Below, one piece after another: positions 1 to 64,000 of a stretch of DNA of 64,000 nt. This DNA comes from Methanothrix harundinacea 6Ac (GTDB taxonomy: Archaea > Halobacteriota > Methanosarcinia > Methanotrichales > Methanotrichaceae), in NCBI RefSeq assembly GCF_000235565.1, contig NC_017527.1, positions 1,612,001 through 1,676,000 of the forward strand. Direction: 5' to 3'. Numbering within the stretch: position 1 is the stretch's first letter; the number at the start of each line of letters is the position of its first letter. Made by a program: the position numbers and the translations under genes. The notes under the pieces were generated by a model. It ran no database searches and was not told the DNA's origin. It saw only the letters and a program-made list of their open reading frames with translations.

Positions 1-443
1 AAGAGGTATCGGAGGTGCTTCATCTTGGCGGTCTGGCTCCTCCGCCCCGATGCCCGGGCGATGAGGAGGAACCGGGAATGGACCTCGAGGATCGTGAGCC
101 TCTCCCCCTCCAGGAAGGTCGAGAGGGTGGAGGACCTCCCCTTCTTCGCCAGCTCCGCCGCCACCGCCCCCACGTCTCCCGTCCTCCGGAGGAGCTCCTG
201 GACCTCGGAGGGGGCCGCCCCGAAGGCCTTGGAGAGGGCGTCGTAGAGGGTGCTCGGTCCCACCCCCAGGAGAAGGTCGGAGCTCGCCGGGAAGGGGGAC
301 CCCATCACAAAAGAGGGGACGACCGAGAGCTCCTCCTCTTCCAGATCCCGGAGGAAGGAGGCGAGGAGGTCGGCCTTCTCGATGGAGCCGCCGATCTCCT
401 CGATCCTCGCGCAGAGCTCTGCGAAGCTTTCGAAGCTGGTCAT
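1..443 (-). CDS. lig: ATP-dependent DNA ligase, N-terminal part (runs off window)
   Basis: This gene reads leftward from an ATG at 441-443 and continues past base 1, so only the first ~147 residues are visible. They are alpha-helical with the pattern of the N-terminal DNA-binding domain of archaeal ATP-dependent ligases: a start like MTSFESFAELC, an SFVMG segment, an LG-G-STLYDAL segment, and a later TGD-GAVA segment. The KxDG nucleotidyltransferase motif would lie outside the window. The enzyme seals nicks during replication and repair. It begins 12 bases after hom and is probably co-transcribed with the ACT-hom pair. Confidence 0.85.
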   Translation of the reverse strand, partial: MTSFESFAELCARIEEIGGSIEKADLLASFLRDLEEEELSVVPSFVMGSPFPASSDLLLGVGPSTLYDALSKAFGAAPSEVQELLRRTGDVGAVAAELAKKGRSSTLSTFLEGERLTILEVHSRFLLIARASGRRSQTAKMKHLRYL

Positions 444-455
444 GATTCCGGGTCT

Positions 456-1458
456 TCAGCCGTCTACCTGCCTTGAGGTGTAGATGCTGACGATGTCAGA
501 GACAATGGCGCTGGCGGTCTCTATGGAGCCGGCGCCAAGGCCGGTGACGGTGATCGTCCCGGAGAGGTCGGTCTCGATGGAGGCGACGTTGAGGGTCCCG
601 CCGACGGCGAGGGGGCTCCTCCGGGGGACGAGCATCGGCTTCACCGTCAGGGCCGGTACCTCGCCTATCAGCTTTACGAGGTAGCCCCTCTCCCAGGCGA
701 GGTTGAGGGCCTCGGGGGTTATCCCCCTCGATCCCGGTGACGGAGACGTCCTCGTACTTCGCTCCCATCCCGAAGATGGAGTTTGCGAGGATGACGACCT
801 TCCCGGCGGTATCTATCCCGTCGACGTCGTAGGCGGGGTCCGCCTCGGCGATCCCCAGCTCCTGGGCCTCGGTGAGGGCGTAGCTGTAGGTGTACTTCTC
901 CTCCATCATCCTCGTCAGAATGTAGTTGCAGGTGCCGTTGAAGATCCCCCGAATGCTGAGGATCTCATTTCCGACCAGGTTCTTCTCGATGAGGCTGATT
1001 AAGGGCATCGTCCCGCCGACGGTCGCCTCGTACTTGAGCATCAAGCCGTTCTCCCGGGCCAGGTCCCTCAGATGGTTGAAGCCGACGACCAGAGGCCCCT
1101 TGTTCGAGGTGACGACGTGCTTTCCGAGCTTCAGGGCCTCCTCGATGTGGCCGAGGCCGGGCTGGCCGTGGACGATGTTGGTGGGGGTCACCTCCACCAC
1201 CAGGTCGGAGTCGATCTCCTGGATCGCCTCCTTCCCGATGATCCCGAGGTTTGCGATCCCCTCCAGGGTTTTGGCGCCGTGGAGCCTGGAGGGGTCGATC
1301 CCGTCGCCGTCGAAGAGGGTCCCCTTGATGTCGGTGACCGAGACGACCCGGAGGTCCAGCCCCATGCTCCTCAAAAGCTCCCTCTTCCTCCTCACCACCT
1401 CCAGAACGCCGTGGCCGACGATCCCAAACCCCACCAGAGAAATCCTCACCTCTCTCAT
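456..1458 (-). CDS. hom: Homoserine dehydrogenase, interrupted by a one-base frameshift
   Basis: Reduces aspartate semialdehyde to homoserine, on the route to threonine and methionine. The N-terminal Rossmann motif GFGIVGHG is at residues ~11-18, followed by the conserved TSNKGP and GTMPL segments and FNGTCNYIL. From the ATG at 1458 the frame is normal until about residue 243, then runs into nonsense and stops at 496. Dropping one base from the C5 run at 723-727 (a G run on the coding strand) restores a normal C-terminus ending at 456, about 333 residues in all, the usual family length. The start overlaps the stop of the ACT gene in an ATGA. The indel may be a sequencing error or a real mutation. 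Confidence 0.85.
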
Positions 1459-1961
1459 ATCTTCTCAGCCTCGATAGGTTCTATCACCAGAAGGTCCTTC
1501 TCCGCCCCCACCTCGCGGAGGATCGAGAGGGACTTTCTGATCTCCTCTTTCCCCGTCGCCCTGATCCTCAGGTAGGCGGAGGAGGGCTCATCGATCCCCG
1601 GCATCCTGAGGGAGAGGTCCTCCACCTCGGCGAAGCCGGTGGAATCGATCCGGTCTATGGTGTCCCCGAGGTCGGTGTGGACGACGTGGCCGATGAGAAG
1701 GACCGAGATCTCCTCGATGAACCGGTCCTCCCCCGCCCTCACCACCACGATCCCATTATCCTGGAGGTGTCTTTTGATGTTATCGATATTTGATGGATCG
1801 ATCTCGAAGACGATCTGGACCGGGACGGTGCCCCTCGGCGTCTTCCGATCCCGGTGATGGACCACGCTGATGATGTTCCCCTTGTACTTCTTGAATGGCT
1901 CGAGGGACTGCATCAGCTGTCCCGGCACATCTTGCAGTTCCAAGTCCATCGAAAGTCGCAT
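1455..1961 (-). CDS. ACT-domain regulatory protein upstream of hom
   Basis: A 168-residue cytosolic protein. The N-terminal ~75 residues fit an ACT fold (beta strand, DVPGQL turn, helix, IISVVHHR strand) as found in amino-acid sensing proteins. The remaining part looks like a second, more diverged small-molecule-binding domain. ACT proteins of this size commonly precede hom in methanogens, and the ATGA overlap with hom supports a partnership. It probably senses threonine or a related end product and regulates homoserine dehydrogenase; the ligand is inferred. It is divergent from nadE across ~100 bases. Confidence 0.8.
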   Translation of the reverse strand: MRLSMDLELQDVPGQLMQSLEPFKKYKGNIISVVHHRDRKTPRGTVPVQIVFEIDPSNIDNIKRHLQDNGIVVVRAGEDRFIEEISVLLIGHVVHTDLGDTIDRIDSTGFAEVEDLSLRMPGIDEPSSAYLRIRATGKEEIRKSLSILREVGAEKDLLVIEPIEAEKI

Positions 1962-2065
1962 AAAACTTATTCCTCGTCAAATTGCTGCTCTCCACCACCA
2001 GCTTCTCGAACATAAAGCTTGTGCAGAAAAAGGACTTTATTTGAGAGTACCATAACGGTCCCCCA
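1962..2065. promoter_or_regulatory. Divergent promoter region, ACT-hom-lig operon and nadE
   Basis: This 104-base spacer separates the two divergent genes. On the plus strand a TATA-like CTTTATTT at 2035-2042 lies about 25-30 bases before the nadE ATG at 2066, so nadE may be leaderless or nearly so. On the minus strand a GCTTTATG at about 2011-2018 could serve the ACT gene. Confidence 0.5.
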
Positions 2066-2824
2066 ATGGCCAAAGAAGATGCGGAGACCCATCTTGCGAA
2101 GTTCATAAGAGACCAGGTGGAGGCGGCCGGGGCGAAAGGCGCCGTCCTCGGGATCAGCGGCGGCCTCGACTCGGCGACCGTCGCCTTCCTCGCCGTCCGG
2201 GCCCTGGGAAAGGACCGGGTCCTCGGCCTCCTCCTCCCGGAGGCGGGGGTGACGCCAAAGGAGGATGTCCTGGACGCGAGGAAGGTCGCATCGATCCTCG
2301 GGATCGAGGCAGAGGAGATCGACATCTCCCAGGTGCTGAGGAGCTACTTTGCGGTCCTCCCCGCAAAGGCGGCTCCAGCGGTGGTGAACGGAAACCTGAA
2401 GGCGAGGGTGAGGATGACGATCCTCTACTGGCACGCAAACCTTCTGGGCAGGCTCGTCCTCGGGACCGGGAACAGGACCGAGATCCTGCTCGGCTACTCG
2501 ACGAAGTTCGGCGATTCCGCCGCCGACGTCCTGCCGATAGCAGGCCTCTACAAGGACGAGGTGAGGGATCTCGCGAGGCGCCTCGGCGTTCCGGATCGGA
2601 TCCTCGATAAGGCGCCGACCGCCGGCCTCTGGCCCGGCCAGACCGACGAGGGGGAGCTTGGGATCACCTACCAGGACGCGAACGCCATCCTCCGGGGGCT
2701 GGAGGCGGGAAGGAGCCGAAACGACCTCGCGGCGGAGTTCGGGAGGGAGGAGCTGGCCCTCGTCGAAGGGCGGATCGCCGCCGGAAGGCACAAGAGGGAG
2801 CTTCCACCGACGCCAGGAAAGTGA
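2066..2824 (+). CDS. nadE: NAD synthetase
   Basis: A 252-residue cytosolic enzyme that amidates deamido-NAD to NAD. The ATP-pyrophosphatase P-loop motif SGGLDSAT is at residues ~30-37. Conserved GTGNRTE and GYSTKFGD segments are near the middle, and a P-T-GLWPGQTDE segment, typical of NadE, follows. There is no glutaminase domain, so ammonia is the likely nitrogen donor, as for other archaeal short forms. The start is the first ATG after a TATA box. Confidence 0.93.
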   Translation: MAKEDAETHLAKFIRDQVEAAGAKGAVLGISGGLDSATVAFLAVRALGKDRVLGLLLPEAGVTPKEDVLDARKVASILGIEAEEIDISQVLRSYFAVLPAKAAPAVVNGNLKARVRMTILYWHANLLGRLVLGTGNRTEILLGYSTKFGDSAADVLPIAGLYKDEVRDLARRLGVPDRILDKAPTAGLWPGQTDEGELGITYQDANAILRGLEAGRSRNDLAAEFGREELALVEGRIAAGRHKRELPPTPGK

Positions 2825-2903
2825 CGCCTCTCCCCGGCCGTCGGAGGCCTCCGGGCCCTTTTCCCCAGAAACCCTTTTCCCCCCCATCGGCCATCCCGGG
2901 GGC

Positions 2904-4061
2904 ATGGATCCCGGATCGGAGTTCGAAGGGGTAGGGGAAGGTCGCCTCACCCCGGTGACGGAGATAGATATTCGAGGGCTGGCAGAGGTCCGAGACGAGA
3001 AGGACGTCTTCTTATCGGTCTACCTCCCCACCGCCTCGAGGGAGGAGGAGGCCGAGAACCGCAGCTTCGTCGCCAGGAGGTCGAGGGCGATGGAGGAGGC
3101 CCTCCCGGCGGATCTGAAGGCGTCCTTCAGAGAGACGATGGCCACCGTCGAAGACCTCCTCTTTTCATCGCCCATCCCCGGCGAGAGGGGGCGGATCGTC
3201 TTCGCCTCGGCCCCCGCCCCCCTCCTCCGGGCCTACAGGATCGGGATCGATCCCGGACGTGCCATGGTCCTGGACACCTCCCCCTTCCTCCTCCCTCTCG
3301 CGAAGCTCCGGGACGACTACCTCGACTACGGCCTCCTCCTCCTCGACTCCCGGGAGGCCCGGCTCTTCTGCGTCCGCTCCGACGTCCCGGAGGAGGTGGG
3401 ACGGCTATCGGCGGACCTGATGGGAAAGCACAAGAAGGGGGGTTGGAGCCAGATGAGGTTCAACCGCCTCCGGAAGGGGGCGGTTCGGTCCTTCCTCTCG
3501 GAGGTGGCCGAGGACGTCCGGGAGTCGTGCCTCCGGCACAAGACGCGGGGGCTCGTCGTCGCCGGTCCCGGCGACGCCAAAAAGGAGTTTCTGGAGCTCC
3601 TCCCCCATGATCTGGGACGGAAGGTTCTCGCCGTCGTCGACCTCCCCATCGACGCGCCCCAAAGGAAGCTCGTCGAGATCGGAAACGAGATCGCCCTCGC
3701 CGACGAGAGGGTGCTGTCGATGGAGAGGGCGGAGGAGCTGCGGGCCCAGATCCTGAGGGGCGGCCTTGCGGTCAGGGGCGTCGAGGCGACGAAGGTCGCC
3801 CTGGAGGCGGGCCGGGTGAGCGTCCTCGTCCTCCTCAAGGACGCCTCGGCGCCGGGCTGGATCTGCGAGAGGTGCCAGGCCCTGGAGGCGAGGAGGCGGC
3901 CGCCTCCGGCCTGTCCGAACTGCGGTGGGCCGACTTCGGCCGTCGACGTCGTCAATGAGCTCTACGAGCTGGCGGAGAGGACGGGAGCCGAGGTGGAGTT
4001 CGTCGAGGAGGATGCCTGCCTCGCCTCGGGAGAGGGGGTGGGGGCGCTTCTGAGGTATTAG
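2904..4061 (+). CDS. Vms1/eRF1-like release-factor family protein with C-terminal zinc ribbon
   Basis: From ATG 2904 the product is 385 residues; the frame is open further upstream, but that part is low-complexity and overlaps nadE. The N-terminal part has the VFLSVYLPT signature of archaeal and bacterial eRF1-like (VLRF1/baeRF) proteins. Mid-protein, around residue 175, is a GGWSQMRFNR loop, the GGxxQ-type loop that in Vms1 relatives attacks peptidyl-tRNA. The C-terminus has two Cys pairs (CERCQ, CPNCGG) forming a zinc ribbon. A role in release or rescue of stalled nascent chains is inferred from the family. A decayed copy of its last ~30 codons lies at 5145-5229. Confidence 0.75.
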   Translation: MDPGSEFEGVGEGRLTPVTEIDIRGLAEVRDEKDVFLSVYLPTASREEEAENRSFVARRSRAMEEALPADLKASFRETMATVEDLLFSSPIPGERGRIVFASAPAPLLRAYRIGIDPGRAMVLDTSPFLLPLAKLRDDYLDYGLLLLDSREARLFCVRSDVPEEVGRLSADLMGKHKKGGWSQMRFNRLRKGAVRSFLSEVAEDVRESCLRHKTRGLVVAGPGDAKKEFLELLPHDLGRKVLAVVDLPIDAPQRKLVEIGNEIALADERVLSMERAEELRAQILRGGLAVRGVEATKVALEAGRVSVLVLLKDASAPGWICERCQALEARRRPPPACPNCGGPTSAVDVVNELYELAERTGAEVEFVEEDACLASGEGVGALLRY

Positions 4062-4191
4062 GGGCAGAATATCCGTCAGATCGCCGGCGGATACCGTCAA
4101 AAATAAGGGGCTCACTCCACCCTTCCGGGCTGCGATTAGCCGTAACGATAAAGTACCATTCCTGCAGAAAGGGGCTGAGGGGGAGGAAAAT

Positions 4192-5094
4192 ATCGGGAAG
4201 AGACCTTCAATAGCAACCTCGATCGCTGCCCTCGGGATCGTCGCCCTCTTCATAGGAGTCTTCCTCTCCTCGGAGGCGGGCGTTGAGTGGAGGGTTTCTG
4301 AAGAGGGATTGCTGGAATACCGGAGACCCGCGCCGGAATATCGTTTGATCTCATCCGAGGATGCTGGTGCCTCAAGCCTCCGGGAGCTCCGCTTCAGCAG
4401 CCGGGGGGCGGAGGTGGCGGCCCTCCTTCGAGAGCCCTCGGCCAAGAGACCAGAAGGCTTTCCAGGCGTGGTCCTCCTCCCCGGGGCGACCGTCACCAAA
4501 GAGCAGGAGCAGGGCCTCGCAGAGCTCCTCTCCGGCCTGGGATACGCGACGATCGCCCTCGATCAGCGGAACCGCGGCGGCGTCGACGTGGGGGGCGATC
4601 TGGAGATGTTCATCAACGGCCAGGAGCCGACGGAGCACAAGATGGTCCACGACGCCCTGGCGGCGGCCGAGGTCCTGAGGATGCAGCCCGAGATCGATCC
4701 GGACCGGATCGTCTACCTCGGGGAGAGCAACGGGGGCCGCTTTGCCATCATCGCCTCCGCCCTGGACAGGAGGTCCCGGGGCGTGGTCGCCATCAGCACC
4801 TGCGGTTACGATGTAGAGGGGGAGGAGATCGATCTCTTGAGGATGAGCGGCCCGGACGCGGTCAGGTTCCTGCGATCCATCGATCCCGATACCTATCTCG
4901 AGAGAATCCCGCCCCGAAGGTTGGTGATGATCCACTCGAAGAACGATACAGTAATTCCCGTCGATTCGGCGAGCCGGACCTATCAGAAGGCTCTGGAGCC
5001 AAAAGCGATGCACATCGTCGATTGCGCCACCCACGGCCGCTGCGGGGAGATGGACCCTTATATCGAAGAGGAGCTGGCGCGGATGGTAGGGTGA
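4192..5094 (+). CDS. Membrane-anchored alpha/beta hydrolase (dienelactone-hydrolase-like), apparent ATC start
   Basis: The hydrolase core has a GVVLLPGA strand-loop, a DQRNRGG segment, the nucleophile elbow GESNGG (Ser), an HSKNDTVIP segment with the acid, and a CATHGRC segment with the catalytic His. The first conventional in-frame start is TTG 4309, but the frame is open upstream and encodes a basic stretch followed by a hydrophobic helix, a typical signal anchor. That segment has no ATG, GTG or TTG. A strong Shine-Dalgarno sequence (GGGGGAGG, 4179-4186) sits 5 bases before ATC 4192, which would give a 300-residue exported or anchored hydrolase. The substrate is unknown. Confidence 0.7.
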   Translation: MGKRPSIATSIAALGIVALFIGVFLSSEAGVEWRVSEEGLLEYRRPAPEYRLISSEDAGASSLRELRFSSRGAEVAALLREPSAKRPEGFPGVVLLPGATVTKEQEQGLAELLSGLGYATIALDQRNRGGVDVGGDLEMFINGQEPTEHKMVHDALAAAEVLRMQPEIDPDRIVYLGESNGGRFAIIASALDRRSRGVVAISTCGYDVEGEEIDLLRMSGPDAVRFLRSIDPDTYLERIPPRRLVMIHSKNDTVIPVDSASRTYQKALEPKAMHIVDCATHGRCGEMDPYIEEELARMVG

Positions 5095-5144
5095 TAGGGT
5101 GAGCCCAGATCTTTTAGGGAGCCCTATCCGGCTATGCCAACCGA

Positions 5145-5229
5145 GATGGGAGCGGAGGTGGAGTTCGTCCGGGAGGACCCGGGCCCTCGCGTCGTCGGAG
5201 GGGTTGAGGTCGCTATTGAGGTATTGGGC
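5145..5229 (+). pseudogene. Decayed copy of the Vms1-like gene 3' end
   Basis: This stretch aligns with the last ~85 bases of the Vms1-like gene (about 3976-4066). A block matching GAGGTGGAGTTCGTC is shared, as is the terminal TGAGGTATT, with scattered substitutions and small indels between. No longer frame survives. It looks like a remnant of a local duplication, with the hydrolase gene now between the two copies. Confidence 0.6.
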
Positions 5230-5316
5230 ATAGATTAATGGTACCTATTTACGGTAGAAGATCCAATTTAAGCAAAGTTCGGCCTGCCGACGAGGAGCAG
5301 CGCCCGGGGGCTTGCC

Positions 5317-5598
5317 ATGGACGCTCTCAGAATTCTGAAGGCTAACGAGAAAGAGGTTAAAAGGAAGTTCGGCGTCCGCAAGATCGGCATCTTCGGCTCC
5401 TATGCCCGAGGGGAGGAGAAGGAGAGGAGCGACGTAGACGTCCTGGTGGAGTTTGAGGAGCCGACCTTCAGAAACTTCATGGGCCTGGTCTTCTTCCTCG
5501 AAGAGCTCTTCGATAGAGAGGTGGACCTGGTGACCGTCAAGGGGCTGAGCCCCTACATAAGGCCTTACGTTGAGAGGGAGGTGGTATGGTCTGAATAA
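5317..5598 (+). CDS. mntA: MntA-type nucleotidyltransferase (antitoxin of HEPN/MNT pair)
   Basis: A 93-residue minimal nucleotidyltransferase with the signature GSYARGEEKERSDVDVLVEF at residues ~28-47: a GS motif followed by two Asp separated by one residue (DVD), and a later Asp in EVDLVTV. In characterised pairs such proteins modify the HEPN toxin with AMP and silence it. The ATG follows a purine-rich stretch, and its 3' end overlaps the HEPN gene, so the two are translated together. It sits among unrelated housekeeping genes, as expected for a mobile toxin-antitoxin module. Confidence 0.9.
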   Translation: MDALRILKANEKEVKRKFGVRKIGIFGSYARGEEKERSDVDVLVEFEEPTFRNFMGLVFFLEELFDREVDLVTVKGLSPYIRPYVEREVVWSE

Positions 5599-5932
5599 GG
5601 ACGCCGCCTTATTGAGGCACATCCTCGACGAGATCGATTTTCTTCTATCGGAATGTGAGGGTGTGGACGCCGAGGATCTTATGAGTGATAAAGTTCTGAG
5701 CAGGGCTTGCGTGCGAAGCCTGGAGATCATCGGCGAGGCTGTCAAGAACGTATCCCAAGAGATTAAGGATGGTCACCCGGAGATCGACTGGAGGCTCATC
5801 GCCGGGATGAGGGACAAGCTCATCCACCAGTACTTCGGGATAGACTGGGACGTGGTCACCAACGTCTTGAACGAGGAGATCAGGCCGCTCAAAGCCGAGA
5901 TCGAGACCTTGCTTTTGGAGGTTGAGAGCTGA
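5591..5932 (+). CDS. hepT: HepT-type HEPN ribonuclease toxin
   Basis: An all-helical HEPN protein with the catalytic R-x4-6-H motif RDKLIHQYFGID near residues 73-84, the RNase centre of HepT toxins. Two starts are possible: TTG 5570, giving seven extra residues deep inside mntA, or CTG 5591, which overlaps the mntA stop by 8 bases and follows GGGAGG at 5576-5581 by 9 bases. I favour CTG because the product then starts like typical HepT proteins (N-K-D-x-x-L-L-R-H-I-L). The toxin would cleave RNA unless AMPylated by MntA. Confidence 0.85.
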   Translation: MNKDAALLRHILDEIDFLLSECEGVDAEDLMSDKVLSRACVRSLEIIGEAVKNVSQEIKDGHPEIDWRLIAGMRDKLIHQYFGIDWDVVTNVLNEEIRPLKAEIETLLLEVES

Positions 5933-6084
5933 TCTTTGCTTTGAAGAGCCGTTTCAACCATGAATCATCCAAATCGACTGCTTCGGAGCGGCAAAGACCA
6001 TTTTTTTCCTACAAAGGGCTTCAGAGTGAGGATTCATTGGGGTTTCCATCCCGCCAGACTTCACTTTTCATCCCGTAACTCTCC

Positions 6085-7011
6085 TCACCCTAAGAGCCCA
6101 GGGTACCCCGCCACCGTCGCCCGGAGGAGGACGTCGACGATCAGGGCGGCGAATAGGACCGCCCGGTAGTTCGCCCCCTGGTAGAAGGTCCTCTCCCCCC
6201 TCGCCGCCGTTGGAGTCTTCACAAAGCCTACGGTCTGGGCGATCATCCACCCTCCCGCCACCAGGGCCGCGGCGAAGTAGATCGGACCGAGGCCTGTCGC
6301 GACCCCCAGGGCTATGGAGAGAAGGACCCCGACGACCCAGGCGGCGGCGACGAGCTTTGCCGTCAGGGGGATGCCATAAGTCACGGGAAAGGTGGGGATC
6401 CCCTCCCGCCGGTCGCCCTCGACGTCCCGGGAGGCGTCGCAGTTGGTGAACCCCCAGTCGGTGATGCAGATCATCGCCCCCAGGAGGAGGGCCCCGGCGT
6501 GGAGGCCGGGCCCGTCCTTGAGGATCCCAGCCGGGGCCATGGCGAGCCAGACCCCCACCGGCACTATCCCGAAGGAGAGGCCGACGAGGGCCCAGGAGAA
6601 GGGGGTGGTCCTCTTCGCCGCCTTCGAGTAGACGGCCATGATCATCGTCGCTCCGATGAGGGCGACGAGGCTCTCAGGGTTGAGGTAGAAGGCGACGGCC
6701 GCCGCTATGCCGAATAGGAGGGCCGAGTAGGCGAGGGCCGCCGACCTCGTCACCTGGGAAGACGGCAGCGGCCGGTCCGGCATCCCCACGGCGTCGACGT
6801 CGACGTCGCAGCAGTCGTTGTAGACGTAAGAGCTGGTGATGGCGGCATACGCCCCCAGGGTGGCGATGGCGAAGGGTAAGGCCGCCGGCAGGGCCCCGGC
6901 GGTGGCATAGGCGGCCAGGAGGGCCGCCGCCCCCGGAAGGGCGATGTCCATCGGCGCAAGAGGCGGGCGGAGGAGCTCGGCGTAGGCCCTCAGCTTCCCC
7001 CCCGCTGTCGT
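6085..7011 (-). CDS. UbiA-family prenyltransferase
   Basis: A polytopic membrane enzyme with the two Asp-rich UbiA signatures: NDCCDVDVD (followed by G-M-P-D-R-P-L) and the later DASRDVEGDRREG. About eight hydrophobic segments are visible. The family attaches isoprenoid chains to acceptors (archaeal ether lipid, quinone, heme or chlorophyll type); the substrate cannot be read here. No ATG lies before residue ~20 of the conserved region. A TTG at 7044 gives an implausible Gly/Glu-rich leader, whereas ACG 7009-7011 sits 5 bases after a GAGGGG sequence and gives a normal N-terminus. The gene follows the isomerase in the same direction. Confidence 0.82.
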   Translation of the reverse strand, partial: TTAGGKLRAYAELLRPPLAPMDIALPGAAALLAAYATAGALPAALPFAIATLGAYAAITSSYVYNDCCDVDVDAVGMPDRPLPSSQVTRSAALAYSALLFGIAAAVAFYLNPESLVALIGATMIMAVYSKAAKRTTPFSWALVGLSFGIVPVGVWLAMAPAGILKDGPGLHAGALLLGAMICITDWGFTNCDASRDVEGDRREGIPTFPVTYGIPLTAKLVAAAWVVGVLLSIALGVATGLGPIYFAAALVAGGWMIAQTVGFVKTPTAARGERTFYQGANYRAVLFAALIVDVLLRATVAGYPGLLG

Positions 7012-7057
7012 CTTATCCCCTCTCCCCTCCTCGCCGCCGCTCAACCCCTCTTCCCCC

Positions 7058-7774
7058 TCAATCGAGAAAACCCTCGAAGATCTCCAGGTAATCCTGGGGG
7101 CGGACGAGCCAGGCAAGCTTCCCCACCTCGCGGCCGATGGGGTAGATCTCCCGATTTTTCGAAAGGCCGAGGGCCTTCACCTTCGGAACCTCGATCTCCC
7201 GAAGGGGCGCCGCCTCCTCGCATCGCGGGTTCTCGACGAACCCGTCCTCGGTGAGGAAGTAGGCGCCCCCGCCCCTCTCTCGAATCGGCTCGTAGATCGA
7301 CGAGAAGCCCCGGGCGACGAAGTTCGCCATCTTCAGCCTCTTGTTCGACTCGTTAATGGTGATGTGGCCGTACCCCGGAGGGACGACCACCTTGTCGCCT
7401 TCCATCGCCCTCACCACCAACACGTCGCTCAGGTCCTCCCTCTGGAGGAGGTAGGTCGCCTCCCCCTCCAGGACCTCGTAGACCTCAGGGTAGGTGACCG
7501 CCTCGCCCGGGACCGTTGGGTGGTAGTGGCCCGCCGTCTTGACGTACTCCCGCCCCAGCATCCGGGGCGGGATGATGGTGATGTCGTACCTGATCCCCTG
7601 CTCAACGAAGAGGTCGCCGTCCCTCCTGCTGAGGAAGAGGTCCCGGTACATGTAGTAGAGCTCCTGGTCCTCGGCTCCTCTCGCCCACCTCCTGTCGTAG
7701 AGGACGTCGTCCATATCGCGGAGCATCCTCACGTCCGGTTCCTTCACCTTCCCGCCGAATTCGAGCTCGTTCAA
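7058..7774 (-). CDS. pgi: Glucose-6-phosphate isomerase, archaeal cupin type
   Basis: A single-domain cupin with the metal-binding motif GHYHP and the later PGYGHITIN segment. These supply the His ligands typical of archaeal and Thermococcales-type PGI. It interconverts glucose-6-phosphate and fructose-6-phosphate, mainly for gluconeogenesis in a methanogen. I chose TTG 7774 because the frame has no ATG near it and the divergent TATA element lies ~35 bases upstream. The product is about 238 residues. UbiA follows 46 bases downstream. Confidence 0.88.
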   Translation of the reverse strand: MNELEFGGKVKEPDVRMLRDMDDVLYDRRWARGAEDQELYYMYRDLFLSRRDGDLFVEQGIRYDITIIPPRMLGREYVKTAGHYHPTVPGEAVTYPEVYEVLEGEATYLLQREDLSDVLVVRAMEGDKVVVPPGYGHITINESNKRLKMANFVARGFSSIYEPIRERGGGAYFLTEDGFVENPRCEEAAPLREIEVPKVKALGLSKNREIYPIGREVGKLAWLVRPQDYLEIFEGFLD

Positions 7775-7804
7775 GTCAGAACACCCGAGGTAGGATGGAA
7801 CGGC

Positions 7805-7816
7805 AAATTTATAACG
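7805..7816. promoter_or_regulatory. Shared divergent TATA element
   Basis: The sequence AAATTTATAACG reads as a TATA box on both strands (TTTATAAC on plus, TTATAAATT on minus). It lies ~25-30 bases before the plus-strand ATG 7838, so that gene would be leaderless. It also lies ~33-38 bases before the isomerase start at 7774. Confidence 0.5.
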
Positions 7817-7837
7817 TTTTTCCGAGGATGGAAGATC

Positions 7838-8326
7838 ATGGAAGACGACTCCATGGCCACCCCCTTCTGCCAGGACCTGAGGAGGTTCATCATGACCTTC
7901 GTCGCCGCCACCGCCGAGGCGGTCCAGGCGACCCAGGGGTCCGGAGGCCTGATGATCATGTCCGTCGCCATCGGCACCAGGCTCTGGGAGGAGATGGAGC
8001 AGTTCAGGGAGTGCGACATGCCGGGCTTCGATACGAGGGATGAGAAGATCGATTGCTTCATGAAGACCCTCCAGGCCTCGGGGGTGATCGGAGGCTCCTC
8101 CTTCGAGGAGAGGGACGGCCGGCTCGTCATCACCATCCGAGGCTGCTTCTTTGCTCCCGCCAGCGATCGCCAGATCGAGGAGGGGCTCTCGCATCCCCTC
8201 TGCCCCATCGGCGGGCTGATCGTCGCGGGCCTCCACAGGACCGCCTCGATCCTCGCCGCCCTGGAGCGGGTCGATCGCGACGTAGAGGAGGACGTCTCGA
8301 CCCTCACCTTCAGGCTCTACTCCTGA
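7838..8326 (+). CDS. Uncharacterised methanogen-type Cys-containing protein
   Basis: A 162-residue soluble protein that I cannot assign to a named family. Two short segments look conserved and functional: IRGCFFAP near residue 105 and a downstream HPLCPIGGLIVAG. Their spacing (a Cys, then CPxGG) suggests a metal, thiol or small hydrophobic ligand site; V4R-like hydrocarbon-binding or heme-binding folds are possibilities I cannot confirm. Start ATG 7838 is preferred over upstream in-frame codons because it sits at the expected transcription start of the shared TATA element, without a leader. Confidence 0.6.
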   Translation: MEDDSMATPFCQDLRRFIMTFVAATAEAVQATQGSGGLMIMSVAIGTRLWEEMEQFRECDMPGFDTRDEKIDCFMKTLQASGVIGGSSFEERDGRLVITIRGCFFAPASDRQIEEGLSHPLCPIGGLIVAGLHRTASILAALERVDRDVEEDVSTLTFRLYS

Positions 8327-8384
8327 CTCTGACCCCATCCCACCCTCGGGGGGCGGAGGGCGGGGCTGATCCGGAGGCGTCCCG

Positions 8385-9239
8385 TCAGAGCCTCGCCCGG
8401 ATCTTATCCCATAGGTCCCGGATCGCATCCCCGACGGGCCCCTCCACCTCGACGAGGGTCTTCCTCTGGACCATTGCCCCCACCACGCCGGGGTCGAAGG
8501 GGAGCTTTCCCGCGAGGTCGAAGCCGAGGTCGCGGCAGAGTTCCCCGATCCTCTCTGTCATATCGGGGTTTAGGTCGTGCTTGTTGACGGCGACGAGGGC
8601 CTCGACCCCGAAGTGCTCAACGACGGCGAGGATCCTCTCCAGGTCGTGGGCGCCGGAGATGGAGGGCTCTGTCATCACCAGGGCGAGGTCTGTCCCGGTG
8701 ATGGAGGCGATGACGGGGCAGCCGATCCCCGGAGAGCCGTCGATGATGACAAGATCTCTTCCCTCCCTCTCCGCCACCTGGGCTGCGAGCTCCCTCACCA
8801 TCGTCACCAGCTTTCCGCTCGCCTCCTCCCCAGGAAATAGCTCGGCGTGGACCATCGTCCCAAACCGGGTATCAGAGACGAAGGCGTGGCCCGAGATTCT
8901 ATCGGTCATGGCGACCGCCTCCGAGGGGCAGACGACGGTGCAGACCCGGCACCCCTCGCAAGCGGCGGGGTCGACGGCAAAGTCGGAGATGGCGCAAAAC
9001 CTGCAGGCCTCCTCGCACTTGCCGCATTTTGTGCACTTCTCGGGGTCGATGGAAGCGACCTCTAGCCCATAAAAGTCGAAGGTCTCCCGGACCTGGGGCT
9101 TCAGGAGTAGGTGGAGGTCGGGGGCGTCGACGTCGCAGTCCGCCACCACCATCTCGCCTTTAGCGAGGGCGGCGAGGGATGCGGTCATCGTCGTCTTTCC
9201 CGTGCCGCCCTTCCCGCTGATGACCACCAGCTGCTTCAT
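8385..9239 (-). CDS. MinD-superfamily ATPase with inserted ferredoxin domain (second of pair)
   Basis: The deviant Walker A motif SGKGGTGKTT is at residues ~8-17. Around residues 60-105 are two 4Fe-4S clusters (CTKCGKCEEAC and CEGCRVCTVVC plus a downstream Cys-Pro). The Walker B-like strand VIIDGSPGIGCPV follows. Proteins of this architecture occur as adjacent pairs in methanogens and sulfate reducers, probably coupling ATP hydrolysis to Fe-S cluster handling or electron transfer; the role is not established. The ATG overlaps the stop of the upstream paralogue in ATGA, so the two are translationally coupled and likely form a heterodimer. Confidence 0.85.
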   Translation of the reverse strand: MKQLVVISGKGGTGKTTMTASLAALAKGEMVVADCDVDAPDLHLLLKPQVRETFDFYGLEVASIDPEKCTKCGKCEEACRFCAISDFAVDPAACEGCRVCTVVCPSEAVAMTDRISGHAFVSDTRFGTMVHAELFPGEEASGKLVTMVRELAAQVAEREGRDLVIIDGSPGIGCPVIASITGTDLALVMTEPSISGAHDLERILAVVEHFGVEALVAVNKHDLNPDMTERIGELCRDLGFDLAGKLPFDPGVVGAMVQRKTLVEVEGPVGDAIRDLWDKIRARL

Positions 9240-10069
9240 TTTGCCGCCTCCTCGATTCTTTCGAGGAGATGAACGAACTTCTCCTGCCACTCGACCATCA
9301 CCTTGGAGAATAGGGCCCCCCGGGAGGTGAGCTCTGCGATCTCCCTCTTCATGGGGATCTCCAGGAGGATCGGGATCCCTTCTCTTTCGCAGTAGTCGTA
9401 GACCCCCCGGTCTCCGATGCCGCTCCTATTCACCACCACCCCGCAGGGGATCTCCATCCTCCTCACCACCTGGACGGCGATCGAGAGGTCGTAGAGGCCG
9501 AAGGGGGTCGGCTCGGTGACCAGGAGGCAGAAGTCGCTCCCCCGGACCGCCTCGATGACGGGACAGGCGGTCCCCGGGGGGGAGTCGACGAGGAGGAGGT
9601 CGCCCCTCGCCTCGGCCTTGACCGCCCTTATGAGGGGCGTTGCCATCGGCTCGCCGATGAAGAGCTCACCCCATAGAAGCCTCACCCCCCCGGACCTCGC
9701 CCTGTGGATCTTCCCGATGGCCCTCGTCCCCATGGAGACCGCTCCTTCGGGGCATACGAGGTCGCACCCTCCGCAGCCGTGGCAGAGCTCCGGGAAGAGG
9801 AGGACTTCCTTTGGAAATACGGCGAGGGCGTGGTAGGCGCAGAACTCCGAGCATCTGCCGCACCTGGTGCACCTATCCTCGTCGATCACCGGGATCGGCA
9901 CGTTGCAGTCGGAGCTCTCTCTCTCCTCCAGGTCGGGGAAGAAGAGATAGCTGTTCGGCTCCTCGACGTCGCAGTCCAAAAGCTCCACCGAGCCGATGGA
10001 CGCCGCGAGGTTCGTCGCCACCAGGGTCTTTCCAGTCCCACCCTTGCCGCTGGCCACAGATATCATCAT
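9236..10069 (-). CDS. MinD-superfamily ATPase with inserted ferredoxin domain (first of pair)
   Basis: A paralogue of the gene that follows it. It has the ASGKGGTGKTL P-loop, an inserted double ferredoxin (CTRCGRCSEFC, then CHGCGGCDLVC) and the LLVDSPPGTACPV strand. The tandem ATG-ATG at 10064-10069 lies ~8 bases after a perfect GGAGG, which decides the start over upstream in-frame codons. The pair has its own promoter with a 22-base palindrome directly over it, suggesting dedicated regulation. Confidence 0.85.
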   Translation of the reverse strand: MMISVASGKGGTGKTLVATNLAASIGSVELLDCDVEEPNSYLFFPDLEERESSDCNVPIPVIDEDRCTRCGRCSEFCAYHALAVFPKEVLLFPELCHGCGGCDLVCPEGAVSMGTRAIGKIHRARSGGVRLLWGELFIGEPMATPLIRAVKAEARGDLLLVDSPPGTACPVIEAVRGSDFCLLVTEPTPFGLYDLSIAVQVVRRMEIPCGVVVNRSGIGDRGVYDYCEREGIPILLEIPMKREIAELTSRGALFSKVMVEWQEKFVHLLERIEEAAK

Positions 10070-10160
10070 CGATAAAACCTCCACCCTGCCGGTCGACCAC
10101 TCCCGGATCTCGACGGGCCGGCCGAAAACTCTCCTCCAAAGGATGCCGGAGATCCGAACC

Positions 10161-10182
10161 TATCCTCCCATTTGGGAGGATA
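10161..10182. promoter_or_regulatory. Perfect 22-base palindrome in promoter of the MinD pair
   Basis: The arms TATCCTCCCA and TGGGAGGATA are exact reverse complements separated by TT. The element lies next to the AT-rich TTAAAGTATA (minus strand, ~10181-10190) upstream of the MinD-ferredoxin pair. A dimeric repressor bound here would cover the TATA box or transcription start. A transcript hairpin is a less likely alternative because the element sits at the promoter, not at a gene end. Confidence 0.55.
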
Positions 10183-10272
10183 TACTTTAATGCTTCCCTA
10201 TAGCGAGAGAGCCCGAGCTCTTGCCTCTTGGTCGCGCTCTGGATCCCAGGCGGCGCTGTCAGCCAGCAGAGG

Positions 10273-10725
10273 CTAACAAGGAACGTACTGGCCGCCGATG
10301 TTGAAGGATACGGTCTTGATCTTCATCCAGTCCCTGAAGATATCCACCCTCCAGGTCCCCTGCAGCCGGGAGGCTTCGCAGCCCCGGATCTGGATGGCGC
10401 TCCAGGTCTTCCCCTCCCAGTCTCCGCTGGCGAAGTTCTTCGGCGGGACGACGGCGAAGGTCCGGGCGTAGAGCTGGCCGTTGGGCGCGTACCACCGCCA
10501 CTCCATCTCGTGGGGCTTGAGGTCCCTTGCGAACCTGATCCAGGAGACGGCCTGGTCGTCCTCGGTGGAGAAGGAGTAGGTCCGATATATCGGGTTCCAG
10601 TGGGCGTCTACGGACTTGGCCATGGAGTGATCGCTGAGCGGAATGAAGGGAAACCATATCGCCCCGCCCAGGGACGCCGTAGCCATAACGGCAAGAAAGG
10701 CCAGGATGGCCTTCATCTTCTTCAT
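10273..10725 (-). CDS. Secreted protein of unknown function
   Basis: A 150-residue product with a clear signal peptide: MKKMKAILAFLAVMATASLGG, then a polar mature domain of mixed beta type, rich in Trp and Tyr and ending near a Cys. A W-R-W-Y-A-P-N-G segment recalls small beta-sandwich domains, but I recognise no family. It is monocistronic, flanked by the MinD pair and DUF434. The start is well placed after an A-rich leader, and AT-rich DNA upstream (10740-10800) contains TATA-like sequences. Confidence 0.65.
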   Translation of the reverse strand: MKKMKAILAFLAVMATASLGGAIWFPFIPLSDHSMAKSVDAHWNPIYRTYSFSTEDDQAVSWIRFARDLKPHEMEWRWYAPNGQLYARTFAVVPPKNFASGDWEGKTWSAIQIRGCEASRLQGTWRVDIFRDWMKIKTVSFNIGGQYVPC

Positions 10726-10845
10726 CTCTTAATTACCCCCTACATTGCCATGATCTATGTTATACACCCTTGGTCAGGATATAATAAATAACTATAGTAA
10801 GGTGGGAGCTTACGAGGTCTAAAATTTGAAGGATCTGGTTAAAAA

Positions 10846-11505
10846 TCAGAGGATCAGGGGGGTTATGCCCCTCCTCTTCGCGACCTCCGCCGGGAGGTCG
10901 ACGGCCTCCAGGGCGGCGTCGATGATGCCGCCGTCGCCGGTGGCGACCGGATGGGGCGCGACCTTCAGCCTCCTGTCGGCGTCCCTCGCCGTCGTCGCCT
11001 CCCCCTGGACGCCGAAGTCCGCGAGAGCCCCCCGGATCGTCGCCGCCAGCTCCCCGCTCCGGCTGATCTGCTGGTCGAGGATCACCTCCGCCTGAGCGAC
11101 CCCCGCCCCCTCCAGGACCGAGAGGATCTCCCCGATCGCCGGGGCCGTCACCTCGGAGGATCGGTAGCTTCTGAAGATCCCGCGGACATCCCGGAGGAAG
11201 CCGTCGTCGCAGAGGTAGACGGCGGCGCCTGAAAGGAGGCTCTCGACGGTGATGAGGACGTTGTAGCCGTCGATGGCGACGGTCCGGCCCGCAAGCCTCT
11301 CAGCGGGGATCCGTTTCTTCCTCCGAGCCGCCGCCAGGGCCGAGGGGACGGCCACCCTCGAGAGGACGAACCTATCCTCCCGGGGGAGGCGGCGATGGTC
11401 GGAGACGAACCTGACCGCCGGCCCCGAGGGGTAGCCCCGGTCGAGGAGGTATCTGATCTCCTCGGCGGCGAGGTTCAGGGCTTCGAGGCCCCCATCCGGC
11501 AGCAT
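10846..11505 (-). CDS. DUF434 domain protein
   Basis: A 219-residue soluble protein of the archaeal DUF434 family, with a conserved central AIDGYNVLITVESLLSG segment and an acidic CDDGFLRD. The D-G-Y-N-V motif and Asp-rich character are reminiscent of PIN/NYN-type nuclease folds, but activity is not established. ATG 11503-11505 follows GGGAGG by 5 bases. It overlaps the end of the fumarase beta gene by 31 bases, making it the last gene of a four-gene operon. Confidence 0.75.
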   Translation of the reverse strand: MLPDGGLEALNLAAEEIRYLLDRGYPSGPAVRFVSDHRRLPREDRFVLSRVAVPSALAAARRKKRIPAERLAGRTVAIDGYNVLITVESLLSGAAVYLCDDGFLRDVRGIFRSYRSSEVTAPAIGEILSVLEGAGVAQAEVILDQQISRSGELAATIRGALADFGVQGEATTARDADRRLKVAPHPVATGDGGIIDAALEAVDLPAEVAKRRGITPLIL

Positions 11506-12014
11506 CTCGCCTCCCGGTATAGGTCTCCACCGGAGGCGTCGATGGCGACGATCATCGGCCCCCACCCTTCCGCTACCAGCTCCCAGAGCCCCTCGGCCAT
11601 CCCGAGCTCGGGGAGGTGGAGCTGCTTCACCGATAGCTGACGGGCCGCCAGAGCTCCGCAGCCTCCGGGGTAGGCGAGGTACGCCGCCCTCCCCCGGAGG
11701 GCCTCCGCCTCCTCGGATATCCCCCCCTTCCCGACGATCAGCCTCACCCCCAGGCCGACGACCTCTCTCGTGAACCTGCCGACCCTGCCACTGGTGGTGG
11801 GGCCGGCGGAGAGGACGGTCCCGTCCCGGATCAGGGGACCGCAGTGGTATATGACCGCCCCGGCGAGGTCGATCGGAAGCTTTTCCCCGGAGGCGAGGAG
11901 GGCGTGGACCCGGTCCCGGGCGGTGTAGACCGTCCCGCTGATCCAGACCAGGTCTCCGGCCCTCAAGGCCGCCACCTCCTCTCCCGATATCGGAGTCTTC
12001 AGTCGATGTTCCAT
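11475..12014 (-). CDS. fumB: Class I fumarate hydratase, beta subunit
   Basis: A 179-residue C-terminal-type subunit of the two-subunit Fe-S fumarase. It has G-A-V-I-Y-H-C-G-P near residue 58, then GPTTSGR (substrate-binding loop) and the GGCGALAA segment. With the alpha subunit it hydrates fumarate to malate. In a methanogen this serves biosynthetic interconversion of oxaloacetate, malate, fumarate and succinate. It overlaps the alpha gene by 16 bases. Confidence 0.88.
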   Translation of the reverse strand: MEHRLKTPISGEEVAALRAGDLVWISGTVYTARDRVHALLASGEKLPIDLAGAVIYHCGPLIRDGTVLSAGPTTSGRVGRFTREVVGLGVRLIVGKGGISEEAEALRGRAAYLAYPGGCGALAARQLSVKQLHLPELGMAEGLWELVAEGWGPMIVAIDASGGDLYREARCCRMGASKP

Positions 12015-12829
12015 CCGTCATCCCTCACCGTCGCAGAGGCGGACCTGTTCGCCCAGCACTGGAGGTTCACCGCCACCGGCAGGGATGCGGTGTGGCAGAG
12101 GGCGGTCTCGATCCTCACCGCCAGGGCCGTGGAGTCGCCTCCGAGCCCCATGGGGCCGGTCCCAAGCCGGTTTATATCCGTCAAGAGTTTCCGATCGAGC
12201 TCCGAGGTGCCGGGCATCCGGAATAGCGCCCTCTTGGCTAGCCTCGGCGCGAGATCGAAGGTCCCGCCGATCCCCACCCCCACGAAGACGGGGGCGCAGG
12301 CCCTCCCCGCCCGCTTTGCCACCTCGCGGGCGACGAACTCGATGGGGTCGTCGGCGGGGTTGAGCATGGCGAGGAAGGAGCCGTTCTCCGACCCCGCCCC
12401 CTTGGGGAAGGCGGTGATCCGTAAGAAATCCCCGGGGACGAGGTCGACGATCAGGTCCGGAATCCCCGGGCCGGTGTTGTCGCCGCTGTTCTTCCTCGTC
12501 AGGGGGTCGACGGCGTTGGGGCGGAGGGGTACCTCTTCCGTCGCCCGGCGGACGCCCTCGGCGATCGCCTCCTCCAGGAAGGGCGGTATCGAGAGGTTGA
12601 GGCCGATCTCCAGGCGGAAGACGGGGAGGCCCGTATCCTGGCAGAGGGGGACGCCGCCCGCGGCCGCGATCTCGACGTTCTCGAGGATCGCCGAGAGCTG
12701 GGATCTGGCGATGGCGCTCCTCTCCTTCGCGGCCGCCTCTCTTATCGCCTCCTCGACCCAGAGGGGGAGGACGGTCTCGGCCCTGGCGAGGACCGCCACC
12801 GTCGCAGAGACCAGATCCTCTCGCCTCAG
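11999..12829 (-). CDS. fumA: Class I fumarate hydratase, alpha subunit, apparent CTG start
   Basis: The catalytic N-terminal-type subunit, with 4Fe-4S ligand Cys residues in VPLCQDTGLPVF, GRACAPVFVGVGIGG and ETALCHTASLPVA. The only conventional start in reach is GTG 12799, which would remove ~10 conserved-looking residues (R-E-D-L-V-S-A-T-V). CTG 12827-12829 overlaps the DUF166 stop as CTGA, the same geometry as the usual ATGA coupling, and lies 7 bases after GGGGGAGGG. That start gives 276 residues, normal for the family. It acts as a heterodimer with the beta subunit encoded next. Confidence 0.85.
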   Translation of the reverse strand: MRREDLVSATVAVLARAETVLPLWVEEAIREAAAKERSAIARSQLSAILENVEIAAAGGVPLCQDTGLPVFRLEIGLNLSIPPFLEEAIAEGVRRATEEVPLRPNAVDPLTRKNSGDNTGPGIPDLIVDLVPGDFLRITAFPKGAGSENGSFLAMLNPADDPIEFVAREVAKRAGRACAPVFVGVGIGGTFDLAPRLAKRALFRMPGTSELDRKLLTDINRLGTGPMGLGGDSTALAVRIETALCHTASLPVAVNLQCWANRSASATVRDDGWNID

Positions 12830-13551
12830 GGCCGGTCCCTCCCCCGGATCTTTATCGGCCTCGACTGGTCCGGTATCTTCAGCCCCCCCTCGATCCCAAG
12901 AGCCTCCTCCATGGCGGCCTTGTGGAGGTCGCCGGAGGTGTGGATCCCCCCCTCGCCGCCCCGGACCGCCCGGCAGGGGTACATCTGGCAGAGGAGGCCG
13001 GCCCGGGGCGGGGCGTCTTCGACCGTGACCCCGACGATATCCCTCGCCACGTGCCAGGTGCTGCCGCAGGGGGATCCCCGGAGGACCTCGGCCCGAGCTA
13101 TCCTCCCGTCCTCCACCTCCACCTCCAGCCGGGGCCGGCCGAGCTTCTCGGCGAAGGCGTCGACCGCCTCGACACCGCAGGGGTCGAGGGTGCAGCAGAT
13201 CTCGTCGACCTCGATGTAGATCCCGTAGCGGTCGGCGATCTTCTGCAGCTCTGGGACCGATCCCGCCCTCCCGATCCCGCCGGGGACGATGACGGCCTGG
13301 GCGCCGCCCTTCCCGGCCCGGACGGCTATCTCCGGGGTGACGTCGGGGTGGAGGGAGTAGGTGATGATCAGCTCTGAAGAGAAGAACTCGGGGTCAAGGT
13401 CGAGGCCGTCGAGGAACTCCTCGGGGTCCTCGATGAACTCCGGCAGGGCTTGGGGGATCTCGACGGAGACGACCTCAAAGTCGGTCCTCTCTCTTATCGT
13501 CTCGATGAGACGCTCGCCGTACTTACCCCGAATGACGACTCCGACTCGCAT
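12826..13551 (-). CDS. DUF166 family protein
   Basis: A 241-residue soluble archaeal protein of the DUF166 family. The N-terminus is Rossmann-like (MRVGVVIRGKYGERL). Cys-rich motifs follow: DEICCTLDPCG around residue 120 and GSPCGSTWHVARD around residue 160, then a Cys pair in LLCQMYPCRA. This pattern suggests a metal or Fe-S site. It leads the operon with fumarase and DUF434, so a role in assembling or protecting the fumarase cluster is possible but only inferred. A TATA-like CTCTATAACC on the minus strand at ~13575 and GGAAGGG before ATG 13551 support the start. Confidence 0.78.
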   Translation of the reverse strand: MRVGVVIRGKYGERLIETIRERTDFEVVSVEIPQALPEFIEDPEEFLDGLDLDPEFFSSELIITYSLHPDVTPEIAVRAGKGGAQAVIVPGGIGRAGSVPELQKIADRYGIYIEVDEICCTLDPCGVEAVDAFAEKLGRPRLEVEVEDGRIARAEVLRGSPCGSTWHVARDIVGVTVEDAPPRAGLLCQMYPCRAVRGGEGGIHTSGDLHKAAMEEALGIEGGLKIPDQSRPIKIRGRDRP

Positions 13552-13691
13552 ATCCCTTCCATGACGAGGGAGGGTTATAGAGTTTTCTTGATCTCCACCC
13601 TGCTAGCCCATCTCTAAGCCCTTCGGGGCCCCTGGATATCCGCGAGCCGCCTTCGAAAGGATAAATTAGCCCCGGAGCCGATGGAAGGATC

Positions 13692-15071
13692 ATGATACCT
13701 TGCGTCCTCGTCGCGGGGACCTCCAGCGGCGTCGGGAAGACGACGGTCGTCCTGGGGATGATGGCGGCCCTCAGGAGGCGGGGTCTCGTCGTCGCCCCCT
13801 TCAAGGTGGGGCCGGACTTCATCGATCCATCTCATCATGCTGCCATCTGCGGTAGGCCCTCTCGAAACCTCGACACCTTCATGATGGGAAGAGACGGAGT
13901 CCGCCGCTCTTTCGCGCGAGGCGTCGAGGGCGCCGACGTCGCCGTCATCGAGGGGGTGATGGGGCTCTACGACGGCCTCGACGCGACGGATGTTGCTTCG
14001 TCGGCCTCCGTCGCGAAAGCCCTCGGAGCCCCCGTCCTCCTGGTGATGAACGTCCACGGGACGAGCAGGTCCGCCGCGGCGATGGCCCTCGGCTACAGGA
14101 GCTACGACCCCGGCGTGAAGATATCGGGGCTCGTCCTCAACCGGGTCGGTAGCGACCGCCATCGCGGCCTCCTGGAGGAGGCCCTCGCGCCCCTGGGGAT
14201 ACCGATCCTCGCCTCCCTCCCCCGGCGGGGCGAGATAGCCCTTCCGAGCCGCCACCTGGGGCTCCTGATGGGCTTTGAGAGCCGCCACGACCTGGATGCC
14301 CTCGCGGACTTCCTCGAGGAGAACGCCGACCTCGACGGGATCCTCGAGCTCGGATGCGATGTAGCGGAGCCTGAGGCGCAGGTGGCGCAGGCGCAGGCGG
14401 CGCAGGAAGCGGAGACGGAGACGGTGCCTGACCTGGAGGGCGGTAGAATCAGAATCGCCGTCGGATACGACGAGGCCTTCTGCTTCTACTACGCCGAGAA
14501 CTTCGAGATCCTCCGGAAGCTAGGCGCAGAGATCGAGTTCTTCAGCCCCATCCGCGACCCCCTCCCCGAGGCCGACGGCCTCTACCTCGGCGGCGGCTAC
14601 CCCGAGCTGTATTCCCGGGAGCTGGAGGAGTCGCCGACACGCCATGAAATAAAGAAGGCTGCCGGGGACGGGATGCCGATCTACGGCGAGTGCGGCGGCC
14701 TGATGTACCTCTGTGAGTCGGTGGTATCGAAGGACGGCGACTCGGAGAAGAAGATGGCGGGGGTGCTGCCGGCGACGACGGCGATGACCGGCAGGCTTCA
14801 AGCCCTGGGGTACGTCGAGGGGGACGTCGTCGCCGAGAACCCCGTCGTCGCGAGAGGATCGGTCATCAGGGGGCATGAGTTTCACTACTCGAAGATGGAC
14901 TGCGCGAGGGACGCGCGGTTCGCCTACCGGTTCCGGCGCGGGAAGGGGATCGTCGGGGACAGAGACGGCCTCGTCGAGCACGAGACACTGGGAAGCTACC
15001 TTCACACCCACTTCTCCACCTTCCCGGTGGAGAGGTTCGTCGCGAATTGCAGGAGGTACGGGAGAAGATGA
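13692..15071 (+). CDS. cfbB: Cobyrinate / Ni-sirohydrochlorin a,c-diamide synthase
   Basis: A 459-residue two-domain amidase. The N-terminal P-loop is AGTSSGVGKTT, followed by FKVGPDFIDP and EGVMGLYDG. The C-terminal glutamine amidotransferase domain has the nucleophile Cys in YGECGGLMYL and the late His in SYLHTHF. It uses glutamine and ATP to amidate the a and c side chains of a tetrapyrrole. In methanogens the same family makes coenzyme F430 (CfbB) and cobamides (CbiA), and sequence alone does not separate them. A Gln-Ala-rich linker joins the two domains. Confidence 0.88.
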   Translation: MIPCVLVAGTSSGVGKTTVVLGMMAALRRRGLVVAPFKVGPDFIDPSHHAAICGRPSRNLDTFMMGRDGVRRSFARGVEGADVAVIEGVMGLYDGLDATDVASSASVAKALGAPVLLVMNVHGTSRSAAAMALGYRSYDPGVKISGLVLNRVGSDRHRGLLEEALAPLGIPILASLPRRGEIALPSRHLGLLMGFESRHDLDALADFLEENADLDGILELGCDVAEPEAQVAQAQAAQEAETETVPDLEGGRIRIAVGYDEAFCFYYAENFEILRKLGAEIEFFSPIRDPLPEADGLYLGGGYPELYSRELEESPTRHEIKKAAGDGMPIYGECGGLMYLCESVVSKDGDSEKKMAGVLPATTAMTGRLQALGYVEGDVVAENPVVARGSVIRGHEFHYSKMDCARDARFAYRFRRGKGIVGDRDGLVEHETLGSYLHTHFSTFPVERFVANCRRYGRR

Positions 15072-15270
15072 TGTTGATCGTCTTCAATACTGTATAAACT
15101 TCTACAATTTTTCTGGGATAACTCCTCCAGCATCAAAGGAACCTGGTCAGGTTTTCTTCCCAATACATCAATTGATCTTATGGGCTCAAAGTCTAATATT
15201 TATAATCAGAATGTTATCATATAAGAGCGAAATGTTTTTCACTATAGCAAGAAACAAATAGCGGACGACC

Positions 15271-18051
15271 ATGACTGACGCTCCAAATTACTGTATCAGA
15301 TACGATCTCTCTAAGGCTCGCAAGAGCAACTCGTCGAAAATCCCGGCCAGCCATCAGTCTGCAGCCATTGATAAACTCTATCGCTGGTACGAGGGCAATC
15401 CAGAACCCCAAGCTGGGGCCATTCTCGTACTGCCCACCGGAGGCGGAAAGACCTTTACCGCGGTTCGTTTTCTCTGCAAGACGGCCCTTTCCGACGGGTA
15501 CAAAGTCCTCTGGCTCGCTCACACTCACCATCTTTTGGAGCAGGCTTTCAAAAGCCTGGAGGAAGATATCGGACAGATCGCAGAGCCGAGAGGGTCTCTG
15601 AAAGTTAGGGTTGTTTCGGGAACGAAAGATCATTATCCTGTATACGAAATCAAGCCTGACGATGACGTGGTCATCGCGACGCTCCAGACGATCGCCAAAG
15701 CCCACAAGGAACACCACAGGGCTTTGGAGGCGTTCCTCAAGTCTGCAGGTAAAAAGCTCTTCGTCGTCTTTGACGAGGCACACCATGCCCCCGCACCCAG
15801 CTACAGAAAGCTGATTCAAAGTCTGCGAGATAAAATACCGAGGATGTACGTTCTTGGGCTCACCGCAACTCCCAGCTATACCGACAAAGGTCGCGAAGGC
15901 TGGCTATCCGAACTCTTCCCTCAGGGGATCGTTTATCAGGTCTCACCCCAGAAGCTTATGGCGGAGGGGATCCTCGCGGAACCGGTCTCAGAACAACACC
16001 AGACGAATTTTGAGCCGGATTTCGATGAACGAGAATATCAGAAGTGGATAGGTACTTTTCGAGACATCCCCGAAGATATAATCGAACAGCTGGCAGAAAA
16101 CCGTGCAAGAAACGAGTACATCGGCGCAACTTATGTAGGTAATCGCAAGAAGTACGGCAAGACGATCATCTTCGCAGATCGCTGGTATCAGTGTGAGGCC
16201 ATCGCAGAATATCTCGAAAAAAGGGGAGTTAATGCCGGTTCTGTCTACTCTCATGTTACTAGAGGGGTCAACAAAAAGAGTGCCGATGAGAACAACAGGC
16301 GGGTTTTGGAGGCTTTTAAAGCCGGAAAGCTGGACGTCATCCTAAACGTCCGTATGCTTACGGAGGGTACCGATCTTCCAGATGCAGAAAGCGCCTTTAT
16401 CACCCGTCAGACCACCAGCCGAAACCTTCTGACCCAGATGGTGGGCCGCGCTCTCCGCGGTCCAAAGTTCGGCGGGACGGAGAAGGCCCATCTCGTATTC
16501 TTTACAGACAACTGGCAGCAGCTCATAAACTGGGCTGAGTATGAGATGCCAGACGGTGGCATCAGCGGAAAGGAACCTAAGCCCGGTGAGCGTCCGCCCT
16601 TGCAGTACATCTCCATCGAACTCATCCGCAAATTGGCTATACAGATAGATTCAGGGCTCAACGTCAATGCGACTCCCTTTTTGCAGCTCCTTCCAGCGGG
16701 ATGGTACCTCGTCGATTATACTGCTCAGCTCAATGGGAGCGATAACCTTGAGCCGGTAAAAAGGCTGGTCATGGTCTTCGATCACGAAAAAGACGGTTAC
16801 GAGAACCTGGTCAACGGATTACATGATAAGGATCTCGCTGAGTTTGAGAACGAGAGTGTCCAGTTCGAGGATGTGAGCGATCTTGTTGAAGCTCAAAAGG
16901 TCGAATTCTTCCGGGAACCTCAGAGACACTTCGGGTCTAACATGGATCAGGACGTCTTCAGCATTCTCCGTCACATGGCGCAGAACCGCTCACCTCCGAG
17001 GTTCTTCCCATTCAAAGAGCGTGAGAATCACGACCTGGACCAGATAGCAAAAGAGCACATTGAAAGAGATACCGGACCCACCAGGCTAAACCAAGATCTT
17101 CAGAGAGAATATTCTAGATATGATCGATATTGGAACGTAATCTATCCTTCATACGGTCACTTTAAAAGTCAATATGATGGTTGTGCCAACAGGATACTCA
17201 ATCCGCCTTCGCCTCAAAAATATACAGGTGAGATTGATGATAATCTGCCGGTTTTACTCACTGAAGAGGAAAAAATCAAGATTAAAGAACGGGATGAATA
17301 TACGTGTCTCTGTTGCGGAACCACAAAGAGAAGCTTTTTGCAGGTCGACCATATAGATCCAAGATACTTGGGCGGGTCCAACAATCCAGAAAACCTCCAG
17401 ACTTTATGTGGAGAATGTAATAACAAGAAGAGAACAGATACCATCACCTTCCGAGACCATAAGACGAAACTCACTGAGCCGCCTGAAGGGCTCCCAGCGA
17501 TTGAAGTGCCTGCGTACTTATCAGACGAAGATCTTAAGGGTTGGATCGAGTTTGCCCAAAGGACGATCAACTTCTTCTATAATTGTGGGGCTGTGAAGAC
17601 TATTATGATCAGCGAAATCCGGCCATGTTACTATCAATGGGAAGTAAGACTCCATTACGGGAACAATCCAAAATGGCTGAAGCCCCACCTATCAGAATTG
17701 GTCACACGTATATGCGGTTCACTAGAATCCAACAAATGTGGAAGTCCTTACAAACCGAGCAAGATAGCCGTGGTGTCTGAGGACAGAAAAAATGAGAACA
17801 AGAGTTATCCGCACTCTGTCGAGGCTGCCCAATGGATAAAAGACAAATTAACCGGTAAAGTAGAAACTGCAGAAGACATGAACTTTGTCGGATCTATTGA
17901 CTCAAATAAATATCATCTTCCTAGCTGCGGTTGGGCAAAAAAAATACCGCTAGAAGATCTAATCTCCTTTCCTAACGCCGAAGCAGCAAAGAGTCTAGGA
18001 TACATACCTTGCAGGGTCTGCGAACCAAATAAACGGAGAATGCGTAACTAG
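15271..18051 (+). CDS. SF2 helicase - HNH nuclease - Ada-like zinc domain protein (candidate defence gene)
   Basis: A 926-residue protein. Residues ~25-450 are a superfamily 2 helicase of restriction-enzyme type: Walker A PTGGGKT at 55-61, DEAH at 168-171, GLTATPS, then LTEGTDLP and MVGRALRG. Residues ~675-725 are an HNH nuclease (CLCCG, QVDHIDPRYLGG, LCGECNNKK). The last ~50 residues resemble the Ada metal-binding domain (FVGS-NSNKYHLPSC, then GYIPCRVC). The gene has lower G+C and different codon use than its neighbours, an AT-rich leader and a TATA-like AATATTTATAATC at ~15196-15208. It stands alone between biosynthetic genes. Anti-phage function is inferred from architecture and context. 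Confidence 0.8.
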   Translation: MTDAPNYCIRYDLSKARKSNSSKIPASHQSAAIDKLYRWYEGNPEPQAGAILVLPTGGGKTFTAVRFLCKTALSDGYKVLWLAHTHHLLEQAFKSLEEDIGQIAEPRGSLKVRVVSGTKDHYPVYEIKPDDDVVIATLQTIAKAHKEHHRALEAFLKSAGKKLFVVFDEAHHAPAPSYRKLIQSLRDKIPRMYVLGLTATPSYTDKGREGWLSELFPQGIVYQVSPQKLMAEGILAEPVSEQHQTNFEPDFDEREYQKWIGTFRDIPEDIIEQLAENRARNEYIGATYVGNRKKYGKTIIFADRWYQCEAIAEYLEKRGVNAGSVYSHVTRGVNKKSADENNRRVLEAFKAGKLDVILNVRMLTEGTDLPDAESAFITRQTTSRNLLTQMVGRALRGPKFGGTEKAHLVFFTDNWQQLINWAEYEMPDGGISGKEPKPGERPPLQYISIELIRKLAIQIDSGLNVNATPFLQLLPAGWYLVDYTAQLNGSDNLEPVKRLVMVFDHEKDGYENLVNGLHDKDLAEFENESVQFEDVSDLVEAQKVEFFREPQRHFGSNMDQDVFSILRHMAQNRSPPRFFPFKERENHDLDQIAKEHIERDTGPTRLNQDLQREYSRYDRYWNVIYPSYGHFKSQYDGCANRILNPPSPQKYTGEIDDNLPVLLTEEEKIKIKERDEYTCLCCGTTKRSFLQVDHIDPRYLGGSNNPENLQTLCGECNNKKRTDTITFRDHKTKLTEPPEGLPAIEVPAYLSDEDLKGWIEFAQRTINFFYNCGAVKTIMISEIRPCYYQWEVRLHYGNNPKWLKPHLSELVTRICGSLESNKCGSPYKPSKIAVVSEDRKNENKSYPHSVEAAQWIKDKLTGKVETAEDMNFVGSIDSNKYHLPSCGWAKKIPLEDLISFPNAEAAKSLGYIPCRVCEPNKRRMRN

Positions 18052-18096
18052 ATCTCTGCCTTTTTGCAGATAGGATAAAAACTTTGGGGTATAATA

Positions 18097-18672
18097 ATGA
18101 AAGTAGTCGCCTTCAACGGGAGCGCGAGGAGGGACGGTAACACCGCCATCCTCGTGCGAAGGGTCCTGGAAGAGCTGGAGAAAGAGGATATAGAAACCGA
18201 GCTTGTCCAGCTCGCGGGAGAGCGGATCCGGGGATGCACCGCCTGCCGCGGCTGCGTCGCGAATCAGGACAGACGCTGCACCATCGACGACGACGTCGTC
18301 AACGAATGCATAAGAAAGATGGTCGAGGCGGACGGGATCATTCTCGCTTCGCCGACCTACTTCGCCGACGTCTCGGCGGAGATGAAGGCCCTCATCGACC
18401 GGGCAGGCTTCGTCGCAAGAGCCAACGGCGGCCTCTTCCGGCGGAAGGTGGGGGCGGCGGTCGTCGCCGTCCGCAGGGCCGGGGCGATCCACACCTTCGA
18501 CTCGATCAACCACTTCTTCTTCATCAGCGAGATGGTCGTCCCCGGATCGAGCTACTGGAACCTCGGCTTCGGCTATGCGCCGGGGGATGTGGAGGCGGAC
18601 GCCGAGGGGATGGAGACGATGAGGGTCCTCGGCTCGAATATGGCGTGGCTGTTGCAGAAGATCAACGGCTGA
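18097..18672 (+). CDS. Flavodoxin-fold NAD(P)H-dependent FMN reductase / iron-sulfur flavoprotein family
   Basis: A 191-residue flavoprotein. The FMN phosphate loop is [12 protein letters not shown] near residue 8. A compact Cys motif, [16 protein letters not shown], lies at residues ~46-62; it can bind an Fe-S cluster in the Isf branch of this family. The [20 protein letters not shown] helix is typical of the family. Related methanogen proteins transfer electrons from ferredoxin and help handle oxygen stress. It follows the helicase gene by 45 bases but has host-like high G+C, so it is not part of the insert. Confidence 0.85.
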
Positions 18673-18744
18673 TGCCGGTGGCGGAGGGCGGGCATAGGGG
18701 AGGTAGAGGGAGAACGGGAGAAAGGAGGGGAGAAAGGCAGCGGA

Positions 18745-21543
18745 TCAGAAGTCGAAGAGGGACTTCTGCTTCTGCTCCTGCCCCTCGGCTGGTGGCCCGG
18801 ACGGAGCCCTTCCTTTCGCCACCGCAGCCCCGGGGGGCGCGAGGTCGAAGAGCCGCTGCTGCTCGGGGCAGCAGACGAGCTGCTCCTTTGATACCCCGAA
18901 GGGCGCGAGGAGGCGCAGCAGAGGCGGCAAGATCTGCTTATTGATGTAGTAGTCGGTGTCGATCAATAGGCCGTTCTCGAGGGCGTAGGAGGGGTCCTCG
19001 GCCCGGTCGACGAAGAGCCCCCGCCCCCGGACGATGACGAAGGGGACCCGGTCGCCGACGGAGGGGACGGGGCCGCCCCTCGCCCTCATCTTCTCCGCCA
19101 GCTGGACGTGAGGCTGCTTGTTCTTGTAGGAGGCGGTGCTCTTGGTGTATCTCCTCGTCAGGACCAGGTCCTCGAGGATCTCCGGGTCCTTCCGCAGGTC
19201 GAGCCTCTGGAGGCGGTCGATCACCGACTTTGCGAGGTCGACGGCCTCCTCGACCCTCCCCTCCATGAGGACGAGCTCGAGAGACCGGTTGAGGGTCTTG
19301 CTCGTCAGCTCGCACCAGTCCCTTCTTACCGTCTCCATCCCCCGGACCTTGATCTTATCCCGCCACTCCCCGCCGACCTTCTCGAAGACCCAGAGGGCGT
19401 ACCTCTTCTTGACGAGGAAGAGCCCCCGGCGGGCGAAGGCCTCAAAGACCAGCTCCATCGGCGGCGGCAGGCGGGACGTAACCGTCTCGGCGATCTTCCC
19501 TCCCACCAGCTCCGCCTCCTCCAGGGTCGGCTTTACCCCGCTGCCGCCGAAGGGCTTGAGGCGGATGAAGACGCTGTCGGTGTCGCCGTAGACGACCGAG
19601 AGGTCGAAGCGCTTGAACTCTCCGACGGCGGGGAAGGAGTCGCCGGAGGCGGAGGCCATCTCCTCGGGGAGGAGGGCTTTGCCGTCCCGGACGTAGACCG
19701 ACCCGATCTCCTCGACCATCCGCTTGGTGTTCAGGATGTTGGTTCGGCCGAAGCTCGTCACGGCGTTGGCGAGGGGGAGGCTGTAGAGCCTGGCCCGGGC
19801 GTATCCGGAGTAGCCGTAGAAGGAGTTTAGGAGGATCTTGAGGGCGTACTGCTGGGCGTCGAGGATGCTCCGCTCCTCCTCCGAAGCCGACTTCATACGA
19901 CGCTTGATATCGGTCCTCTGGGCCAGGAGGTCGGAGAGGACCCCGGGGACGATCCCCGGCGCCTCTCCCGGGAGGACGAACTCCCCCCCCGAGGGCGGCT
20001 TTACGACCCCCCCGGATGGGGGGCGCTCGTCGGTGACGACCGTCGAGTAGCAGAGGTTGTGGGCCATCATGATGGAGGGGTAGAGGGAGCGGTAGTCGAG
20101 GATCAAAACATCCTCCACCAGCCCCTTCTTCGGCTCCAGGACCTCTCCTCCCTTCAGCTCGGAGCTCTGGGCCGCCCTGGCAGAAGAGAGGTCAGCGTCG
20201 GGCTTGGGGGGGATGACCCTCCCCCTCTCCTGGAACTTTCGGAAGAGGAAGTTCTCGACCATGCCGGTCTGGCCGCCGTCGATGACGTCCTGGAGGAGGG
20301 AGCCGCTCGTCTGGGCGAGGGCGATGTACTTGTCGAGGAGCTGGAGGTCGGTGAGGAGGTGGAGGGCGAGGTAGGAGTCGCGGCGGGAGTAGCTGACGAG
20401 CCGGGCGAAATCGTCGCCGGAGGAGGTCCAGAGCGCCTCCATCTCCTTAGGGTCGACGTCGTGCTTCTCGACCCCCAGGAGCTCCAGGCTCGCATTCCTG
20501 AGGGTGTAGCGCTTGAGGCTGAAGGACGACCTCACCAGGGGCAGAAGATCGACGACGATCCTTCCGGTGATCTCGACCCGGGTCTGGTTGACGATCTTTC
20601 TCACCCGCCAGGGGCCTCCGTCCCGACCGACCCGGACCTCCACGTTCAGCCTCCTCGCCCTCTCTTCCAGGTACGGAAAGTCGAACTCCGCCGAGTTGTA
20701 GCCGGCAAGGACGTCGGGGTCGTAGTCCTTGAGGATCTCGACGAACCTGGCGAGCATCGCCCTCTCGCCACCGCAGCAGAGGACGTCTCCCCGGGGGCAG
20801 TCCAGATCCCGGCCGACGAGGACGAGGTCTTCTCGCCCTTTGTAAGGCGGGTCGAAGGCTAGGCTGACCATGATCACCGGCGAGGTCTCGGGGCTTGGCA
20901 TCGCCCCGTGGAGGGGGAGGCATTCGATGTCGAAGGCCAGGGTGCGGAGGGGGGCGTTGGGGATCGCCTTCGCGCCACCCCTTGCCTCCGCCCCGGGGAC
21001 CTTCTCCCTCTCCGCCCCTCCAGCCACCGCTGGACCCGCCCCCGCGGGCCGAAGGGAGGTATAGGGGACGGGGCCTATGGTGGCAGACCCCGCCGGCGCC
21101 GTCTCCAAATCCGATCCACCATTGCCGGCCTCCACCTCCGCCCACCTCATCCCCCCCAGGTCGAGGTCGATGAGGAACCGGTTCTTGAAGAGGACGTCCG
21201 TCTCGTAGACCTCCAGGACCCCGGGGACGGAGAGGACCGACTCCCTGAAATCCCGGACGGACTTGGGGTCCTTGGCGACGACCTTCAGCATCTTTGAAGG
21301 CCGCCTCTGGTAGCCGACGGGCCGAAATCGGTCCACCGCCTCGGCGGAGAGGCCCATCTCCCTGATCCCATCGATGGCCGAGTCGATCCTCCTTTCGTCG
21401 ATTCGGGCGTAGAAGTAGGGGCGAAATCCAGAGGCCTGGACGGTGACGGGTCTGCCCGAAGGGGTCGTCCCGAAGAGCTGGACTATGGGAAACCCGTCGG
21501 GGTCGTAGACGTAGTTGGCGTCCAGGATCTGGAAGATCATCAA
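18745..21543 (-). CDS. polB: Family B DNA polymerase
   Basis: A 932-residue replicative-type polymerase. The 3'-5' exonuclease motif Exo I (AFDIECLP) is near residue 204. Polymerase motif A (SLYPSIM) is near residue 487 and motif C (VYGDTDSVF) near residue 650. A C-terminal region ends in a QKSLFDF-like PCNA-interacting (PIP) peptide at the very end. A low-complexity Pro/Ala/Gly insert lies around residues 160-200, between the N-terminal domain and the exonuclease. The start is the tandem ATG at 21538-21543; a minus-strand TATA-like ACTATATCA lies ~35 bases upstream. Confidence 0.93.
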   Translation of the reverse strand: MMIFQILDANYVYDPDGFPIVQLFGTTPSGRPVTVQASGFRPYFYARIDERRIDSAIDGIREMGLSAEAVDRFRPVGYQRRPSKMLKVVAKDPKSVRDFRESVLSVPGVLEVYETDVLFKNRFLIDLDLGGMRWAEVEAGNGGSDLETAPAGSATIGPVPYTSLRPAGAGPAVAGGAEREKVPGAEARGGAKAIPNAPLRTLAFDIECLPLHGAMPSPETSPVIMVSLAFDPPYKGREDLVLVGRDLDCPRGDVLCCGGERAMLARFVEILKDYDPDVLAGYNSAEFDFPYLEERARRLNVEVRVGRDGGPWRVRKIVNQTRVEITGRIVVDLLPLVRSSFSLKRYTLRNASLELLGVEKHDVDPKEMEALWTSSGDDFARLVSYSRRDSYLALHLLTDLQLLDKYIALAQTSGSLLQDVIDGGQTGMVENFLFRKFQERGRVIPPKPDADLSSARAAQSSELKGGEVLEPKKGLVEDVLILDYRSLYPSIMMAHNLCYSTVVTDERPPSGGVVKPPSGGEFVLPGEAPGIVPGVLSDLLAQRTDIKRRMKSASEEERSILDAQQYALKILLNSFYGYSGYARARLYSLPLANAVTSFGRTNILNTKRMVEEIGSVYVRDGKALLPEEMASASGDSFPAVGEFKRFDLSVVYGDTDSVFIRLKPFGGSGVKPTLEEAELVGGKIAETVTSRLPPPMELVFEAFARRGLFLVKKRYALWVFEKVGGEWRDKIKVRGMETVRRDWCELTSKTLNRSLELVLMEGRVEEAVDLAKSVIDRLQRLDLRKDPEILEDLVLTRRYTKSTASYKNKQPHVQLAEKMRARGGPVPSVGDRVPFVIVRGRGLFVDRAEDPSYALENGLLIDTDYYINKQILPPLLRLLAPFGVSKEQLVCCPEQQRLFDLAPPGAAVAKGRAPSGPPAEGQEQKQKSLFDF

Positions 21544-21898
21544 CCGGGATAGGTTTTAAGGGAGTGATATAGTTTGTTATACGGATAATGTGGCTGAGGT
21601 CCAATGGCAAGAAGGATCGCGGATCTGAGCGGCGATCGGAGAGGTCTTTAGGGTTTTATTGTGGTAGCCATGAGGAATTTTGTGGACTGTGAAGAAGATC
21701 AACTTTGAGATCGTGCTTGATGTATCTGAATCGACTTCTGCTGTTTAATCTCCACTTTAGCGCATCTTCAGCTATACTACCCCTTAAGTCAACGATTATT
21801 AATATGTATTTAATTTAAGAAGTCAAGGGATTACAGACCGAAAGAATATTAAACCATAACTGAAGTATATGTAGTTTAGTTATCTAAGGAGGACGAAG
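21544..21898. other. Intergenic region at the left edge of the AT-rich island
   Basis: The first ~40 bases hold the polB promoter. From ~21640 the base composition drops sharply. I see AT-rich TATA-like stretches (for example ATTAATATGTATTTAATTTAAG near 21800) that could drive the secreted-protein genes starting at 21899, and a GGAGG just before that ATG. No open frame or RNA gene is recognisable. Confidence 0.4.
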
Positions 21899-22315
21899 AT
21901 GAAATCTACGATAATCATACTCATGATGGTTGCAGCGCTAGTATCAATCACCCCATCCTTAGCTGGAATGGAGAATATCACCATAAACATCACAAGCCCC
22001 GAAGAGGGAGACGAAGTGGAGTGGCGAAACTGGGTTATAGGTGAAACGAATTTAAAAAATTATACCGATTATCATATCTATGTTATAATAAATCCAGCAG
22101 ACTCCGGCACTTGGTGGGTACAGCCAAAAGCCGTCATTGATACAAATACAGGGATATGGCGTGCACACGTCTATTTTGGCAGAGAAGGTATGGATTGGGG
22201 TTCCTATCAATTCGTCTGTGCAATAATAACAGCCTCCAAACTGGAGTATAATACGTTCGATAATATACCTGAAAATATAGCAAAATCTGATATTATAATG
22301 GTTAGGAGGAAATAA
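21899..22315 (+). CDS. Small secreted beta-rich protein 1
   Basis: 138 residues with a signal peptide (hydrophobic residues ~5-22, ending S-L-A-G). The mature part begins with an I-N-I-T-S-P-E-E-G-D-E-V segment, typical of Ig-like or carbohydrate-binding surface domains. It ends with a W-x-A-H-V-Y-F-G strand and an F-V-C-A-I-I-T strand. It precedes a distant paralogue by 3 bases. ATG 21899 follows AAGGAGG. Strong AT bias sets it apart from the flanking chromosome. Function unknown. Confidence 0.6.
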   Translation: MKSTIIILMMVAALVSITPSLAGMENITINITSPEEGDEVEWRNWVIGETNLKNYTDYHIYVIINPADSGTWWVQPKAVIDTNTGIWRAHVYFGREGMDWGSYQFVCAIITASKLEYNTFDNIPENIAKSDIIMVRRK

Positions 22316-22318
22316 TTT

Positions 22319-22720
22319 ATGAATACTCATTCTTTTTTATTATTTGGCCTAATCCTTTTACTAATTTTACCTGTTAACATCAGTCCAGCTGAATCTCAGG
22401 AAATTACGATTATAGGAGTAAATGATACTAAAGTTACTGTTGAAATAGATGTATTACCAGATGAGAATCATATTTGTGTGTTCAGATATCCTAAATATCA
22501 TGATGCTGAAGGATATTCATATCCAGAAGGGCGAGATAAAGGAAATGGAATCTGGGAATTTGATATCGACTTTAATTGCAATGAAATATATACGATTTAT
22601 GCAATCATTACTTCAAAATATATAAATCCAGGTCATTGCGGTCACTTCAACAATTATGTCAAAGATTCGATTGCATATACATCAAAAGATTATTCAAAGA
22701 ATTGTTCAGAAGTGAGATAG
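22319..22720 (+). CDS. Small secreted beta-rich protein 2
   Basis: 133 residues with a signal peptide (FLLFGLILLLILPV core). The mature domain shares with the preceding protein an N-G-I-W-E-F-D-I-D-F strand and a Y-A-I-I-T-S-K strand near the C-terminus, so the two look like diverged tandem duplicates. Four Cys in the mature part could form disulfides outside the cell. ATG 22319 follows GGAGGAAATAATTT, making an operon with the preceding gene. No function assigned. Confidence 0.6.
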   Translation: MNTHSFLLFGLILLLILPVNISPAESQEITIIGVNDTKVTVEIDVLPDENHICVFRYPKYHDAEGYSYPEGRDKGNGIWEFDIDFNCNEIYTIYAIITSKYINPGHCGHFNNYVKDSIAYTSKDYSKNCSEVR

Positions 22721-22768
22721 AATAAATGAATATTATTAAAGTACTTTGTTAATTTTGGGGGAGTCTTA

Positions 22769-24610
22769 ATAACAATAAGAACATATATAGGTTTAGCCTT
22801 ATTAATCTGTTCAATATTATTGCTAGTTGTGGGATTGGGTCATAGCGGATCGATTTGTTCAGATGGGGTAGTCTATGCGGATGACATAATTGATGAAATA
22901 AATAACGAGAAACCAGTAAAATACGAAAAAAATATAATCAATGGAGATATAAAATTCAATTCAGATGTTAAAAAAAATATAGAAATTAAGAATTGTACGA
23001 TTACAGGTAAAGTAGACTTTAAAGAGACAATCTTTCATGGGTTGGTAGATTTTTCAGATACCAAATTTATGCAAGACACCGATTTTAAGTCCACTAATTT
23101 TAGAGATGAAGTCATATTTGAAAATACGTATTTCTTTGGAAATGCTGACTTCGAAAAAGTTAATTTTACGAGGAAAGTAAACTTTCTCCAGACTAAATTT
23201 GAAAAGAATGCTATCTTCGAGGGTGCTAACTTTACTGAAGCTTATTTTCAACGTACTAATTTCACTCAAAATGCTAATTTCAAATCGTCAGAATTCAAAG
23301 AATTTGCCGATTTGAAGGAGGTTAAGTTCGGGAACAATGTAGATTTCACCAACACAGGTTTCAAAAAAGGGGGCGATTTTAAACATGCTCACTTCAATGG
23401 GAATGCCATATTTCGAAATGTGGATTTTGGCGGTGCTATAGAACTGGAAAATGCTAAGTTCTTGGGCGATGTTGATTTTAGTCATATCAACTGTAAAGAA
23501 AAAATTAATTTTTATCGAACTAACTTTTCAAAAAAAACCAACTTCACGAATTCCGGTTTCAGCGGAGCTTATTTTGAAAGTGCTACTTTTGGCGGAGATG
23601 CCAAATTCGAAAGTGCTACTTTTGGCGGAGATGCCAAATTTGATTATGCAAAATTTAATAATATAGCTGACTTTAGTGCGGCAAAATTCAACAATCAAAC
23701 TCAATTCTCCAGCGCTGAATTCAGCAATAATGACATTGCTTGGTTTAAAGGAGCAAAATTCTACGGAGAATCAAAATTCAAAAATACACAATTTAATAAC
23801 GAAACATCATTCATTTCTTCAGAATTCAGTATAGATACAACATTCATGAACTCCACATTCTTCGGAAATGCTATTTTTATGCTTAGCGATTTTAAAGGAA
23901 ACGCTTACTTTAACCATACGAAATTTCTCGGTAAAACCGAATTCCAAAAAAGCGATTTCAATGGAAACGCTGACTTTGAAGATACGGAATTTCTCGGTGA
24001 AACCGACTTCAACCAGTCAGAATTCAGAGGAGATCTCGATTTCACTAAAGTATATTTTGAGGGCCTCTTGAATATGAGTAGCATGAAATTTGGTTTAGGG
24101 AGGTTAGATATTAATTTCGACTCAATTAATTTCAACCCTGTTAATCGCCTAACATGTGATGACGCCACATACATGAGATTGATTATGAACTTCAAAGAAA
24201 TCGGGAGGATCAGTGATGCTAATGATTGTTACTTTCAATTCCGATTAAATAGTCAACCGAGAGATTTATCCTTCAAAAAATTAGAAGACTGGTTTTTCAG
24301 GTATTCATGCGGATATGGCGTCCGTCCAAAGTATGTGATAATACCGGCTAGTATTTTTGTGTTATCATTTGCCATCTTCTACAAGATAATCAATATACGG
24401 TCGAAGAAAAGAAGATCTAAGGAGAAAATCGAGGAAAAAAGCTTCAAAGAATATCTCGTCCTTAGTCTACAGATCTTCACATTGCAGCCCCACGATAGTA
24501 TGCCATCCACCAGTGCACTCACTAGATTTCTTGGGTTATTGGAGGGATTATTAGGGTTGATCGTATTTGGTTTATTCATAGCAGCCTTATCTAACAAGAT
24601 GGCATTTTGA
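22769..24610 (+). CDS. Exported pentapeptide-repeat protein with C-terminal channel-like segment, apparent ATA start
   Basis: About 60-480 is a long series of pentapeptide repeats of the A-[DN]-F-x-x type (for example NADFEKVNF, GDAKFESATF), which fold as a right-handed quadrilateral beta-helix. Residues ~515-613 hold two hydrophobic segments flanking an FTLQPHD loop and end LLEGLLGLIVFGLFIAAL, the layout of a two-helix ion channel without a TVGYGD filter. TTG 22820 is the first conventional start but cuts off a perfect signal peptide. ATA 22769 lies 5 bases after GGGGGAG and gives a complete one. Function unknown. Confidence 0.7.
   Translation: MTIRTYIGLALLICSILLLVVGLGHSGSICSDGVVYADDIIDEINNEKPVKYEKNIINGDIKFNSDVKKNIEIKNCTITGKVDFKETIFHGLVDFSDTKFMQDTDFKSTNFRDEVIFENTYFFGNADFEKVNFTRKVNFLQTKFEKNAIFEGANFTEAYFQRTNFTQNANFKSSEFKEFADLKEVKFGNNVDFTNTGFKKGGDFKHAHFNGNAIFRNVDFGGAIELENAKFLGDVDFSHINCKEKINFYRTNFSKKTNFTNSGFSGAYFESATFGGDAKFESATFGGDAKFDYAKFNNIADFSAAKFNNQTQFSSAEFSNNDIAWFKGAKFYGESKFKNTQFNNETSFISSEFSIDTTFMNSTFFGNAIFMLSDFKGNAYFNHTKFLGKTEFQKSDFNGNADFEDTEFLGETDFNQSEFRGDLDFTKVYFEGLLNMSSMKFGLGRLDINFDSINFNPVNRLTCDDATYMRLIMNFKEIGRISDANDCYFQFRLNSQPRDLSFKKLEDWFFRYSCGYGVRPKYVIIPASIFVLSFAIFYKIINIRSKKRRSKEKIEEKSFKEYLVLSLQIFTLQPHDSMPSTSALTRFLGLLEGLLGLIVFGLFIAALSNKMAF
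23576..23641 (+). repeat. Exact 33-base tandem repeat within pentapeptide gene
   Basis: Two directly adjacent 33-base units, 23576-23608 and 23609-23641, differ only in the final base. Each encodes ESATFGGDAKF. The near-identity indicates a very recent internal duplication extending the beta-helix by one unit. Confidence 0.9.
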
Positions 24611-24741
24611 TTCTTACCTATTAGGCTCAGGCGAACCGTTGACGCCGAAAGAACCGAGGCGTATAAGGATGAAGCTGATACAAGTCCCCATTCGAATTAT
24701 CTTAGTACTTCTCCCCCATCTTCTCTGTCAACCTCAATCTC

Positions 24742-25752
<1,011 letters not shown>

Positions 25753-25813
25753 CTATCGACCATCCCCTCAGCTTCGAAATCCCTCCCGCCGAGCTCATCT
25801 CCCAACCCCGAAT

Positions 25814-27241
25814 TCAGGGGGTGAGGCCGATGTCCCGCCGGTACCTGATCCCGTTGAACCTGATCCTTCTTATGTTCTCGTAGGCCCTCTCCCTCGCCGC
25901 CGGGAGGGTGGCGCCCCGGCCGACGACGGTGAGGACCCGCCCGCCGGTGGTGAAGAGCCTCTCCGCCCCTCTGGCGTCCCTGCCGAAGGCGGTTCCGTTG
26001 TGGTAGACGAGGACGTCGGGATCGACCTTATCTAGACCCCTGATCGGCATATTGGTATAGTGGGAGCCGGGGTAGCCGGGCCGCTCCTCCTGGACCCCGC
26101 TGGCGGCGGGCTTCACCACCCGACCGCTGATGGCGCAGACCCCGACGCAATAGTCGGGGGACCATTTGAGCTTCACGGATTCGAGATCCCCATCCAGGAC
26201 CGCCCGGGAGAGGATGTACATATCCGTCTCCAGGCGGGGAAGGATCACCTCCGCCTCGGGGTCGCCGAGCCTCACGTTGATCTCCAGGACCTTTGGGACC
26301 CTTTCGCCCTCCTCCTCCGAGACCATCAGGCCGAAGTAGATCATCCCCCGGTACTCAAAGCCCGACCTCTCTCGAAAACCCCGGATGGTGGGGACGGCGA
26401 TCTCCTCCATGATCCGCTCCGCGAGGTCGCCGTCGAGCCATGGGTGGGGGGAGTAGCCTCCCATCCCTCCGGTGTTGGGGTTGTGGTCGAGGTTCGGGTC
26501 TCCCGATAGTCTGTTGTAGAGCCGGATCGCCACCTCCTCTCCGGGGGCGAAGGCCCGCTTGTAGTCCATCGCCGACTCCAGAGGAAGGACCGTCCTCCCG
26601 TCGGTGACGGCGAAGAACATCAGCTCCCTTCCCTCTAGCCTCTCCTCGAGGACGACCCGCCTTCCGGCCTCGCCGAAGAGGCGGGGCTCCACCATGATCC
26701 TCTGGACCGCCGAGGCCGCCTCCTCCTCGGAGCCGCAGACGATCGACCCCTTCCCGGCGGCGAGGCCGTCGGCCTTCACCACCAGGTTCATCCCTGGATT
26801 ATCGGCGTAGAAGGAGGAGACGTACCCTAAAGCCTCCTCCGGATCGCCGAAGCTCCGATGGCGGGGGATGGGGACCCCGATATCCCGGAGGAGGTCCTTC
26901 GCGTAGCCCTTGCTCCCCTCCAGGACCGATGCTTCCCGTCTCGGACCGACGGCTTCGAGCCCCTCCTCGGAGAAGAGGTTGACGATCCCGTCGGATAGGT
27001 ACCCCTCCGGGCCGACGAAGGTGAGGTCTACCGCCTCTCTCCTGGCGAAGGTGGCGAGGTCGGCGATCTCCTTGAGGGGCCGCCCCTTCGAGAGGGCGAT
27101 CTCGCACTTCTCGATCATGGAGCTTCCGGCGTTCCCGGGGGCGACGTAGACCCGCTCCACCAGGGGGCTCCTCGCGAAGGCGTGGGCGATGGCGTTTCCC
27201 CTGCCGCCTGCGTCAACTACCAGAACCTTTGCACCAGACAT
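25814..27241 (-). CDS. purD: Phosphoribosylamine-glycine ligase
   Basis: A 475-residue ATP-grasp enzyme of purine synthesis that joins glycine to phosphoribosylamine. It begins VLVVDAGGRGNAIAHA (the GARS N-terminal P-loop-like turn). The family's VKADGLAAGKG ATP-binding loop is around residue 145, N-T-G-G-M-G-G-Y-S-P follows, and EINVRLGDPE carries the metal ligands. It is somewhat longer than bacterial PurD, as in other methanogens. ATG 27239-27241 is the first Met before the conserved core; the longer upstream frame is arginine-rich and unlikely. Confidence 0.9.
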   Translation of the reverse strand: MSGAKVLVVDAGGRGNAIAHAFARSPLVERVYVAPGNAGSSMIEKCEIALSKGRPLKEIADLATFARREAVDLTFVGPEGYLSDGIVNLFSEEGLEAVGPRREASVLEGSKGYAKDLLRDIGVPIPRHRSFGDPEEALGYVSSFYADNPGMNLVVKADGLAAGKGSIVCGSEEEAASAVQRIMVEPRLFGEAGRRVVLEERLEGRELMFFAVTDGRTVLPLESAMDYKRAFAPGEEVAIRLYNRLSGDPNLDHNPNTGGMGGYSPHPWLDGDLAERIMEEIAVPTIRGFRERSGFEYRGMIYFGLMVSEEEGERVPKVLEINVRLGDPEAEVILPRLETDMYILSRAVLDGDLESVKLKWSPDYCVGVCAISGRVVKPAASGVQEERPGYPGSHYTNMPIRGLDKVDPDVLVYHNGTAFGRDARGAERLFTTGGRVLTVVGRGATLPAARERAYENIRRIRFNGIRYRRDIGLTP

Positions 27242-27455
27242 TTGATCTACCGTTGAGGGAGTGAGATACGCCAATAGATAAGGGTAATTGAGCCCCATCG
27301 GGCCGATGACTATATTAAAGGAGGTCGGTCCATTTGGGGTCTTTAGAGGAATCTGCCGCCGCCCCCGTCCGCCGCCCGGCCGCATCGGGCCCGTCCCGGA
27401 GGGGGATGGTCGGCGGCGGCGTTGGAGACCCGCATCAAGGGGTGTATGACCAATC

Positions 27456-28781
27456 ATGTACTCAATAGATCAGTTGTTAGAGACGATCCGCGACAGGAAC
27501 GTCGAGTCTCTCAGGCTGCAGTTCACCGACATCCAGGGGCTCGTGAAGAGCGTCTCGATCCCCGCCACCAGGCTCGGAAAGGCCCTCGACTCGGGGACCG
27601 GCTTCGACGGCTCCTCCATCGAGGGCTTCGCCAGGATCCAGGAGTCCGACATGCTCCTCCGGCCGGACATATCCTCCTTCGCCATCCTCCCCTGGAGGGC
27701 GAGGGAGAACAGGAACGTGGCGCGGCTGATATGTGACGTCTACAAGCCCAACGGCCAGCCCTTCGAGGGAGACCCCCGGTACGTCCTGAAGAGGGCGATG
27801 AAGAAGGCCGAGGAGATGGGCTACTCCATGAACGTCGGCCCGGAGCTGGAGTTCTTCCTCTTCAACATGGAGAACGGAAGGGCCACCACCAGGCCTCACG
27901 ACTTCGCCGGATACTTCGACTTCGGACCCGTCGACCTGGCCGAGGAGATAAGGCGGGAGATCGTCCTCGCCCTGACGGATATGGGCTTCAAGATCGAGGC
28001 CTCTCACCACGAGGTGGCCCGGGGGCAGCACGAGATTGACTTCACCTACGGCGAGGCCCTCAGGACCGCCGACAACGTCGTCACCTTCAAGTACGTCACA
28101 AGGACGATCGCGATGAAGAACGGCCTTGCCGCGACGTTCATGCCCAAGCCGATCTACGGCGCCGCCGGCTCCGGGATGCACGTCAACATCTCCCTCTTCC
28201 GGGGGGAGGAGAACGCCTTCTTCGACCCTGATGCGAAGATGCAGCTCTCCGACCTCGCCCGCCACTTCGCAGGAGGTCTCTTGGAGCATGCCCCCGCCAT
28301 CACCGCCGTCACAAACCCCCTCATCAACTCTTACAAGCGGCTCGTCTCCGGCTTCGAGGCCCCCGTCTACATCGGCTGGTCCGGCCCGAACCGATCCTCT
28401 CTCATCCGGGTCCCCAGCGGCCGGGGCCTCAGCACGAGGCTCGAGTTCAGGTCGCCGGACCCCTCCTGCAGCCCCTACCTCGGCTTCGCAGCGATCCTGG
28501 CGGCGGGCCTCGACGGGGTGAAGAGGAAGATCGACCCCGGCGACCCTGTGGACATGAACATCTACGAGCTCTCCGACGAGGAGAGGGATAGGCTCGGGAT
28601 AAAGCTCCTCCCCTCGAACCTTCGGGAGGCCCTCGACAGGCTGGAGGAGGACCGGATCGTCAGGGACGCCCTCGGAGAGCATGTCTTCGCCAACTTCATG
28701 AGGCTCGGCTCCCTGGAGTGGAAGATGTACAACAACTTCGTCCACCCCTGGGAGGTGGAGAGGTACATAAACACGATCTGA
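27456..28781 (+). CDS. glnA: Glutamine synthetase type I
   Basis: 441 residues, the length of the GSI-alpha form. GTGFDGSSIEGF, the catalytic N-P-E-like GPELEFF segment and H-H-E-V-A-R-G-Q-H-E-I-D are present. GAAGSGMHVNISL follows, then N-R-S-S-L-I-R-V-P-S-G-R-G and R-L-E-F-R-S-P-D. The NPINSY-type loop is N-P-L-I-N-S-Y-K-R-L. It makes glutamine from glutamate, ammonia and ATP. It is divergent from purD across 214 bases; a TATA-like ACTATATTAAAG at 27308-27319 may serve either gene. Confidence 0.95.
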   Translation: MYSIDQLLETIRDRNVESLRLQFTDIQGLVKSVSIPATRLGKALDSGTGFDGSSIEGFARIQESDMLLRPDISSFAILPWRARENRNVARLICDVYKPNGQPFEGDPRYVLKRAMKKAEEMGYSMNVGPELEFFLFNMENGRATTRPHDFAGYFDFGPVDLAEEIRREIVLALTDMGFKIEASHHEVARGQHEIDFTYGEALRTADNVVTFKYVTRTIAMKNGLAATFMPKPIYGAAGSGMHVNISLFRGEENAFFDPDAKMQLSDLARHFAGGLLEHAPAITAVTNPLINSYKRLVSGFEAPVYIGWSGPNRSSLIRVPSGRGLSTRLEFRSPDPSCSPYLGFAAILAAGLDGVKRKIDPGDPVDMNIYELSDEERDRLGIKLLPSNLREALDRLEEDRIVRDALGEHVFANFMRLGSLEWKMYNNFVHPWEVERYINTI

Positions 28782-28880
28782 GGACTGGGAGGTTCGGCCT
28801 TCGCCGGATGGGATCCCCCCGGCGGCCAACTCCCTCCAGAGCCGAAACGTATTTAACCAGCATCGTATATGGAAAAGTCC

Positions 28881-28954
28881 GGGCCGGTAGCTTAGTCAGG
28901 CAGAGCGAAAGGCTCTTAACCTTTAGGTCGGGGGTTCAAATCCCTCTCGGCCCG
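28881..28954 (+). tRNA. tRNA-Lys (CTT)
   Basis: A 74-base cloverleaf. The acceptor GGGCCGG pairs with TCGGCCC (one G-T pair). The anticodon stem AAAGG/CCTTT encloses CTCTTAA with anticodon CTT. The T arm is GGGGG-TTCAAAT-CCCTC. No CCA is encoded. A TATA-like TATTTAAC lies about 30 bases upstream. Confidence 0.95.
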
Positions 28955-28960
28955 CTTTGA

Positions 28961-29137
28961 GGGGCTGTGGCCTAGTCAGGTATGGCGACGGGCTCCAGCG
29001 GTATGATTGATGATGAGCAACGGGTCTGCTGAGGCCTCTCGACGGGGAGGCCGTTGATGATCCGTTGGAGCACTGAGAGGTCTGCTCTCGGTATCGGAGA
29101 GACCCGTCGATCGTGCGTTCGAATCGCACCAGCCCCA
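28961..29137 (+). tRNA. tRNA-Trp (CCA) with a 103-base intron
   Basis: The exons form a full cloverleaf. The acceptor GGGGCTG pairs with CAGCCCC, and the anticodon stem ACGGG (28988-28992) pairs with CCCGT (29103-29107). Anticodon CCA is at 28995-28997. The intron lies between positions 37 and 38 (about 28999-29101), the canonical archaeal site cut at a bulge-helix-bulge. It lies 6 bases after tRNA-Lys and is probably co-transcribed with it. Confidence 0.95.
28999..29101 (+). ncRNA. Box C/D guide RNA in the tRNA-Trp intron
   Basis: Box C (TGATGATGA, 29008-29016), D' (CTGA, 29029-29032), C' (TGATGAT, 29055-29061) and D (CTGA, 29073-29076) occur in order. The guide before D' pairs with 29100-29107 and its fifth base opposes 29103, tRNA position 39. 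The guide before D pairs with 28992-28998 and its fifth base opposes C34 (28995). The intron thus directs 2'-O-methylation of its own tRNA at positions 34 and 39, as known for euryarchaeal tRNA-Trp. Confidence 0.93.
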
Positions 29138-29199
29138 CTATTTTTGATGAAGATAGCTCTTAAATATCGATATGGCCGATAGACGGGCGGTGGGTAAAG

Positions 29200-29520
29200 A
29201 TGTACGATAAGGTGATTACCATCTGCTGGTCCATCAAGGAGGTCAACAGAAACCTCCAGGACCGCGAATCGATGACCGACTACTCGATCGAGTACCTGAA
29301 GAAGGCCTGCCGGGACCTCTCCGAGATCCTCGCCGCCGGGAAGGCGGCGGACCTCAAAGAGGAGATCGAGGTGGTGAACCGGTCCGGCAAAGCTGCGAAG
29401 TTCAAGATGGCCGAGGTGGCGGAGATGCTCACCGACACCAAGAAGATCCTCGAGTTCAACCTCATCGACAACGTCGATCGGTGGGCTAGATCCAAGCTGG
29501 AGGGCGCCGGGGGGCGGTGA
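29200..29520 (+). CDS. Small helical protein of unknown function
   Basis: 106 residues, predicted mostly alpha-helical and soluble, with many Lys, Glu and Asp and an early Cys-Trp. No family is recognised. ATG 29200 follows GTGGGTAAAG, and a TATA-like CTTAAATATC lies ~35-45 bases upstream. Codon use matches the chromosome, so I treat it as a real gene. A 7-base-arm hairpin follows shortly after the stop. Confidence 0.6.
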   Translation: MYDKVITICWSIKEVNRNLQDRESMTDYSIEYLKKACRDLSEILAAGKAADLKEEIEVVNRSGKAAKFKMAEVAEMLTDTKKILEFNLIDNVDRWARSKLEGAGGR

Positions 29521-29543
29521 ACGGGGCTCCCGGTTTCGGAGAG

Positions 29544-29561
29544 GTCCTGACGCCTCAGGAC
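29544..29561 (+). terminator. Hairpin after the 29200-29520 gene
   Basis: The arms GTCCTGA and TCAGGAC, with a CGCC loop, form a perfect 7-bp stem 24 bases after the stop codon. No clear T run follows, so a processing or stabilising stem is as likely as a terminator. Confidence 0.35.
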
Positions 29562-29844
29562 TCATAGGGCTCATCATCGGATCAGCGAACTCTTCTCTTC
29601 ATCGGCGCCGGGAGGGGCGGCCGGAGGGCCGCTGTACCTCTCCTGGCCCGGCTCATCGGGAAAGTATAAAACGGTTCTCAAATGACCCCTCCCTGGGATC
29701 CGGCTCCATCTCCTCGGACGATCCTTTCCCGAGGCCGTTGGGATGATGGGGCGTCTTTCATCGTCGAGGGGATGACCCTAAAAATCCATCTGATCTTTAA
29801 GGGCCCGGATCACCGGGCGCCGGATCCACCAGGAGGGTGACGAA
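29562..29844 (+). other. Intergenic region with an orphan TATA box before nfo
   Basis: This gene-free stretch contains a good promoter-like GGGAAAGTATAAAAC (TATA 29664-29672), 173 bases ahead of nfo. A second TATA-like CTTTAAG lies near 29790-29800. I see no open frame between them. The first promoter could give nfo a long leader or drive a small RNA of ~100 bases from about 29695. Confidence 0.4.
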
Positions 29845-30693
29845 ATGGTGAAGGTAGGGGTTCACGTCTCCATCGCCGGCTCGATAGATTTGGCGGTGGA
29901 CAGGGCAGAAAAGGCCGGTTGCGATACGTTCCAGATATTCTCCCGAAACCCCCGGGGGTGGCGGTTCAAGGAGATCCCCGAGGAGGTGGCGATGGAGTTC
30001 AGGAGGAAGCTAGCGCTCACCGGGATCTCCCCGGTCGTAGACCACATGCCCTACCTCCCCAACCTCGCGACGCCGAAGGAGGATGTTTACGCCAGATCCG
30101 TGGAGGCCCTCGCCGAGGAGCTGGAGAGGTGCGCCATCCTGGGGATCCCATACCTGGTGACCCACCTCGGAAGCCATCTCGACTCCGGCAAGGAGGGGGG
30201 TTTTGAGAGGACGGCGGAGGGGATCTCCAGGGCCCTCTCCTCCGTCGAGAACGAGGTCATCCTCCTTCTGGAGACTACCTCCGACTCGAAGAACAGCGTC
30301 GGAGGGTCCTTCGAGGACCTGGCGGAGATCATGAGGCGGGTCGGCCGGGAGGATCGGGTCGGGGCGTGCTTCGACACCTGCCACGCCTTCGTCGCCGGAT
30401 ACGAGCTGAGGACGGCGGAGGGGGCGGCCGAGACGATGGAGAGTTTCGATGAGGCGGTGGGGATATCGAGGCTGAAGGTCGTCCACCTCAACGACTCCAA
30501 GGGGCCCCTCGGCTCGAAGCTCGACCGGCACGAGCACATAGGCCTCGGGGAGATCGGCGAGGAGGGGTTCCGGCAGATCCTCCGCCACCCCGCCATAAGG
30601 TCCCGCCCCCTGATCCTGGAGACCCCCGTCGACGAGAGGAGGGACGACCGGGGGAACATCGCCCTGGTGAGGAAGCTTGCGGGGGGGGATTAG
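29845..30693 (+). CDS. nfo: Endonuclease IV (AP endonuclease)
   Basis: A 282-residue TIM-barrel enzyme that cuts DNA at abasic sites. Conserved metal-ligand segments are visible: KVGVHVSIAG at the start, VTHLGSHLDSG, LLLETTSDS, CFDTCHAFVAGY, KVVHLNDSKGPLGS with D-R-H-E-H-I-G-L-G-E, and LILETP at the end. ATG 29845 follows AGGAGGGTGACGAA. The TAG stop is immediately followed by the next frame. Confidence 0.92.
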   Translation: MVKVGVHVSIAGSIDLAVDRAEKAGCDTFQIFSRNPRGWRFKEIPEEVAMEFRRKLALTGISPVVDHMPYLPNLATPKEDVYARSVEALAEELERCAILGIPYLVTHLGSHLDSGKEGGFERTAEGISRALSSVENEVILLLETTSDSKNSVGGSFEDLAEIMRRVGREDRVGACFDTCHAFVAGYELRTAEGAAETMESFDEAVGISRLKVVHLNDSKGPLGSKLDRHEHIGLGEIGEEGFRQILRHPAIRSRPLILETPVDERRDDRGNIALVRKLAGGD

Positions 30694-31428
30694 ACGGGCC
30701 GCTCCCCCAGAGGGGACGTCGCCGTCGTCGCGATCCTCGCCCTCTACGGCACCCTCCTCCTCACCGCCCTCTGGGACCGGCCGTACCTCGCGGCGATCCT
30801 CCTCCTCCCGGCGCCCTTCATCCTCGGGATGAGGGTCGGCCACCCCCGGAGGGCGGCGGCTCTCGCCCTCACCGGCGCCGTCCTCGGGCCCCTGACGGAG
30901 GCCGCCTGCGTCGCCGGGGGTCTCTGGATCTACGCCGAGACCGGGGGCCTCCCTTACGTCCCGCCATGGAACTTCCCCGCCTGGGCCTCCTTTCCTCCTG
31001 CCATATGGCTCATCGTGGGGGCGGTCCTGGGGCCGGGGTGGATGAGGGGCTCTTCTTCCAGAGCTCTCGCCCTCGCCCTGGCGGGGGTGGGGGCGGAGAT
31101 CGCGATCTTCGTCTCCCTCGGGATGAACCCCCCCGCCGCCCTGGCGGGGGGTTCGGTCCTGGCGGCGGCGGTGGTTCTGGCCTTCCGGGAGAGGTCGACT
31201 CTGGCGATGATGGGGGCCGGCGCCCTTCTGGGCCCCCTGGTGGAGTCTCTCCCCATCTCCGCCGGGGCCTGGTCCTACTCGGCCCCCGCCGACCTCTTCG
31301 GGATGCCGGGCTACATGATCCTCGCCTACGCCATCTTCGGCGCCCTCCTCGGCCACGCCTCCGGGGCGGTGGGGCTCCCGGTCGGAGGGGGCTTGAAAGG
31401 AACGATCCATCCGGATCAGGAGACGTAG
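30694..31428 (+). CDS. Polytopic membrane protein, apparent ACG start
   Basis: A hydrophobic protein with six or seven membrane helices and a periplasmic-type W-I-Y-A-E-T-G-G-L-P-Y-V segment. The first conventional start, ATG 30829, would begin inside a helix and discard two upstream membrane segments that are in frame. The frame is open back to the nfo TAG (30691-30693); the codon right after that stop is ACG, 5 bases after a run of eight G. The extended product is 244 residues. Repeated G-A-x-L-G-P motifs suggest an internal duplication. No function is recognised. Confidence 0.6.
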   Translation, partial: TGRSPRGDVAVVAILALYGTLLLTALWDRPYLAAILLLPAPFILGMRVGHPRRAAALALTGAVLGPLTEAACVAGGLWIYAETGGLPYVPPWNFPAWASFPPAIWLIVGAVLGPGWMRGSSSRALALALAGVGAEIAIFVSLGMNPPAALAGGSVLAAAVVLAFRERSTLAMMGAGALLGPLVESLPISAGAWSYSAPADLFGMPGYMILAYAIFGALLGHASGAVGLPVGGGLKGTIHPDQET

Positions 31429-31859
31429 CTGAGGGTCAGAAGGAGCTCGTCCTCGGATATCGGCTTCAGAAGATAGCTGACGGCGCCGAGGTCGTAGCTC
31501 TTCTGGATGTGCTCGGATACGATGGAGCCGGTCAGCATCACCACCGGTATACCTCGAAGCTCGGGGCTGGCCTTCAGCCGCTCCAGAAGCTCCATCCCGC
31601 TGAGGCGGGGGAGCTTGATGTCCAGGAGGATCAGGTCGGGGAGGGCTCCGCCCTCCTCGAGGATCGACTCCAGGATCTTGAGAGCCTCCTCGGCGTCCGT
31701 CGCCAGGAAGATGTCCCTTTCGAGGCAGATCCTCCGGAGGAGCCTGCAGGTCAGCTCGACGTCGTCGGGGTTGTCCTCAACGAGCAAAATTTTTAATTTG
31801 TTGTACGGCCTCTCCCCCCTCACCTCCGAGCTTTTAGGATCCTGAATCGCCGCAGACAT
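31416..31859 (-). CDS. Single-domain response regulator
   Basis: A 147-residue CheY-like receiver. ILLVEDNPDD (acid pocket) is near residue 24, the phospho-acceptor Asp is in LILLDIKLPRLSG, the Thr is in VVMLTGS, and the Lys is in YLLKPISEDEL. There is no output domain, so it works by protein contact, as do the Rcp1-like receivers common in methanogens. No histidine kinase is adjacent. Its 3' end overlaps the 3' end of the convergent membrane protein by 13 bases. Confidence 0.9.
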   Translation of the reverse strand: MSAAIQDPKSSEVRGERPYNKLKILLVEDNPDDVELTCRLLRRICLERDIFLATDAEEALKILESILEEGGALPDLILLDIKLPRLSGMELLERLKASPELRGIPVVMLTGSIVSEHIQKSYDLGAVSYLLKPISEDELLLTLSYVS

Positions 31860-31997
31860 CTATCCCGTTCTCCTAACAACCCCGAGATGTTGCCCCTAAA
31901 AATACTTTTCCCGTTGGAGGACTCGCCAGAAAACAATGATATGCTAATGATAGAAACTAAATTAATTTTAAAAAATAAATTAAAATCTACAATTCGG

Positions 31998-32939
31998 TCA
32001 TCTTCCGGCTCCCAGCTCTATCTTCTCCCCGGCGCTCCCCCGGGAGAGGAGGGCCACCCTGCTGAGGGGGACGTGGTTTTTGAGGGGGTAGCCGAGGATA
32101 TCCGAGAGCTCCCTCGCGAAGCCCATCACCTCGTCATGGGTCGGCATCGCATCCCGCCCGAGCCTCTTTCTGGAGAGGCCGAGGTGCATGTAGGCCTTCA
32201 CCTCTACGAAGTCCGGCTCGGCGACCTCGATCAGCCTCGCGTACCCCCGGGGGTCTTTGAGGTTCAGGTTCCGGGCGAGGGTCAGCCTCACCACCCTCCG
32301 GGATGGTGAATCTCTCATCATATCCAGGCTCTCCAGAAACCGGCCCCAGGTATCGTCCCTGGGGTTTGAGACCTGCCGGTAGGTCTCCTCGTCGGGGGCG
32401 TTGAGGCTGATGTAGAGCTGGGTCGGTCGGACCTCGCCGACGGCCTCGGGGGACGTCCCGTTCGTCACCAGGAAGGCGGTCATACCCCGCCTTTTAACCT
32501 CCTCCACCAGCTCACCGATCATGGGGTAGAGGGTCGGCTCCCCCATCAGGGAGATGGCGACGTGGGCGGGGCTCTTCGCCTCCTCGAGCCTCCCAGGGTC
32601 GGTAGTCTCGGGGGCGCCGCCGTAGCCGGAGATCAGCCTCCGCTGCTCGGATAAGATCCCGTCCAGCAGCTCTTCGGGCTCGATCCACTCCCCGGAGGTG
32701 GCCGGGATCTCGTCGATGGGCCTCCAGCAGTGGAGGCAGCGGTGGTTACAGAGGAGGGTGGGGGTCATCTGGACGCACCGGTGGCTGGAGATCCCGTAGA
32801 AGTGGTGTTTGTAGCACTGGTCTCCTCCGCGGATCGACCGCCGGAGCCAGAGGCATGGCTTGACGGCTCCGTGGGCCACCAGGTGATATCCCTGCCTTTT
32901 GAGCTGGTCGCTCATCGCCGGGGGGAAGCGCTCCGTCAT
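31998..32939 (-). CDS. taw1: 4-demethylwyosine synthase (radical SAM)
   Basis: A 313-residue enzyme that builds the tricyclic base of wyosine on G37 of tRNA-Phe from pyruvate and SAM. The radical SAM motif CNHRCLHCW is near residue 64; a second Cys set upstream (KPCLWL, CYKH, HRCVQM) fits the extra cluster of Taw1. Conserved AISLMGEPTLYP and L-Y-I-S-L-N-A-P-D follow. Lying alone, it is divergent from the surface-protein gene. ATG 32939 is the natural start. Confidence 0.92.
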   Translation of the reverse strand: MTERFPPAMSDQLKRQGYHLVAHGAVKPCLWLRRSIRGGDQCYKHHFYGISSHRCVQMTPTLLCNHRCLHCWRPIDEIPATSGEWIEPEELLDGILSEQRRLISGYGGAPETTDPGRLEEAKSPAHVAISLMGEPTLYPMIGELVEEVKRRGMTAFLVTNGTSPEAVGEVRPTQLYISLNAPDEETYRQVSNPRDDTWGRFLESLDMMRDSPSRRVVRLTLARNLNLKDPRGYARLIEVAEPDFVEVKAYMHLGLSRKRLGRDAMPTHDEVMGFARELSDILGYPLKNHVPLSRVALLSRGSAGEKIELGAGR

Positions 32940-33051
32940 GACGGGGATCTGGAGGGGTTCGAGCGGTTATATAGTTATTCGAGGCGGACAGCCACCTCGA
33001 AAAAGCTTTTTATATTCCCTGAGACGGTCGTAACAATCCAGAGGGAGATTC

Positions 33052-33792
33052 ATGATCCAAAGAGACTTTTCGATCCCATCTGCTGTAGCCCTTATCGCCA
33101 TCCTCATCGCTGGTGGGATGGCCTCGGGGGCGGCTACCCTGAAGGTCTGCGAATGCAAAGCCTGTGGCTGCCAGTACTTCAGCATCCAGGAGGCGATCGA
33201 CATCGCCAGCCCAGGAGACGTCGTCCTGGTGAGGAGCGGGACCTTCTCTGGGAACGTCAACGTGACAAAGCCGATCGTCCTCAGGGGAGAGATGTGGCAC
33301 GGCGGCGACCTGCCCCTGATAAACGCCCAGGGCAACGGAAGCTGCATCACCGTCAATGCAGACGGGGCGGTGGTGGATAAGATGAGGGTGACGAACTCTG
33401 GAAACCTCTCAGGGGACGCCGGGATCCAGGTCCAATCAAATAACTGCACCATCACGAGCAACATAGCCAGTGGGAACGGAGGCTCCGGGATAATCCTGGT
33501 GGGGGCGAGAAACTGCACCCTTCGAGGGAACACCGTCTCGAACAACACCGTCGGAATCCTCCTTACTAACTCCGCCGACAACCTGGTCTTCAATAACAGG
33601 CTCTACAACAACACCGATATGGACGCCTTCGACGACGGCGTAAACCTGTGGAACGACGGGGCCATCGGGAACCATTACTCCTCCTTCAACTGCACCGACC
33701 TGAACAACGATACGATCTGCGACGTCATCGTCAACGCCGTCTTCGCCATCCCCGGTGGCGGGAGCATCGACGACCTCCCCCTGGTCGTCTGA
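33052..33792 (+). CDS. Secreted right-handed beta-helix protein (NosD-like)
   Basis: 246 residues with a signal peptide (residues ~12-27). A Cys cluster C-E-C-K-A-C-G-C-Q-Y-F follows, then an F-S-I-Q-E-A-I-D-I-A-S-P-G-D segment, typical of the start of NosD/periplasmic copper-binding beta-helix domains. Repeated N-C-T-I-x-S-N and G-I-x-L-x-x-S-x-x-N coils follow. The Asn-rich turns fit a parallel beta-helix. It is probably a cell-surface protein. Such proteins are abundant in Methanothrix and Methanosarcina; the ligand is unknown. Confidence 0.75.
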   Translation: MIQRDFSIPSAVALIAILIAGGMASGAATLKVCECKACGCQYFSIQEAIDIASPGDVVLVRSGTFSGNVNVTKPIVLRGEMWHGGDLPLINAQGNGSCITVNADGAVVDKMRVTNSGNLSGDAGIQVQSNNCTITSNIASGNGGSGIILVGARNCTLRGNTVSNNTVGILLTNSADNLVFNNRLYNNTDMDAFDDGVNLWNDGAIGNHYSSFNCTDLNNDTICDVIVNAVFAIPGGGSIDDLPLVV

Positions 33793-33944
33793 ACGGGATC
33801 CTGCCTCCATATTTTTTGGCTTCGCCGTCGAGGGCTCCGGTCTGCGGTGATGGTAGATGTGGCGACGCCGGGCCCGCCGATGCGGCCTGGAGGGAGCACC
33901 TTTAAATAGTCGTAGGCTTCTAGTCAGGATAACGAGGAATTGAA

Positions 33945-34142
33945 ATGGTTACTGGCACAGTGAAGTTCTTCAACAGAACGAAGCATTTCGGCTTTATAGC
34001 TGGAGACGATGGTACCGACTATTTTGTACACTCGAGCGGTCTCAAGCCGGGCGTCTCCATAGACGAGGGAGATAAGGTCAGCTTTGAAGTGGTGGCCGGA
34101 GACAGGGGCCCCAAAGCAGAAAAGGTGGAGAAGACTAAGTAA
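33945..34142 (+). CDS. Cold-shock domain protein
   Basis: A 65-residue CspA-like protein with RNP1 (K-H-F-G-F-I) and RNP2 (Y-F-V-H) motifs in the usual places, binding single-stranded RNA or DNA. A TATA box TTTAAATAG (33901-33909) lies ~36 bases upstream of the ATG, and GAGGAATTGAA gives a Shine-Dalgarno sequence. A strong hairpin plus T run follows, so this is a single-gene unit. Confidence 0.92.
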   Translation: MVTGTVKFFNRTKHFGFIAGDDGTDYFVHSSGLKPGVSIDEGDKVSFEVVAGDRGPKAEKVEKTK

Positions 34143-34181
34143 CTCGCATTTCTCGAATCTCAAACCTTCGGACTCAGAAGC

Positions 34182-34206
34182 GACCGGATCCCATCCGGTC
34201 GGTTTT
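34182..34206 (+). terminator. Terminator after the cold-shock gene
   Basis: GACCGGAT and ATCCGGTC form a perfect 8-bp stem with a CCC loop (34182-34200), followed by GGTTTTA. It lies 40 bases after the stop codon. Confidence 0.7.
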
Positions 34207-34260
34207 ACCTTTCGATCGCTTTTTATCCGAGCCTCAGCCGTCCCGCCCTTACCTCCTCTT

Positions 34261-34968
34261 CTACCTTCTTTCCCCCCCTCGGAGCCGCTTCTTCACCCAG
34301 CGGCCCATCTGGCCGAGGAAGGCGACAGGAGGGGTCCTCTTGCCGTCGATCTCGACGCGCCCTTCCCGGATCGCTTCCAAGACGTCTCCGTCCTCGCCGA
34401 CGGTGACGATGGTGACCCCCAGCCCCACGGACCTCGCCGAGTGGGCGTCGCTCCCCGCCACCATCGGAAGGCCGAGCCTCGTCGCCCCCCTCCTCGCCCA
34501 GAAGTTCGCAAGGCCGAAGATGAACTTGGAGTTGAAGACCTCGACGGCGTCGCAGCCCGGTATCCTGTACATGGAGTGGCGGAAGGGGTGGTAGGGGTGG
34601 GAGACGATGGAGATCCCGCCCCGGGCGCGGACGAACTCTATCGTCTCCTCGGGGCTCCGCCCGGATGGCGGTAGCTCCCGGACCCCCAGGGCGAGGAGGT
34701 GGCCGTCGGAGGTGGAGACCTCGACCCCCGGCACCACCAGGAGGTGGAGGCCCCGTTTGCGGACGGACCTCTCGGCCTCGAAGGAGCCCTCCAGGGTGTC
34801 GTGGTCGGTGATGGCGATGCCGTCGAGGCCGGCCTCGAAGGCCGCCTCCAGGATCTCCTCGACCTCGTCCCTCCCGTCGGAGAAGGCGGAGTGGACGTGG
34901 AGGTCGAGGCGGAGGGGGGTCGTCCTCCCCTTCCTGGGCCGGCCCCCTCCTCTCCCATCCCCCGCCAG
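34261..34968 (-). CDS. PHP-domain phosphoesterase, apparent CTG start
   Basis: The frame encodes the full PHP metal centre: LDLHVHSAFSDG near residue 22, AITDHDTL, then V-P-G-V-E-V-S-T, SHPYHPF, and V-A-G-S-D-A-H-S at the C-terminus. The longest conventional ORF starts at GTG 34737 and lacks the first two motifs, so the true start must be upstream, where no ATG, GTG or TTG occurs. CTG 34966-34968 lies 7 bases after GGAGG and just after the stop of the aconitase-family gene; it gives 235 residues. The substrate is unknown (trypsinogen-like PHP phosphoesterases act on nucleotides). Confidence 0.82.
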   Translation of the reverse strand: MAGDGRGGGRPRKGRTTPLRLDLHVHSAFSDGRDEVEEILEAAFEAGLDGIAITDHDTLEGSFEAERSVRKRGLHLLVVPGVEVSTSDGHLLALGVRELPPSGRSPEETIEFVRARGGISIVSHPYHPFRHSMYRIPGCDAVEVFNSKFIFGLANFWARRGATRLGLPMVAGSDAHSARSVGLGVTIVTVGEDGDVLEAIREGRVEIDGKRTPPVAFLGQMGRWVKKRLRGGERR

Positions 34969-34970
34969 CT

Positions 34971-36209
34971 TCAGACCTCCCTCGGGTCGGTGATCTCGCC
35001 GGAGATGGCGGAAGCCGCCGCCGTCGCCGGGGAGGCGAGGTAGACGAGCCCCCCCTTCCCCATCCTGCCGGGGAAGTTCCTGTTGGCGGTGGAGAGGCAG
35101 ACCTCCTCTTCGGCGATGACCCCCATGTGGGCCCCGAGGCAGGGGCCGCAGCCGGGGGTCCCGATCATCGCCCCCGCCCGGACGAGGGCCTCCAGGACCC
35201 CCGAGGAGAGGGCCTGGAGGAGGACCTCCCTCGAGGCGGGGATGACCAGGGTCCGGGCCTTCACCTCCCTCCCCTTCAGGATCCGGGCGGCGATCTCCAG
35301 GTCCTCCAGGCGGCCGTTGGTGCAGGTCCCGATGAAGACCTGGTCGACCTCCGTCCCCGCCAGGTCGCCGACGGGGCGGACCTGGTCTACCCGGAAGGGG
35401 ACGGCGACCTGGGGGGAGAGATCCGAGACGTCGAACTCCATCTCCGCGTCGTAAGAGCCGGGGTCGGATCGGACCGGCTGGTACGGCCCCCTAGCCCTGC
35501 CCCTCAGGTACTCCTCGGTCGTCCCGTCTGCCGGGACGATGGCGGCCTTCGCCCCCATCTCGACCCCCATGTTGCAGAGGGTCATCCTCCCCGAGATGGA
35601 GAGGCTCTCCACCGTCTCCCCCAGGTACTCCAGGGCCCGGTAGGTGGCGCCGTCGGCTCCTATCGCCCCGACGAGCATCAGGGTCAGGTCCTTGGCGAGG
35701 ACCATCTCGCCGAGACGGCCGGATATCCGGACGGCGATCGTCTCGGGGACCTTGAACCAGAGCCTCCCCCGGGAGTAGATCTCGGCCATATCCGTCGCCC
35801 CGACCCCGGTCCCGAAGGCGCCGAAGGCTCCGTAGGTGCAGGAGTGGGAGTCGGCCCCCACCAGGAGGGTCCCGGGGAGGGCGAACCCCTCCTCGGGGAA
35901 GACCTGGTGGCAGATCCCCCGGCCCCCCTCGAAGAAATGGACGATCCCCTGATCTCTTGCCCAGGAACGGACCATCCTCTGGAGGTCGGCGGCGGTGCTG
36001 TTGTTGGCGGGGACGATGTGGTCGAAGGGGACGACTATCCTCTCGGGGTCCCAGACCCGCTCCGATCCCATCTCGGTGAAGGCTTTAATGGCGAGGACGC
36101 TCGTACCGTCGTGGGACATGGCGTAATCCACCTCCGCCTCGACGATCTCCCCCGCCTCGGCCCGGTGGCCCGAGGCCCGACTGAATATCTTCTCGCTGAT
36201 GGTAGCCAA
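34971..36209 (-). CDS. leuC: Aconitase-family hydratase, large subunit (LeuC/HacA type)
   Basis: A 412-residue Fe-S hydro-lyase. The three cluster Cys lie in [11 protein letters not shown] (around residue 125), FIGTCTNGR (around 300) and TPGCGPCLG (around 355). The length fits the methanogen isopropylmalate/homoaconitase large subunit. Substrates could be isopropylmalate, homocitrate-type acids (coenzyme B) or citrate. The start is TTG 36207-36209, 8 bases after GGAGG. It lies downstream of ATP-citrate lyase in the same direction, which makes an aconitase role worth testing; the small subunit is not in this window. Confidence 0.82.
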
Positions 36210-36277
36210 GGTAATAACCTCCGTAAAAGGGGGGGCCGGCGGGAGGGGCCAGCCCGATTCTCAACCCTGAGAGCGGC

Positions 36278-38122
36278 TCACCCCAGCTTGGGGAGCATGT
36301 AGGCGATGTCGTCCTGGGGGTGGCGGTAGAGCCTCGAGTCGAGCCTCTTCTGGTCGAGGATGTGGCCGATGATCCCGATGGACCTCCCGAGGGCGAAGAG
36401 GCCGTTGAGGTAGCCGTACCTGATGACTTCGTCGATCTCCCTCTCGTCGAAGACCTCGCAGGAGCCCATCAGGTCGATGAAGAGGATCCCTATGCAGCCG
36501 TCGACGTTCAGGATCAGGTTTCCCTTCTTGGCGGTGGTGATCTCCTGGACTGAAAGGGCGTAGTCGAGGAGGTCGGTCCTGGCGAAGTTCTCCCTCGCGT
36601 AGCCGATGAGGAGCTCGACCCTCTTGTCGGGGTTCTTGACGCTCTTGATCCGGTGGCCGATCCCCGGAATGTTCACCCCCTTCGCCTTCATCCCCCGGAC
36701 GAACTCCTCGGGGGAGAGGCCCGAGTCCCGGGCCCTCTTGAACTCCCGGGCGGCGTCATCGATCGCCCCGCCGAACCGGGGGCCGATGGTGAGGAGGCCG
36801 CTCGCGAGGGAGGTGATCAGGTCCTTTCCGGCGCAGGAGGCGACGATGGCGTTGTGGGCCGCCGAGACGGCGGGGCCGTGGTCGGCGACGATCTGGAGGA
36901 CGAGCTCGATGAACTCCGCCGCCCAGGGGGGGATCTCCTTCTTGAACCAGAGGAGGCCTATCACCCCGCCGATCCCCATCCCGTCCTCCAGGACCCGGCT
37001 GAGGGGCTTTCCGGCGTAGAGGACCTCCTCGCCCCGGTCGTCGGAGATGGTGCAGATGAGGTTCGTCGACTTCCGGACGATCCCCTCGGAGACGGCCTTG
37101 GCGTAGTCCATGGGGATCTTCGGGATCTCCGGCTCCTCCGGCTCCCGGACCTTCCCCTCGGCGAGGAGCCTCTCGTAGACCCCTCTTATCTCGTCGCCGT
37201 AGCTGTCGAAGGAGGCGGGGACGATCGCCCCCGCCTCCTTCAGGGCCCGGTTCTTGGCGTCGGCGGTCTCTAGGTCGGTCTGGGCCTTCGCGCCGGCGTG
37301 GCCGAACTGGACGCTCCCGGGGAGGATCTTGGAGCAGGTCCCCGTCACCCAGATCACCAGGGGCTTTTTTATCTGGTCGGCCTTCAGGGCCTCGACGATC
37401 CTGTACTCGTCGGTGCCGCCGACCTCGCCTAGGCAGGCGATGATGGCGACCTCGGGGTTGGCCTCAAACCGGAGGATGTGGTCCATGAGGTTGCTCCCCG
37501 GATACCTATCGCCTCCGATGGCGATCCCCTCGACGACGCCGCTCGAGTTTCTCGCGATGATGTTGAAGGCCTCGTTGAGCATCCCTCCGGACTTGGAGAC
37601 GAAGCCGACAGAGCCCGGCCGGTGGAGCTTCGACTCGATGATGTTCTCGATGGTCCCGGCGGTGTTTCCTATCCTGAAGGCTCCGGCGGCTAGCCCCCCA
37701 ACGGTGGCGGGGCCGATGATCGTCTTCTTCATCTTTCGGGCCGTCGCGGCCATCACCCTTGCCATCCTCTCGGGGACCCCCTCGGCGATGATCGCCACCG
37801 TCTTTATGGTCGGCGAGGCGAGGGCCTCCATGGTGGTGTCGAAGGCGGACCTGAAGGAGGCGAAGTTGACCATCACCTCGGCGAAAGGATGGGCGGCCGC
37901 CGCCTCGGGGATCGTCTTGTACATGGGGAGGAGGATCTCCTCGGTCCCCCAGAAGACCTTCTGGACCCCGCCCCGGTTGGGGTTGATGATGGCGGCGACG
38001 CTCGGGACCTCCCTCCGGCAGAGATAGTCGAAGTCGAGCATCCTCTGGATGGCGTTGGTCTGGAGCCCGTAGACGAAGGCCCGGGTGTTTCTGTCGAACA
38101 GCTGGTAGTCCTTCATGGTCAT
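36278..38122 (-). CDS. aclA: ATP-citrate lyase, large subunit (CoA-binding and citrate-synthase-like domains)
   Basis: About 614 residues. The N-terminal part is a succinyl-CoA-synthetase alpha-like domain with the catalytic His in S-V-Q-F-G-H-A-G-A-K near residue 285. The C-terminal third is citrate-synthase-like (NIPGIGHRIKS, E-F-V-R-G-M-K-A-K-G). This fits the large subunit of two-subunit ACL, not succinyl-CoA synthetase, which lacks the C-terminal domain. ATG 38120-38122 overlaps the aclB stop as TGATG; ATG 38116 and GTG 38125 are alternatives. It cleaves citrate to acetyl-CoA and oxaloacetate with ATP, or runs in reverse. Confidence 0.88.
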   Translation of the reverse strand: MTMKDYQLFDRNTRAFVYGLQTNAIQRMLDFDYLCRREVPSVAAIINPNRGGVQKVFWGTEEILLPMYKTIPEAAAAHPFAEVMVNFASFRSAFDTTMEALASPTIKTVAIIAEGVPERMARVMAATARKMKKTIIGPATVGGLAAGAFRIGNTAGTIENIIESKLHRPGSVGFVSKSGGMLNEAFNIIARNSSGVVEGIAIGGDRYPGSNLMDHILRFEANPEVAIIACLGEVGGTDEYRIVEALKADQIKKPLVIWVTGTCSKILPGSVQFGHAGAKAQTDLETADAKNRALKEAGAIVPASFDSYGDEIRGVYERLLAEGKVREPEEPEIPKIPMDYAKAVSEGIVRKSTNLICTISDDRGEEVLYAGKPLSRVLEDGMGIGGVIGLLWFKKEIPPWAAEFIELVLQIVADHGPAVSAAHNAIVASCAGKDLITSLASGLLTIGPRFGGAIDDAAREFKRARDSGLSPEEFVRGMKAKGVNIPGIGHRIKSVKNPDKRVELLIGYARENFARTDLLDYALSVQEITTAKKGNLILNVDGCIGILFIDLMGSCEVFDEREIDEVIRYGYLNGLFALGRSIGIIGHILDQKRLDSRLYRHPQDDIAYMLPKLG

Positions 38123-39399
38123 CACTCTCCCCCTCCCAGGGCCATGGATACGATCCTCGTCATGTGGGTCTCGGGGCCGTAGACGTGGATCGGTACCCCC
38201 AGCCGCTCGCCGAGCTTCCGCATGATTCGAAGCCCCTCCTCGTAGTTGGGCCCGCCCCTCCGGACGTAGATCTCGACGCCGGCCTCCCGGAGCCTCTCCT
38301 TGTAGTCCTCCAGGGCCATGACGACCCCCTTGAAGGTCTTGGCGACGTCGGTGAAGTTGGCGATCCCGCCGCCGATGAGGAGGTACTTGGGCCTTCCTTC
38401 CGGGTCCTCCTCCCGGGTCATCAGGTCGAGGATCGTCTTGGTGTACTCGTAGGTGTCCTCGGTGGAGGGGTCGCCGCTGTACTCGCCGTAGTTGGCGAGC
38501 TCTCCGGCAAAGCCCAGGTCGCAGATGGTGTCGGCGTAGATGACGGAGGCTCCGCCCCCGGCCACCATCGTCCAGACCCTCCCTCGGGGGTTTAAGATCG
38601 TCAGCTTGAGGGAGGCCCCGGTCCGGGAGTCGATCTCCTTTATCCAGGCCTCCTCCTCGGTCAACGCCCGCCCGAAGGGCTCGGGAAACTCGAGGCCCAG
38701 CCAGGCCTTCCTCTGCCAGAAGGCCTCGGCGTCGTCGAGGCGGGCGACCAGGTCGAGGGGTACGACCCTGCCGTCGGTGAAGACGAAGGGGTTGATCTCA
38801 AGATACGCAAAGCCGAGATCCCGATAGAGCCGGTAGAGCCCCTTGATGAATGCCGCCGTCGGCGCAAGCCGGTCGGCGAGGCCCGCCGGAAGCTTTGATC
38901 CGAGGTCGAGCTCCTCGGGCCTCGCCAGGATGTCGACGGGGATCTCGGTGACGGATTCCCAGTTCGCCTCGATATCGACCCCGCCCCGGGGGGAGAAGTA
39001 GATCACGTCTTTATCCCTCTCGGACTTTATGGCGACGTAGAGCTCCTCCTCCGGTCCGTGGGGAATGAAGGGCTCGATGAGAAATGTGTCGAGGGTCCCG
39101 ACGACCGACCCCACCAGAACCTCGCGCCCCATATTCTCCTGGATGTACCCCTTCGCCTCGTCCCAGGAGGCGTCGAGGAGGATGAGGCCGTGAGCGCCCC
39201 TTTTTCCGAAGAGCTGGTCGGGCTTGACCACCAGCCTTTTCTTCTTGACCCAGGGGTTTTTGATCGCCACCACCTCCAGGTCGGTTTCTGGGGTGACAAG
39301 GGCGATCTGACCATCGTAATCGAAATCATCCGCATAATCGGGAAGGCGCTCTGCCAGGAGCTTCTTGGCGTCGTATTCCCTGATCCCTCTCTGTGCCAT
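38122..39399 (-). CDS. aclB: ATP-citrate lyase, small subunit (ATP-grasp)
   Basis: 425 residues beginning R-G-I-R-E-Y-D-A-K-K-L-L, the N-terminal pattern of ACL small subunits. The ATP-grasp fold (VVKPDQLFGKRG) and L-E-I-N-P-F-V with metal ligands follow. A CoA-ligase-type domain has M-V-A-G-G-G-A-S-V-I-Y-A-D-T near residue 280 and LLIGGGIANFTDVA. It makes citryl-phosphate/CoA chemistry possible together with aclA. This is the first gene of the operon; upstream lies a run of T-rich sequence and GGGGAGG before ATG 39399. Confidence 0.88.
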   Translation of the reverse strand: MAQRGIREYDAKKLLAERLPDYADDFDYDGQIALVTPETDLEVVAIKNPWVKKKRLVVKPDQLFGKRGAHGLILLDASWDEAKGYIQENMGREVLVGSVVGTLDTFLIEPFIPHGPEEELYVAIKSERDKDVIYFSPRGGVDIEANWESVTEIPVDILARPEELDLGSKLPAGLADRLAPTAAFIKGLYRLYRDLGFAYLEINPFVFTDGRVVPLDLVARLDDAEAFWQRKAWLGLEFPEPFGRALTEEEAWIKEIDSRTGASLKLTILNPRGRVWTMVAGGGASVIYADTICDLGFAGELANYGEYSGDPSTEDTYEYTKTILDLMTREEDPEGRPKYLLIGGGIANFTDVAKTFKGVVMALEDYKERLREAGVEIYVRRGGPNYEEGLRIMRKLGERLGVPIHVYGPETHMTRIVSMALGGGE

Positions 39400-39525
39400 C
39401 TATAAAGACCTCCTCCCCATGGGCAGCGTCTTTTTTGTTTACAAATCTTTCTACGAAACGCCCCCGAAACGCTCCCAAAATGGGCCTGGAAAGGCTGAAA
39501 TAGGGACCCCTTTCTAAGGGATTTC

Positions 39526-40536
39526 ATGGTCCGGAAGCCCCGGAAGGGCGAGACGATCAGGCCAGCCGAGGAGGTTATTGCCCGCCTGGATGCGCTTTAC
39601 ATGGCGTGTCCGAAATGCCCGGCGGAGCCCGCCCTCGATAAGGGGGCGAGCTTTTCCGAAGAAGCCGCGATGGAAGGGCGCCGGAAGCGGTGTTCCGGCT
39701 GCGGCAGGGCGCCCCTGGACCTGGTGATGGTGGAGGCGATGGAGGTCCTCGTCGACCACAACCTCCGAAGCCGGACCGACCCCCTCCGGTCCATCGGCTG
39801 GCCCCTGGTGGAGGTGGGCTACCCCCTGGCCTACCCCCCGAGGCTGGGGCCGGATGAGCTCATCATCGTCGGCGAGCGCCTGACGAAGGAGGCCGCGGCC
39901 GAGATCGTCGCCCAGGTCCCCGAAATAAAGGGCGTCATCCGGGGCGGGGGCGTCCCCGGCGTCGCAGACCTCCGGGCGGCGCCCACCCGCTGGGAGCTCC
40001 TGGCGGGATCAGACCTCCGCTGCGACGTCGTATCCTCATTGATCGGCGATCTCGTCATCTACAAGCATCAGTCAAAGATTCACGTGGAGTTCCCCCGCCA
40101 GAGCGCGCCGAAGATGAAGATCCTGGAGGAGCTGTACTTCCGGGGCAAGCTCACCACCGTCGCCGACGTCCTCTGCGGCCCCGGGACCCTGGGCCTTGTG
40201 GCCGTTCTAGCCGGGGCGGAGCGGGTCGTCCTGAACGACGCGTGGCTCCCGGCGGTGGAGGACGCCATCCTCAACCTGGAGGCGAACCGCTCACTTTTGG
40301 GGATCGAGAGGATCGAGCGGCATAAGCTGCCGGCAGGCGAGGTCGGCGCGGATCCGGTCCTGGCGGCGGAGGCTTGGTCCGGCAAATGCAAGATCGAGGT
40401 CTACTTCGGCGATGCTGAACGGCTATTCTCGCGGGCCGAGCCGACGGATCTCTGCTTGATCGACCCCTTCCCGGGGATGAAGTACGACCGGATAGCCGAG
40501 GCGTGCGGGGGGTGCGGCGAGGTCGTGATCGTGTAG
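39526..40536 (+). CDS. SAM-dependent methyltransferase-like protein with N-terminal zinc motif
   Basis: 336 residues. Four Cys near the N-terminus (CPKCP, CSGCG) suggest a zinc ribbon. Residues ~205-260 have a Rossmann methyltransferase pattern: TTVADVLCGPGTLGLVAVLAG, then an acidic V-V-L-N-D-A-W loop. L-C-L-I-D-P-F-P-G follows, in the place of the catalytic or SAM motif IV. This resembles Trm5/Tyw2-like enzymes in outline, but I cannot assign a substrate. ATG 39526 begins right after TTTC; it is divergent from aclB. Confidence 0.65.
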   Translation: MVRKPRKGETIRPAEEVIARLDALYMACPKCPAEPALDKGASFSEEAAMEGRRKRCSGCGRAPLDLVMVEAMEVLVDHNLRSRTDPLRSIGWPLVEVGYPLAYPPRLGPDELIIVGERLTKEAAAEIVAQVPEIKGVIRGGGVPGVADLRAAPTRWELLAGSDLRCDVVSSLIGDLVIYKHQSKIHVEFPRQSAPKMKILEELYFRGKLTTVADVLCGPGTLGLVAVLAGAERVVLNDAWLPAVEDAILNLEANRSLLGIERIERHKLPAGEVGADPVLAAEAWSGKCKIEVYFGDAERLFSRAEPTDLCLIDPFPGMKYDRIAEACGGCGEVVIV

Positions 40537-40572
40537 AAGTCTATAAATGGTATTCAAGAGCAGAGAGAGTGG

Positions 40573-41766
40573 ATGAGTGCGAAGGAACGAATTCCCACAC
40601 GGCAGAAGAAATCTCTTGAAATTTTTGTGAAGAATATATTCTGGTTTTGGGCAGTGATCCTCCTTCTGGTCTCGCCTATTGTGGCCTTTGCGATTTACCA
40701 AACCCTTGACCAGCTCGTTTCTGCAAATTATCATCTTGGCGCTATTTGGGCGTCTTCGGAAGATGCCAGGTATATACTGAGCGCCTTGAGCCAAGCTCAA
40801 GCGGCCATTTTTGGAATATTTTTCACTTTAAATTTTATAGTATTTCAAACACAAATAGGTAATGTATCTCCAGCCACAATCAAAAGATCTCTTCAATCCT
40901 ACAAATTGTTGTTCATATTCATCGTTTTCTTAATATCCATTTCTGTAGATTTAATTTTTCTTAGGTACATACCTCCCAATAATGACTTAGAAATCAATAT
41001 TTTCTGGCCCATATCATTATCAATTTTTGCTATTTTGATATTAATTCCGTATATGCGCTTTACTCTTATGTCGCTAGTTAAAGATGCTATCATTGAAGAG
41101 GTGCGCAGTGGAAAGGCAAGATATAATCTTGAAGGAGTTGATTTAAGCGATCAGCTTTTGCCGGGTATCGAGCTAAGTGGGAGATTTTTGCAGAAATCCA
41201 AATTTAATAACTCCACCTTATTTGGTGCTAATTTTAATAACGCCAATTTTTATATGGCAGACTTAAGTCATGCTCGCTTGAGAGGTGCCAATTTTAGTGA
41301 TGCCATGTTAGGCAGGGCTGATCTTAGTAGAGCTGACTTGTCCAGCGCTCATCTGAATGACGCTAGTCTGAATGGTGCTAATTTAAGTGAAGCAAAACTA
41401 AATATGGCAAACTTAACTAAGGCTTATTTGGGTGGAGCTAATCTCATTGGTGCTAAATTTGATAATGCCGATTTAAATGGAGCTTTTTTGGATGAATATG
41501 GTTTGGAAAAGAAAGGCCCAAGAACTATTAAATTTAAGTTGAAATATGACGACGTAACCCTTGAGACACTACTAAAAGCCAACAATCTAGACCTGGCACA
41601 TATTATTTATACCAAATTGGAGGAAGATTTAGAACGGAAAGCCGGAGAGATGGTAGATGATCCAAATATAGACTTGAGTAAGCTAAGTCCTAAAAATAGG
41701 AGTTCAATTGAGAGATGGGCTAATCGATATTCACATCGTACAAATGAGGCAAATCAAGACAATTAG
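40573..41766 (+). CDS. Membrane pentapeptide-repeat protein
   Basis: 397 residues. Four hydrophobic segments are in the first ~165 residues. A cytoplasmic-type right-handed beta-helix of A-[DN]-L-x-x pentapeptides follows (GANLSEAKL, DLSRADL) at ~185-315, then a polar helical tail. The membrane part resembles N-terminal regions of DUF2254-like proteins. Lower G+C and AT-ending codons mark it as probably acquired. It differs from the 22769 protein, in which the repeats are outside and the membrane part is C-terminal. Function unknown. Confidence 0.75.
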   Translation: MSAKERIPTRQKKSLEIFVKNIFWFWAVILLLVSPIVAFAIYQTLDQLVSANYHLGAIWASSEDARYILSALSQAQAAIFGIFFTLNFIVFQTQIGNVSPATIKRSLQSYKLLFIFIVFLISISVDLIFLRYIPPNNDLEINIFWPISLSIFAILILIPYMRFTLMSLVKDAIIEEVRSGKARYNLEGVDLSDQLLPGIELSGRFLQKSKFNNSTLFGANFNNANFYMADLSHARLRGANFSDAMLGRADLSRADLSSAHLNDASLNGANLSEAKLNMANLTKAYLGGANLIGAKFDNADLNGAFLDEYGLEKKGPRTIKFKLKYDDVTLETLLKANNLDLAHIIYTKLEEDLERKAGEMVDDPNIDLSKLSPKNRSSIERWANRYSHRTNEANQDN

Positions 41767-41901
41767 ATTCTGTGCAAATCGATCTATTTTCTTCGGCATC
41801 AGCCGATCCGTGCCGTCCTCATCTCCCTCCACCTGGGCCAGCGCGGCTGCTGCCATCGACAGCATCAGCAGCGCCAGGACGATGAGCGGCTTCGATCTCG
41901 T
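41731..41901 (-). CDS. Small secreted peptide candidate, copy 1, apparent ACG start
   Basis: A 56-residue frame from ACG 41899-41901 encodes a basic start (R-S-K-P), a hydrophobic core rich in L/A/M and an A-L-A-Q cleavage site, then a short acidic tail. GGAGG lies 8 bases upstream. The same Shine-Dalgarno, ACG and signal sequence recur at 43910-44044. The 3' end overlaps the end of the convergent pentapeptide gene, so the tail may be truncated or decayed. Confidence 0.4.
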   Translation of the reverse strand, partial: TRSKPLIVLALLMLSMAAAALAQVEGDEDGTDRLMPKKIDRFAQNLIVLICLICTM

Positions 41902-42085
41902 CGGGGACTCCTCCGATGATGCAGTTCAATCTCAATCTACAAAAAGCTTAGGTGAGTTCCTCAAACTTCCAAGAGCCCCGCCCATTATCGCCGCCCGGAG
42001 ATCGGCGAAGAGGCCCGCGCCTCAGTTGCTGAGAAAGGGCTGGTCGCGCCGCCGGAGGGGGCCGACGATGGGTCGCCGGGGCCGA

Positions 42086-42943
42086 TCATGGCAGCGCCGC
42101 AGGGTTATATATAAATATATTTAAAATATCCCAGACCTCTTCGGGCAGAAAGAGGGAGAGGAAGAGGTTGGCAAAAAACCCGACGAAGATGGCTATGCTG
42201 AAGCTGAGGAGCGTCCCAAATAGGATGTACTCGCCGGTTATTCGATTCGTATTATACCTGAAGATCGATTTTGCAGCGATCAGGAGCCCGATGGCGGTAT
42301 ATTGCTGAAATATTATGAAAGTCAGAATTAAAAAACGTTCAAGATAGCCGATATATCTGCCCGCGCTCTCCAGGCTCCCGCTCCCGCGGCCCTTATTTTT
42401 ATCGTCTTCCTGGATCTTATCTCGCCAGCCTCTGGTCATCTTCGATACGAAGATCCCCGCCGGCTGGAAGATCGCCGTATAGCTCAGCAGCACCACGGTG
42501 ATGCAGATCAGCGTCGGCTCCGAGAGGCGCCCCTGAAGAGAGGAGAAATCCGGATGAAATAATGTCATCCAAACTAATATTATAATTATCATATGGGCTG
42601 CCTGGTCGCCGACAAACGACCTCACCGTATCTTCGCGTCTCGACTTCACGATATCGATCACCAGATGCGATAAGAAAAAGCTAGCGAAGACGAGAGCGGC
42701 CGGAAAGAGGCCGAGGAACGCCCAGGCGACGGACCCTGCAAGAAGGGCGACGACGCAGACATGGAGATAGAGGTACCTCGACCTCCATCCATCCTCATAT
42801 TTGCCGTCGACCCATCGATTCGGCTGCAATACGAAATCCGCCAGCATATGCGAGAAGACCAAAAGAATCAGGAAGAACAGGCCCGATAGGCTTGAAAGGC
42901 CTGAGAGGCTCGAAAGCCCTGAGAGGTCCGAGATCGCGGTCAT
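42086..42943 (-). CDS. DUF3307 multi-spanning membrane protein (SatD partner)
   Basis: 285 residues with about seven membrane segments. An H-M-L-A-D-F-V-L-Q motif near residue 32 and S-H-L-V-I-D-I-V-K-S are DUF3307 signatures with buried His/Asp. The N-terminus has a repeated S-G-L-S-S-L unit made by a short tandem duplication in the DNA. It starts 1 base after the satD stop, so the two are one operon. DUF3307 genes commonly pair with SatD-like genes in bacteria; the function of the pair is not known. Confidence 0.8.
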   Translation of the reverse strand: MTAISDLSGLSSLSGLSSLSGLFFLILLVFSHMLADFVLQPNRWVDGKYEDGWRSRYLYLHVCVVALLAGSVAWAFLGLFPAALVFASFFLSHLVIDIVKSRREDTVRSFVGDQAAHMIIIILVWMTLFHPDFSSLQGRLSEPTLICITVVLLSYTAIFQPAGIFVSKMTRGWRDKIQEDDKNKGRGSGSLESAGRYIGYLERFLILTFIIFQQYTAIGLLIAAKSIFRYNTNRITGEYILFGTLLSFSIAIFVGFFANLFLSLFLPEEVWDILNIFIYNPAALP

Positions 42944-42944
42944 G

Positions 42945-43661
42945 CTACTCTACCTGGACCCCGGGACCTTCATCCGATTCATTCGAGCCGCACATCTCGG
43001 CCTTATTTCTGATGACATCCGAGTACCTCTGGATGATCAACTCGACGATCTCGTAGTCGGTCTGTGCAAGCCGGTAATGAACGGCAGACCCATCGATGTT
43101 CAGCATCTCGCCAATTTCCTTCAGGGTACGGCCTTCAAGCCGATACATTACAGCCTCACACTTCTTCTTCGTCCACCTATCTATCAGCCGATCTATCATC
43201 TTGCAGTGTATCTCAAGCTCCTGGTTCGTCTCCTCCCAGGGCGTTTTGACGGCCAAATTTCGCCTCTCATTTTTTATGCGATCCAGCTGCAGACCTGAGT
43301 ACTCGAAAGCCTCGCCGTTCATCTCTCCAACATCGCCAAGGCGATATCCCTCATCTGGGAGACGATCGATCTCGCCCACCCCGATCGAGACTCTGGCATC
43401 GATCCGGGGAAATTTCTCCTCTACGTTAAAGCCCGAGATCAACCGCAGCCGCAAGAGGATCGCATCTTTGAGAGCAGATTCGGGTTCGCTGGTGATCCCT
43501 TGAAAGCTGTCGCCTCTGTAGATAAAAGGCGGAAGCATGTATTCCCTACCCACATATTCCAGAGATTTATTAAGATGTTCAATATAAGAAATCCCGCTGC
43601 TTTTAAGCTGCCGGGACCCGATCAAATCGCCGGTTAATACCGCATATAATTTTTCATCCAT
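42945..43661 (-). CDS. SatD-family protein with C-terminal helix-turn-helix
   Basis: 238 residues. The N-terminal domain has T-G-D-L-I-G-S-R near residue 10 and Y-R-G-D-S-F-Q-G near residue 48, then R-V-S-I-G-V-G-E. This order resembles the palm fold of GGDEF/cyclase-like domains (a metal-binding Asp, then a G-D-x-F-Q turn). Residues ~165-215 form a helix-turn-helix (Y-R-L-E-G-R-T-L-K-E-I-G-E-M-L). A TATA-like CTATATAAC (minus strand) is near 43708. It may be a sensor-regulator for the DUF3307 membrane protein; enzymatic activity is inferred only. Confidence 0.75.
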   Translation of the reverse strand: MDEKLYAVLTGDLIGSRQLKSSGISYIEHLNKSLEYVGREYMLPPFIYRGDSFQGITSEPESALKDAILLRLRLISGFNVEEKFPRIDARVSIGVGEIDRLPDEGYRLGDVGEMNGEAFEYSGLQLDRIKNERRNLAVKTPWEETNQELEIHCKMIDRLIDRWTKKKCEAVMYRLEGRTLKEIGEMLNIDGSAVHYRLAQTDYEIVELIIQRYSDVIRNKAEMCGSNESDEGPGVQVE

Positions 43662-43850
43662 ATTATTGCCGTTCTCAGATTTTTATTCGTCTCTCTTCAG
43701 TTAAGCGTTATATAGATTTTCGCCGTAGAGATCGAGTTGAAGTTGATGGGCACCCCGCCCCTTGATCCTATCTTTCTCCTGGGGTTTTCATAATCATCCG
43801 GTGCGATCTGGCGGTGAAGCTGCAGCAAGTTGAAAGTTTGATCATATCGT

Positions 43851-43913
43851 CTCAAATAGCAACGATTTGAGTATTTCTATTCAAATTCTATAGAGTTGAG
43901 CATATATGCTCAA
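43851..43913. promoter_or_regulatory. Cluster of inverted repeats with TTGAG half-sites
   Basis: CTCAAAT (43851-43857) and ATTTGAG (43865-43871) form one inverted repeat. TTGAGCATATATGCTCAA (43896-43913) is a perfect 18-base palindrome. Both share the half-site TTGAG-[AT]-AT-like. They lie 190-250 bases upstream of the satD start, in otherwise empty DNA, and look like operators for a dimeric regulator. Confidence 0.45.
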
Positions 43914-44044
43914 ATTCCCCGGGCCATCCCCCTCATATATCCTCCGTCCTCAGCGCCTTTCTCGTCTCCTTCCGCCTGGGCCAGCGCAGTCGCGGCGAGC
44001 GACAGCATCAGCAGCGCCAGGACGGCTGAAGGCTTCGATCTCGT
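43910..44044 (-). CDS. Small secreted peptide candidate, copy 2, apparent ACG start
   Basis: A 44-residue frame from ACG 44042-44044. The start R-S-K-P-S-A-V-L-A-L-L-M-L-S and the A-L-A-Q cleavage site match copy 1 closely at both DNA and protein level, including GGAGG 8 bases before the ACG. A TAA precedes it two codons upstream in frame, with CTG between as an alternative start. The tail after the signal is short and different from copy 1. Either a small exported peptide family or two remnants of a larger secreted protein. Confidence 0.4.
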   Translation of the reverse strand, partial: TRSKPSAVLALLMLSLAATALAQAEGDEKGAEDGGYMRGMARGI

Positions 44045-44159
44045 CAGTTACTCCTCCGGTCGAAAGTCTTCGCCCCTGGCGGCAAAAAGTTTTGGGTGGA
44101 AGGGAAGGGACTTGGAATCTGACCGCCAGAATCGCGAGTTGCTTTAGATAAGCATTTGA

Positions 44160-44234
44160 TGGGACAGCGCGGATTTGAACCGCAGTCCAAGCGTCCCAAA
44201 CGCTCGAGGATGGACCAGGCTACCCTACTGTCCC
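44160..44234 (-). tRNA. tRNA-Pro (TGG)
   Basis: On the minus strand the acceptor GGGACAG pairs with CTGTCCC. The anticodon stem GAGCG/CGCTT encloses TTTGGGA with anticodon TGG. The T arm TGCGG-TTCAAAT-CCGCG follows. 75 bases, no intron, no encoded CCA. Confidence 0.95.
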
Positions 44235-44275
44235 GCCCGGGAGGGCTGGACGCCTCGATGGTATTTAACTCTATT

Positions 44276-45412
44276 TCAGATCCCGGCGCCCCTCGATCCC
44301 GCCGGTGGCGCCGGCTCCTCCCCGCCCCTCTCGATCCGCCGGATGAGGTGGAAGGCGGAGAGGCCCCCGAGGAGGGCGAGGAACCAGAGCTGGACGAGGC
44401 GGATGAGGATGGTGACGGCGGCGGCATCGTGGATCGGGACCCCGATGGCGGAGAAGAGGGCGGTCATCAGGATCTCGACGAGGCCGATCCCGCCCGGAAG
44501 GCCGAGGGGCAGGGTCTGAAAGACGATGACGACGGAGTAGACGGCTAAGATGGCGAGGGGCGAGACCTCGACCCCCAGGGACGCGAAGGCCGCGAGGGCG
44601 ACCATCACAAGAGATATCCAGCCGGCGATGGCCCAGGCGAGAGCCTCCAGGATCGCGCCCCTCCTCTCCCGAAGGAGGATCATGCTCTGCATGAACCCGC
44701 TTACAGCCCCGGAGCAGACCTCCCGGTCCAGCTCCCGGCGGAATATCCTCTCCAGGGGACCGACGGCGGCGGCCGCCGTCCTCTGCATCCACCGCTCCTC
44801 AAAGCAGATCCCGACGAAGGCGAAGCCCGCCGATACGGAGAAGACCATCATCCCGAAACATGCGGTGAGGGCCCACCCCGGCACGGCGTGGAGGCGGGTG
44901 ATGTAGCCGATCCCCAGAACCATCCCGAGGATGAAGGGGACGGCGGTGATGATCCGGCTCGCGGCGACGGAGGCGAGGGCAGCGTCGTACCGCCCTCCTC
45001 CGCCGATCCTCGCAAGAAAGTAGGTCCGGGCCGTCTCGCCGGAGAAGCTCCCCGTGGGGATGAGGTTGTTCGCGAAGATGCTGGAGAGGTATATCATGAA
45101 GAGGTCGCCGAAGGAGGCGGAGAGGTCCAGCTCCTCGGCCATCCTCCTCCACGATAGGGCGTTGAATCCGACCATCAGGAGGGAGAGGGCGAGGGCTGCG
45201 GATAAGGCCGCCAGGCTCAGCCCCTCCAGGCTCTCGGCGACCTCCCCGAGGCCGAGGTGGCGGAGGTAGGCGATGTATATCCCCACCCCCAAGAGGACGA
45301 GGGCCGAAGACCTGCTCGCCCTGATCTTGGGGATGGCCGTCTCGCGGTTCACCCTCTTTCCGAGGGCCCGACCCGTTATAAGAGTTCCCTTCGATCTCAT
45401 GTTCTTTACCAT
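44276..45412 (-). CDS. Lysylphosphatidylglycerol-synthetase-type membrane protein (UPF0104)
   Basis: About 378 residues with eight or so membrane helices of the LPG synthase transmembrane/UPF0104 family. Characteristic segments are visible: I-F-A-N-N-L-I-P-T-G-S-F-S-G-E and L-P-G-G-I-G-L-V-E. The archaeal members lack the catalytic aminoacyl-transfer domain and probably flip or transport lipid-linked substrates. ATG 45410-45412 is chosen; ATG 45400 four codons on is also possible. A frame upstream is arginine/glycine-rich and unlikely. It is divergent from the DUF5350 gene. Confidence 0.75.
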   Translation of the reverse strand: MVKNMRSKGTLITGRALGKRVNRETAIPKIRASRSSALVLLGVGIYIAYLRHLGLGEVAESLEGLSLAALSAALALSLLMVGFNALSWRRMAEELDLSASFGDLFMIYLSSIFANNLIPTGSFSGETARTYFLARIGGGGRYDAALASVAASRIITAVPFILGMVLGIGYITRLHAVPGWALTACFGMMVFSVSAGFAFVGICFEERWMQRTAAAAVGPLERIFRRELDREVCSGAVSGFMQSMILLRERRGAILEALAWAIAGWISLVMVALAAFASLGVEVSPLAILAVYSVVIVFQTLPLGLPGGIGLVEILMTALFSAIGVPIHDAAAVTILIRLVQLWFLALLGGLSAFHLIRRIERGGEEPAPPAGSRGAGI

Positions 45413-45566
45413 CCCCCTCCACGAGTCCCCTCTCCCGTCGGCTCCCCACCCTCTCGTCCCCCTACCCCGATCCACCACCTAAATTCCCCTCTTGCCCCCA
45501 CCTTTCCCTCTCCCGCTCCTCCGTTCCTCGAAACCTATTTAAGATCGGTCCCGATAGTTACGGCCC

Positions 45567-45743
45567 ATGGGAAAGACAGGAAGCGTTCAATGGACGAAGA
45601 TCAAGGGAAGAAAAGGACAGATCAGGCAGGTGCCCAACTCCGAGTCGACTCACAAGAACCCCGGGCCCCTCCAGAAGTACACCTCCTCCGGGGCGAGGAG
45701 GAGGAAGATCGCCCGGTCCGCGAAGGCCATAGCCGCCAGGTAA
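45567..45743 (+). CDS. DUF5350 small basic methanogen protein
   Basis: A 58-residue, strongly basic protein starting MGKTGSVQWTKIKGRKGQI, with a middle S-T-H-K-N-P-G-P and a C-terminal G-A-R-R-R-K-I. This matches the methanogen-conserved DUF5350 family. The charge suggests nucleic acid or ribosome binding; that is inference. A TATA box TATTTAAGA lies ~30 bases before ATG 45567. thiI begins 8 bases after its stop. Confidence 0.8.
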   Translation: MGKTGSVQWTKIKGRKGQIRQVPNSESTHKNPGPLQKYTSSGARRRKIARSAKAIAAR

Positions 45744-45751
45744 AGGCCGGC

Positions 45752-46888
45752 ATGGCCTCTTTCGACTCGGTCCTGGTCAGGTACGGCGAGATCGCCCTCA
45801 AGGACCCCTGGACCAGGAAGAGCTGGGAGAGGACCCTCGCCTCCAACATCGTCCACGACCTGAAGGAGGCGGGGATAGATCATCGGGCATCCCTGGAGCG
45901 GGGGAGGATCTTCGTCGAGACCTCAAACCCCAGGGCTCCGGAGATCTTATCGAACGTTTTTGGCGTAGTCTCGACGAGCCCCGTCCGGAGCTGCAAGCCG
46001 GATTTGGGAGCCATCGCCGCCGTCGCCTCGGACCTCGCAGCAGAGCGGAGGCCGAGCTCCTTTGCCATCCGGGCCCGGCGGGGCGGAGGCGGGATATCCA
46101 GCACCGAGATCGCCGTCTTTGTAGGCGACGCCGTCCGGGAGAGGACCGGCGCCGCGGTGGACCTCACCGATCCGGAGGTGGAGATCTTCGTCGAGGCCCG
46201 GGAGGATAAGGTCCTGGTCTTCACTGACGTCGTCCGGGGCGTCGGCGGCCTTCCTCTCGGAAGTCAACCGCGGATGCTCGCCCTCATCTCCGGGGGGATC
46301 GACTCGCCCGTCGCCGCCTGGATGATGATGCGGCGGGGCTGCCCGATATCCCTTCTCTACTTCGACCCCCGGCCTTACGTCCACGCCCTTCCCCAGGCGG
46401 AGAGGTCGGCGGAGGCCCTCCGCCGGTGGACCTCCGGCAGGAGGATCAACTTCATCGGGGTCCCCATCGGGGCAGGCCTCGCTCGGATCGCCGGAGCCGA
46501 GCCCCGGGCCACCTGCCTCCTCTGCCGGCGGCTGATGTACAGGATAGCCGGGATGGTGATGGAGGAGGAGGAGGCCTTCGGCGTCGTCACCGGCTACTCC
46601 CTCGGCCAGGTCGCCTCCCAGACCCCGGCGAACATCATGGCGGAGCAGTCGGGGATCGACCTTCCCATCTACCATCCCCTCATCGCCATGGACAAGTCCG
46701 AGATCACCGACCTCGCCCGGAAGATCGGGACCTACCGGGCGACGGCGGACGCCGGGACCTGCACCGCTGCGCCGAAGAGGCCGATGACCCGGGCCCGGGC
46801 CGAGGAGATCCGGGGGATGGAGGAGGAGCTGGGGCTCGCCGGGATGGCGGCCGAGCTCTTCTCGGAAAGGGAGAGGACGAGGTTTTGA
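45752..46888 (+). CDS. thiI: tRNA 4-thiouridine synthase ThiI
   Basis: 378 residues: an N-terminal ferredoxin-like domain with a V-R-Y-G-E-I-A-L-K start, a THUMP domain, then a PP-loop ATPase S-G-G-I-D-S-P-V-A around residue 180. Cys residues in A-T-C-L-L-C-R-R and D-A-G-T-C-T replace the bacterial rhodanese domain, as in other archaeal ThiI proteins that bind an Fe-S cluster. It activates U8 of tRNA with ATP for sulfur insertion and may also serve thiamine synthesis. The upstream frame overlapping DUF5350 is not used. Confidence 0.9.
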   Translation: MASFDSVLVRYGEIALKDPWTRKSWERTLASNIVHDLKEAGIDHRASLERGRIFVETSNPRAPEILSNVFGVVSTSPVRSCKPDLGAIAAVASDLAAERRPSSFAIRARRGGGGISSTEIAVFVGDAVRERTGAAVDLTDPEVEIFVEAREDKVLVFTDVVRGVGGLPLGSQPRMLALISGGIDSPVAAWMMMRRGCPISLLYFDPRPYVHALPQAERSAEALRRWTSGRRINFIGVPIGAGLARIAGAEPRATCLLCRRLMYRIAGMVMEEEEAFGVVTGYSLGQVASQTPANIMAEQSGIDLPIYHPLIAMDKSEITDLARKIGTYRATADAGTCTAAPKRPMTRARAEEIRGMEEELGLAGMAAELFSERERTRF

Positions 46889-47040
46889 TCTTCGTCCCAC
46901 CGGCCCCGTTAGATCATTTTATTCTCGAATCGGCCGGGCTTTGATCCGGGAGTCGATCTATCCCGGGGTCCGACCAGTCGAAGATCCGGCCTCGATCGAG
47001 GGGAACTGATATCTGGTGGAAGGCGCATAATTGGTGGGAT

Positions 47041-47271
47041 ATGACTATCCAGGGAAGGGCTGGGGGCCTTGCCGTCCTCGGGATCTCCGCCATCCTCTTC
47101 GTCTCCCTCCTCGGGAGCGTGGCGGACGAGGTCTACGAGGAGTCGGGGATAACTTACGAGGAGGGCCACCCCACCGCCTACGGCGGGGTCCAGGGCTGGA
47201 ACCCCCTGAGGTCGCTGGAGGTCGCGGGGAAGATCGCCTTCGGATATCTTGCGAGACTGCTGAAACTCTGA
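47041..47271 (+). CDS. Small membrane or secreted protein
   Basis: 76 residues with one hydrophobic segment at ~8-27 (signal anchor). A short exported part follows with Y-E-E-S-G and G-W-N-P-L, and a C-terminal amphipathic helix. No family is recognised. ATG 47041 follows GGTGGGAT, and the next small gene starts 23 bases after its stop. Confidence 0.55.
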   Translation: MTIQGRAGGLAVLGISAILFVSLLGSVADEVYEESGITYEEGHPTAYGGVQGWNPLRSLEVAGKIAFGYLARLLKL

Positions 47272-47294
47272 CCGCCCGGCGAGGTGATGACGTC

Positions 47295-47459
47295 ATGGGC
47301 AACATATGCGGCTGCTCGATAGACCCCGCCGAGGCCTCCTTCTTTAAGAAGCATCTCCGATGCCTCAGCTGCAGGATAGCCTTTGAGGCCTCCGGGGTCG
47401 TCCTCTTCTGCCCCTTCTGCCCCTTCTGCTGGTCGAGGAAGATCGAGCGGGTGAGGTGA
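47295..47459 (+). CDS. Small Cys-rich zinc-finger-like protein
   Basis: 54 residues with Cys in C-G-C near the start, then C-L-S-C and a repeated C-P-F-C-P-F-C close to the C-terminus. This gives at least two probable metal sites. The tail is basic (R-K-I-E-R-V-R). ATG 47295 follows GGCGAGGTGATGA. It lies just upstream of an arsR gene and, with two other 47-residue Cys-rich proteins in this island, fits a thiol/metal theme. No function is assigned. Confidence 0.55.
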   Translation: MGNICGCSIDPAEASFFKKHLRCLSCRIAFEASGVVLFCPFCPFCWSRKIERVR

Positions 47460-47561
47460 CCTTTCCCCCGTCGACGGCCCCCCCCCCACGGGGTCACGTA
47501 TTTTAAATCGTCTCATGGCGATATGTATATATAGAACTAGATCGTCTCCACCCCCGATACG

Positions 47562-47894
47562 ATGAGACGATCTGCCACCAACTGGCGGGTTAAGATCCTC
47601 GCCGCCCTCTCCGACCCCATCAGGCTCGAGATCATAGAGTTCCTCGGAGGAGAGGAGCGGTGCGTCTGCGAGATCGTCCCCGCCTTCGGCCGGGCGCAGT
47701 CCACCATCTCCAAGCACCTATCGATCCTGAATGAGGCGGGGATACTGGAGAGGAGGATCGACGGGAAGCGGACCCTCTACAGGGTCAAAAACCCCAGGCT
47801 CTTCGACCTCTTACGAGAGGTGGACTCCCTCGCCCTGGAGGAGATATCCGAGCTGAAGAAGGCGGAGTCGGTCCTGATGGACTGTGTAAAATAA
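47562..47894 (+). CDS. arsR: ArsR-family metalloregulator
   Basis: A 110-residue winged-helix repressor. The metal-sensing C-V-C-E is in alpha-3 at residues ~34-37 (arsenite/antimonite type), then a helix-turn-helix with A-Q-S-T-I-S-K-H-L-S-I-L and a beta-wing I-D-G-K-R-T-L-Y. Binding of As(III) would release it from DNA. AT-rich sequence TATGTATATATAGAAC at ~47523-47538 is the likely promoter. It precedes the permease gene by 70 bases and probably controls it. Confidence 0.92.
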   Translation: MRRSATNWRVKILAALSDPIRLEIIEFLGGEERCVCEIVPAFGRAQSTISKHLSILNEAGILERRIDGKRTLYRVKNPRLFDLLREVDSLALEEISELKKAESVLMDCVK

Positions 47895-47964
47895 GATATA
47901 AATTTAAGGGGTTGGCATAAATTAACGGAGCTTTCACCCGCCAAAGATCTCAGGGAGTGATCCT

Positions 47965-49038
47965 CTGAATCCGGAGCTCTTTTCCGCCCTGGAGGCGGGG
48001 TTTTCTGCCCTGATGGAGTACCTCTCGGCCCACGTTCTGACATGCCTCATACCGGCCTTCTTCATCGCAGGGGCTATAGCCGCCCTCCTCCAGAGGGAGG
48101 CGGTCCTGAAGTACTTCGGAAAGGACGCCCCCAAGTGGCTCTGCTACTCCGTCGCCTCCACCTCCGGGACTATCCTCGCCGTCTGCAGCTGTACTATACT
48201 TCCGATGTTTGCGGGGATCCACCGCCGGGGCGCCGGGATCGGTCCCGCCACGGCCTTCCTCTTCGCAGGCCCCGCCATCAACCTCCTGGCCGTCGTCCTG
48301 ACGGCCCGGGTCCTGGGGCTGGAGCTGGGGGCTGCCCGGATCGCCGCCGCCGTCTCGGTCTCCGTCCTCATCGGCCTCATCATGGCCGCCATCTTCGATA
48401 GAGGATCCGAGGACCAAGAGGCTGCCCCCTGTCCGGCTCCTTCACCATCAGCCGAGGCAGGCCTGGAGAGGCCGGGGTACATACCCCCGATCTTCGTCGG
48501 CCTCCTCGTCGCCGTCCTCCTCGCCGCCACCTCCGGCCTCGCCCTCGGGGCGAAGGCGGCGATCGTCTCGATCCTGGTCCTGGCCTCGGGGTGGCTCCTC
48601 AGCGCCCGCTTCACCGATCTGGAGAAGGCCTCCTTCTTCGGGGAGACCTGGTGGCTTACGAGGAGGATCTTCCCCCTGTTGCTCGTCGGGACCTTCATCA
48701 CCGGGGTCATAGGCTACTATCTGCCCGTGGACCTGATAAGGACGGTCTTCGGCGAGAGCGACTTTGCGGCCTGCTTTGTAGCCTCGCTGATGGGGGCCCT
48801 CCTCTACATGCCGACCCTGCTCGAGGTTCCGATCGTGGGGACGATGTTCGGCTACTCCTCGGGGGCGATGGCCCCCGGCCCCGCCCTCTCCCTCCTCCTC
48901 GCCGGCCCCTCCATGAGCCTGCCGAGTATGATCGTCATCTGGAGGATCATCGGATCGAAGAGGGCGTCCGTCTACATCTCCCTCGTCATCCTCCTCTCGA
49001 CGGTGATGGGGATGATTTATGGGATGGTGGCGGCGTGA
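47965..49038 (+). CDS. Permease of DUF318/YraQ type, apparent CTG start
   Basis: About 357 residues with eight to ten membrane helices. V-L-K-Y-F-G and the motif V-C-S-C-T-I-L-P-M-F-A-G are hallmarks of this permease family, in which the Cys pair is important for arsenic or thiol-metal transport. ATG 48013 is in frame, but an amphipathic leader common in the family lies upstream. CTG 47965-47967 follows GGGAG (47953-47957) by 7 bases and supplies it. Position behind arsR suggests export of arsenical or a related metalloid. Confidence 0.85.
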   Translation: MNPELFSALEAGFSALMEYLSAHVLTCLIPAFFIAGAIAALLQREAVLKYFGKDAPKWLCYSVASTSGTILAVCSCTILPMFAGIHRRGAGIGPATAFLFAGPAINLLAVVLTARVLGLELGAARIAAAVSVSVLIGLIMAAIFDRGSEDQEAAPCPAPSPSAEAGLERPGYIPPIFVGLLVAVLLAATSGLALGAKAAIVSILVLASGWLLSARFTDLEKASFFGETWWLTRRIFPLLLVGTFITGVIGYYLPVDLIRTVFGESDFAACFVASLMGALLYMPTLLEVPIVGTMFGYSSGAMAPGPALSLLLAGPSMSLPSMIVIWRIIGSKRASVYISLVILLSTVMGMIYGMVAA

Positions 49039-49161
49039 TTATGTTTCATAACTGTTGGGAAAAAAACCCGACCGCCGCTTAAGTTGGCATCGATAAATGT
49101 ACCGCCCCTCTCCCTGAATCAATGGGCGGGGGACAGGATAAATTCGTCTGGAGTGGGAAAA

Positions 49162-49728
49162 ATGAAGAAAAAAAGCTTTGGATTTGGAGGGCTTCTGGCA
49201 GCCGCCCTCATCGTCATGCTGGCAGGGGTGGCGGCGGCGGGGACGATCTCCCCGGCCCTGGTATTGGACACCTATATGGATGCCGAAGAGGAGGACGAGG
49301 CCTTCGCCGACGGAGATACTTTGTGGGCCACCTCCCAGGACGGCGATCCGGTGAGGATAGCCTTCCTCGTATTCAAGGAGATGGTGATGCTCGCAGACCA
49401 GATCGAATCCGGGGAGCTCAGGGTCCGCGTCAACGAGGTCGAGGCCCCGGGAGAGGTGACCCTCTACTTCTACGATATGGCGGTCCTCGATTCGGAGACC
49501 TGGGCCGACCTACCGTCGTATGACGAGGAGCCCCTCGCCACCATCAAGATCGAGAAGGAGGGGTGGGCATCCTGGGACGCCACGTCTCTTGTGAAGAAGG
49601 CAGCCGAAGAGTGCAGCGAGGGCTGCCCCTTCACCGCGGTGCTGGTGGCGGAAGGCGACGCCTCCATAGGTTTTGCCTCCATGGAAGGGTCTGAAGACGA
49701 TAAGGCGGTTTTGGAGTACATCGCCTGA
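49162..49728 (+). CDS. Secreted DNRLRE/DUF-type beta-sandwich protein
   Basis: 188 residues with a classic signal peptide (MKKKSFGFGG then a hydrophobic core ending A-A-A-G). The mature part has a D-T-Y-M-D start, L-R-V-R-V-N-E-V, W-A-S-W-D-A-T-S-L-V and a late A-S-I-G-F-A-S-M-E-G strand. This resembles the DNRLRE type of carbohydrate-active or surface beta-sandwich domains; weak assignment. Two Cys (E-C-S-E-G-C) may form a disulfide. ATG 49162 is preferred over the TTG 49084 frame. It sits inside the redox island. Confidence 0.6.
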   Translation: MKKKSFGFGGLLAAALIVMLAGVAAAGTISPALVLDTYMDAEEEDEAFADGDTLWATSQDGDPVRIAFLVFKEMVMLADQIESGELRVRVNEVEAPGEVTLYFYDMAVLDSETWADLPSYDEEPLATIKIEKEGWASWDATSLVKKAAEECSEGCPFTAVLVAEGDASIGFASMEGSEDDKAVLEYIA

Positions 49729-49824
49729 AGCCCCTAGGCCAGGATCCCAATGGTAAAATGATAGAGCGAGATGGCGGGGCATCTCCCTCCCTCCCGCCAT
49801 CCGAAATTTTATTATCGAGGATTG

Positions 49825-50916
49825 ATGTCTCCAGTCCGCACTCTCCGGCGGGGGAAGGGCGCCCTTCTCGCCCTGGCCTTATACCTCATCATAGCATCAG
49901 CGGCCGCCGCCAGCGGAAGCTCCGAGGCGATCCTGATCACCTCCCCCGGGTGCAGCAAGTGCGCCGCCGCGGGCAGGGTCCTCGATGAGGTCATCGGCGG
50001 TTATCCCGGCTACACCATCCGGGAGGAGATCTTCTACAGCGAAGAGGGGCGGCGGATCATCAGGGAGACGAAGGCGAAGGATATGCCCTCGATCGTCATC
50101 GGCTCCCACGTCATCGGCTATCGGGACTACGAAGGAGATGAGCGGAAGCTCGAGGAGATGGTCAGGTCGGCTCTGGACGGCGAGGCAGCTCCCGCCCCCG
50201 CCGAGGAGGATCACGACCTCATCTCCCTCGAGGGCGTCTCGATCTCGTCGGCAGCGGCGGTCCTGGCGGCGGGGCTGATCGCCGGGTTCAACCCCTGCCT
50301 CCTGGCGGTCCTGGTATTCCTAGCCAGCATGACCCTCTCGCGATCCGGAAGGAGGCGAGATCTGGCGGTGATGGTCGGGTTCTTCTGCCTCGGCATCTTC
50401 GTCATGTACTACCTCTTCGGTCTGGGGCTCTTCCGGCTCTTCTCGATTCCGAGCTTTGAGGCGAGCTTCCGGCTGATTCTCACCCTCCTCCTCCTCGTCC
50501 TGGGAGCCACCCAGATCGAGGACGCAAGGAGGCTTCACCGGGGTGGGATCTCCCTCTTCAAGGCCGAGTGGGCCCTGGGATACTTCAAAAAGTCCCTGGA
50601 GAGGTACAGCATCCTCTCCTACTTCCTAATAGGGGCCCTCTTCTCCCTCGTAAAGGCTCCCTGCGTCGGGGCTGTCTACATAGCCATCATAGGCATAATC
50701 CAGTCCCAGGGGTACGCCTCGGCGGGGACGGTATACCTCCTCCTGTACAACTTAGGCGTCGTACTTCCGGTGATGATCCTCGGGATGGTGATAGCCCTGG
50801 GGATGTCCCCCGACCAGGTCGACAGGTTCAGGCACGAGCACCGGGTAGCCATCCGGCTCGTCACCGGCCTCACCCTGGCGGGGCTTGCGCCCCTGATTTG
50901 GTGGCAGATATTGTGA
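49825..50916 (+). CDS. Glutaredoxin-like domain fused to CcdA-type membrane protein
   Basis: 363 residues. A signal sequence (~12-30) precedes a thioredoxin-fold domain with C43-S-K-C46 and M-P-S-I-V-I-G (cis-Pro loop). Six membrane helices follow with paired Cys in F-N-P-C-L and K-A-P-C-V-G, as in CcdA/DsbD. Electrons would pass from cytoplasmic thiols through the membrane Cys pair to the extracytoplasmic CxxC. ATG 49825 follows GAGG. It leads directly (17 bases) into an exported rhodanese gene, a probable partner. Confidence 0.85.
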   Translation: MSPVRTLRRGKGALLALALYLIIASAAAASGSSEAILITSPGCSKCAAAGRVLDEVIGGYPGYTIREEIFYSEEGRRIIRETKAKDMPSIVIGSHVIGYRDYEGDERKLEEMVRSALDGEAAPAPAEEDHDLISLEGVSISSAAAVLAAGLIAGFNPCLLAVLVFLASMTLSRSGRRRDLAVMVGFFCLGIFVMYYLFGLGLFRLFSIPSFEASFRLILTLLLLVLGATQIEDARRLHRGGISLFKAEWALGYFKKSLERYSILSYFLIGALFSLVKAPCVGAVYIAIIGIIQSQGYASAGTVYLLLYNLGVVLPVMILGMVIALGMSPDQVDRFRHEHRVAIRLVTGLTLAGLAPLIWWQIL

Positions 50917-50933
50917 TTTTCCTTTGAGATTAG

Positions 50934-52400
50934 ATGGATACTATAAAGACAGAGGTGTTATTTTTGAACAAGATGCTTCATGATATGAAGGAAGACGGCA
51001 AAGAGATCAGAAGAGAGGCCTTTTCTTCGGACCCGCTGATGGGAGGGCCGTTCCTGGGAGTCCCCCGCCGAAGGACGGCTACGCCGAAGACGACCTTAGG
51101 TCGGTCCCCCGGCTTAAGGCGTATCTTCGGTCTCAAGGGGTCTTCAGCTGTGGTCATCGTTCTATTGGCCCTGGGAGTCCCCCTTGCCCCCGCCAACGCC
51201 GGCTGTGACTTCTGCATAGACTACTCCAAGCCCTACGACTCTCAGGTGGCCGCTCTGACGGGATCATCCAATAGCCCTCCATCCAATAACCCTGCGAATA
51301 ACCCCTCCTCCGAAAAACCAGATAGCGAAGGGATAAGAGCCTTTCTGATACCCATGTCCGAGGTCTCGGAGGACGACCTGATCCTGGACATCAGCCCCGA
51401 GGCTGACGAGTACCTCGAGGGGGCCTTAAGCGTCAACTACGAGGAGTTCGTCACGAGAGACGGACGGATCAGGACCACTTCGGAGATCGCCGAGATCCTG
51501 GGGAACGCTGGCATTTCGAGGGACGATGCGGTGGTCATATACGGCGAGTGCCTCCCCTGCGGCGGCGGACCTGTCCCGGCCACCTTCACCTACTGGCTCT
51601 TGAAGTATCTCGGCCACGAGAATGTCCGGATCCTGGACGGCAACATCGACGACTGGAAGGCGGCGGGCCTTGCCACCAGCGGAGCTCCGGCGACGAGGCC
51701 TGCTGTGGATTACGTACCCCAGGAGAACCCCGATCTCCTCGCCACGTATGACTACGTCAAGAGCGGAAAAGCCCAGATCGTGGATGGGAGGGCCGCCGAG
51801 GCGGCAGACCCGGCGTCGATACCAGGCTCTGTCAACATCCCTGCAGAAACGATCCTCGAGGGCGAGAAGATAAAAGGGGCGGAGGATCTGGAGGCGATCT
51901 TCAAAGATCTGAGGAAGGACCGGCCGGTGGTCGTCTATACCAACACCGGGGTGAATGGGGCCGTCTTCTGGTTCGTCCTGGAGATGATGGGCTACGACGC
52001 CGTCCTCTACTCCTGGAGGGACTGGCTGGAGAACCAGCCTCCCCTAGAGCTCCGCCTGGTGGAGGTGTTGGCAGATCCAAACCCCGTCAAGGCCGGCGGA
52101 TCCGTTGGGATAACGGCCGCCTTCAGCGAGGTTCGGGCCCGAGTTGTTAGGATCGGCTCTTCGGCCTCCCCTTCCTCCGAAGACCTTCAGCCCGTCCTGA
52201 AGTTCACCGCCATCTTCACCAGCCGCGACGGGACGGAGGCGGGAAGGACAAGCCTCCAGCAGACAGCTGAGGGCAGATACACCGGGGTCTGGGTGGCGGA
52301 TGTGGATCCCGGGATCTATAGCCTGGACATCATAGGTTCTCGGTCCGGCTCTGCCGGATACGTCCGGAGCGTCTTGGATCTTGAGGTCACCGACGGATAA
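50934..52400 (+). CDS. Exported two-domain rhodanese with C-terminal beta domain
   Basis: 488 residues. A long basic N-terminus is followed by a signal-type segment (A-V-V-I-V-L-L-A-L-G-V). Two rhodanese domains come next: the first has the active-loop-like Y-G-E-C-L-P-C-G-G-G, the second has Y-T-N-T-G-V-N without Cys. A beta-sandwich tail of ~110 residues follows. A TATA-like CTATAAAG at 50941-50948 lies inside the first codons, so ATG 50973 or 50985 may be the true start. It probably transfers sulfane sulfur or handles thiols outside the cell. Confidence 0.75.
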   Translation: MDTIKTEVLFLNKMLHDMKEDGKEIRREAFSSDPLMGGPFLGVPRRRTATPKTTLGRSPGLRRIFGLKGSSAVVIVLLALGVPLAPANAGCDFCIDYSKPYDSQVAALTGSSNSPPSNNPANNPSSEKPDSEGIRAFLIPMSEVSEDDLILDISPEADEYLEGALSVNYEEFVTRDGRIRTTSEIAEILGNAGISRDDAVVIYGECLPCGGGPVPATFTYWLLKYLGHENVRILDGNIDDWKAAGLATSGAPATRPAVDYVPQENPDLLATYDYVKSGKAQIVDGRAAEAADPASIPGSVNIPAETILEGEKIKGAEDLEAIFKDLRKDRPVVVYTNTGVNGAVFWFVLEMMGYDAVLYSWRDWLENQPPLELRLVEVLADPNPVKAGGSVGITAAFSEVRARVVRIGSSASPSSEDLQPVLKFTAIFTSRDGTEAGRTSLQQTAEGRYTGVWVADVDPGIYSLDIIGSRSGSAGYVRSVLDLEVTDG

Positions 52401-52460
52401 ATAGGATCATGTACGATATCCCATGAAGGCTTGGGAGCCGAGGCGAGGATGGTGGAAGCT

Positions 52461-52697
52461 ATGATGAAGATCGAAGTATTGGGAACGGGCTGTGCCAAGT
52501 GCAAGTCCCTGGCAAAGAACGTCGAGAAGGCGGTGGCGGAGGCGGGGGTCGAGGCGGAGGTCGTGAAGGTGGAGAGCCTTCAGGAGATCATGAACCGCGG
52601 AGTGATGATGACCCCCGCCCTCTTCATCGACGGCGAGGCCGTCGCCGTGGGGAGGGCCCCGTCGGTGGCGGAGATAAAGGGGATGCTGAAGAGGTGA
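52461..52697 (+). CDS. Small thioredoxin-like redox protein (MTH895/TM0996 type)
   Basis: A 78-residue single-domain thioredoxin fold with C-A-K-C in G-T-G-C-A-K-C-K-S-L close to the start, and the cis-Pro loop M-M-T-P-A-L-F-I. This group replaces glutaredoxin in methanogens and often sits next to arsenic permeases and CcdA genes. I chose the tandem ATG 52461/52464 after GGTGGA; an upstream in-frame start at 52431 would add ten unlikely residues. It is cytoplasmic. Confidence 0.88.
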   Translation: MMKIEVLGTGCAKCKSLAKNVEKAVAEAGVEAEVVKVESLQEIMNRGVMMTPALFIDGEAVAVGRAPSVAEIKGMLKR

Positions 52698-52703
52698 GAG
52701 CTC

Positions 52704-53099
52704 GTGCTTGAAAAAGAGGATGAAAGAAAGGAGGAGGGTTGCCTCTGCGCCACCGGCGACCTCCTCTTTTTGGCATGCGCCGGCGGCTCCAACGTCGGCC
52801 AGATATCCAACCAGGCGGCGGTGGAGCTGGCGAAGGAAGGGAGGGGGAAATTCTTCTGCCTCGCCGGGATCGGCGCCCACATTGACGCCATGATCTTGTC
52901 GGCCAAGGAGAGAAAGCTGGTGGCGATCGACGGCTGCCCCGTCCAGTGCGCGAAGAAGATCCTGGACCACGCGGGCCTTCCCGCCGCCCTCGCGGTGGTG
53001 GTCACCGACCTCGGGATAGAGAAGAGTCCGAGGCTGGAGGTGGAGGCCGCCGACTGCGAGAGGGTGGCGGAGAGGATCAAAGAGGGGTTGAGGGGCTAG
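52704..53099 (+). CDS. DGC-domain putative zinc-binding protein
   Basis: 131 residues with C-L-C-A-T-G near the start, A-C-A-G-G-S-N-V-G, F-C-L-A-G-I-G-A-H and the signature I-D-G-C-P-V-Q-C-A-K-K. These Cys define the DGC family. Such proteins occur next to arsenic and thioredoxin genes; a role in metal or sulfur handling is inferred. GTG 52704 follows GAGAGCTC; the preceding gene ends 6 bases upstream, so the three genes from 50934 form one operon. Confidence 0.82.
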   Translation: MLEKEDERKEEGCLCATGDLLFLACAGGSNVGQISNQAAVELAKEGRGKFFCLAGIGAHIDAMILSAKERKLVAIDGCPVQCAKKILDHAGLPAALAVVVTDLGIEKSPRLEVEAADCERVAERIKEGLRG

Positions 53100-53164
53100 T
53101 CCTCAGCCTCCACCCATTCGGGTCCTGCAAGCCCGCTGGCAACAGCTCTGCCGAATATTGGCCA

Positions 53165-54010
53165 TTAACAGCTTTCAATCCGTTCTGGCGGAGAGCCTGG
53201 CTTGAAGGCGCTGACTTTTATACTGACGATCGCCCTTTCGCCCTCCATTAGCTTTTCGTCGGGCAGACCTTCCAGGGCCGCCCGGCCCGCCGGGTCGCTT
53301 GTCATGCAATCCAGGGAGAAGGGCGCCTCATCTATCACCCTCACCTCCTCAAACCCCGCCGACCTAATCGAGGCGAGATAATCGTCCTTCCTGGCTGCAC
53401 CAGCGACGCATCCAACGTAGGCCTCGACCGAGTCCCTGACGAGATCCGGCAGCTCCGCCAGGAGGACGATATCGGAGACGGCGAGCCTTCCGCCGGGCCG
53501 CAGTACCCGATACGCCTCTTTGAAGGCGGCCTCCTTGTCGAGGACGAGGTTTATGACGCAGTTGGATATGACGAGGTCTACGGACCCGTCCTCCGCCGGG
53601 ATGCTCTCGATCTCCCCCAGCCTGAACTCGACGTTCTTGAATCCACCGGCTTCGGCGTTGGCCCTGGCCCTCTCCACCATCTCTTCGGTCATGTCGATGC
53701 CGATGACCTTTCCCCTCGGACCTACCTTGCTTGCGGCGAGGAAGGAGTCGAAGCCGGCGCCGGACCCCAGGTCCAGGACCGTCTCTCCCTCCCGGATCGA
53801 CACGAGGGCGATGGGGTTTCCGCATCCCAGCCCCAGGTTCGATCCCCGGGGGACAGAGGCGAGGTCCTCCTCCGAGTAACCGATCCTCCGGCCGATATCT
53901 TCAGGCTCTGAACTTCCGCAGCAGCTTGAGGAGGGGCAGCACGAACCCGCCTCTCTCGCCACGCGGCCGTACCTCTCCTTCACGGTTATTTTGACATCCT
54001 GATCGTTCAA
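53165..54010 (-). CDS. arsM: Arsenite S-adenosylmethionine methyltransferase
   Basis: About 281 residues. An early Cys-rich stretch (S-C-C-P-S-S-S-C-C-G) is typical of ArsM. The Rossmann SAM motif is V-L-D-L-G-S-G-A-G-F-D. Conserved Cys lie in I-S-N-C-V-I-N-L and Y-V-G-C-V-A-G, which bind As(III) in characterised enzymes. It methylates arsenite to volatile or less retained forms. The start TTG 54010 follows GGTGATGGA; TTG 54040 ten codons upstream is an alternative. It is in an operon with arsC, 45 bases upstream. Confidence 0.9.
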   Translation of the reverse strand: MNDQDVKITVKERYGRVAREAGSCCPSSSCCGSSEPEDIGRRIGYSEEDLASVPRGSNLGLGCGNPIALVSIREGETVLDLGSGAGFDSFLAASKVGPRGKVIGIDMTEEMVERARANAEAGGFKNVEFRLGEIESIPAEDGSVDLVISNCVINLVLDKEAAFKEAYRVLRPGGRLAVSDIVLLAELPDLVRDSVEAYVGCVAGAARKDDYLASIRSAGFEEVRVIDEAPFSLDCMTSDPAGRAALEGLPDEKLMEGERAIVSIKVSAFKPGSPPERIESC

Positions 54011-54055
54011 TCCATCACCTTCAAGGTAATACTTCCGCAAATACTCCGCCTCGCC

Positions 54056-54547
54056 TCATCCGAAGGTCTCGACGATCCACCCTCTGATCTCGTCCCTCGC
54101 CTGCCGGAAGGCGCAAAGCTGCTCCTCTTCCGTCCCGGAAACGGCGGCCGGATCCTCGAAGCTTTTGTGGATGACCTCCCGCGCCTTCGGCGCCCTCGAT
54201 GGAAGGTCGAGGTCGGTGGTGCAGACAGGGCAGGCCTCCCTCGCCCTGTCGCATACGGTGACGGCGACGTCGAATACGATATCCTCCAGATCTGAGGCGG
54301 CTTTGGACCGCTGGCCTGAGATGTCGATCTCGATCTCCTCCATGACGGAGACGGCCCGGGGGTGGACGGCCGTCGCCTCGACGCCAGCGCTGTTGGCCTC
54401 ATACCTCTCGCCGTAGAGGTCCCGCAGGAGCCCCTCCGCCATCTGAGACCTCGCCGAGTTGTGAGTGCAGAGGAAGAGGACCTTCTTCTTCCCCGTCTTT
54501 TGCTCCCCTTTCTTGTCATCTTCTGGACAAACATCATCTGAAACCAT
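54056..54547 (-). CDS. arsC: Arsenate reductase, low-molecular-weight phosphatase type
   Basis: About 163 residues. The phosphate/arsenate loop L-C-T-H-N-S-A-R-S-Q is near residue 27, with the nucleophile Cys and Arg. The resolving Cys are in V-C-D-R-A-R-E-A-C-P-V-C, and the D-L-P acid region is present. It reduces arsenate to arsenite using thioredoxin-like reductant, feeding arsM and the efflux systems. ATG 54545-54547 follows GGTGGTGGAT. Confidence 0.92.
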   Translation of the reverse strand: MVSDDVCPEDDKKGEQKTGKKKVLFLCTHNSARSQMAEGLLRDLYGERYEANSAGVEATAVHPRAVSVMEEIEIDISGQRSKAASDLEDIVFDVAVTVCDRAREACPVCTTDLDLPSRAPKAREVIHKSFEDPAAVSGTEEEQLCAFRQARDEIRGWIVETFG

Positions 54548-54560
54548 ATCCACCACCCCG

Positions 54561-54806
54561 TCAGTCGAAGCTCGGCTGGATCGGGCTCACCTGGATCACC
54601 TCAGCGGGGCAGGCCTCTTCCGCCTCCCTGAGGCACCCCTCAAATTGATCAGGGGCCGATCCTTCGTCCAGCTTTCCCGCGATCCTCCGCTCCTCCGATA
54701 CCGAGCTTCGGCCGTCATCGGGGTCTTCGATGAAGAACTCGGGGCAGCTTCCCCAGCACTGGCCGCAGCTGATACAACCGTCCCGTTCTATTTTCAAGAT
54801 GATCAT
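54561..54806 (-). CDS. Small ferredoxin, single 4Fe-4S type
   Basis: 81 residues beginning I-I-L-K-I-E-R-D-G-C-I-S-C-G-Q-C-W-G-S-C-P. The last Cys in E-A-C-P-A-E-V-I-Q completes one cluster; a further Cys (E-G-C-L) could form a disulfide. It could supply electrons to ArsC or sulfur metabolism. ATG 54804-54806 is chosen over GTG 54815. It lies between arsC and the DsrEFH-like genes, all on the same strand. Confidence 0.88.
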   Translation of the reverse strand: MIILKIERDGCISCGQCWGSCPEFFIEDPDDGRSSVSEERRIAGKLDEGSAPDQFEGCLREAEEACPAEVIQVSPIQPSFD

Positions 54807-54834
54807 GTGAATCACATTCTTGTAGCAGTGCAGT

Positions 54835-55155
54835 TCAAAACGAGAAGAACCTGCCAGTCGCCTCCATGACGTCCTCGACGAGGATATTGTAGAACTCCTC
54901 CAGAACCTTCACCTCCTTCCTCGCAACGACGCCCCGGGCGGCAACATCCTCTAGGCAGGCGAATATCTCGCAGGACGGCGGAAAGACCGCTTTATCTTCC
55001 AGCAGATGGTAGACTCCATCCCCTGCGAGGTAGAGCCGCGCCCTCTCCGATCTTGCCAATAGCTTCATGCAGAGCTTGGACCTATCGCTTTCTGGCGTCT
55101 TTGTCAGGAGAAATACGTCTGCGGATCTCAAAACCATATACTCTTCCACCTTCAA
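54835..55155 (-). CDS. DsrH/TusB-like sulfur-relay protein
   Basis: 106 residues with D-V-F-L-L-T-K-T-P-E-S-D near the start and Y-L-A-G-D-G-V-Y-H-L, which fit the DsrE/F/H fold, closest to the TusB/DsrH member. TTG 55155 overlaps the stop of the preceding gene as TTGA; ATG 55137 is an alternative. With the next two genes it forms a DEF-like trio that in bacteria passes persulfide sulfur between carriers. Confidence 0.78.
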   Translation of the reverse strand: MKVEEYMVLRSADVFLLTKTPESDRSKLCMKLLARSERARLYLAGDGVYHLLEDKAVFPPSCEIFACLEDVAARGVVARKEVKVLEEFYNILVEDVMEATGRFFSF

Positions 55156-55496
55156 AGCAGGATCAGGCAGTCCGACTCTTTCACCGCCTTCAGGAACGCC
55201 TCCTCGTCGGCGAGCTCCACGGTCTCGATCAGCCCCTCGCAGAAGAGACCCCTCTTCGCCAACGAAGGCTCGTGGGCGACGACCCTCATCTCGCCGTAGG
55301 CGTAGAGGATCTCGGCGAGGTTGGGAACGCCGAGCCCCTTTGAATCCTGACCTCTCAGGGCGAGGTAGACCCCGTCCCCATAGAGCCCCACCGTGACCTC
55401 CATCTTCCCGAGGCTTGCGGCCGCGGCGTTCAGGAGGCCTAAGGCCTTTTCGCTCCCGTAAGGGGCGGAGTCGAGGAGGTAGAAGACCGACCTCAT
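55152..55496 (-). CDS. DsrF/TusC-like sulfur-relay protein
   Basis: 114 residues with R-S-V-F-Y-L-L-D-S-A-P-Y-G-S-E-K-A near the N-terminus, the typical DsrF/TusC opening. V-G-L-Y-G-D-G-V-Y-L and a C-terminal S-D-C-L-I-L-L follow. ATG 55494-55496 overlaps the stop of the next upstream gene as ATGA, so it is translationally coupled and probably forms a hetero-oligomer with both neighbours. Confidence 0.8.
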   Translation of the reverse strand: MRSVFYLLDSAPYGSEKALGLLNAAAASLGKMEVTVGLYGDGVYLALRGQDSKGLGVPNLAEILYAYGEMRVVAHEPSLAKRGLFCEGLIETVELADEEAFLKAVKESDCLILL

Positions 55497-55861
55497 CGGC
55501 ACAGGGTGATCACACCATCGCTTTCTGAGATCATATCGGGGAGGTCGTAGAGGCTTGAGATCTTTATCCCTTCATGGTATTCCCGACGGGTCCCGTCCTC
55601 CTCTGCCAGATAGCCCCTGGCGGCGGCACACCGGGAGCATGCCCTTATCGTCGCCCCCCTCTCGGCGAGGTCGGCGAAGAGCCCTCCCTCGTCTGCGAAG
55701 AAGGCGGGACGCTGCCCCCGGCGGGGGATGTGGACGGCGTCCAGGTAGAGGAATATGTTCACATGATACCGTTTCAGGGCGGCATCGGCAATATTCTTGG
55801 CGATCTCTGCGTACTCGGAGATGTAGGGGCCGTCGGCGAGGATTATCGTCAGGGTCTTCAT
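55493..55861 (-). CDS. DsrE/TusD-like sulfur-relay protein
   Basis: 122 residues. I-I-L-A-D-G-P-Y and the middle F-L-Y-L-D-A-V-H are typical of DsrE. The candidate persulfide Cys lie in R-A-C-S-R-C-A-A-A-R-G around residue 78, matching the position of the active Cys in DsrE/TusD. It is the first of the three genes, 13 bases after the Fe-S regulator gene. Sulfur carriage in the cytoplasm is inferred from the family. Confidence 0.82.
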   Translation of the reverse strand: MKTLTIILADGPYISEYAEIAKNIADAALKRYHVNIFLYLDAVHIPRRGQRPAFFADEGGLFADLAERGATIRACSRCAAARGYLAEEDGTRREYHEGIKISSLYDLPDMISESDGVITLCR

Positions 55862-55874
55862 GCCACCCTCCGGC

Positions 55875-56672
55875 TCAGATGTACTCGACCAGGACCAGGA
55901 GGTGCTCTCGGTTCTGTCTATACTCCGGATCTTCGAGGGGTTTGCAGAGGTCGAGGGATACCTCTCCAGCCATCAGCCTGATGGAGAAGGAGTAGCAGCT
56001 CTGCTCGCCGCACTCGCCGCAGTCCGTCTGAGGGAGGTATCGGTAGATCTCCATCGGCTCGACCCTCACCTTCTCCCGGGGGGCCGGAGCCACGCCTTTG
56101 GCTATCGCCTCGTTTATCTTCTCCCTCAGCTCGGCGAGGACCCCTCTCGCCTCCGCCTCGCCCTTTATCATCGTCATGGTGACGCTTCCCGTCCCGTAGA
56201 TGGTGATCAGGACGTCCCCCCGCTGGATTATCAGGGCCCCTATCCTCTCGGAGTACCTACCCCTCGGAAATAGCGGCTCCAGGGGCTTCAGGGCGCCGCC
56301 CAGGGGTGGGGCCATCTGGGCGATGATCCGAAACTTCGTCGAGTCGGCGATGCAGGGGAGGAGCTGCCTCACCTCCGTGATCTCGACGGGCTTCGCCCCC
56401 GAGAGGTCGGTGACCGCATCCTTGGGCTTCTCGACCTTTGTCTCCATGAAGTTCTTGCCGAACTCGGAGAGGCGGACCTTGCCGGCACCGATCTCGATCA
56501 GCCCCGCCTGTTCCAGTATCTTGAGGTGGTAGTCTAGCATGGACTTGCCGACGGCCTCTCCAATCTCCTCCGACGTCCTCTCGCCCCCGGCGAGGAAGGC
56601 CATCATCTTCCTCCGGGGGACGTTGGCCATGGCGTTGCTCACCATCTTGATCTCTTCTGGCTTTCCCGGCAT
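55875..56672 (-). CDS. Winged-helix regulator with C-terminal 4Fe-4S domain
   Basis: About 265 residues. Residues ~20-75 form an ArsR-like winged helix (R-T-S-E-E-I-G-E-A-V-G-K-S-M-L-D-Y-H). A central domain of unknown type follows. The C-terminus has D-C-G-E-C-G-E-Q-S-C plus a distant D-L-C-K-P, the four-Cys FeS domain found in corrinoid/CO-dehydrogenase proteins. It looks like a redox- or oxygen-sensing transcription factor. A TATA-like AAAATATATGG near 56690 and AGGTG before ATG 56670-56672 favour this start over 56705. It probably controls the DsrEFH-arsC-arsM genes behind it. Confidence 0.8.
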   Translation of the reverse strand: MPGKPEEIKMVSNAMANVPRRKMMAFLAGGERTSEEIGEAVGKSMLDYHLKILEQAGLIEIGAGKVRLSEFGKNFMETKVEKPKDAVTDLSGAKPVEITEVRQLLPCIADSTKFRIIAQMAPPLGGALKPLEPLFPRGRYSERIGALIIQRGDVLITIYGTGSVTMTMIKGEAEARGVLAELREKINEAIAKGVAPAPREKVRVEPMEIYRYLPQTDCGECGEQSCYSFSIRLMAGEVSLDLCKPLEDPEYRQNREHLLVLVEYI

Positions 56673-56722
56673 ATCAACACCTGCCATATATTTTGCGGAT
56701 GGCATTATAATCTATTCGGCCG

Positions 56723-58126
56723 CTACCAGAGCTTGTAGCCGAAGTATCGGGCCGCATAGACGAGGCCTGTTATTATTATCATGATCCCGAAGGCCTTGAC
56801 GATCGCCGATCCGACGGCCAGGTACTCCTCGCCGAGCTTCCCGCCGAAGGACCTGCTGAAGGTGGCTATCGGGATTATCGGGACCCCATGGCCCACCCCG
56901 AAGACGAAGAGCATCAGCCCTCCCGTCAGCGCAGAGATATCCTGGGAGATCAGCCATATCAGGGCAGGAAATACCAGGGATATGGCGCAAGGCGCCCAGC
57001 CGAGGGCGAAGAAGACCCCGAGGGTGAAGGCCCCGATGAAGACGGAGTGCTTGAAGAGGCCTATGGAGAGGTTCACCGCCCTCTCCATCAGCCCCTTCCT
57101 CTCCCTGAACTCCTCCTCCTCCCCCCTCCGAGCCGGAAGACGGGCCTTGATCGGCTCCAGGATCTCCCCGATCGGCTTGAAGACGTTGATCCCCAGAGCC
57201 ACCAGAAGGATCCCGGCCGCCAGGTCGAAGAACCGCGAGTCGCGGACGAAGACCCCCAGGTTCGATATGAAGAGGCCGAGGACGAAGAAGACGATCGCCA
57301 TGCCTAGGGTGAAGGCGATCCCTATCCAGAGCCCCTCCCTCGCCGAGGAGCCGTAATCCTCCTCGTCGGAGAGGACCTTCCTCCTCCTGGAGGTCATGAT
57401 GTAGGAGAACATGGCTATCAGGAGGGCGAGGGAGCAGGGGGAGAAGGAGGTGATGATCCCCAGGCCGAACATCCCGATGAGGGTGACCTTATGGAGGGAG
57501 ACCGCCCCCTCCATCCCCACCCATTCGCCCCGCTCCAGGGCCTCGACCTTCGCCTGGAGGGTCGGGGCGTCCTGGACCCCGTCGATCATCCCCTTCCCGA
57601 GCTGGTAGACGTGATAGATCCCCACCACCATCCCCTCCCTATCGATCAGGAGGATGGTGGGGTTGGAGAAGCCCCCTTCGAAGTTGGTGAAGTCGACGTA
57701 CCTCGCGGCGATCCTGTAGGGCTCGAAATCCTCGGCCCAGATCCAGCTGACCTCTGTCCCCCACCAGCTCTCGGAGAGGGTGCTGCCGTCCTTCGAATAG
57801 GGGTTCTTCCGGACGTTCAGGGTTACGAGGTTGACGTCGGGCTTATTCTCCACCAGCCTTTGAAGCTCTCCGATCTGGGATGCCAGGGCCTTCTCGCACT
57901 CGATGCAGAGGGGGCTCTCTATGTTCGTTATGTGGAGGACGACCACCTCCCCCTCGAAGTCGCTGAGGGAGAAGTTCTGGCCGTCCTGGGTCGTGCCGGA
58001 AAAGTCCGGAGCCCGGATCGGCTCCTGATCCGATCCCAGGGTGGAATTTAAGGAGAAGAGGGCGACGAGGACGGCCGTAAGGGTTATCGCACCTACGATT
58101 AAAAAATGTTTGTGATCAGACCTCAT
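56723..58126 (-). CDS. Exported thioredoxin-like domain fused to CcdA-type membrane protein
   Basis: 467 residues. A signal anchor (~8-30) precedes a thioredoxin/TlpA-like domain, with C-I-E-C in I-E-S-P-L-C-I-E-C-E-K. Six or seven membrane helices follow with Cys in F-S-P-C-S-L-A and W-A-P-C-A-I-S, as in CcdA/DsbD. It is a second transmembrane electron carrier besides the 49825 gene. It follows the thioredoxin-like gene on the same strand by 6 bases, a probable redox partner. A fragment matching its start survives at ~61902-61925. Confidence 0.87.
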   Translation of the reverse strand: MRSDHKHFLIVGAITLTAVLVALFSLNSTLGSDQEPIRAPDFSGTTQDGQNFSLSDFEGEVVVLHITNIESPLCIECEKALASQIGELQRLVENKPDVNLVTLNVRKNPYSKDGSTLSESWWGTEVSWIWAEDFEPYRIAARYVDFTNFEGGFSNPTILLIDREGMVVGIYHVYQLGKGMIDGVQDAPTLQAKVEALERGEWVGMEGAVSLHKVTLIGMFGLGIITSFSPCSLALLIAMFSYIMTSRRRKVLSDEEDYGSSAREGLWIGIAFTLGMAIVFFVLGLFISNLGVFVRDSRFFDLAAGILLVALGINVFKPIGEILEPIKARLPARRGEEEEFRERKGLMERAVNLSIGLFKHSVFIGAFTLGVFFALGWAPCAISLVFPALIWLISQDISALTGGLMLFVFGVGHGVPIIPIATFSRSFGGKLGEEYLAVGSAIVKAFGIMIIITGLVYAARYFGYKLW

Positions 58127-58132
58127 CTCCGA

Positions 58133-58687
58133 TCACGCGTCCCAGTCGCCGACGTTCTCCTCATGATAGTCTATGGCGTCCTCGACGCGCTCTTCAATCC
58201 AACCCTTCCCCGTTACCTTTTCTGTGCTGTGCCAGGCCACCTCGGCTCTCCCGTCCTCTCCAGGCACCAGGGTTATGATGACAGTCAGGGGGACGTTGGA
58301 GGTACCGCCATCTGGATCATAGGCTTCGAAGGCCTCTGCGATCCTTTCGTCGCTACCATCGGCGGGTATCTCATAGAACTCGATCTCGTTTCCGTATTCG
58401 TCCAATATCTCGTTAATGGCCTCAGTCTGAGGAACGCAATAGTCGCATTCCAGATGGGCGTAGATCAGGACCGGCTTATCCTGGAGGGCATCCAAGACCC
58501 AGTCGGGGTGGTTGACATCGGAGCCAGAGGCTGGGGATTGATCAGGATACGTTATCCACCAGTCGTCAGGCTCGGAGCCGACAGGGTATTCTGCTGCCGA
58601 GACGACGGCGACCAGGCCTGCTACAAGGATTACCCAAGCTGCCAGGGCCGCAACCTTAAATTTGACCTGATGTGAAATGTCTACCAA
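58133..58687 (-). CDS. Exported thioredoxin-like protein, copy A
   Basis: About 184 residues. A signal peptide core runs to A-V-V-S-A-A-E. A D-D-W-W-I-T-Y-P-D segment and the redox motif C81-D-Y-C84 follow, with a cis-Pro-like V-P-L-T-V-I-I. It ends H-E-E-N-V-G-D-W-D-A. The start is uncertain: TTG 58687 abuts the GGGAG Shine-Dalgarno sequence, while ATT 58678, 9 bases after it, is conserved in copy B. It is probably reduced by the adjacent CcdA-type protein. Confidence 0.78.
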   Translation of the reverse strand: MVDISHQVKFKVAALAAWVILVAGLVAVVSAAEYPVGSEPDDWWITYPDQSPASGSDVNHPDWVLDALQDKPVLIYAHLECDYCVPQTEAINEILDEYGNEIEFYEIPADGSDERIAEAFEAYDPDGGTSNVPLTVIITLVPGEDGRAEVAWHSTEKVTGKGWIEERVEDAIDYHEENVGDWDA

Positions 58688-59061
58688 CTCCCACTATCGT
58701 TATCTTTACCCCACTCTTTTTCTCACACCATTTACCCAAGGGTTCAGCCTGGCATATCCGGTGTGGTTTACAAGATCTTATATCCACAAAGATGGATTTA
58801 TACCACCCCTTCTTTTCACGCCTATGGCTGAATTGCCCAGGAGGTAGATTTGGCTTGTATATATAGCTGTTGGATCAAGGTCACAATTGACCACAAAAAC
58901 CCAATTGAAACCACCCTTTTAGGCCGATAATGCTCCATCTCAATTTAAAATAACATCTTAACAGATCCTCCCTCCTCGGCTATTAGTTGACAGTCCGAGA
59001 TAGTCGATATACTTATATATCGAATTAGCTTGATACGAATATTGGAGTGCCTGGAGAAGGT
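58688..59061. other. Divergent control region, module A
   Basis: This 374-base region lacks genes. It contains a minus-strand TATA-like GGTATAAATCC near 58793-58803 for the thioredoxin-like gene. The arsR-type operator-promoter at 59004-59023 serves the plus-strand genes. Patches match the corresponding region of module B (62487-62836), with many changes. Confidence 0.5.
59004..59023. promoter_or_regulatory. ArsR-type operator overlapping TATA box, module A
   Basis: TCGATATA and TATATCGA are perfect 8-base inverted arms around CTTA, and the right arm contains the TATATA promoter element. The sequence and ~10 flanking bases are identical in module B (62779-62798), while surrounding DNA has diverged, which argues for selection. 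ArsR binding here would block TBP. Confidence 0.7.
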
Positions 59062-59205
59062 ATGAGATGCGATATCTGTGGCAGGGAATCGGAGACGCTC
59101 TTCAAAGCGAGGCATCGGGATAGGGGCGGGGTGAAGATCTGCGAAGGATGTCTGAGAAGGGAGGGGGATCGGCTCGTCTCCTCCTCCGGGTGCTCATGCT
59201 GTTGA
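59062..59205 (+). CDS. 47-residue Cys-rich zinc-binding protein, copy A
   Basis: The product starts with C-D-I-C-G near the N-terminus, has C-E-G-C in the middle and ends G-C-S-C-C. The C-x2-C pairs form a zinc-ribbon-like site, and the terminal Cys-rich tail could bind As(III) or another soft metal. Copy B at 62837 is almost identical (two changes). ATG 59062 follows GGAGAAGG. It is the first gene behind the operator. Confidence 0.75.
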   Translation: MRCDICGRESETLFKARHRDRGGVKICEGCLRREGDRLVSSSGCSCC

Positions 59206-59215
59206 GCCGATCGAT

Positions 59216-59615
59216 ATGAGCTATATCGTCGAACCCCAGGGACCCCTCCGTTGAAAGGCTTGCGAGGCTGACGGGAGACCGCTGTAAGGCCAAGAACTCG
59301 GCCTGGTGGCTACAGATCCTCACCGCCACCTTAGACGATCTGGAGGTTGCGGCCGTGGCTGAGGTCTTCAAGGCGATGGCCGACCCTTTCAGGCTTGCGA
59401 TCCTCAAGCTCCTCAGAGACAACGAGCTTTGCGTTTGCGAGATCAATCTGTCCATTCTGAAGAGGCAAGCACTGGTGAAGGATAGAAAGGAGGGGAAATG
59501 GTCCCGATACTGCCTTTCAGAGGGGGCGGTTATCGAGATGATGATGAAGCTGGCAGATCTTATGATGGGTGACGGATGGCTGCCAAAGAGGCGATCGGGG
59601 TGCAGACATACATGA
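59216..59615 (+). pseudogene. arsR: ArsR, copy A, disrupted
   Basis: Compared with the intact copy at 62985, this copy has one extra base near 59238-59248, so the frame from ATG 59216 stops at once. The frame continues from GTG 59355 as an 86-residue ORF. It keeps C-V-C-E and the wing (K-E-G-K-W-S-R-Y) but lacks about 13 residues that include the recognition helix (the Q-S-S-T-S-H-H segment of copy B). The remaining protein could not bind DNA normally. acr3 overlaps its 3' end. Confidence 0.85.
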
Positions 59616-60676
59616 GGAAGAGAGGCCGGGGCAGGCTTCCGGCTTTGAGCAGGTTCCTCACTGTATGGATCTTCGCGGCGATGGTCCTGGGGATCGGTAT
59701 GGGCTATCTCTTCCCAGGAGTCTCAGAATCGATAACGGGATTTCAGGTGGGGAGCACATCGATCCCCATCGCCGTCGGCCTTATATTGATGATGTACCCG
59801 CCCCTGGCCAAGGTGAAGTATGAGGATCTGGGGGAGGTCTTTCGGGACACCAAAGTTCTGGGCCTATCCCTATTTCTTAACTGGGTCGTAGGGCCGGTGC
59901 TGATGTTCGGGTTGGCCATCCTATTCCTGCGAGACCACCCCCATCTCATGGTGGGGCTTATCCTGATAGGGATCGCTCGTTGTATCGCCATGGTGGTCGT
60001 CTGGAACGAGCTTGCCTGCGGCTGCACCGAGTACTGTGCGGGGCTCGTCGGCTTCAACTCGATCTTCCAGGTTTTCTTCTACTCGGTCTACGCTTACTTA
60101 TTCATCACGGTGCTGCCCCCGATCCTCGGCATAGCCGAGGGTCTCGTGGTGGCGATAACCATGGCCGAGATCGCAAAGAGCGTCTTTGTCTATCTTGGGA
60201 TACCCTTCCTGGCGGGGATCATCACCCGTTTCGTTCTGATCAGGAGGCGAGGGATGTCCTGGTACGAGGAGTGGTTCATCCCCAAGATCTCTCCTCTGAC
60301 CCTGATCGCCCTCCTCTTCACCATCGTCGTCATGTTCTCCCTCAAAGGGGAGTACATCGTCGAGCTCCCCATCGACGTGTTAAGGGTTGCGATACCATTA
60401 ATTATATATTTTCTTCTGATGTTCATCCTCGCCTTCTACATTTCCTACAAGATGGGCGTTGGATACGAGAACACCGCCGCCCTCTCCTTCACCGCCGCCA
60501 GCAATAACTTCGAGCTGGCCATCGCCGTGGCCGTCGCCGTCTTCGGGATCAACTCAGGCGAGGCCTTCGCGGCGGTGATAGGCCCCTTGGTGGAGGTTCC
60601 GGTGCTGATAGGTCTGGTGAACGTGGCGCTTTATTTCAAAGATAGATATTTTCAAGGAGTGTACACCGAATGCTAA
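59576..60676 (+). CDS. acr3: Arsenite efflux transporter ACR3
   Basis: 366 residues with ten membrane helices of the ACR3/BASS fold. The conserved transport Cys is in [14 protein letters not shown], and [12 protein letters not shown] lies near the end, the family hallmarks. It exports As(III)/Sb(III) using the proton gradient. ATG 59576 overlaps the broken arsR. The next gene starts within its final codons. Copy B of the module lacks this gene. Confidence 0.93.
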
Positions 60677-61617
60677 GAAAACTAGTGATCTATGGATCAG
60701 TTCTACTGATCGCAACCGCCCTCATCGGCGGTGCAGAGGCGGGATGCGGCTGCAGCGCTGGAAGAAGCAGCTCCTGGAGCGGATCCGACTGGATAGATTC
60801 GACCCCTGGCGGATCGTCACCTGAGCCACTCCCGTCGAATGGGTCGGCTTCTGAAGCCGTTGACGAAGTAATTCCTGCCGAAAAATCTGGAGGAGATGAA
60901 AACGCAGAGATCGGCTTCTCATTCGTATCTGCCGAGGAGCTGGGCGAAAAGCTCGGGATCGAGCCAAAGCCCGTCATCGCCTATGTCAGCAACAGCCCGC
61001 CCTCGGGCGGCTCGTACATAGGGGGATCGATATCGCTCCCATCAAAGGGGTTCATCCAGGCCGACGGCTCCCTCAAGTCCGTGGATGAGCTGGCCGGGGT
61101 TCTTGGATGGGCTGGGATCACTGCGGAGGACGAGGTGGTCCTCTACGGGGACTGCTTCTCCTGCGGCGATTTAACCTTCGTCTACTGGATCATGAAGTAC
61201 CTGGGCCACCAGAAGGTCGAGATCCTCCGGGGTCCTACGGCCGAGCTGCCCACGGCCGGGTCCGTAGCGACGAGACATACGGTTAAATACTACCCCGACC
61301 CTCATATCGAGCTTCTCGCAGACTACGAATCCGTCGCCTCCGGTCAGTTTGTGGTCGTCGACGCGAGGACCCCCGACCAGTTCGGAGAAGGTCACATCGA
61401 CGGAGCGTTGAACATCGAATTCAACAGGGTGATCGATGACAGCTGGATCAAGGATGACTCAGCTCTTGCCGAGATCTTCGCCGACATCGATCCCGATCGG
61501 CCCGTCGCCGTCTACTCCAAGAACGGTGGCACGGCATCCATCATCTGGTACGCCCTGACCCTCCAGGGGCGAGACGTTAAGCTCTACACCTGGAACGACT
61601 GGGTGATACATAAATAA
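60670..61617 (+). CDS. Exported two-domain rhodanese, copy A
   Basis: 315 residues. A signal peptide ([13 protein letters not shown]) leads to a G-C-G-C-S mature start, where the Cys pair could be lipid-linked or metal-binding. Domain 1 has the loop Y-G-D-C-F-S-C-G-D; domain 2 has [11 protein letters not shown] and a G-H-I-D-G-A, but its loop S-K-N-G-G-T has no Cys. So the Cys loop is in the first domain, the reverse of classical thiosulfate sulfurtransferases. It overlaps acr3 by 7 bases. Paralogues are at 50934 and 63444. Confidence 0.83.
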
Positions 61618-61635
61618 CCCAGTCGATTAAAAATC

Positions 61636-61880
61636 AAACTGCGCGCGGCCACCCCGCCCTAAAGGGCGGGGTATGCTTCGGGCCGCGCGCCCCGGTTTGA
61701 CGGAATCCGTAATCGTCGAGTCTTCGTTTGCCCAAATCACCTCCTCAGAAATTATTGTGACTCTGCTTTCGGCTTCCGTAGGAGCCGTGTTAATCAATTT
61801 AAGAAAATATGAAAACTGGGCGAGGGTTCACTTAATCCCCGACCTAAAGGTCGGGGTATTCGTGACCCTCCGCGCTCCCG
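61636..61880. mobile_element. Candidate structured, non-autonomous element between duplicated modules
   Basis: Two hairpins of the same architecture bound this segment. At 61641-61690 outer arms GCGCGCGGCC/GGCCGCGCGC enclose ACCCCGCCC-TAAA-GGGCGGGGT. At 61818-61879 outer arms GAGGGT-CAC/GTGACCCTC enclose CCCCGACC-TAAA-GGTCGGGG. Each inner hairpin has a TAAA loop and is followed by TAT. No transposase is encoded. The layout resembles ends of IS200/IS605-type elements, but this is inference; paired terminators are an alternative. Confidence 0.4.
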
Positions 61881-61901
61881 AAGTAGTAAAAGAATTATTT
61901 T

Positions 61902-61925
61902 TTTGTGATCAGACTCTATATCCGA
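61902..61925 (-). pseudogene. Fragment of the ccdA-type gene start at the duplication junction
   Basis: The bases match the first codons of the gene at 58126 (a run equivalent to S-D-H-K), with its ATG changed to ATA, and diverge after ~20 bases. This is the left end of the duplicated segment and shows that module B was copied with part of the flanking CcdA gene. Confidence 0.6.
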
Positions 61926-62486
61926 TCACGCGTCCCAGTCGCCGACGTTCTCCTCATGATATTGTATTGCGTCCTCGACGTAGGATAGGAGCCAGTCCTC
62001 CCCCGTCTCGCCCTCGCCACTGTGCCAGCCGACGACGACGTTACCTTCCTCGTCCTCTACAAGGGTGATTATGACCGTCAGGGGGATGTACCACGTCCCT
62101 GCGTTGGGATCATAGATCTCAAAGAGGGCGTTGGCTCTTTCGTTGTTCGGATCTGCAATCAGGTTCTCGAAGGCTATGGCGTCTTCACCGACCTCCTCCA
62201 GGACGGCGTTCGCGGCTTCCTCCTGCTTTATGCAGGCTTCGCAGTTGGTGCTGTGGTCCAGGATGAGGATCGGCCCATCTTCCAGGAGCTCGAGGACCCA
62301 TGAGGGGTGGTCGACCTCAGAGCCAGCACCCGGATGGTGGTCGGGGTAGACGGTCCACCAGTCGTCGGGGTCGGGGCCCACCAGGTACTCTGCTGCCGAG
62401 ACGGTGCCGATGAGGCCGGTGGCGAGGACGAGCCCTGCCACCAGGGCCGCAAGGTTATAACTGAGCGGATGCGAAATATCTACCAA
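61926..62486 (-). CDS. Exported thioredoxin-like protein, copy B
   Basis: About 186 residues, paralogous to copy A. A signal core (L-A-T-G-L-I-G-T-V-S-A-A-E), D-D-W-W-T-V-Y-P-D, and a redox motif C-E-A-C in S-T-N-C-E-A-C-I-K follow; the end H-E-E-N-V-G-D-W-D-A is the same. The C-x2-C differs from copy A (D-Y versus E-A), which may change redox potential. The start is uncertain (TTG 62486 or 62492, or conserved ATT 62477). Its own ccdA partner is reduced to a fragment. Confidence 0.76.
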   Translation of the reverse strand: MVDISHPLSYNLAALVAGLVLATGLIGTVSAAEYLVGPDPDDWWTVYPDHHPGAGSEVDHPSWVLELLEDGPILILDHSTNCEACIKQEEAANAVLEEVGEDAIAFENLIADPNNERANALFEIYDPNAGTWYIPLTVIITLVEDEEGNVVVGWHSGEGETGEDWLLSYVEDAIQYHEENVGDWDA

Positions 62487-62836
62487 CTCCAATTATCGTT
62501 TATTGCCCCACTTCGCTTCTCACACCTTTTATCTCCAGCCGCAATCTTGGGCAGATGTATCGACGATCATGGATCTCTCTTTCGCCTCGATTGGCGCTCA
62601 TGGCTGGATTGATCCCCCGGTGGACTATGTTGATATATAAAGCTGTTGGAAATTCTGCGATATTATCTTCAATAATCAAATTGAAGCCCCCCATTTCCCC
62701 GTTTTAACCTCCCATCTGGCTTATAAATGGCATCATACCCATCACCGCCACCGGCGAAAGGAAGGAGCTCCAGGAGGATCGATATACTTATATATCGAAT
62801 TAGCTTGATATGAAAGCTGAAAGCCCCGGAGAGGAC
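62487..62836. other. Divergent control region, module B
   Basis: 350 bases without a gene, homologous to 58688-59061 in patches. It contains an AT-rich TTGATATATAAAGC near 62628-62641 and the operator at 62779-62798. No further ORF or RNA is recognisable. Confidence 0.45.
62779..62798. promoter_or_regulatory. ArsR-type operator overlapping TATA box, module B
   Basis: The same TCGATATA-CTTA-TATATCGA element as in module A, followed by the same AATTAGCTTGATA. It lies 39 bases before the Cys-rich peptide ATG, the expected distance for a TATA box plus short leader. Confidence 0.7.
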
Positions 62837-62980
62837 ATGAGGTGCGATATCTGCGGCAGGGAAACGGAGACGCTCTTCAAAGCGAGGCATCGGGATAGGG
62901 GCGGGGTGAAGATCTGCGAAGGATGTTTGAGACGGGAGGGGGAACGGCTCGTCTCCTCCTCCGGGTGCTCATGCTGTTGA
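62837..62980 (+). CDS. 47-residue Cys-rich zinc-binding protein, copy B
   Basis: It differs from copy A at two residues (T for S after C-G-R-E, and E for D before R-L-V) and keeps all Cys: C-D-I-C, C-E-G-C and the final G-C-S-C-C. ATG 62837 follows GGAGAGG. arsR starts 4 bases after its stop. Strong conservation between copies, compared with the diverged neighbours, suggests the peptide is functional. Confidence 0.75.
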   Translation: MRCDICGRETETLFKARHRDRGGVKICEGCLRREGERLVSSSGCSCC

Positions 62981-62984
62981 GCCG

Positions 62985-63389
62985 ATGGATATGAGCGACA
63001 TCGTTGAACCCCAGGATCCCTCCGTTGAGCGGCTGGCGAGGCTGATGGGGGATCGCTGTAAGGCTAAGAACGCTAGCAAGAGGCTTCAGACCCTCACCGA
63101 GAAGATAGACGAGGCCAGGATAGCGGCGGAGGTCGAGGTCTTCAGAGCGATGGCAGACCCCTTCAGGCTTGCGATCCTCCAGCTCCTCAGGGAGGGGGAG
63201 CTCTGCGTCTGCGAGATCATGACCGCCCTCAACAGGCCCCAGTCTTCCACCTCTCACCACCTCTCCATCCTTAAGAGGGCGGGGCTGGTGAAGGAGAGGA
63301 AGGAGGGGAAGTGGTCCCGATACCGCCTCTCGGAGGGGGCGGTGATCGAGATGATCAACCTGGCGGGGCTGGTGGCGGAGGGGCGATGA
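62985..63389 (+). CDS. arsR: ArsR-family repressor, copy B (intact)
   Basis: 134 residues. A ~40-residue N-terminal extension precedes a winged helix with the As(III) site E-L-C-V-C-E-I, the recognition helix R-P-Q-S-S-T-S-H-H-L-S-I-L, and the wing R-K-E-G-K-W-S-R-Y. This copy can bind the identical operators of both modules and so could control acr3 in module A in trans. ATG 62985 is used; ATG 62991 is an alternative. Confidence 0.92.
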   Translation: MDMSDIVEPQDPSVERLARLMGDRCKAKNASKRLQTLTEKIDEARIAAEVEVFRAMADPFRLAILQLLREGELCVCEIMTALNRPQSSTSHHLSILKRAGLVKERKEGKWSRYRLSEGAVIEMINLAGLVAEGR

Positions 63390-63443
63390 GGCATGAGCCG
63401 AACCCGGTTCCAAGGCCGCCCGGTCTCTTGGAGGGTATAAAAG

Positions 63444-64000
63444 ATGCGAACGGATCATTTGAAGTGCGGATCTCTTCTATTGGTGTTGATGGCTCTTCTC
63501 GGCGGCGCTGAGGCGGGATGCTCCAGCTGCCGCGGGGGAGGTGACGCCACCTGGGGCGGCGAGGAGTGGATGGCTGAGACCCTCGGCGGGTCGTCTTACG
63601 GGTCCGTTTCTCCGATGATGGAGGACTCCGGGGCCGGCGATGAAGGGGCGGCAGAGGGATCGGAGGGCGAGCCGTCGCCGTCGTTCATAACCGCCGAGGA
63701 GCTCCGGGAGAGGCTCGGGGCTGAACGGAGGCCCATCATCGCCTACGTCAGCAACAGCCCGCCCTCAAGCGGCTCCTACATCGAGGGATCGATATCCCTC
63801 CCATCAAAGGGCTTCATCCAGGCCGACGGCTCCCTCAAGCCCGTCGAGGAGCTGGCCGCGGTCCTCGGGAGGGCGGGGGTCACCGAGGAGGACGATCTCG
63901 TCCTCTACGGAGACTGCTTCTCCTGCGGAGATTTCACCTTCGTCTACTGGATCATGAAGTACCTGGGCCACCAGAAGGTCGAGATCCTCCGGGGCCCGGC
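63444..64000 (+). CDS. Exported rhodanese, copy B (runs off window)
   Basis: The visible 185 residues have a signal peptide (L-L-L-V-L-M-A-L-L-G-G), a C-S-S-C mature start and a first rhodanese-like domain with the loop Y-G-D-C-F-S-C-G-D. The segment from Y-V-S-N-S-P-P-S to the window end is almost identical to copy A, while the linker before it has diverged. It starts 54 bases after arsR, in the place taken by acr3 in module A. Confidence 0.85.
   Translation, partial: MRTDHLKCGSLLLVLMALLGGAEAGCSSCRGGGDATWGGEEWMAETLGGSSYGSVSPMMEDSGAGDEGAAEGSEGEPSPSFITAEELRERLGAERRPIIAYVSNSPPSSGSYIEGSISLPSKGFIQADGSLKPVEELAAVLGRAGVTEEDDLVLYGDCFSCGDFTFVYWIMKYLGHQKVEILRGP

Follow-up and report, generated by a model that had tools for sequence, protein, structure and literature searches.

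We assign the 253 bp at positions 61632–61884 of the window (the whole 64,000-nucleotide stretch of Methanothrix harundinacea 6Ac DNA analysed here) to the PATEs (palindrome-associated transposable elements), with a probability of about 0.92. It would be a transposase-less derivative of a tnpA-only (IS200-type) IS200/IS605 element of the Methanosarcinales, and the window copy would have landed in a junction that already existed. It is read on the minus strand, which is that of a tnpA relic inside it, with its left end (LE) at 61884. The assignment draws on ends that resemble those of a tnpA-carrying element in plan and largely in sequence, on multi-copy dispersal, on a target preference, on the tnpA relic, and on a clean empty site, which is that of the parent element and not of the short form.

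PATEs are defined in a passage of PMC3119063 by four traits: palindromes near the termini, no terminal inverted repeats, no duplication of the target, and a length too small to encode a transposase. As far as its sequence can tell, the window element has all four of these structural features, the one concerning the target by way of its parent, and the short form is presumably mobile.

Limits and hairpins of the element

The element is framed by two hairpins built to the same plan: an outer stem, an inner GC-rich stem of 8–9 bp, a TAAA loop, and TAT following the inner stem. The right-end (RE) hairpin (61641–61690, minus strand) has an 8-base one-sided bulge at 61673–61680, while the LE hairpin (61822–61870, minus strand) has an unpaired T at 61828 in its outer stem. 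Both appear in the computed fold, recur beside tnpA in Methanosarcina barkeri (see below), and show covariation. A 321-nt stretch folds far better than its shuffles, with z of -7.3 on the plus strand and -8.1 on the minus strand, and none of 100 shuffles was as good on either strand. The inner-stem pattern has two mismatch-free matches in the 64 kb window, together with the palindromic reverse of hairpin 1 (3 mismatches), where 0.01 were expected; there are no others in the window.

Copies at unrelated sites agree from AATCAAAC to ...GT(A/T)(A/T)TAA and diverge beyond. The limits 61632–61884 and the target TTTACT were transferred to the window from this comparison, and from a pair of M. barkeri plasmids with and without the parent. 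The preliminary description had two such hairpins bounding some 245 bases between rhodanese A and a ccdA fragment. Folding and pattern counts confirm the hairpins and the bounded stretch of roughly 250 bases, and the copies together with the parent's empty site shift its limits slightly, to the 253 bp given here. The ends, AATCAAACTG... and ...CCCGAAGT, are by direct reading not inverted with respect to each other, and thus there are no terminal inverted repeats. A MITE with terminal inverted repeats and a target duplication was considered and set aside, neither being seen. An inverted repeat, CGACTGGG ... CCCAGTCG, is present just outside the element at 61600–61628, around the stop codon of rhodanese A.

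The covariation analysis started from 40 places, from which 25 distinct RE hairpins and 30 distinct LE hairpins were obtained. The counts exclude five of the LE hairpins (L017, L020, L029, L032 and L179, with indels) and three of the RE hairpins (L014, L022 and L179, with the bulge lost or indels). For the LE hairpin (25 rows) one pair is changed on both sides, in 9 cells, and one of 500 shuffles scored as high; for the RE hairpin (18 distinct rows) two pairs are changed on both sides, again in 9 cells, and no shuffle of 500 did so. The number of covarying pairs does not exceed that in the shuffles, being reached by 445 (LE) and 294 (RE) of the 500. These changes on both sides lend the predicted stems support, against which stands the imperfect pairing of the inner stems: they are paired in only 86–88% of cells across the copies, and one particular pair does not form in 14 of the 18 rows.

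The parent element and its mode of insertion

A blastn search of plasmids matched a single record, the plasmid of M. barkeri 227 (NZ_CP009529.1; 90.8% over 45% of the query). Here the same two hairpins bracket an intact gene annotated as IS200/IS605 transposase tnpA. Its product (P0001) matches Y1_Tnp with an E of 6e-36, the NCBI IS200/IS605 transposase model NF033573 with an E of 1.5e-40, and eight distinct sequences of solved structure, including the ISHp608 transposase. A TnpA with matching ends, which the preliminary description had proposed to look for, is thus found. The same ends, placed around tnpA in the one case and around no transposase in the other, bear out its suggestion of a non-autonomous mobile element with ends of the IS200/IS605 type.

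The plasmid of M. barkeri MS provides the empty site of the parent: it has the same flanks (99.8% and 98.3% identical to the 227 plasmid) without the parent element. The parent insertion adjoins TTTATT, and the joint between the two plasmids is ambiguous by only 3 bases, so that there is no target duplication beyond 3 bases; this feature is seen at the parent's empty site only. Near the empty site, the MS plasmid has a long array of direct repeats of about 73 bases (L148 2781–3931), which is also present in the 227 plasmid.

The target was further analysed from 73 distinct left-end rows, after dropping those without an anchor, shorter than 30 bases, or containing N. The six positions 5' of the element, in the orientation of tnpA, are T in 56, T in 72, T in 66, A in 70, T in 54 and T in 71 of the 73 rows, and farther out the flank is nearly random. 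In the window the target site is TTTACT (61885–61890, minus strand), lying directly 5' of the LE, against the consensus TTTATT that both the rows and the empty site give. Elements of the IS200/IS605 family insert next to a short target on the 5' side, have subterminal hairpins and make no duplication, and the short fixed target on the 5' side is the first of these features. A passage of PMC3119063 describes the same insertion mode. The mode of insertion read from these comparisons is that of IS200/IS605 elements.

The tnpA relic and the origin of the short form

There is no intact transposase between the ends of the window copy, such as an autonomous IS200/IS605 element has. At 253 bp it is too short to encode one, and holds no more of tnpA than a decayed, frame-shifted relic of its last ~23 codons (61709–61778, minus strand). 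This consists of two 8-residue matches to the tnpA C-terminus, RKPKAESQ and GKRRLDDY, which are each weak alone (E of 0.15 and 0.22 against L149) and are found in order and at the right spacing. The less decayed and longer copy L038 keeps 32 tnpA residues, up to 81% identical, with E values down to 4e-15. In L043, a longer parent, both ends align with the window element and most of tnpA lies between them. This alignment and the relic together indicate that the short family is a core-deleted form of the parent. Some PATEs of Haloquadratum walsbyi are described in PMC3119063 as derived in this way from IS605-type elements, keeping part of the region coding for the C-terminus of the transposase.

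On the basis of these observations, we hypothesise that a parent of ~730 bp lost most of tnpA and kept its two subterminal hairpins, its cleavage sequences and a short relic from the 3' end of the gene. A Y1 TnpA from elsewhere would bind the hairpins on single-stranded DNA, and cut the right end after TTGATT and the left end after TTTATT. The single strand would then be pasted 3' of a TTTATT-like site without duplicating the target, so that the short form itself would move in trans. The window copy would have landed in this manner in an intergenic junction that was already present, after the gene units had diverged.

Copies in the genome and in the family

The further copies that the preliminary description had suggested searching for are abundant. 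The same genome has a second copy (91% identity across 258 bases) and a third that is decayed, and matches are found in 38 of 50 genomes of the family, this one included (E <= 0.001). In all, 38 distinct full-length transposase-less copies were read (the window's being one); copies are dispersed and have unrelated flanks. Those nearest to the window element have DNA identities of 95% (genome G010), 91% (the same genome) and 90% (G012), over sequence that is mostly non-coding. In the second copy (G000:C2:713343–713592; L014 1844–2093) the bulge of hairpin 1 is lost and the stem is long and perfect; this is possibly a dead right end.

The exact LE-hairpin pattern is found in 49 stretches of the genome collection. 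Going by their titles, most of these (33) are from Methanothrix, Methanosaeta, Methanocrinis or Methanotrichaceae, 12 are from Methanosarcina or Methanosarcinaceae, and 4 are from genomes labelled 'Methanosarcinales archaeon'. By eye, more than half of the 49 are within about 250 bases of the end of the stored sequence, as would be the case if draft assemblies tend to break at repeats of this family.

Transposases similar to P0001 (E <= 1e-40) are present in 9 of the 50 genomes, and at this threshold the genome of the window is not one of them. It has a single Y1_Tnp match, 32% identical to P0001, which belongs to another element. Since this is the only Y1 transposase in the host, present mobility there is doubtful. 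The gene adjoins an ORF that reads like tnpB (a label from reading), and has a different hairpin.

Among three copies in G011/G013 and one in the genome of the window, none has a clean empty site. For one G013 copy and one G011 copy (L031, L161) the flanks are found far apart in the other genome, which may point to recombination between copies. For the second G013 copy, G011 has a lone end-type hairpin at the same target (L191, G011:C90, near 5700–5950), which could be either a copy reduced to its ends or an independent insertion. For the copy in the genome of the window (L095) one flank matches and the other does not. These results are hints that the copies in G011/G013 mark rearrangements, G011 being a draft and flank breaks in this pair having no control rate.

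The junction and its flanking genes

To the left of the element is the gene for rhodanese A (60670–61617, plus strand; PF00581, E 1.9e-15). To the right is an 18-base relic of a ccdA start (61902–61919, minus strand; six codons, with the ATG now ATA; aligned with 58109–58126), and then gene B for a thioredoxin-like protein (61926–62492, minus strand; labelled from reading, with no Pfam match), a paralogue of 58133–58687 that is 54–55% identical to copy A. The similarity of rhodaneses A and B ends some 10 bases short of the end of the rhodanese A gene, ~25 bases from the element. From 61902, at a distance of 17 bases from the element, the two gene units are alike again, over the 18 bases that match the ccdA start. 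The preliminary description was therefore right to place the element at a duplication junction.

The duplication itself has a complicated history. Thioredoxin-like A clusters (100/99) with the G008_C38 gene, which is from another species, and thioredoxin-like B falls elsewhere. The ccdA beside A does not group with the ccdA of G008_C38; the groupings differ, and the array is thus a mosaic of older paralogues. Along the array (window 56723–58687 and 61926–62492), ccdA goes with one paralogous locus of the relatives and the adjacent thioredoxin-like gene with another. On these groupings, the thioredoxin-like pair split before speciation, and the duplication is neither recent nor simple. The rhodanese branches leave an unresolved fork, with lengths of 0.29 (A), 0.20 (B) and 0.10 (G012) amino acid changes per site. 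The ArsR-like gene of the first unit (59340–59615) looks decayed by reading: compared with 62985–63389, about 14 residues around the recognition helix are missing and the frame is short.

The preliminary description left it open whether the element had mediated the duplication or inserted at its junction. Insertion is favoured, and the element probably did not mediate the duplication, on three grounds. The duplicated genes diverged long before the copies of the element, which are 90–95% alike; the target motif and the intergenic gap suffice to explain its position; and the window holds one copy, not the two or three that simple recombination between flanking copies would leave. This suggests most naturally that the element arrived afterwards, at one of the few sites where no gene would be broken. 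No strain was found that has the junction without the element.

It is worth considering a different form of mediation, in which a copy downstream of one rhodanese recombined with a copy in another ccdA start, joining two units and leaving a single element between them. This predicts that the junction holds a single copy and that the outer ccdA is intact, both of which are seen. It would also account for how closely the ccdA relic and the rhodanese similarity approach the element, and it suits the mosaic nature of the unit, where ccdA and the neighbouring thioredoxin-like gene group with different paralogous loci. Two of the three copies tested in G011/G013 have flanks that map far apart in the other genome; this speaks for such mediation, though at a low probability, the frequency of flank breaks in this pair having no control. 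Against it, the gene copies are far more diverged than the copies of the element, and neither crossover partner is seen. In addition, on the far side of the element 8 bases match ccdA (CGATTAAA; 9 once the site is rejoined), which would place the element inside the relic. This match is weak, with shuffling giving about 0.025 (97 of 4137 control stretches), and post hoc, and is not relied on. The predicted element-free junction would read ...CGATTAAA then AGTAAAAG... Overall, we regard such a recombination as unlikely, and insertion into an existing junction as the preferred reading. Slightly less probable again is the broader idea that the element family is a recurrent maker of breakpoints in this methanogen family, its copies recombining and shuffling blocks of genes, with the ccdA / thioredoxin-like / ArsR / rhodanese array as one product.

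Terminator, protein and RNA readings

The hairpins lie between converging genes, and hairpins so placed can end or shield transcripts, as ordinary bidirectional terminators would. Yet this sequence is multi-copy, with sharp edges and a target motif, and the same ends flank tnpA. A consensus scan, made for bacterial terminators, finds no terminator-like site in 61500–62100, and with an element in many copies the terminator reading was dropped as very improbable. The outcome that would have counted against the preliminary description, a sequence single-copy in all genomes with its hairpins acting as terminators, is thus not what is found. A side effect of the element on transcription is possible.

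There is still less to recommend reading the element as a selected structured RNA or as coding for a small membrane protein, the latter being largely refuted: a 131-residue ORF (61673–62068) runs through the element, the fold is strong, and a similar frame is present in the second copy in this genome, but it is not kept in the others (only 4 of 37 copies have a plus-strand frame without stops between the hairpins, a test based on stops in all three frames, since the frames were placed by a fuzzy anchor), there is no Pfam match and no Rfam match here, and the inner part is poorly conserved. The preliminary description had likewise seen no ORF of note.

Comparison with known systems

Our literature search, judged from listings, found no publication describing this element in these methanogens. 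The present analysis gives a name to an unannotated repeat that recurs across the Methanotrichaceae and Methanosarcinaceae, and its ends, target and parent transposase are now given, making proper annotation possible. It also serves as a warning against taking the hairpins of the element for regulatory RNAs or terminators. PATEs, known from a haloarchaeon (PMC3119063) and a Halanaerobium (PMC7290912), would thereby extend to acetoclastic methanogens, with a parent that can be traced.

The closest relative is the tnpA element of the M. barkeri 227 plasmid, which has the same two hairpins, end sequences and type of target; its tnpA is intact, where only a relic is left in the window element. The PATEs of H. 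walsbyi, as portrayed in passages of PMC3119063, resemble the window element in having palindromes near both ends, no terminal inverted repeats, no target duplication, and too little room for a transposase. They differ in belonging to another archaeal order, in that the parent here is tnpA-only, and in having been compared between two strains, whereas the present copies were followed across a family. Finally, the PATE-like sequence of Halanaerobium hydrogeniformans (~271 nt), in the portion of PMC7290912 that deals with it, similarly consists only of ends and the last part of a gene of the transposase region. In that case, however, the relic is of tnpB, the host is a bacterium, and there is a single copy.
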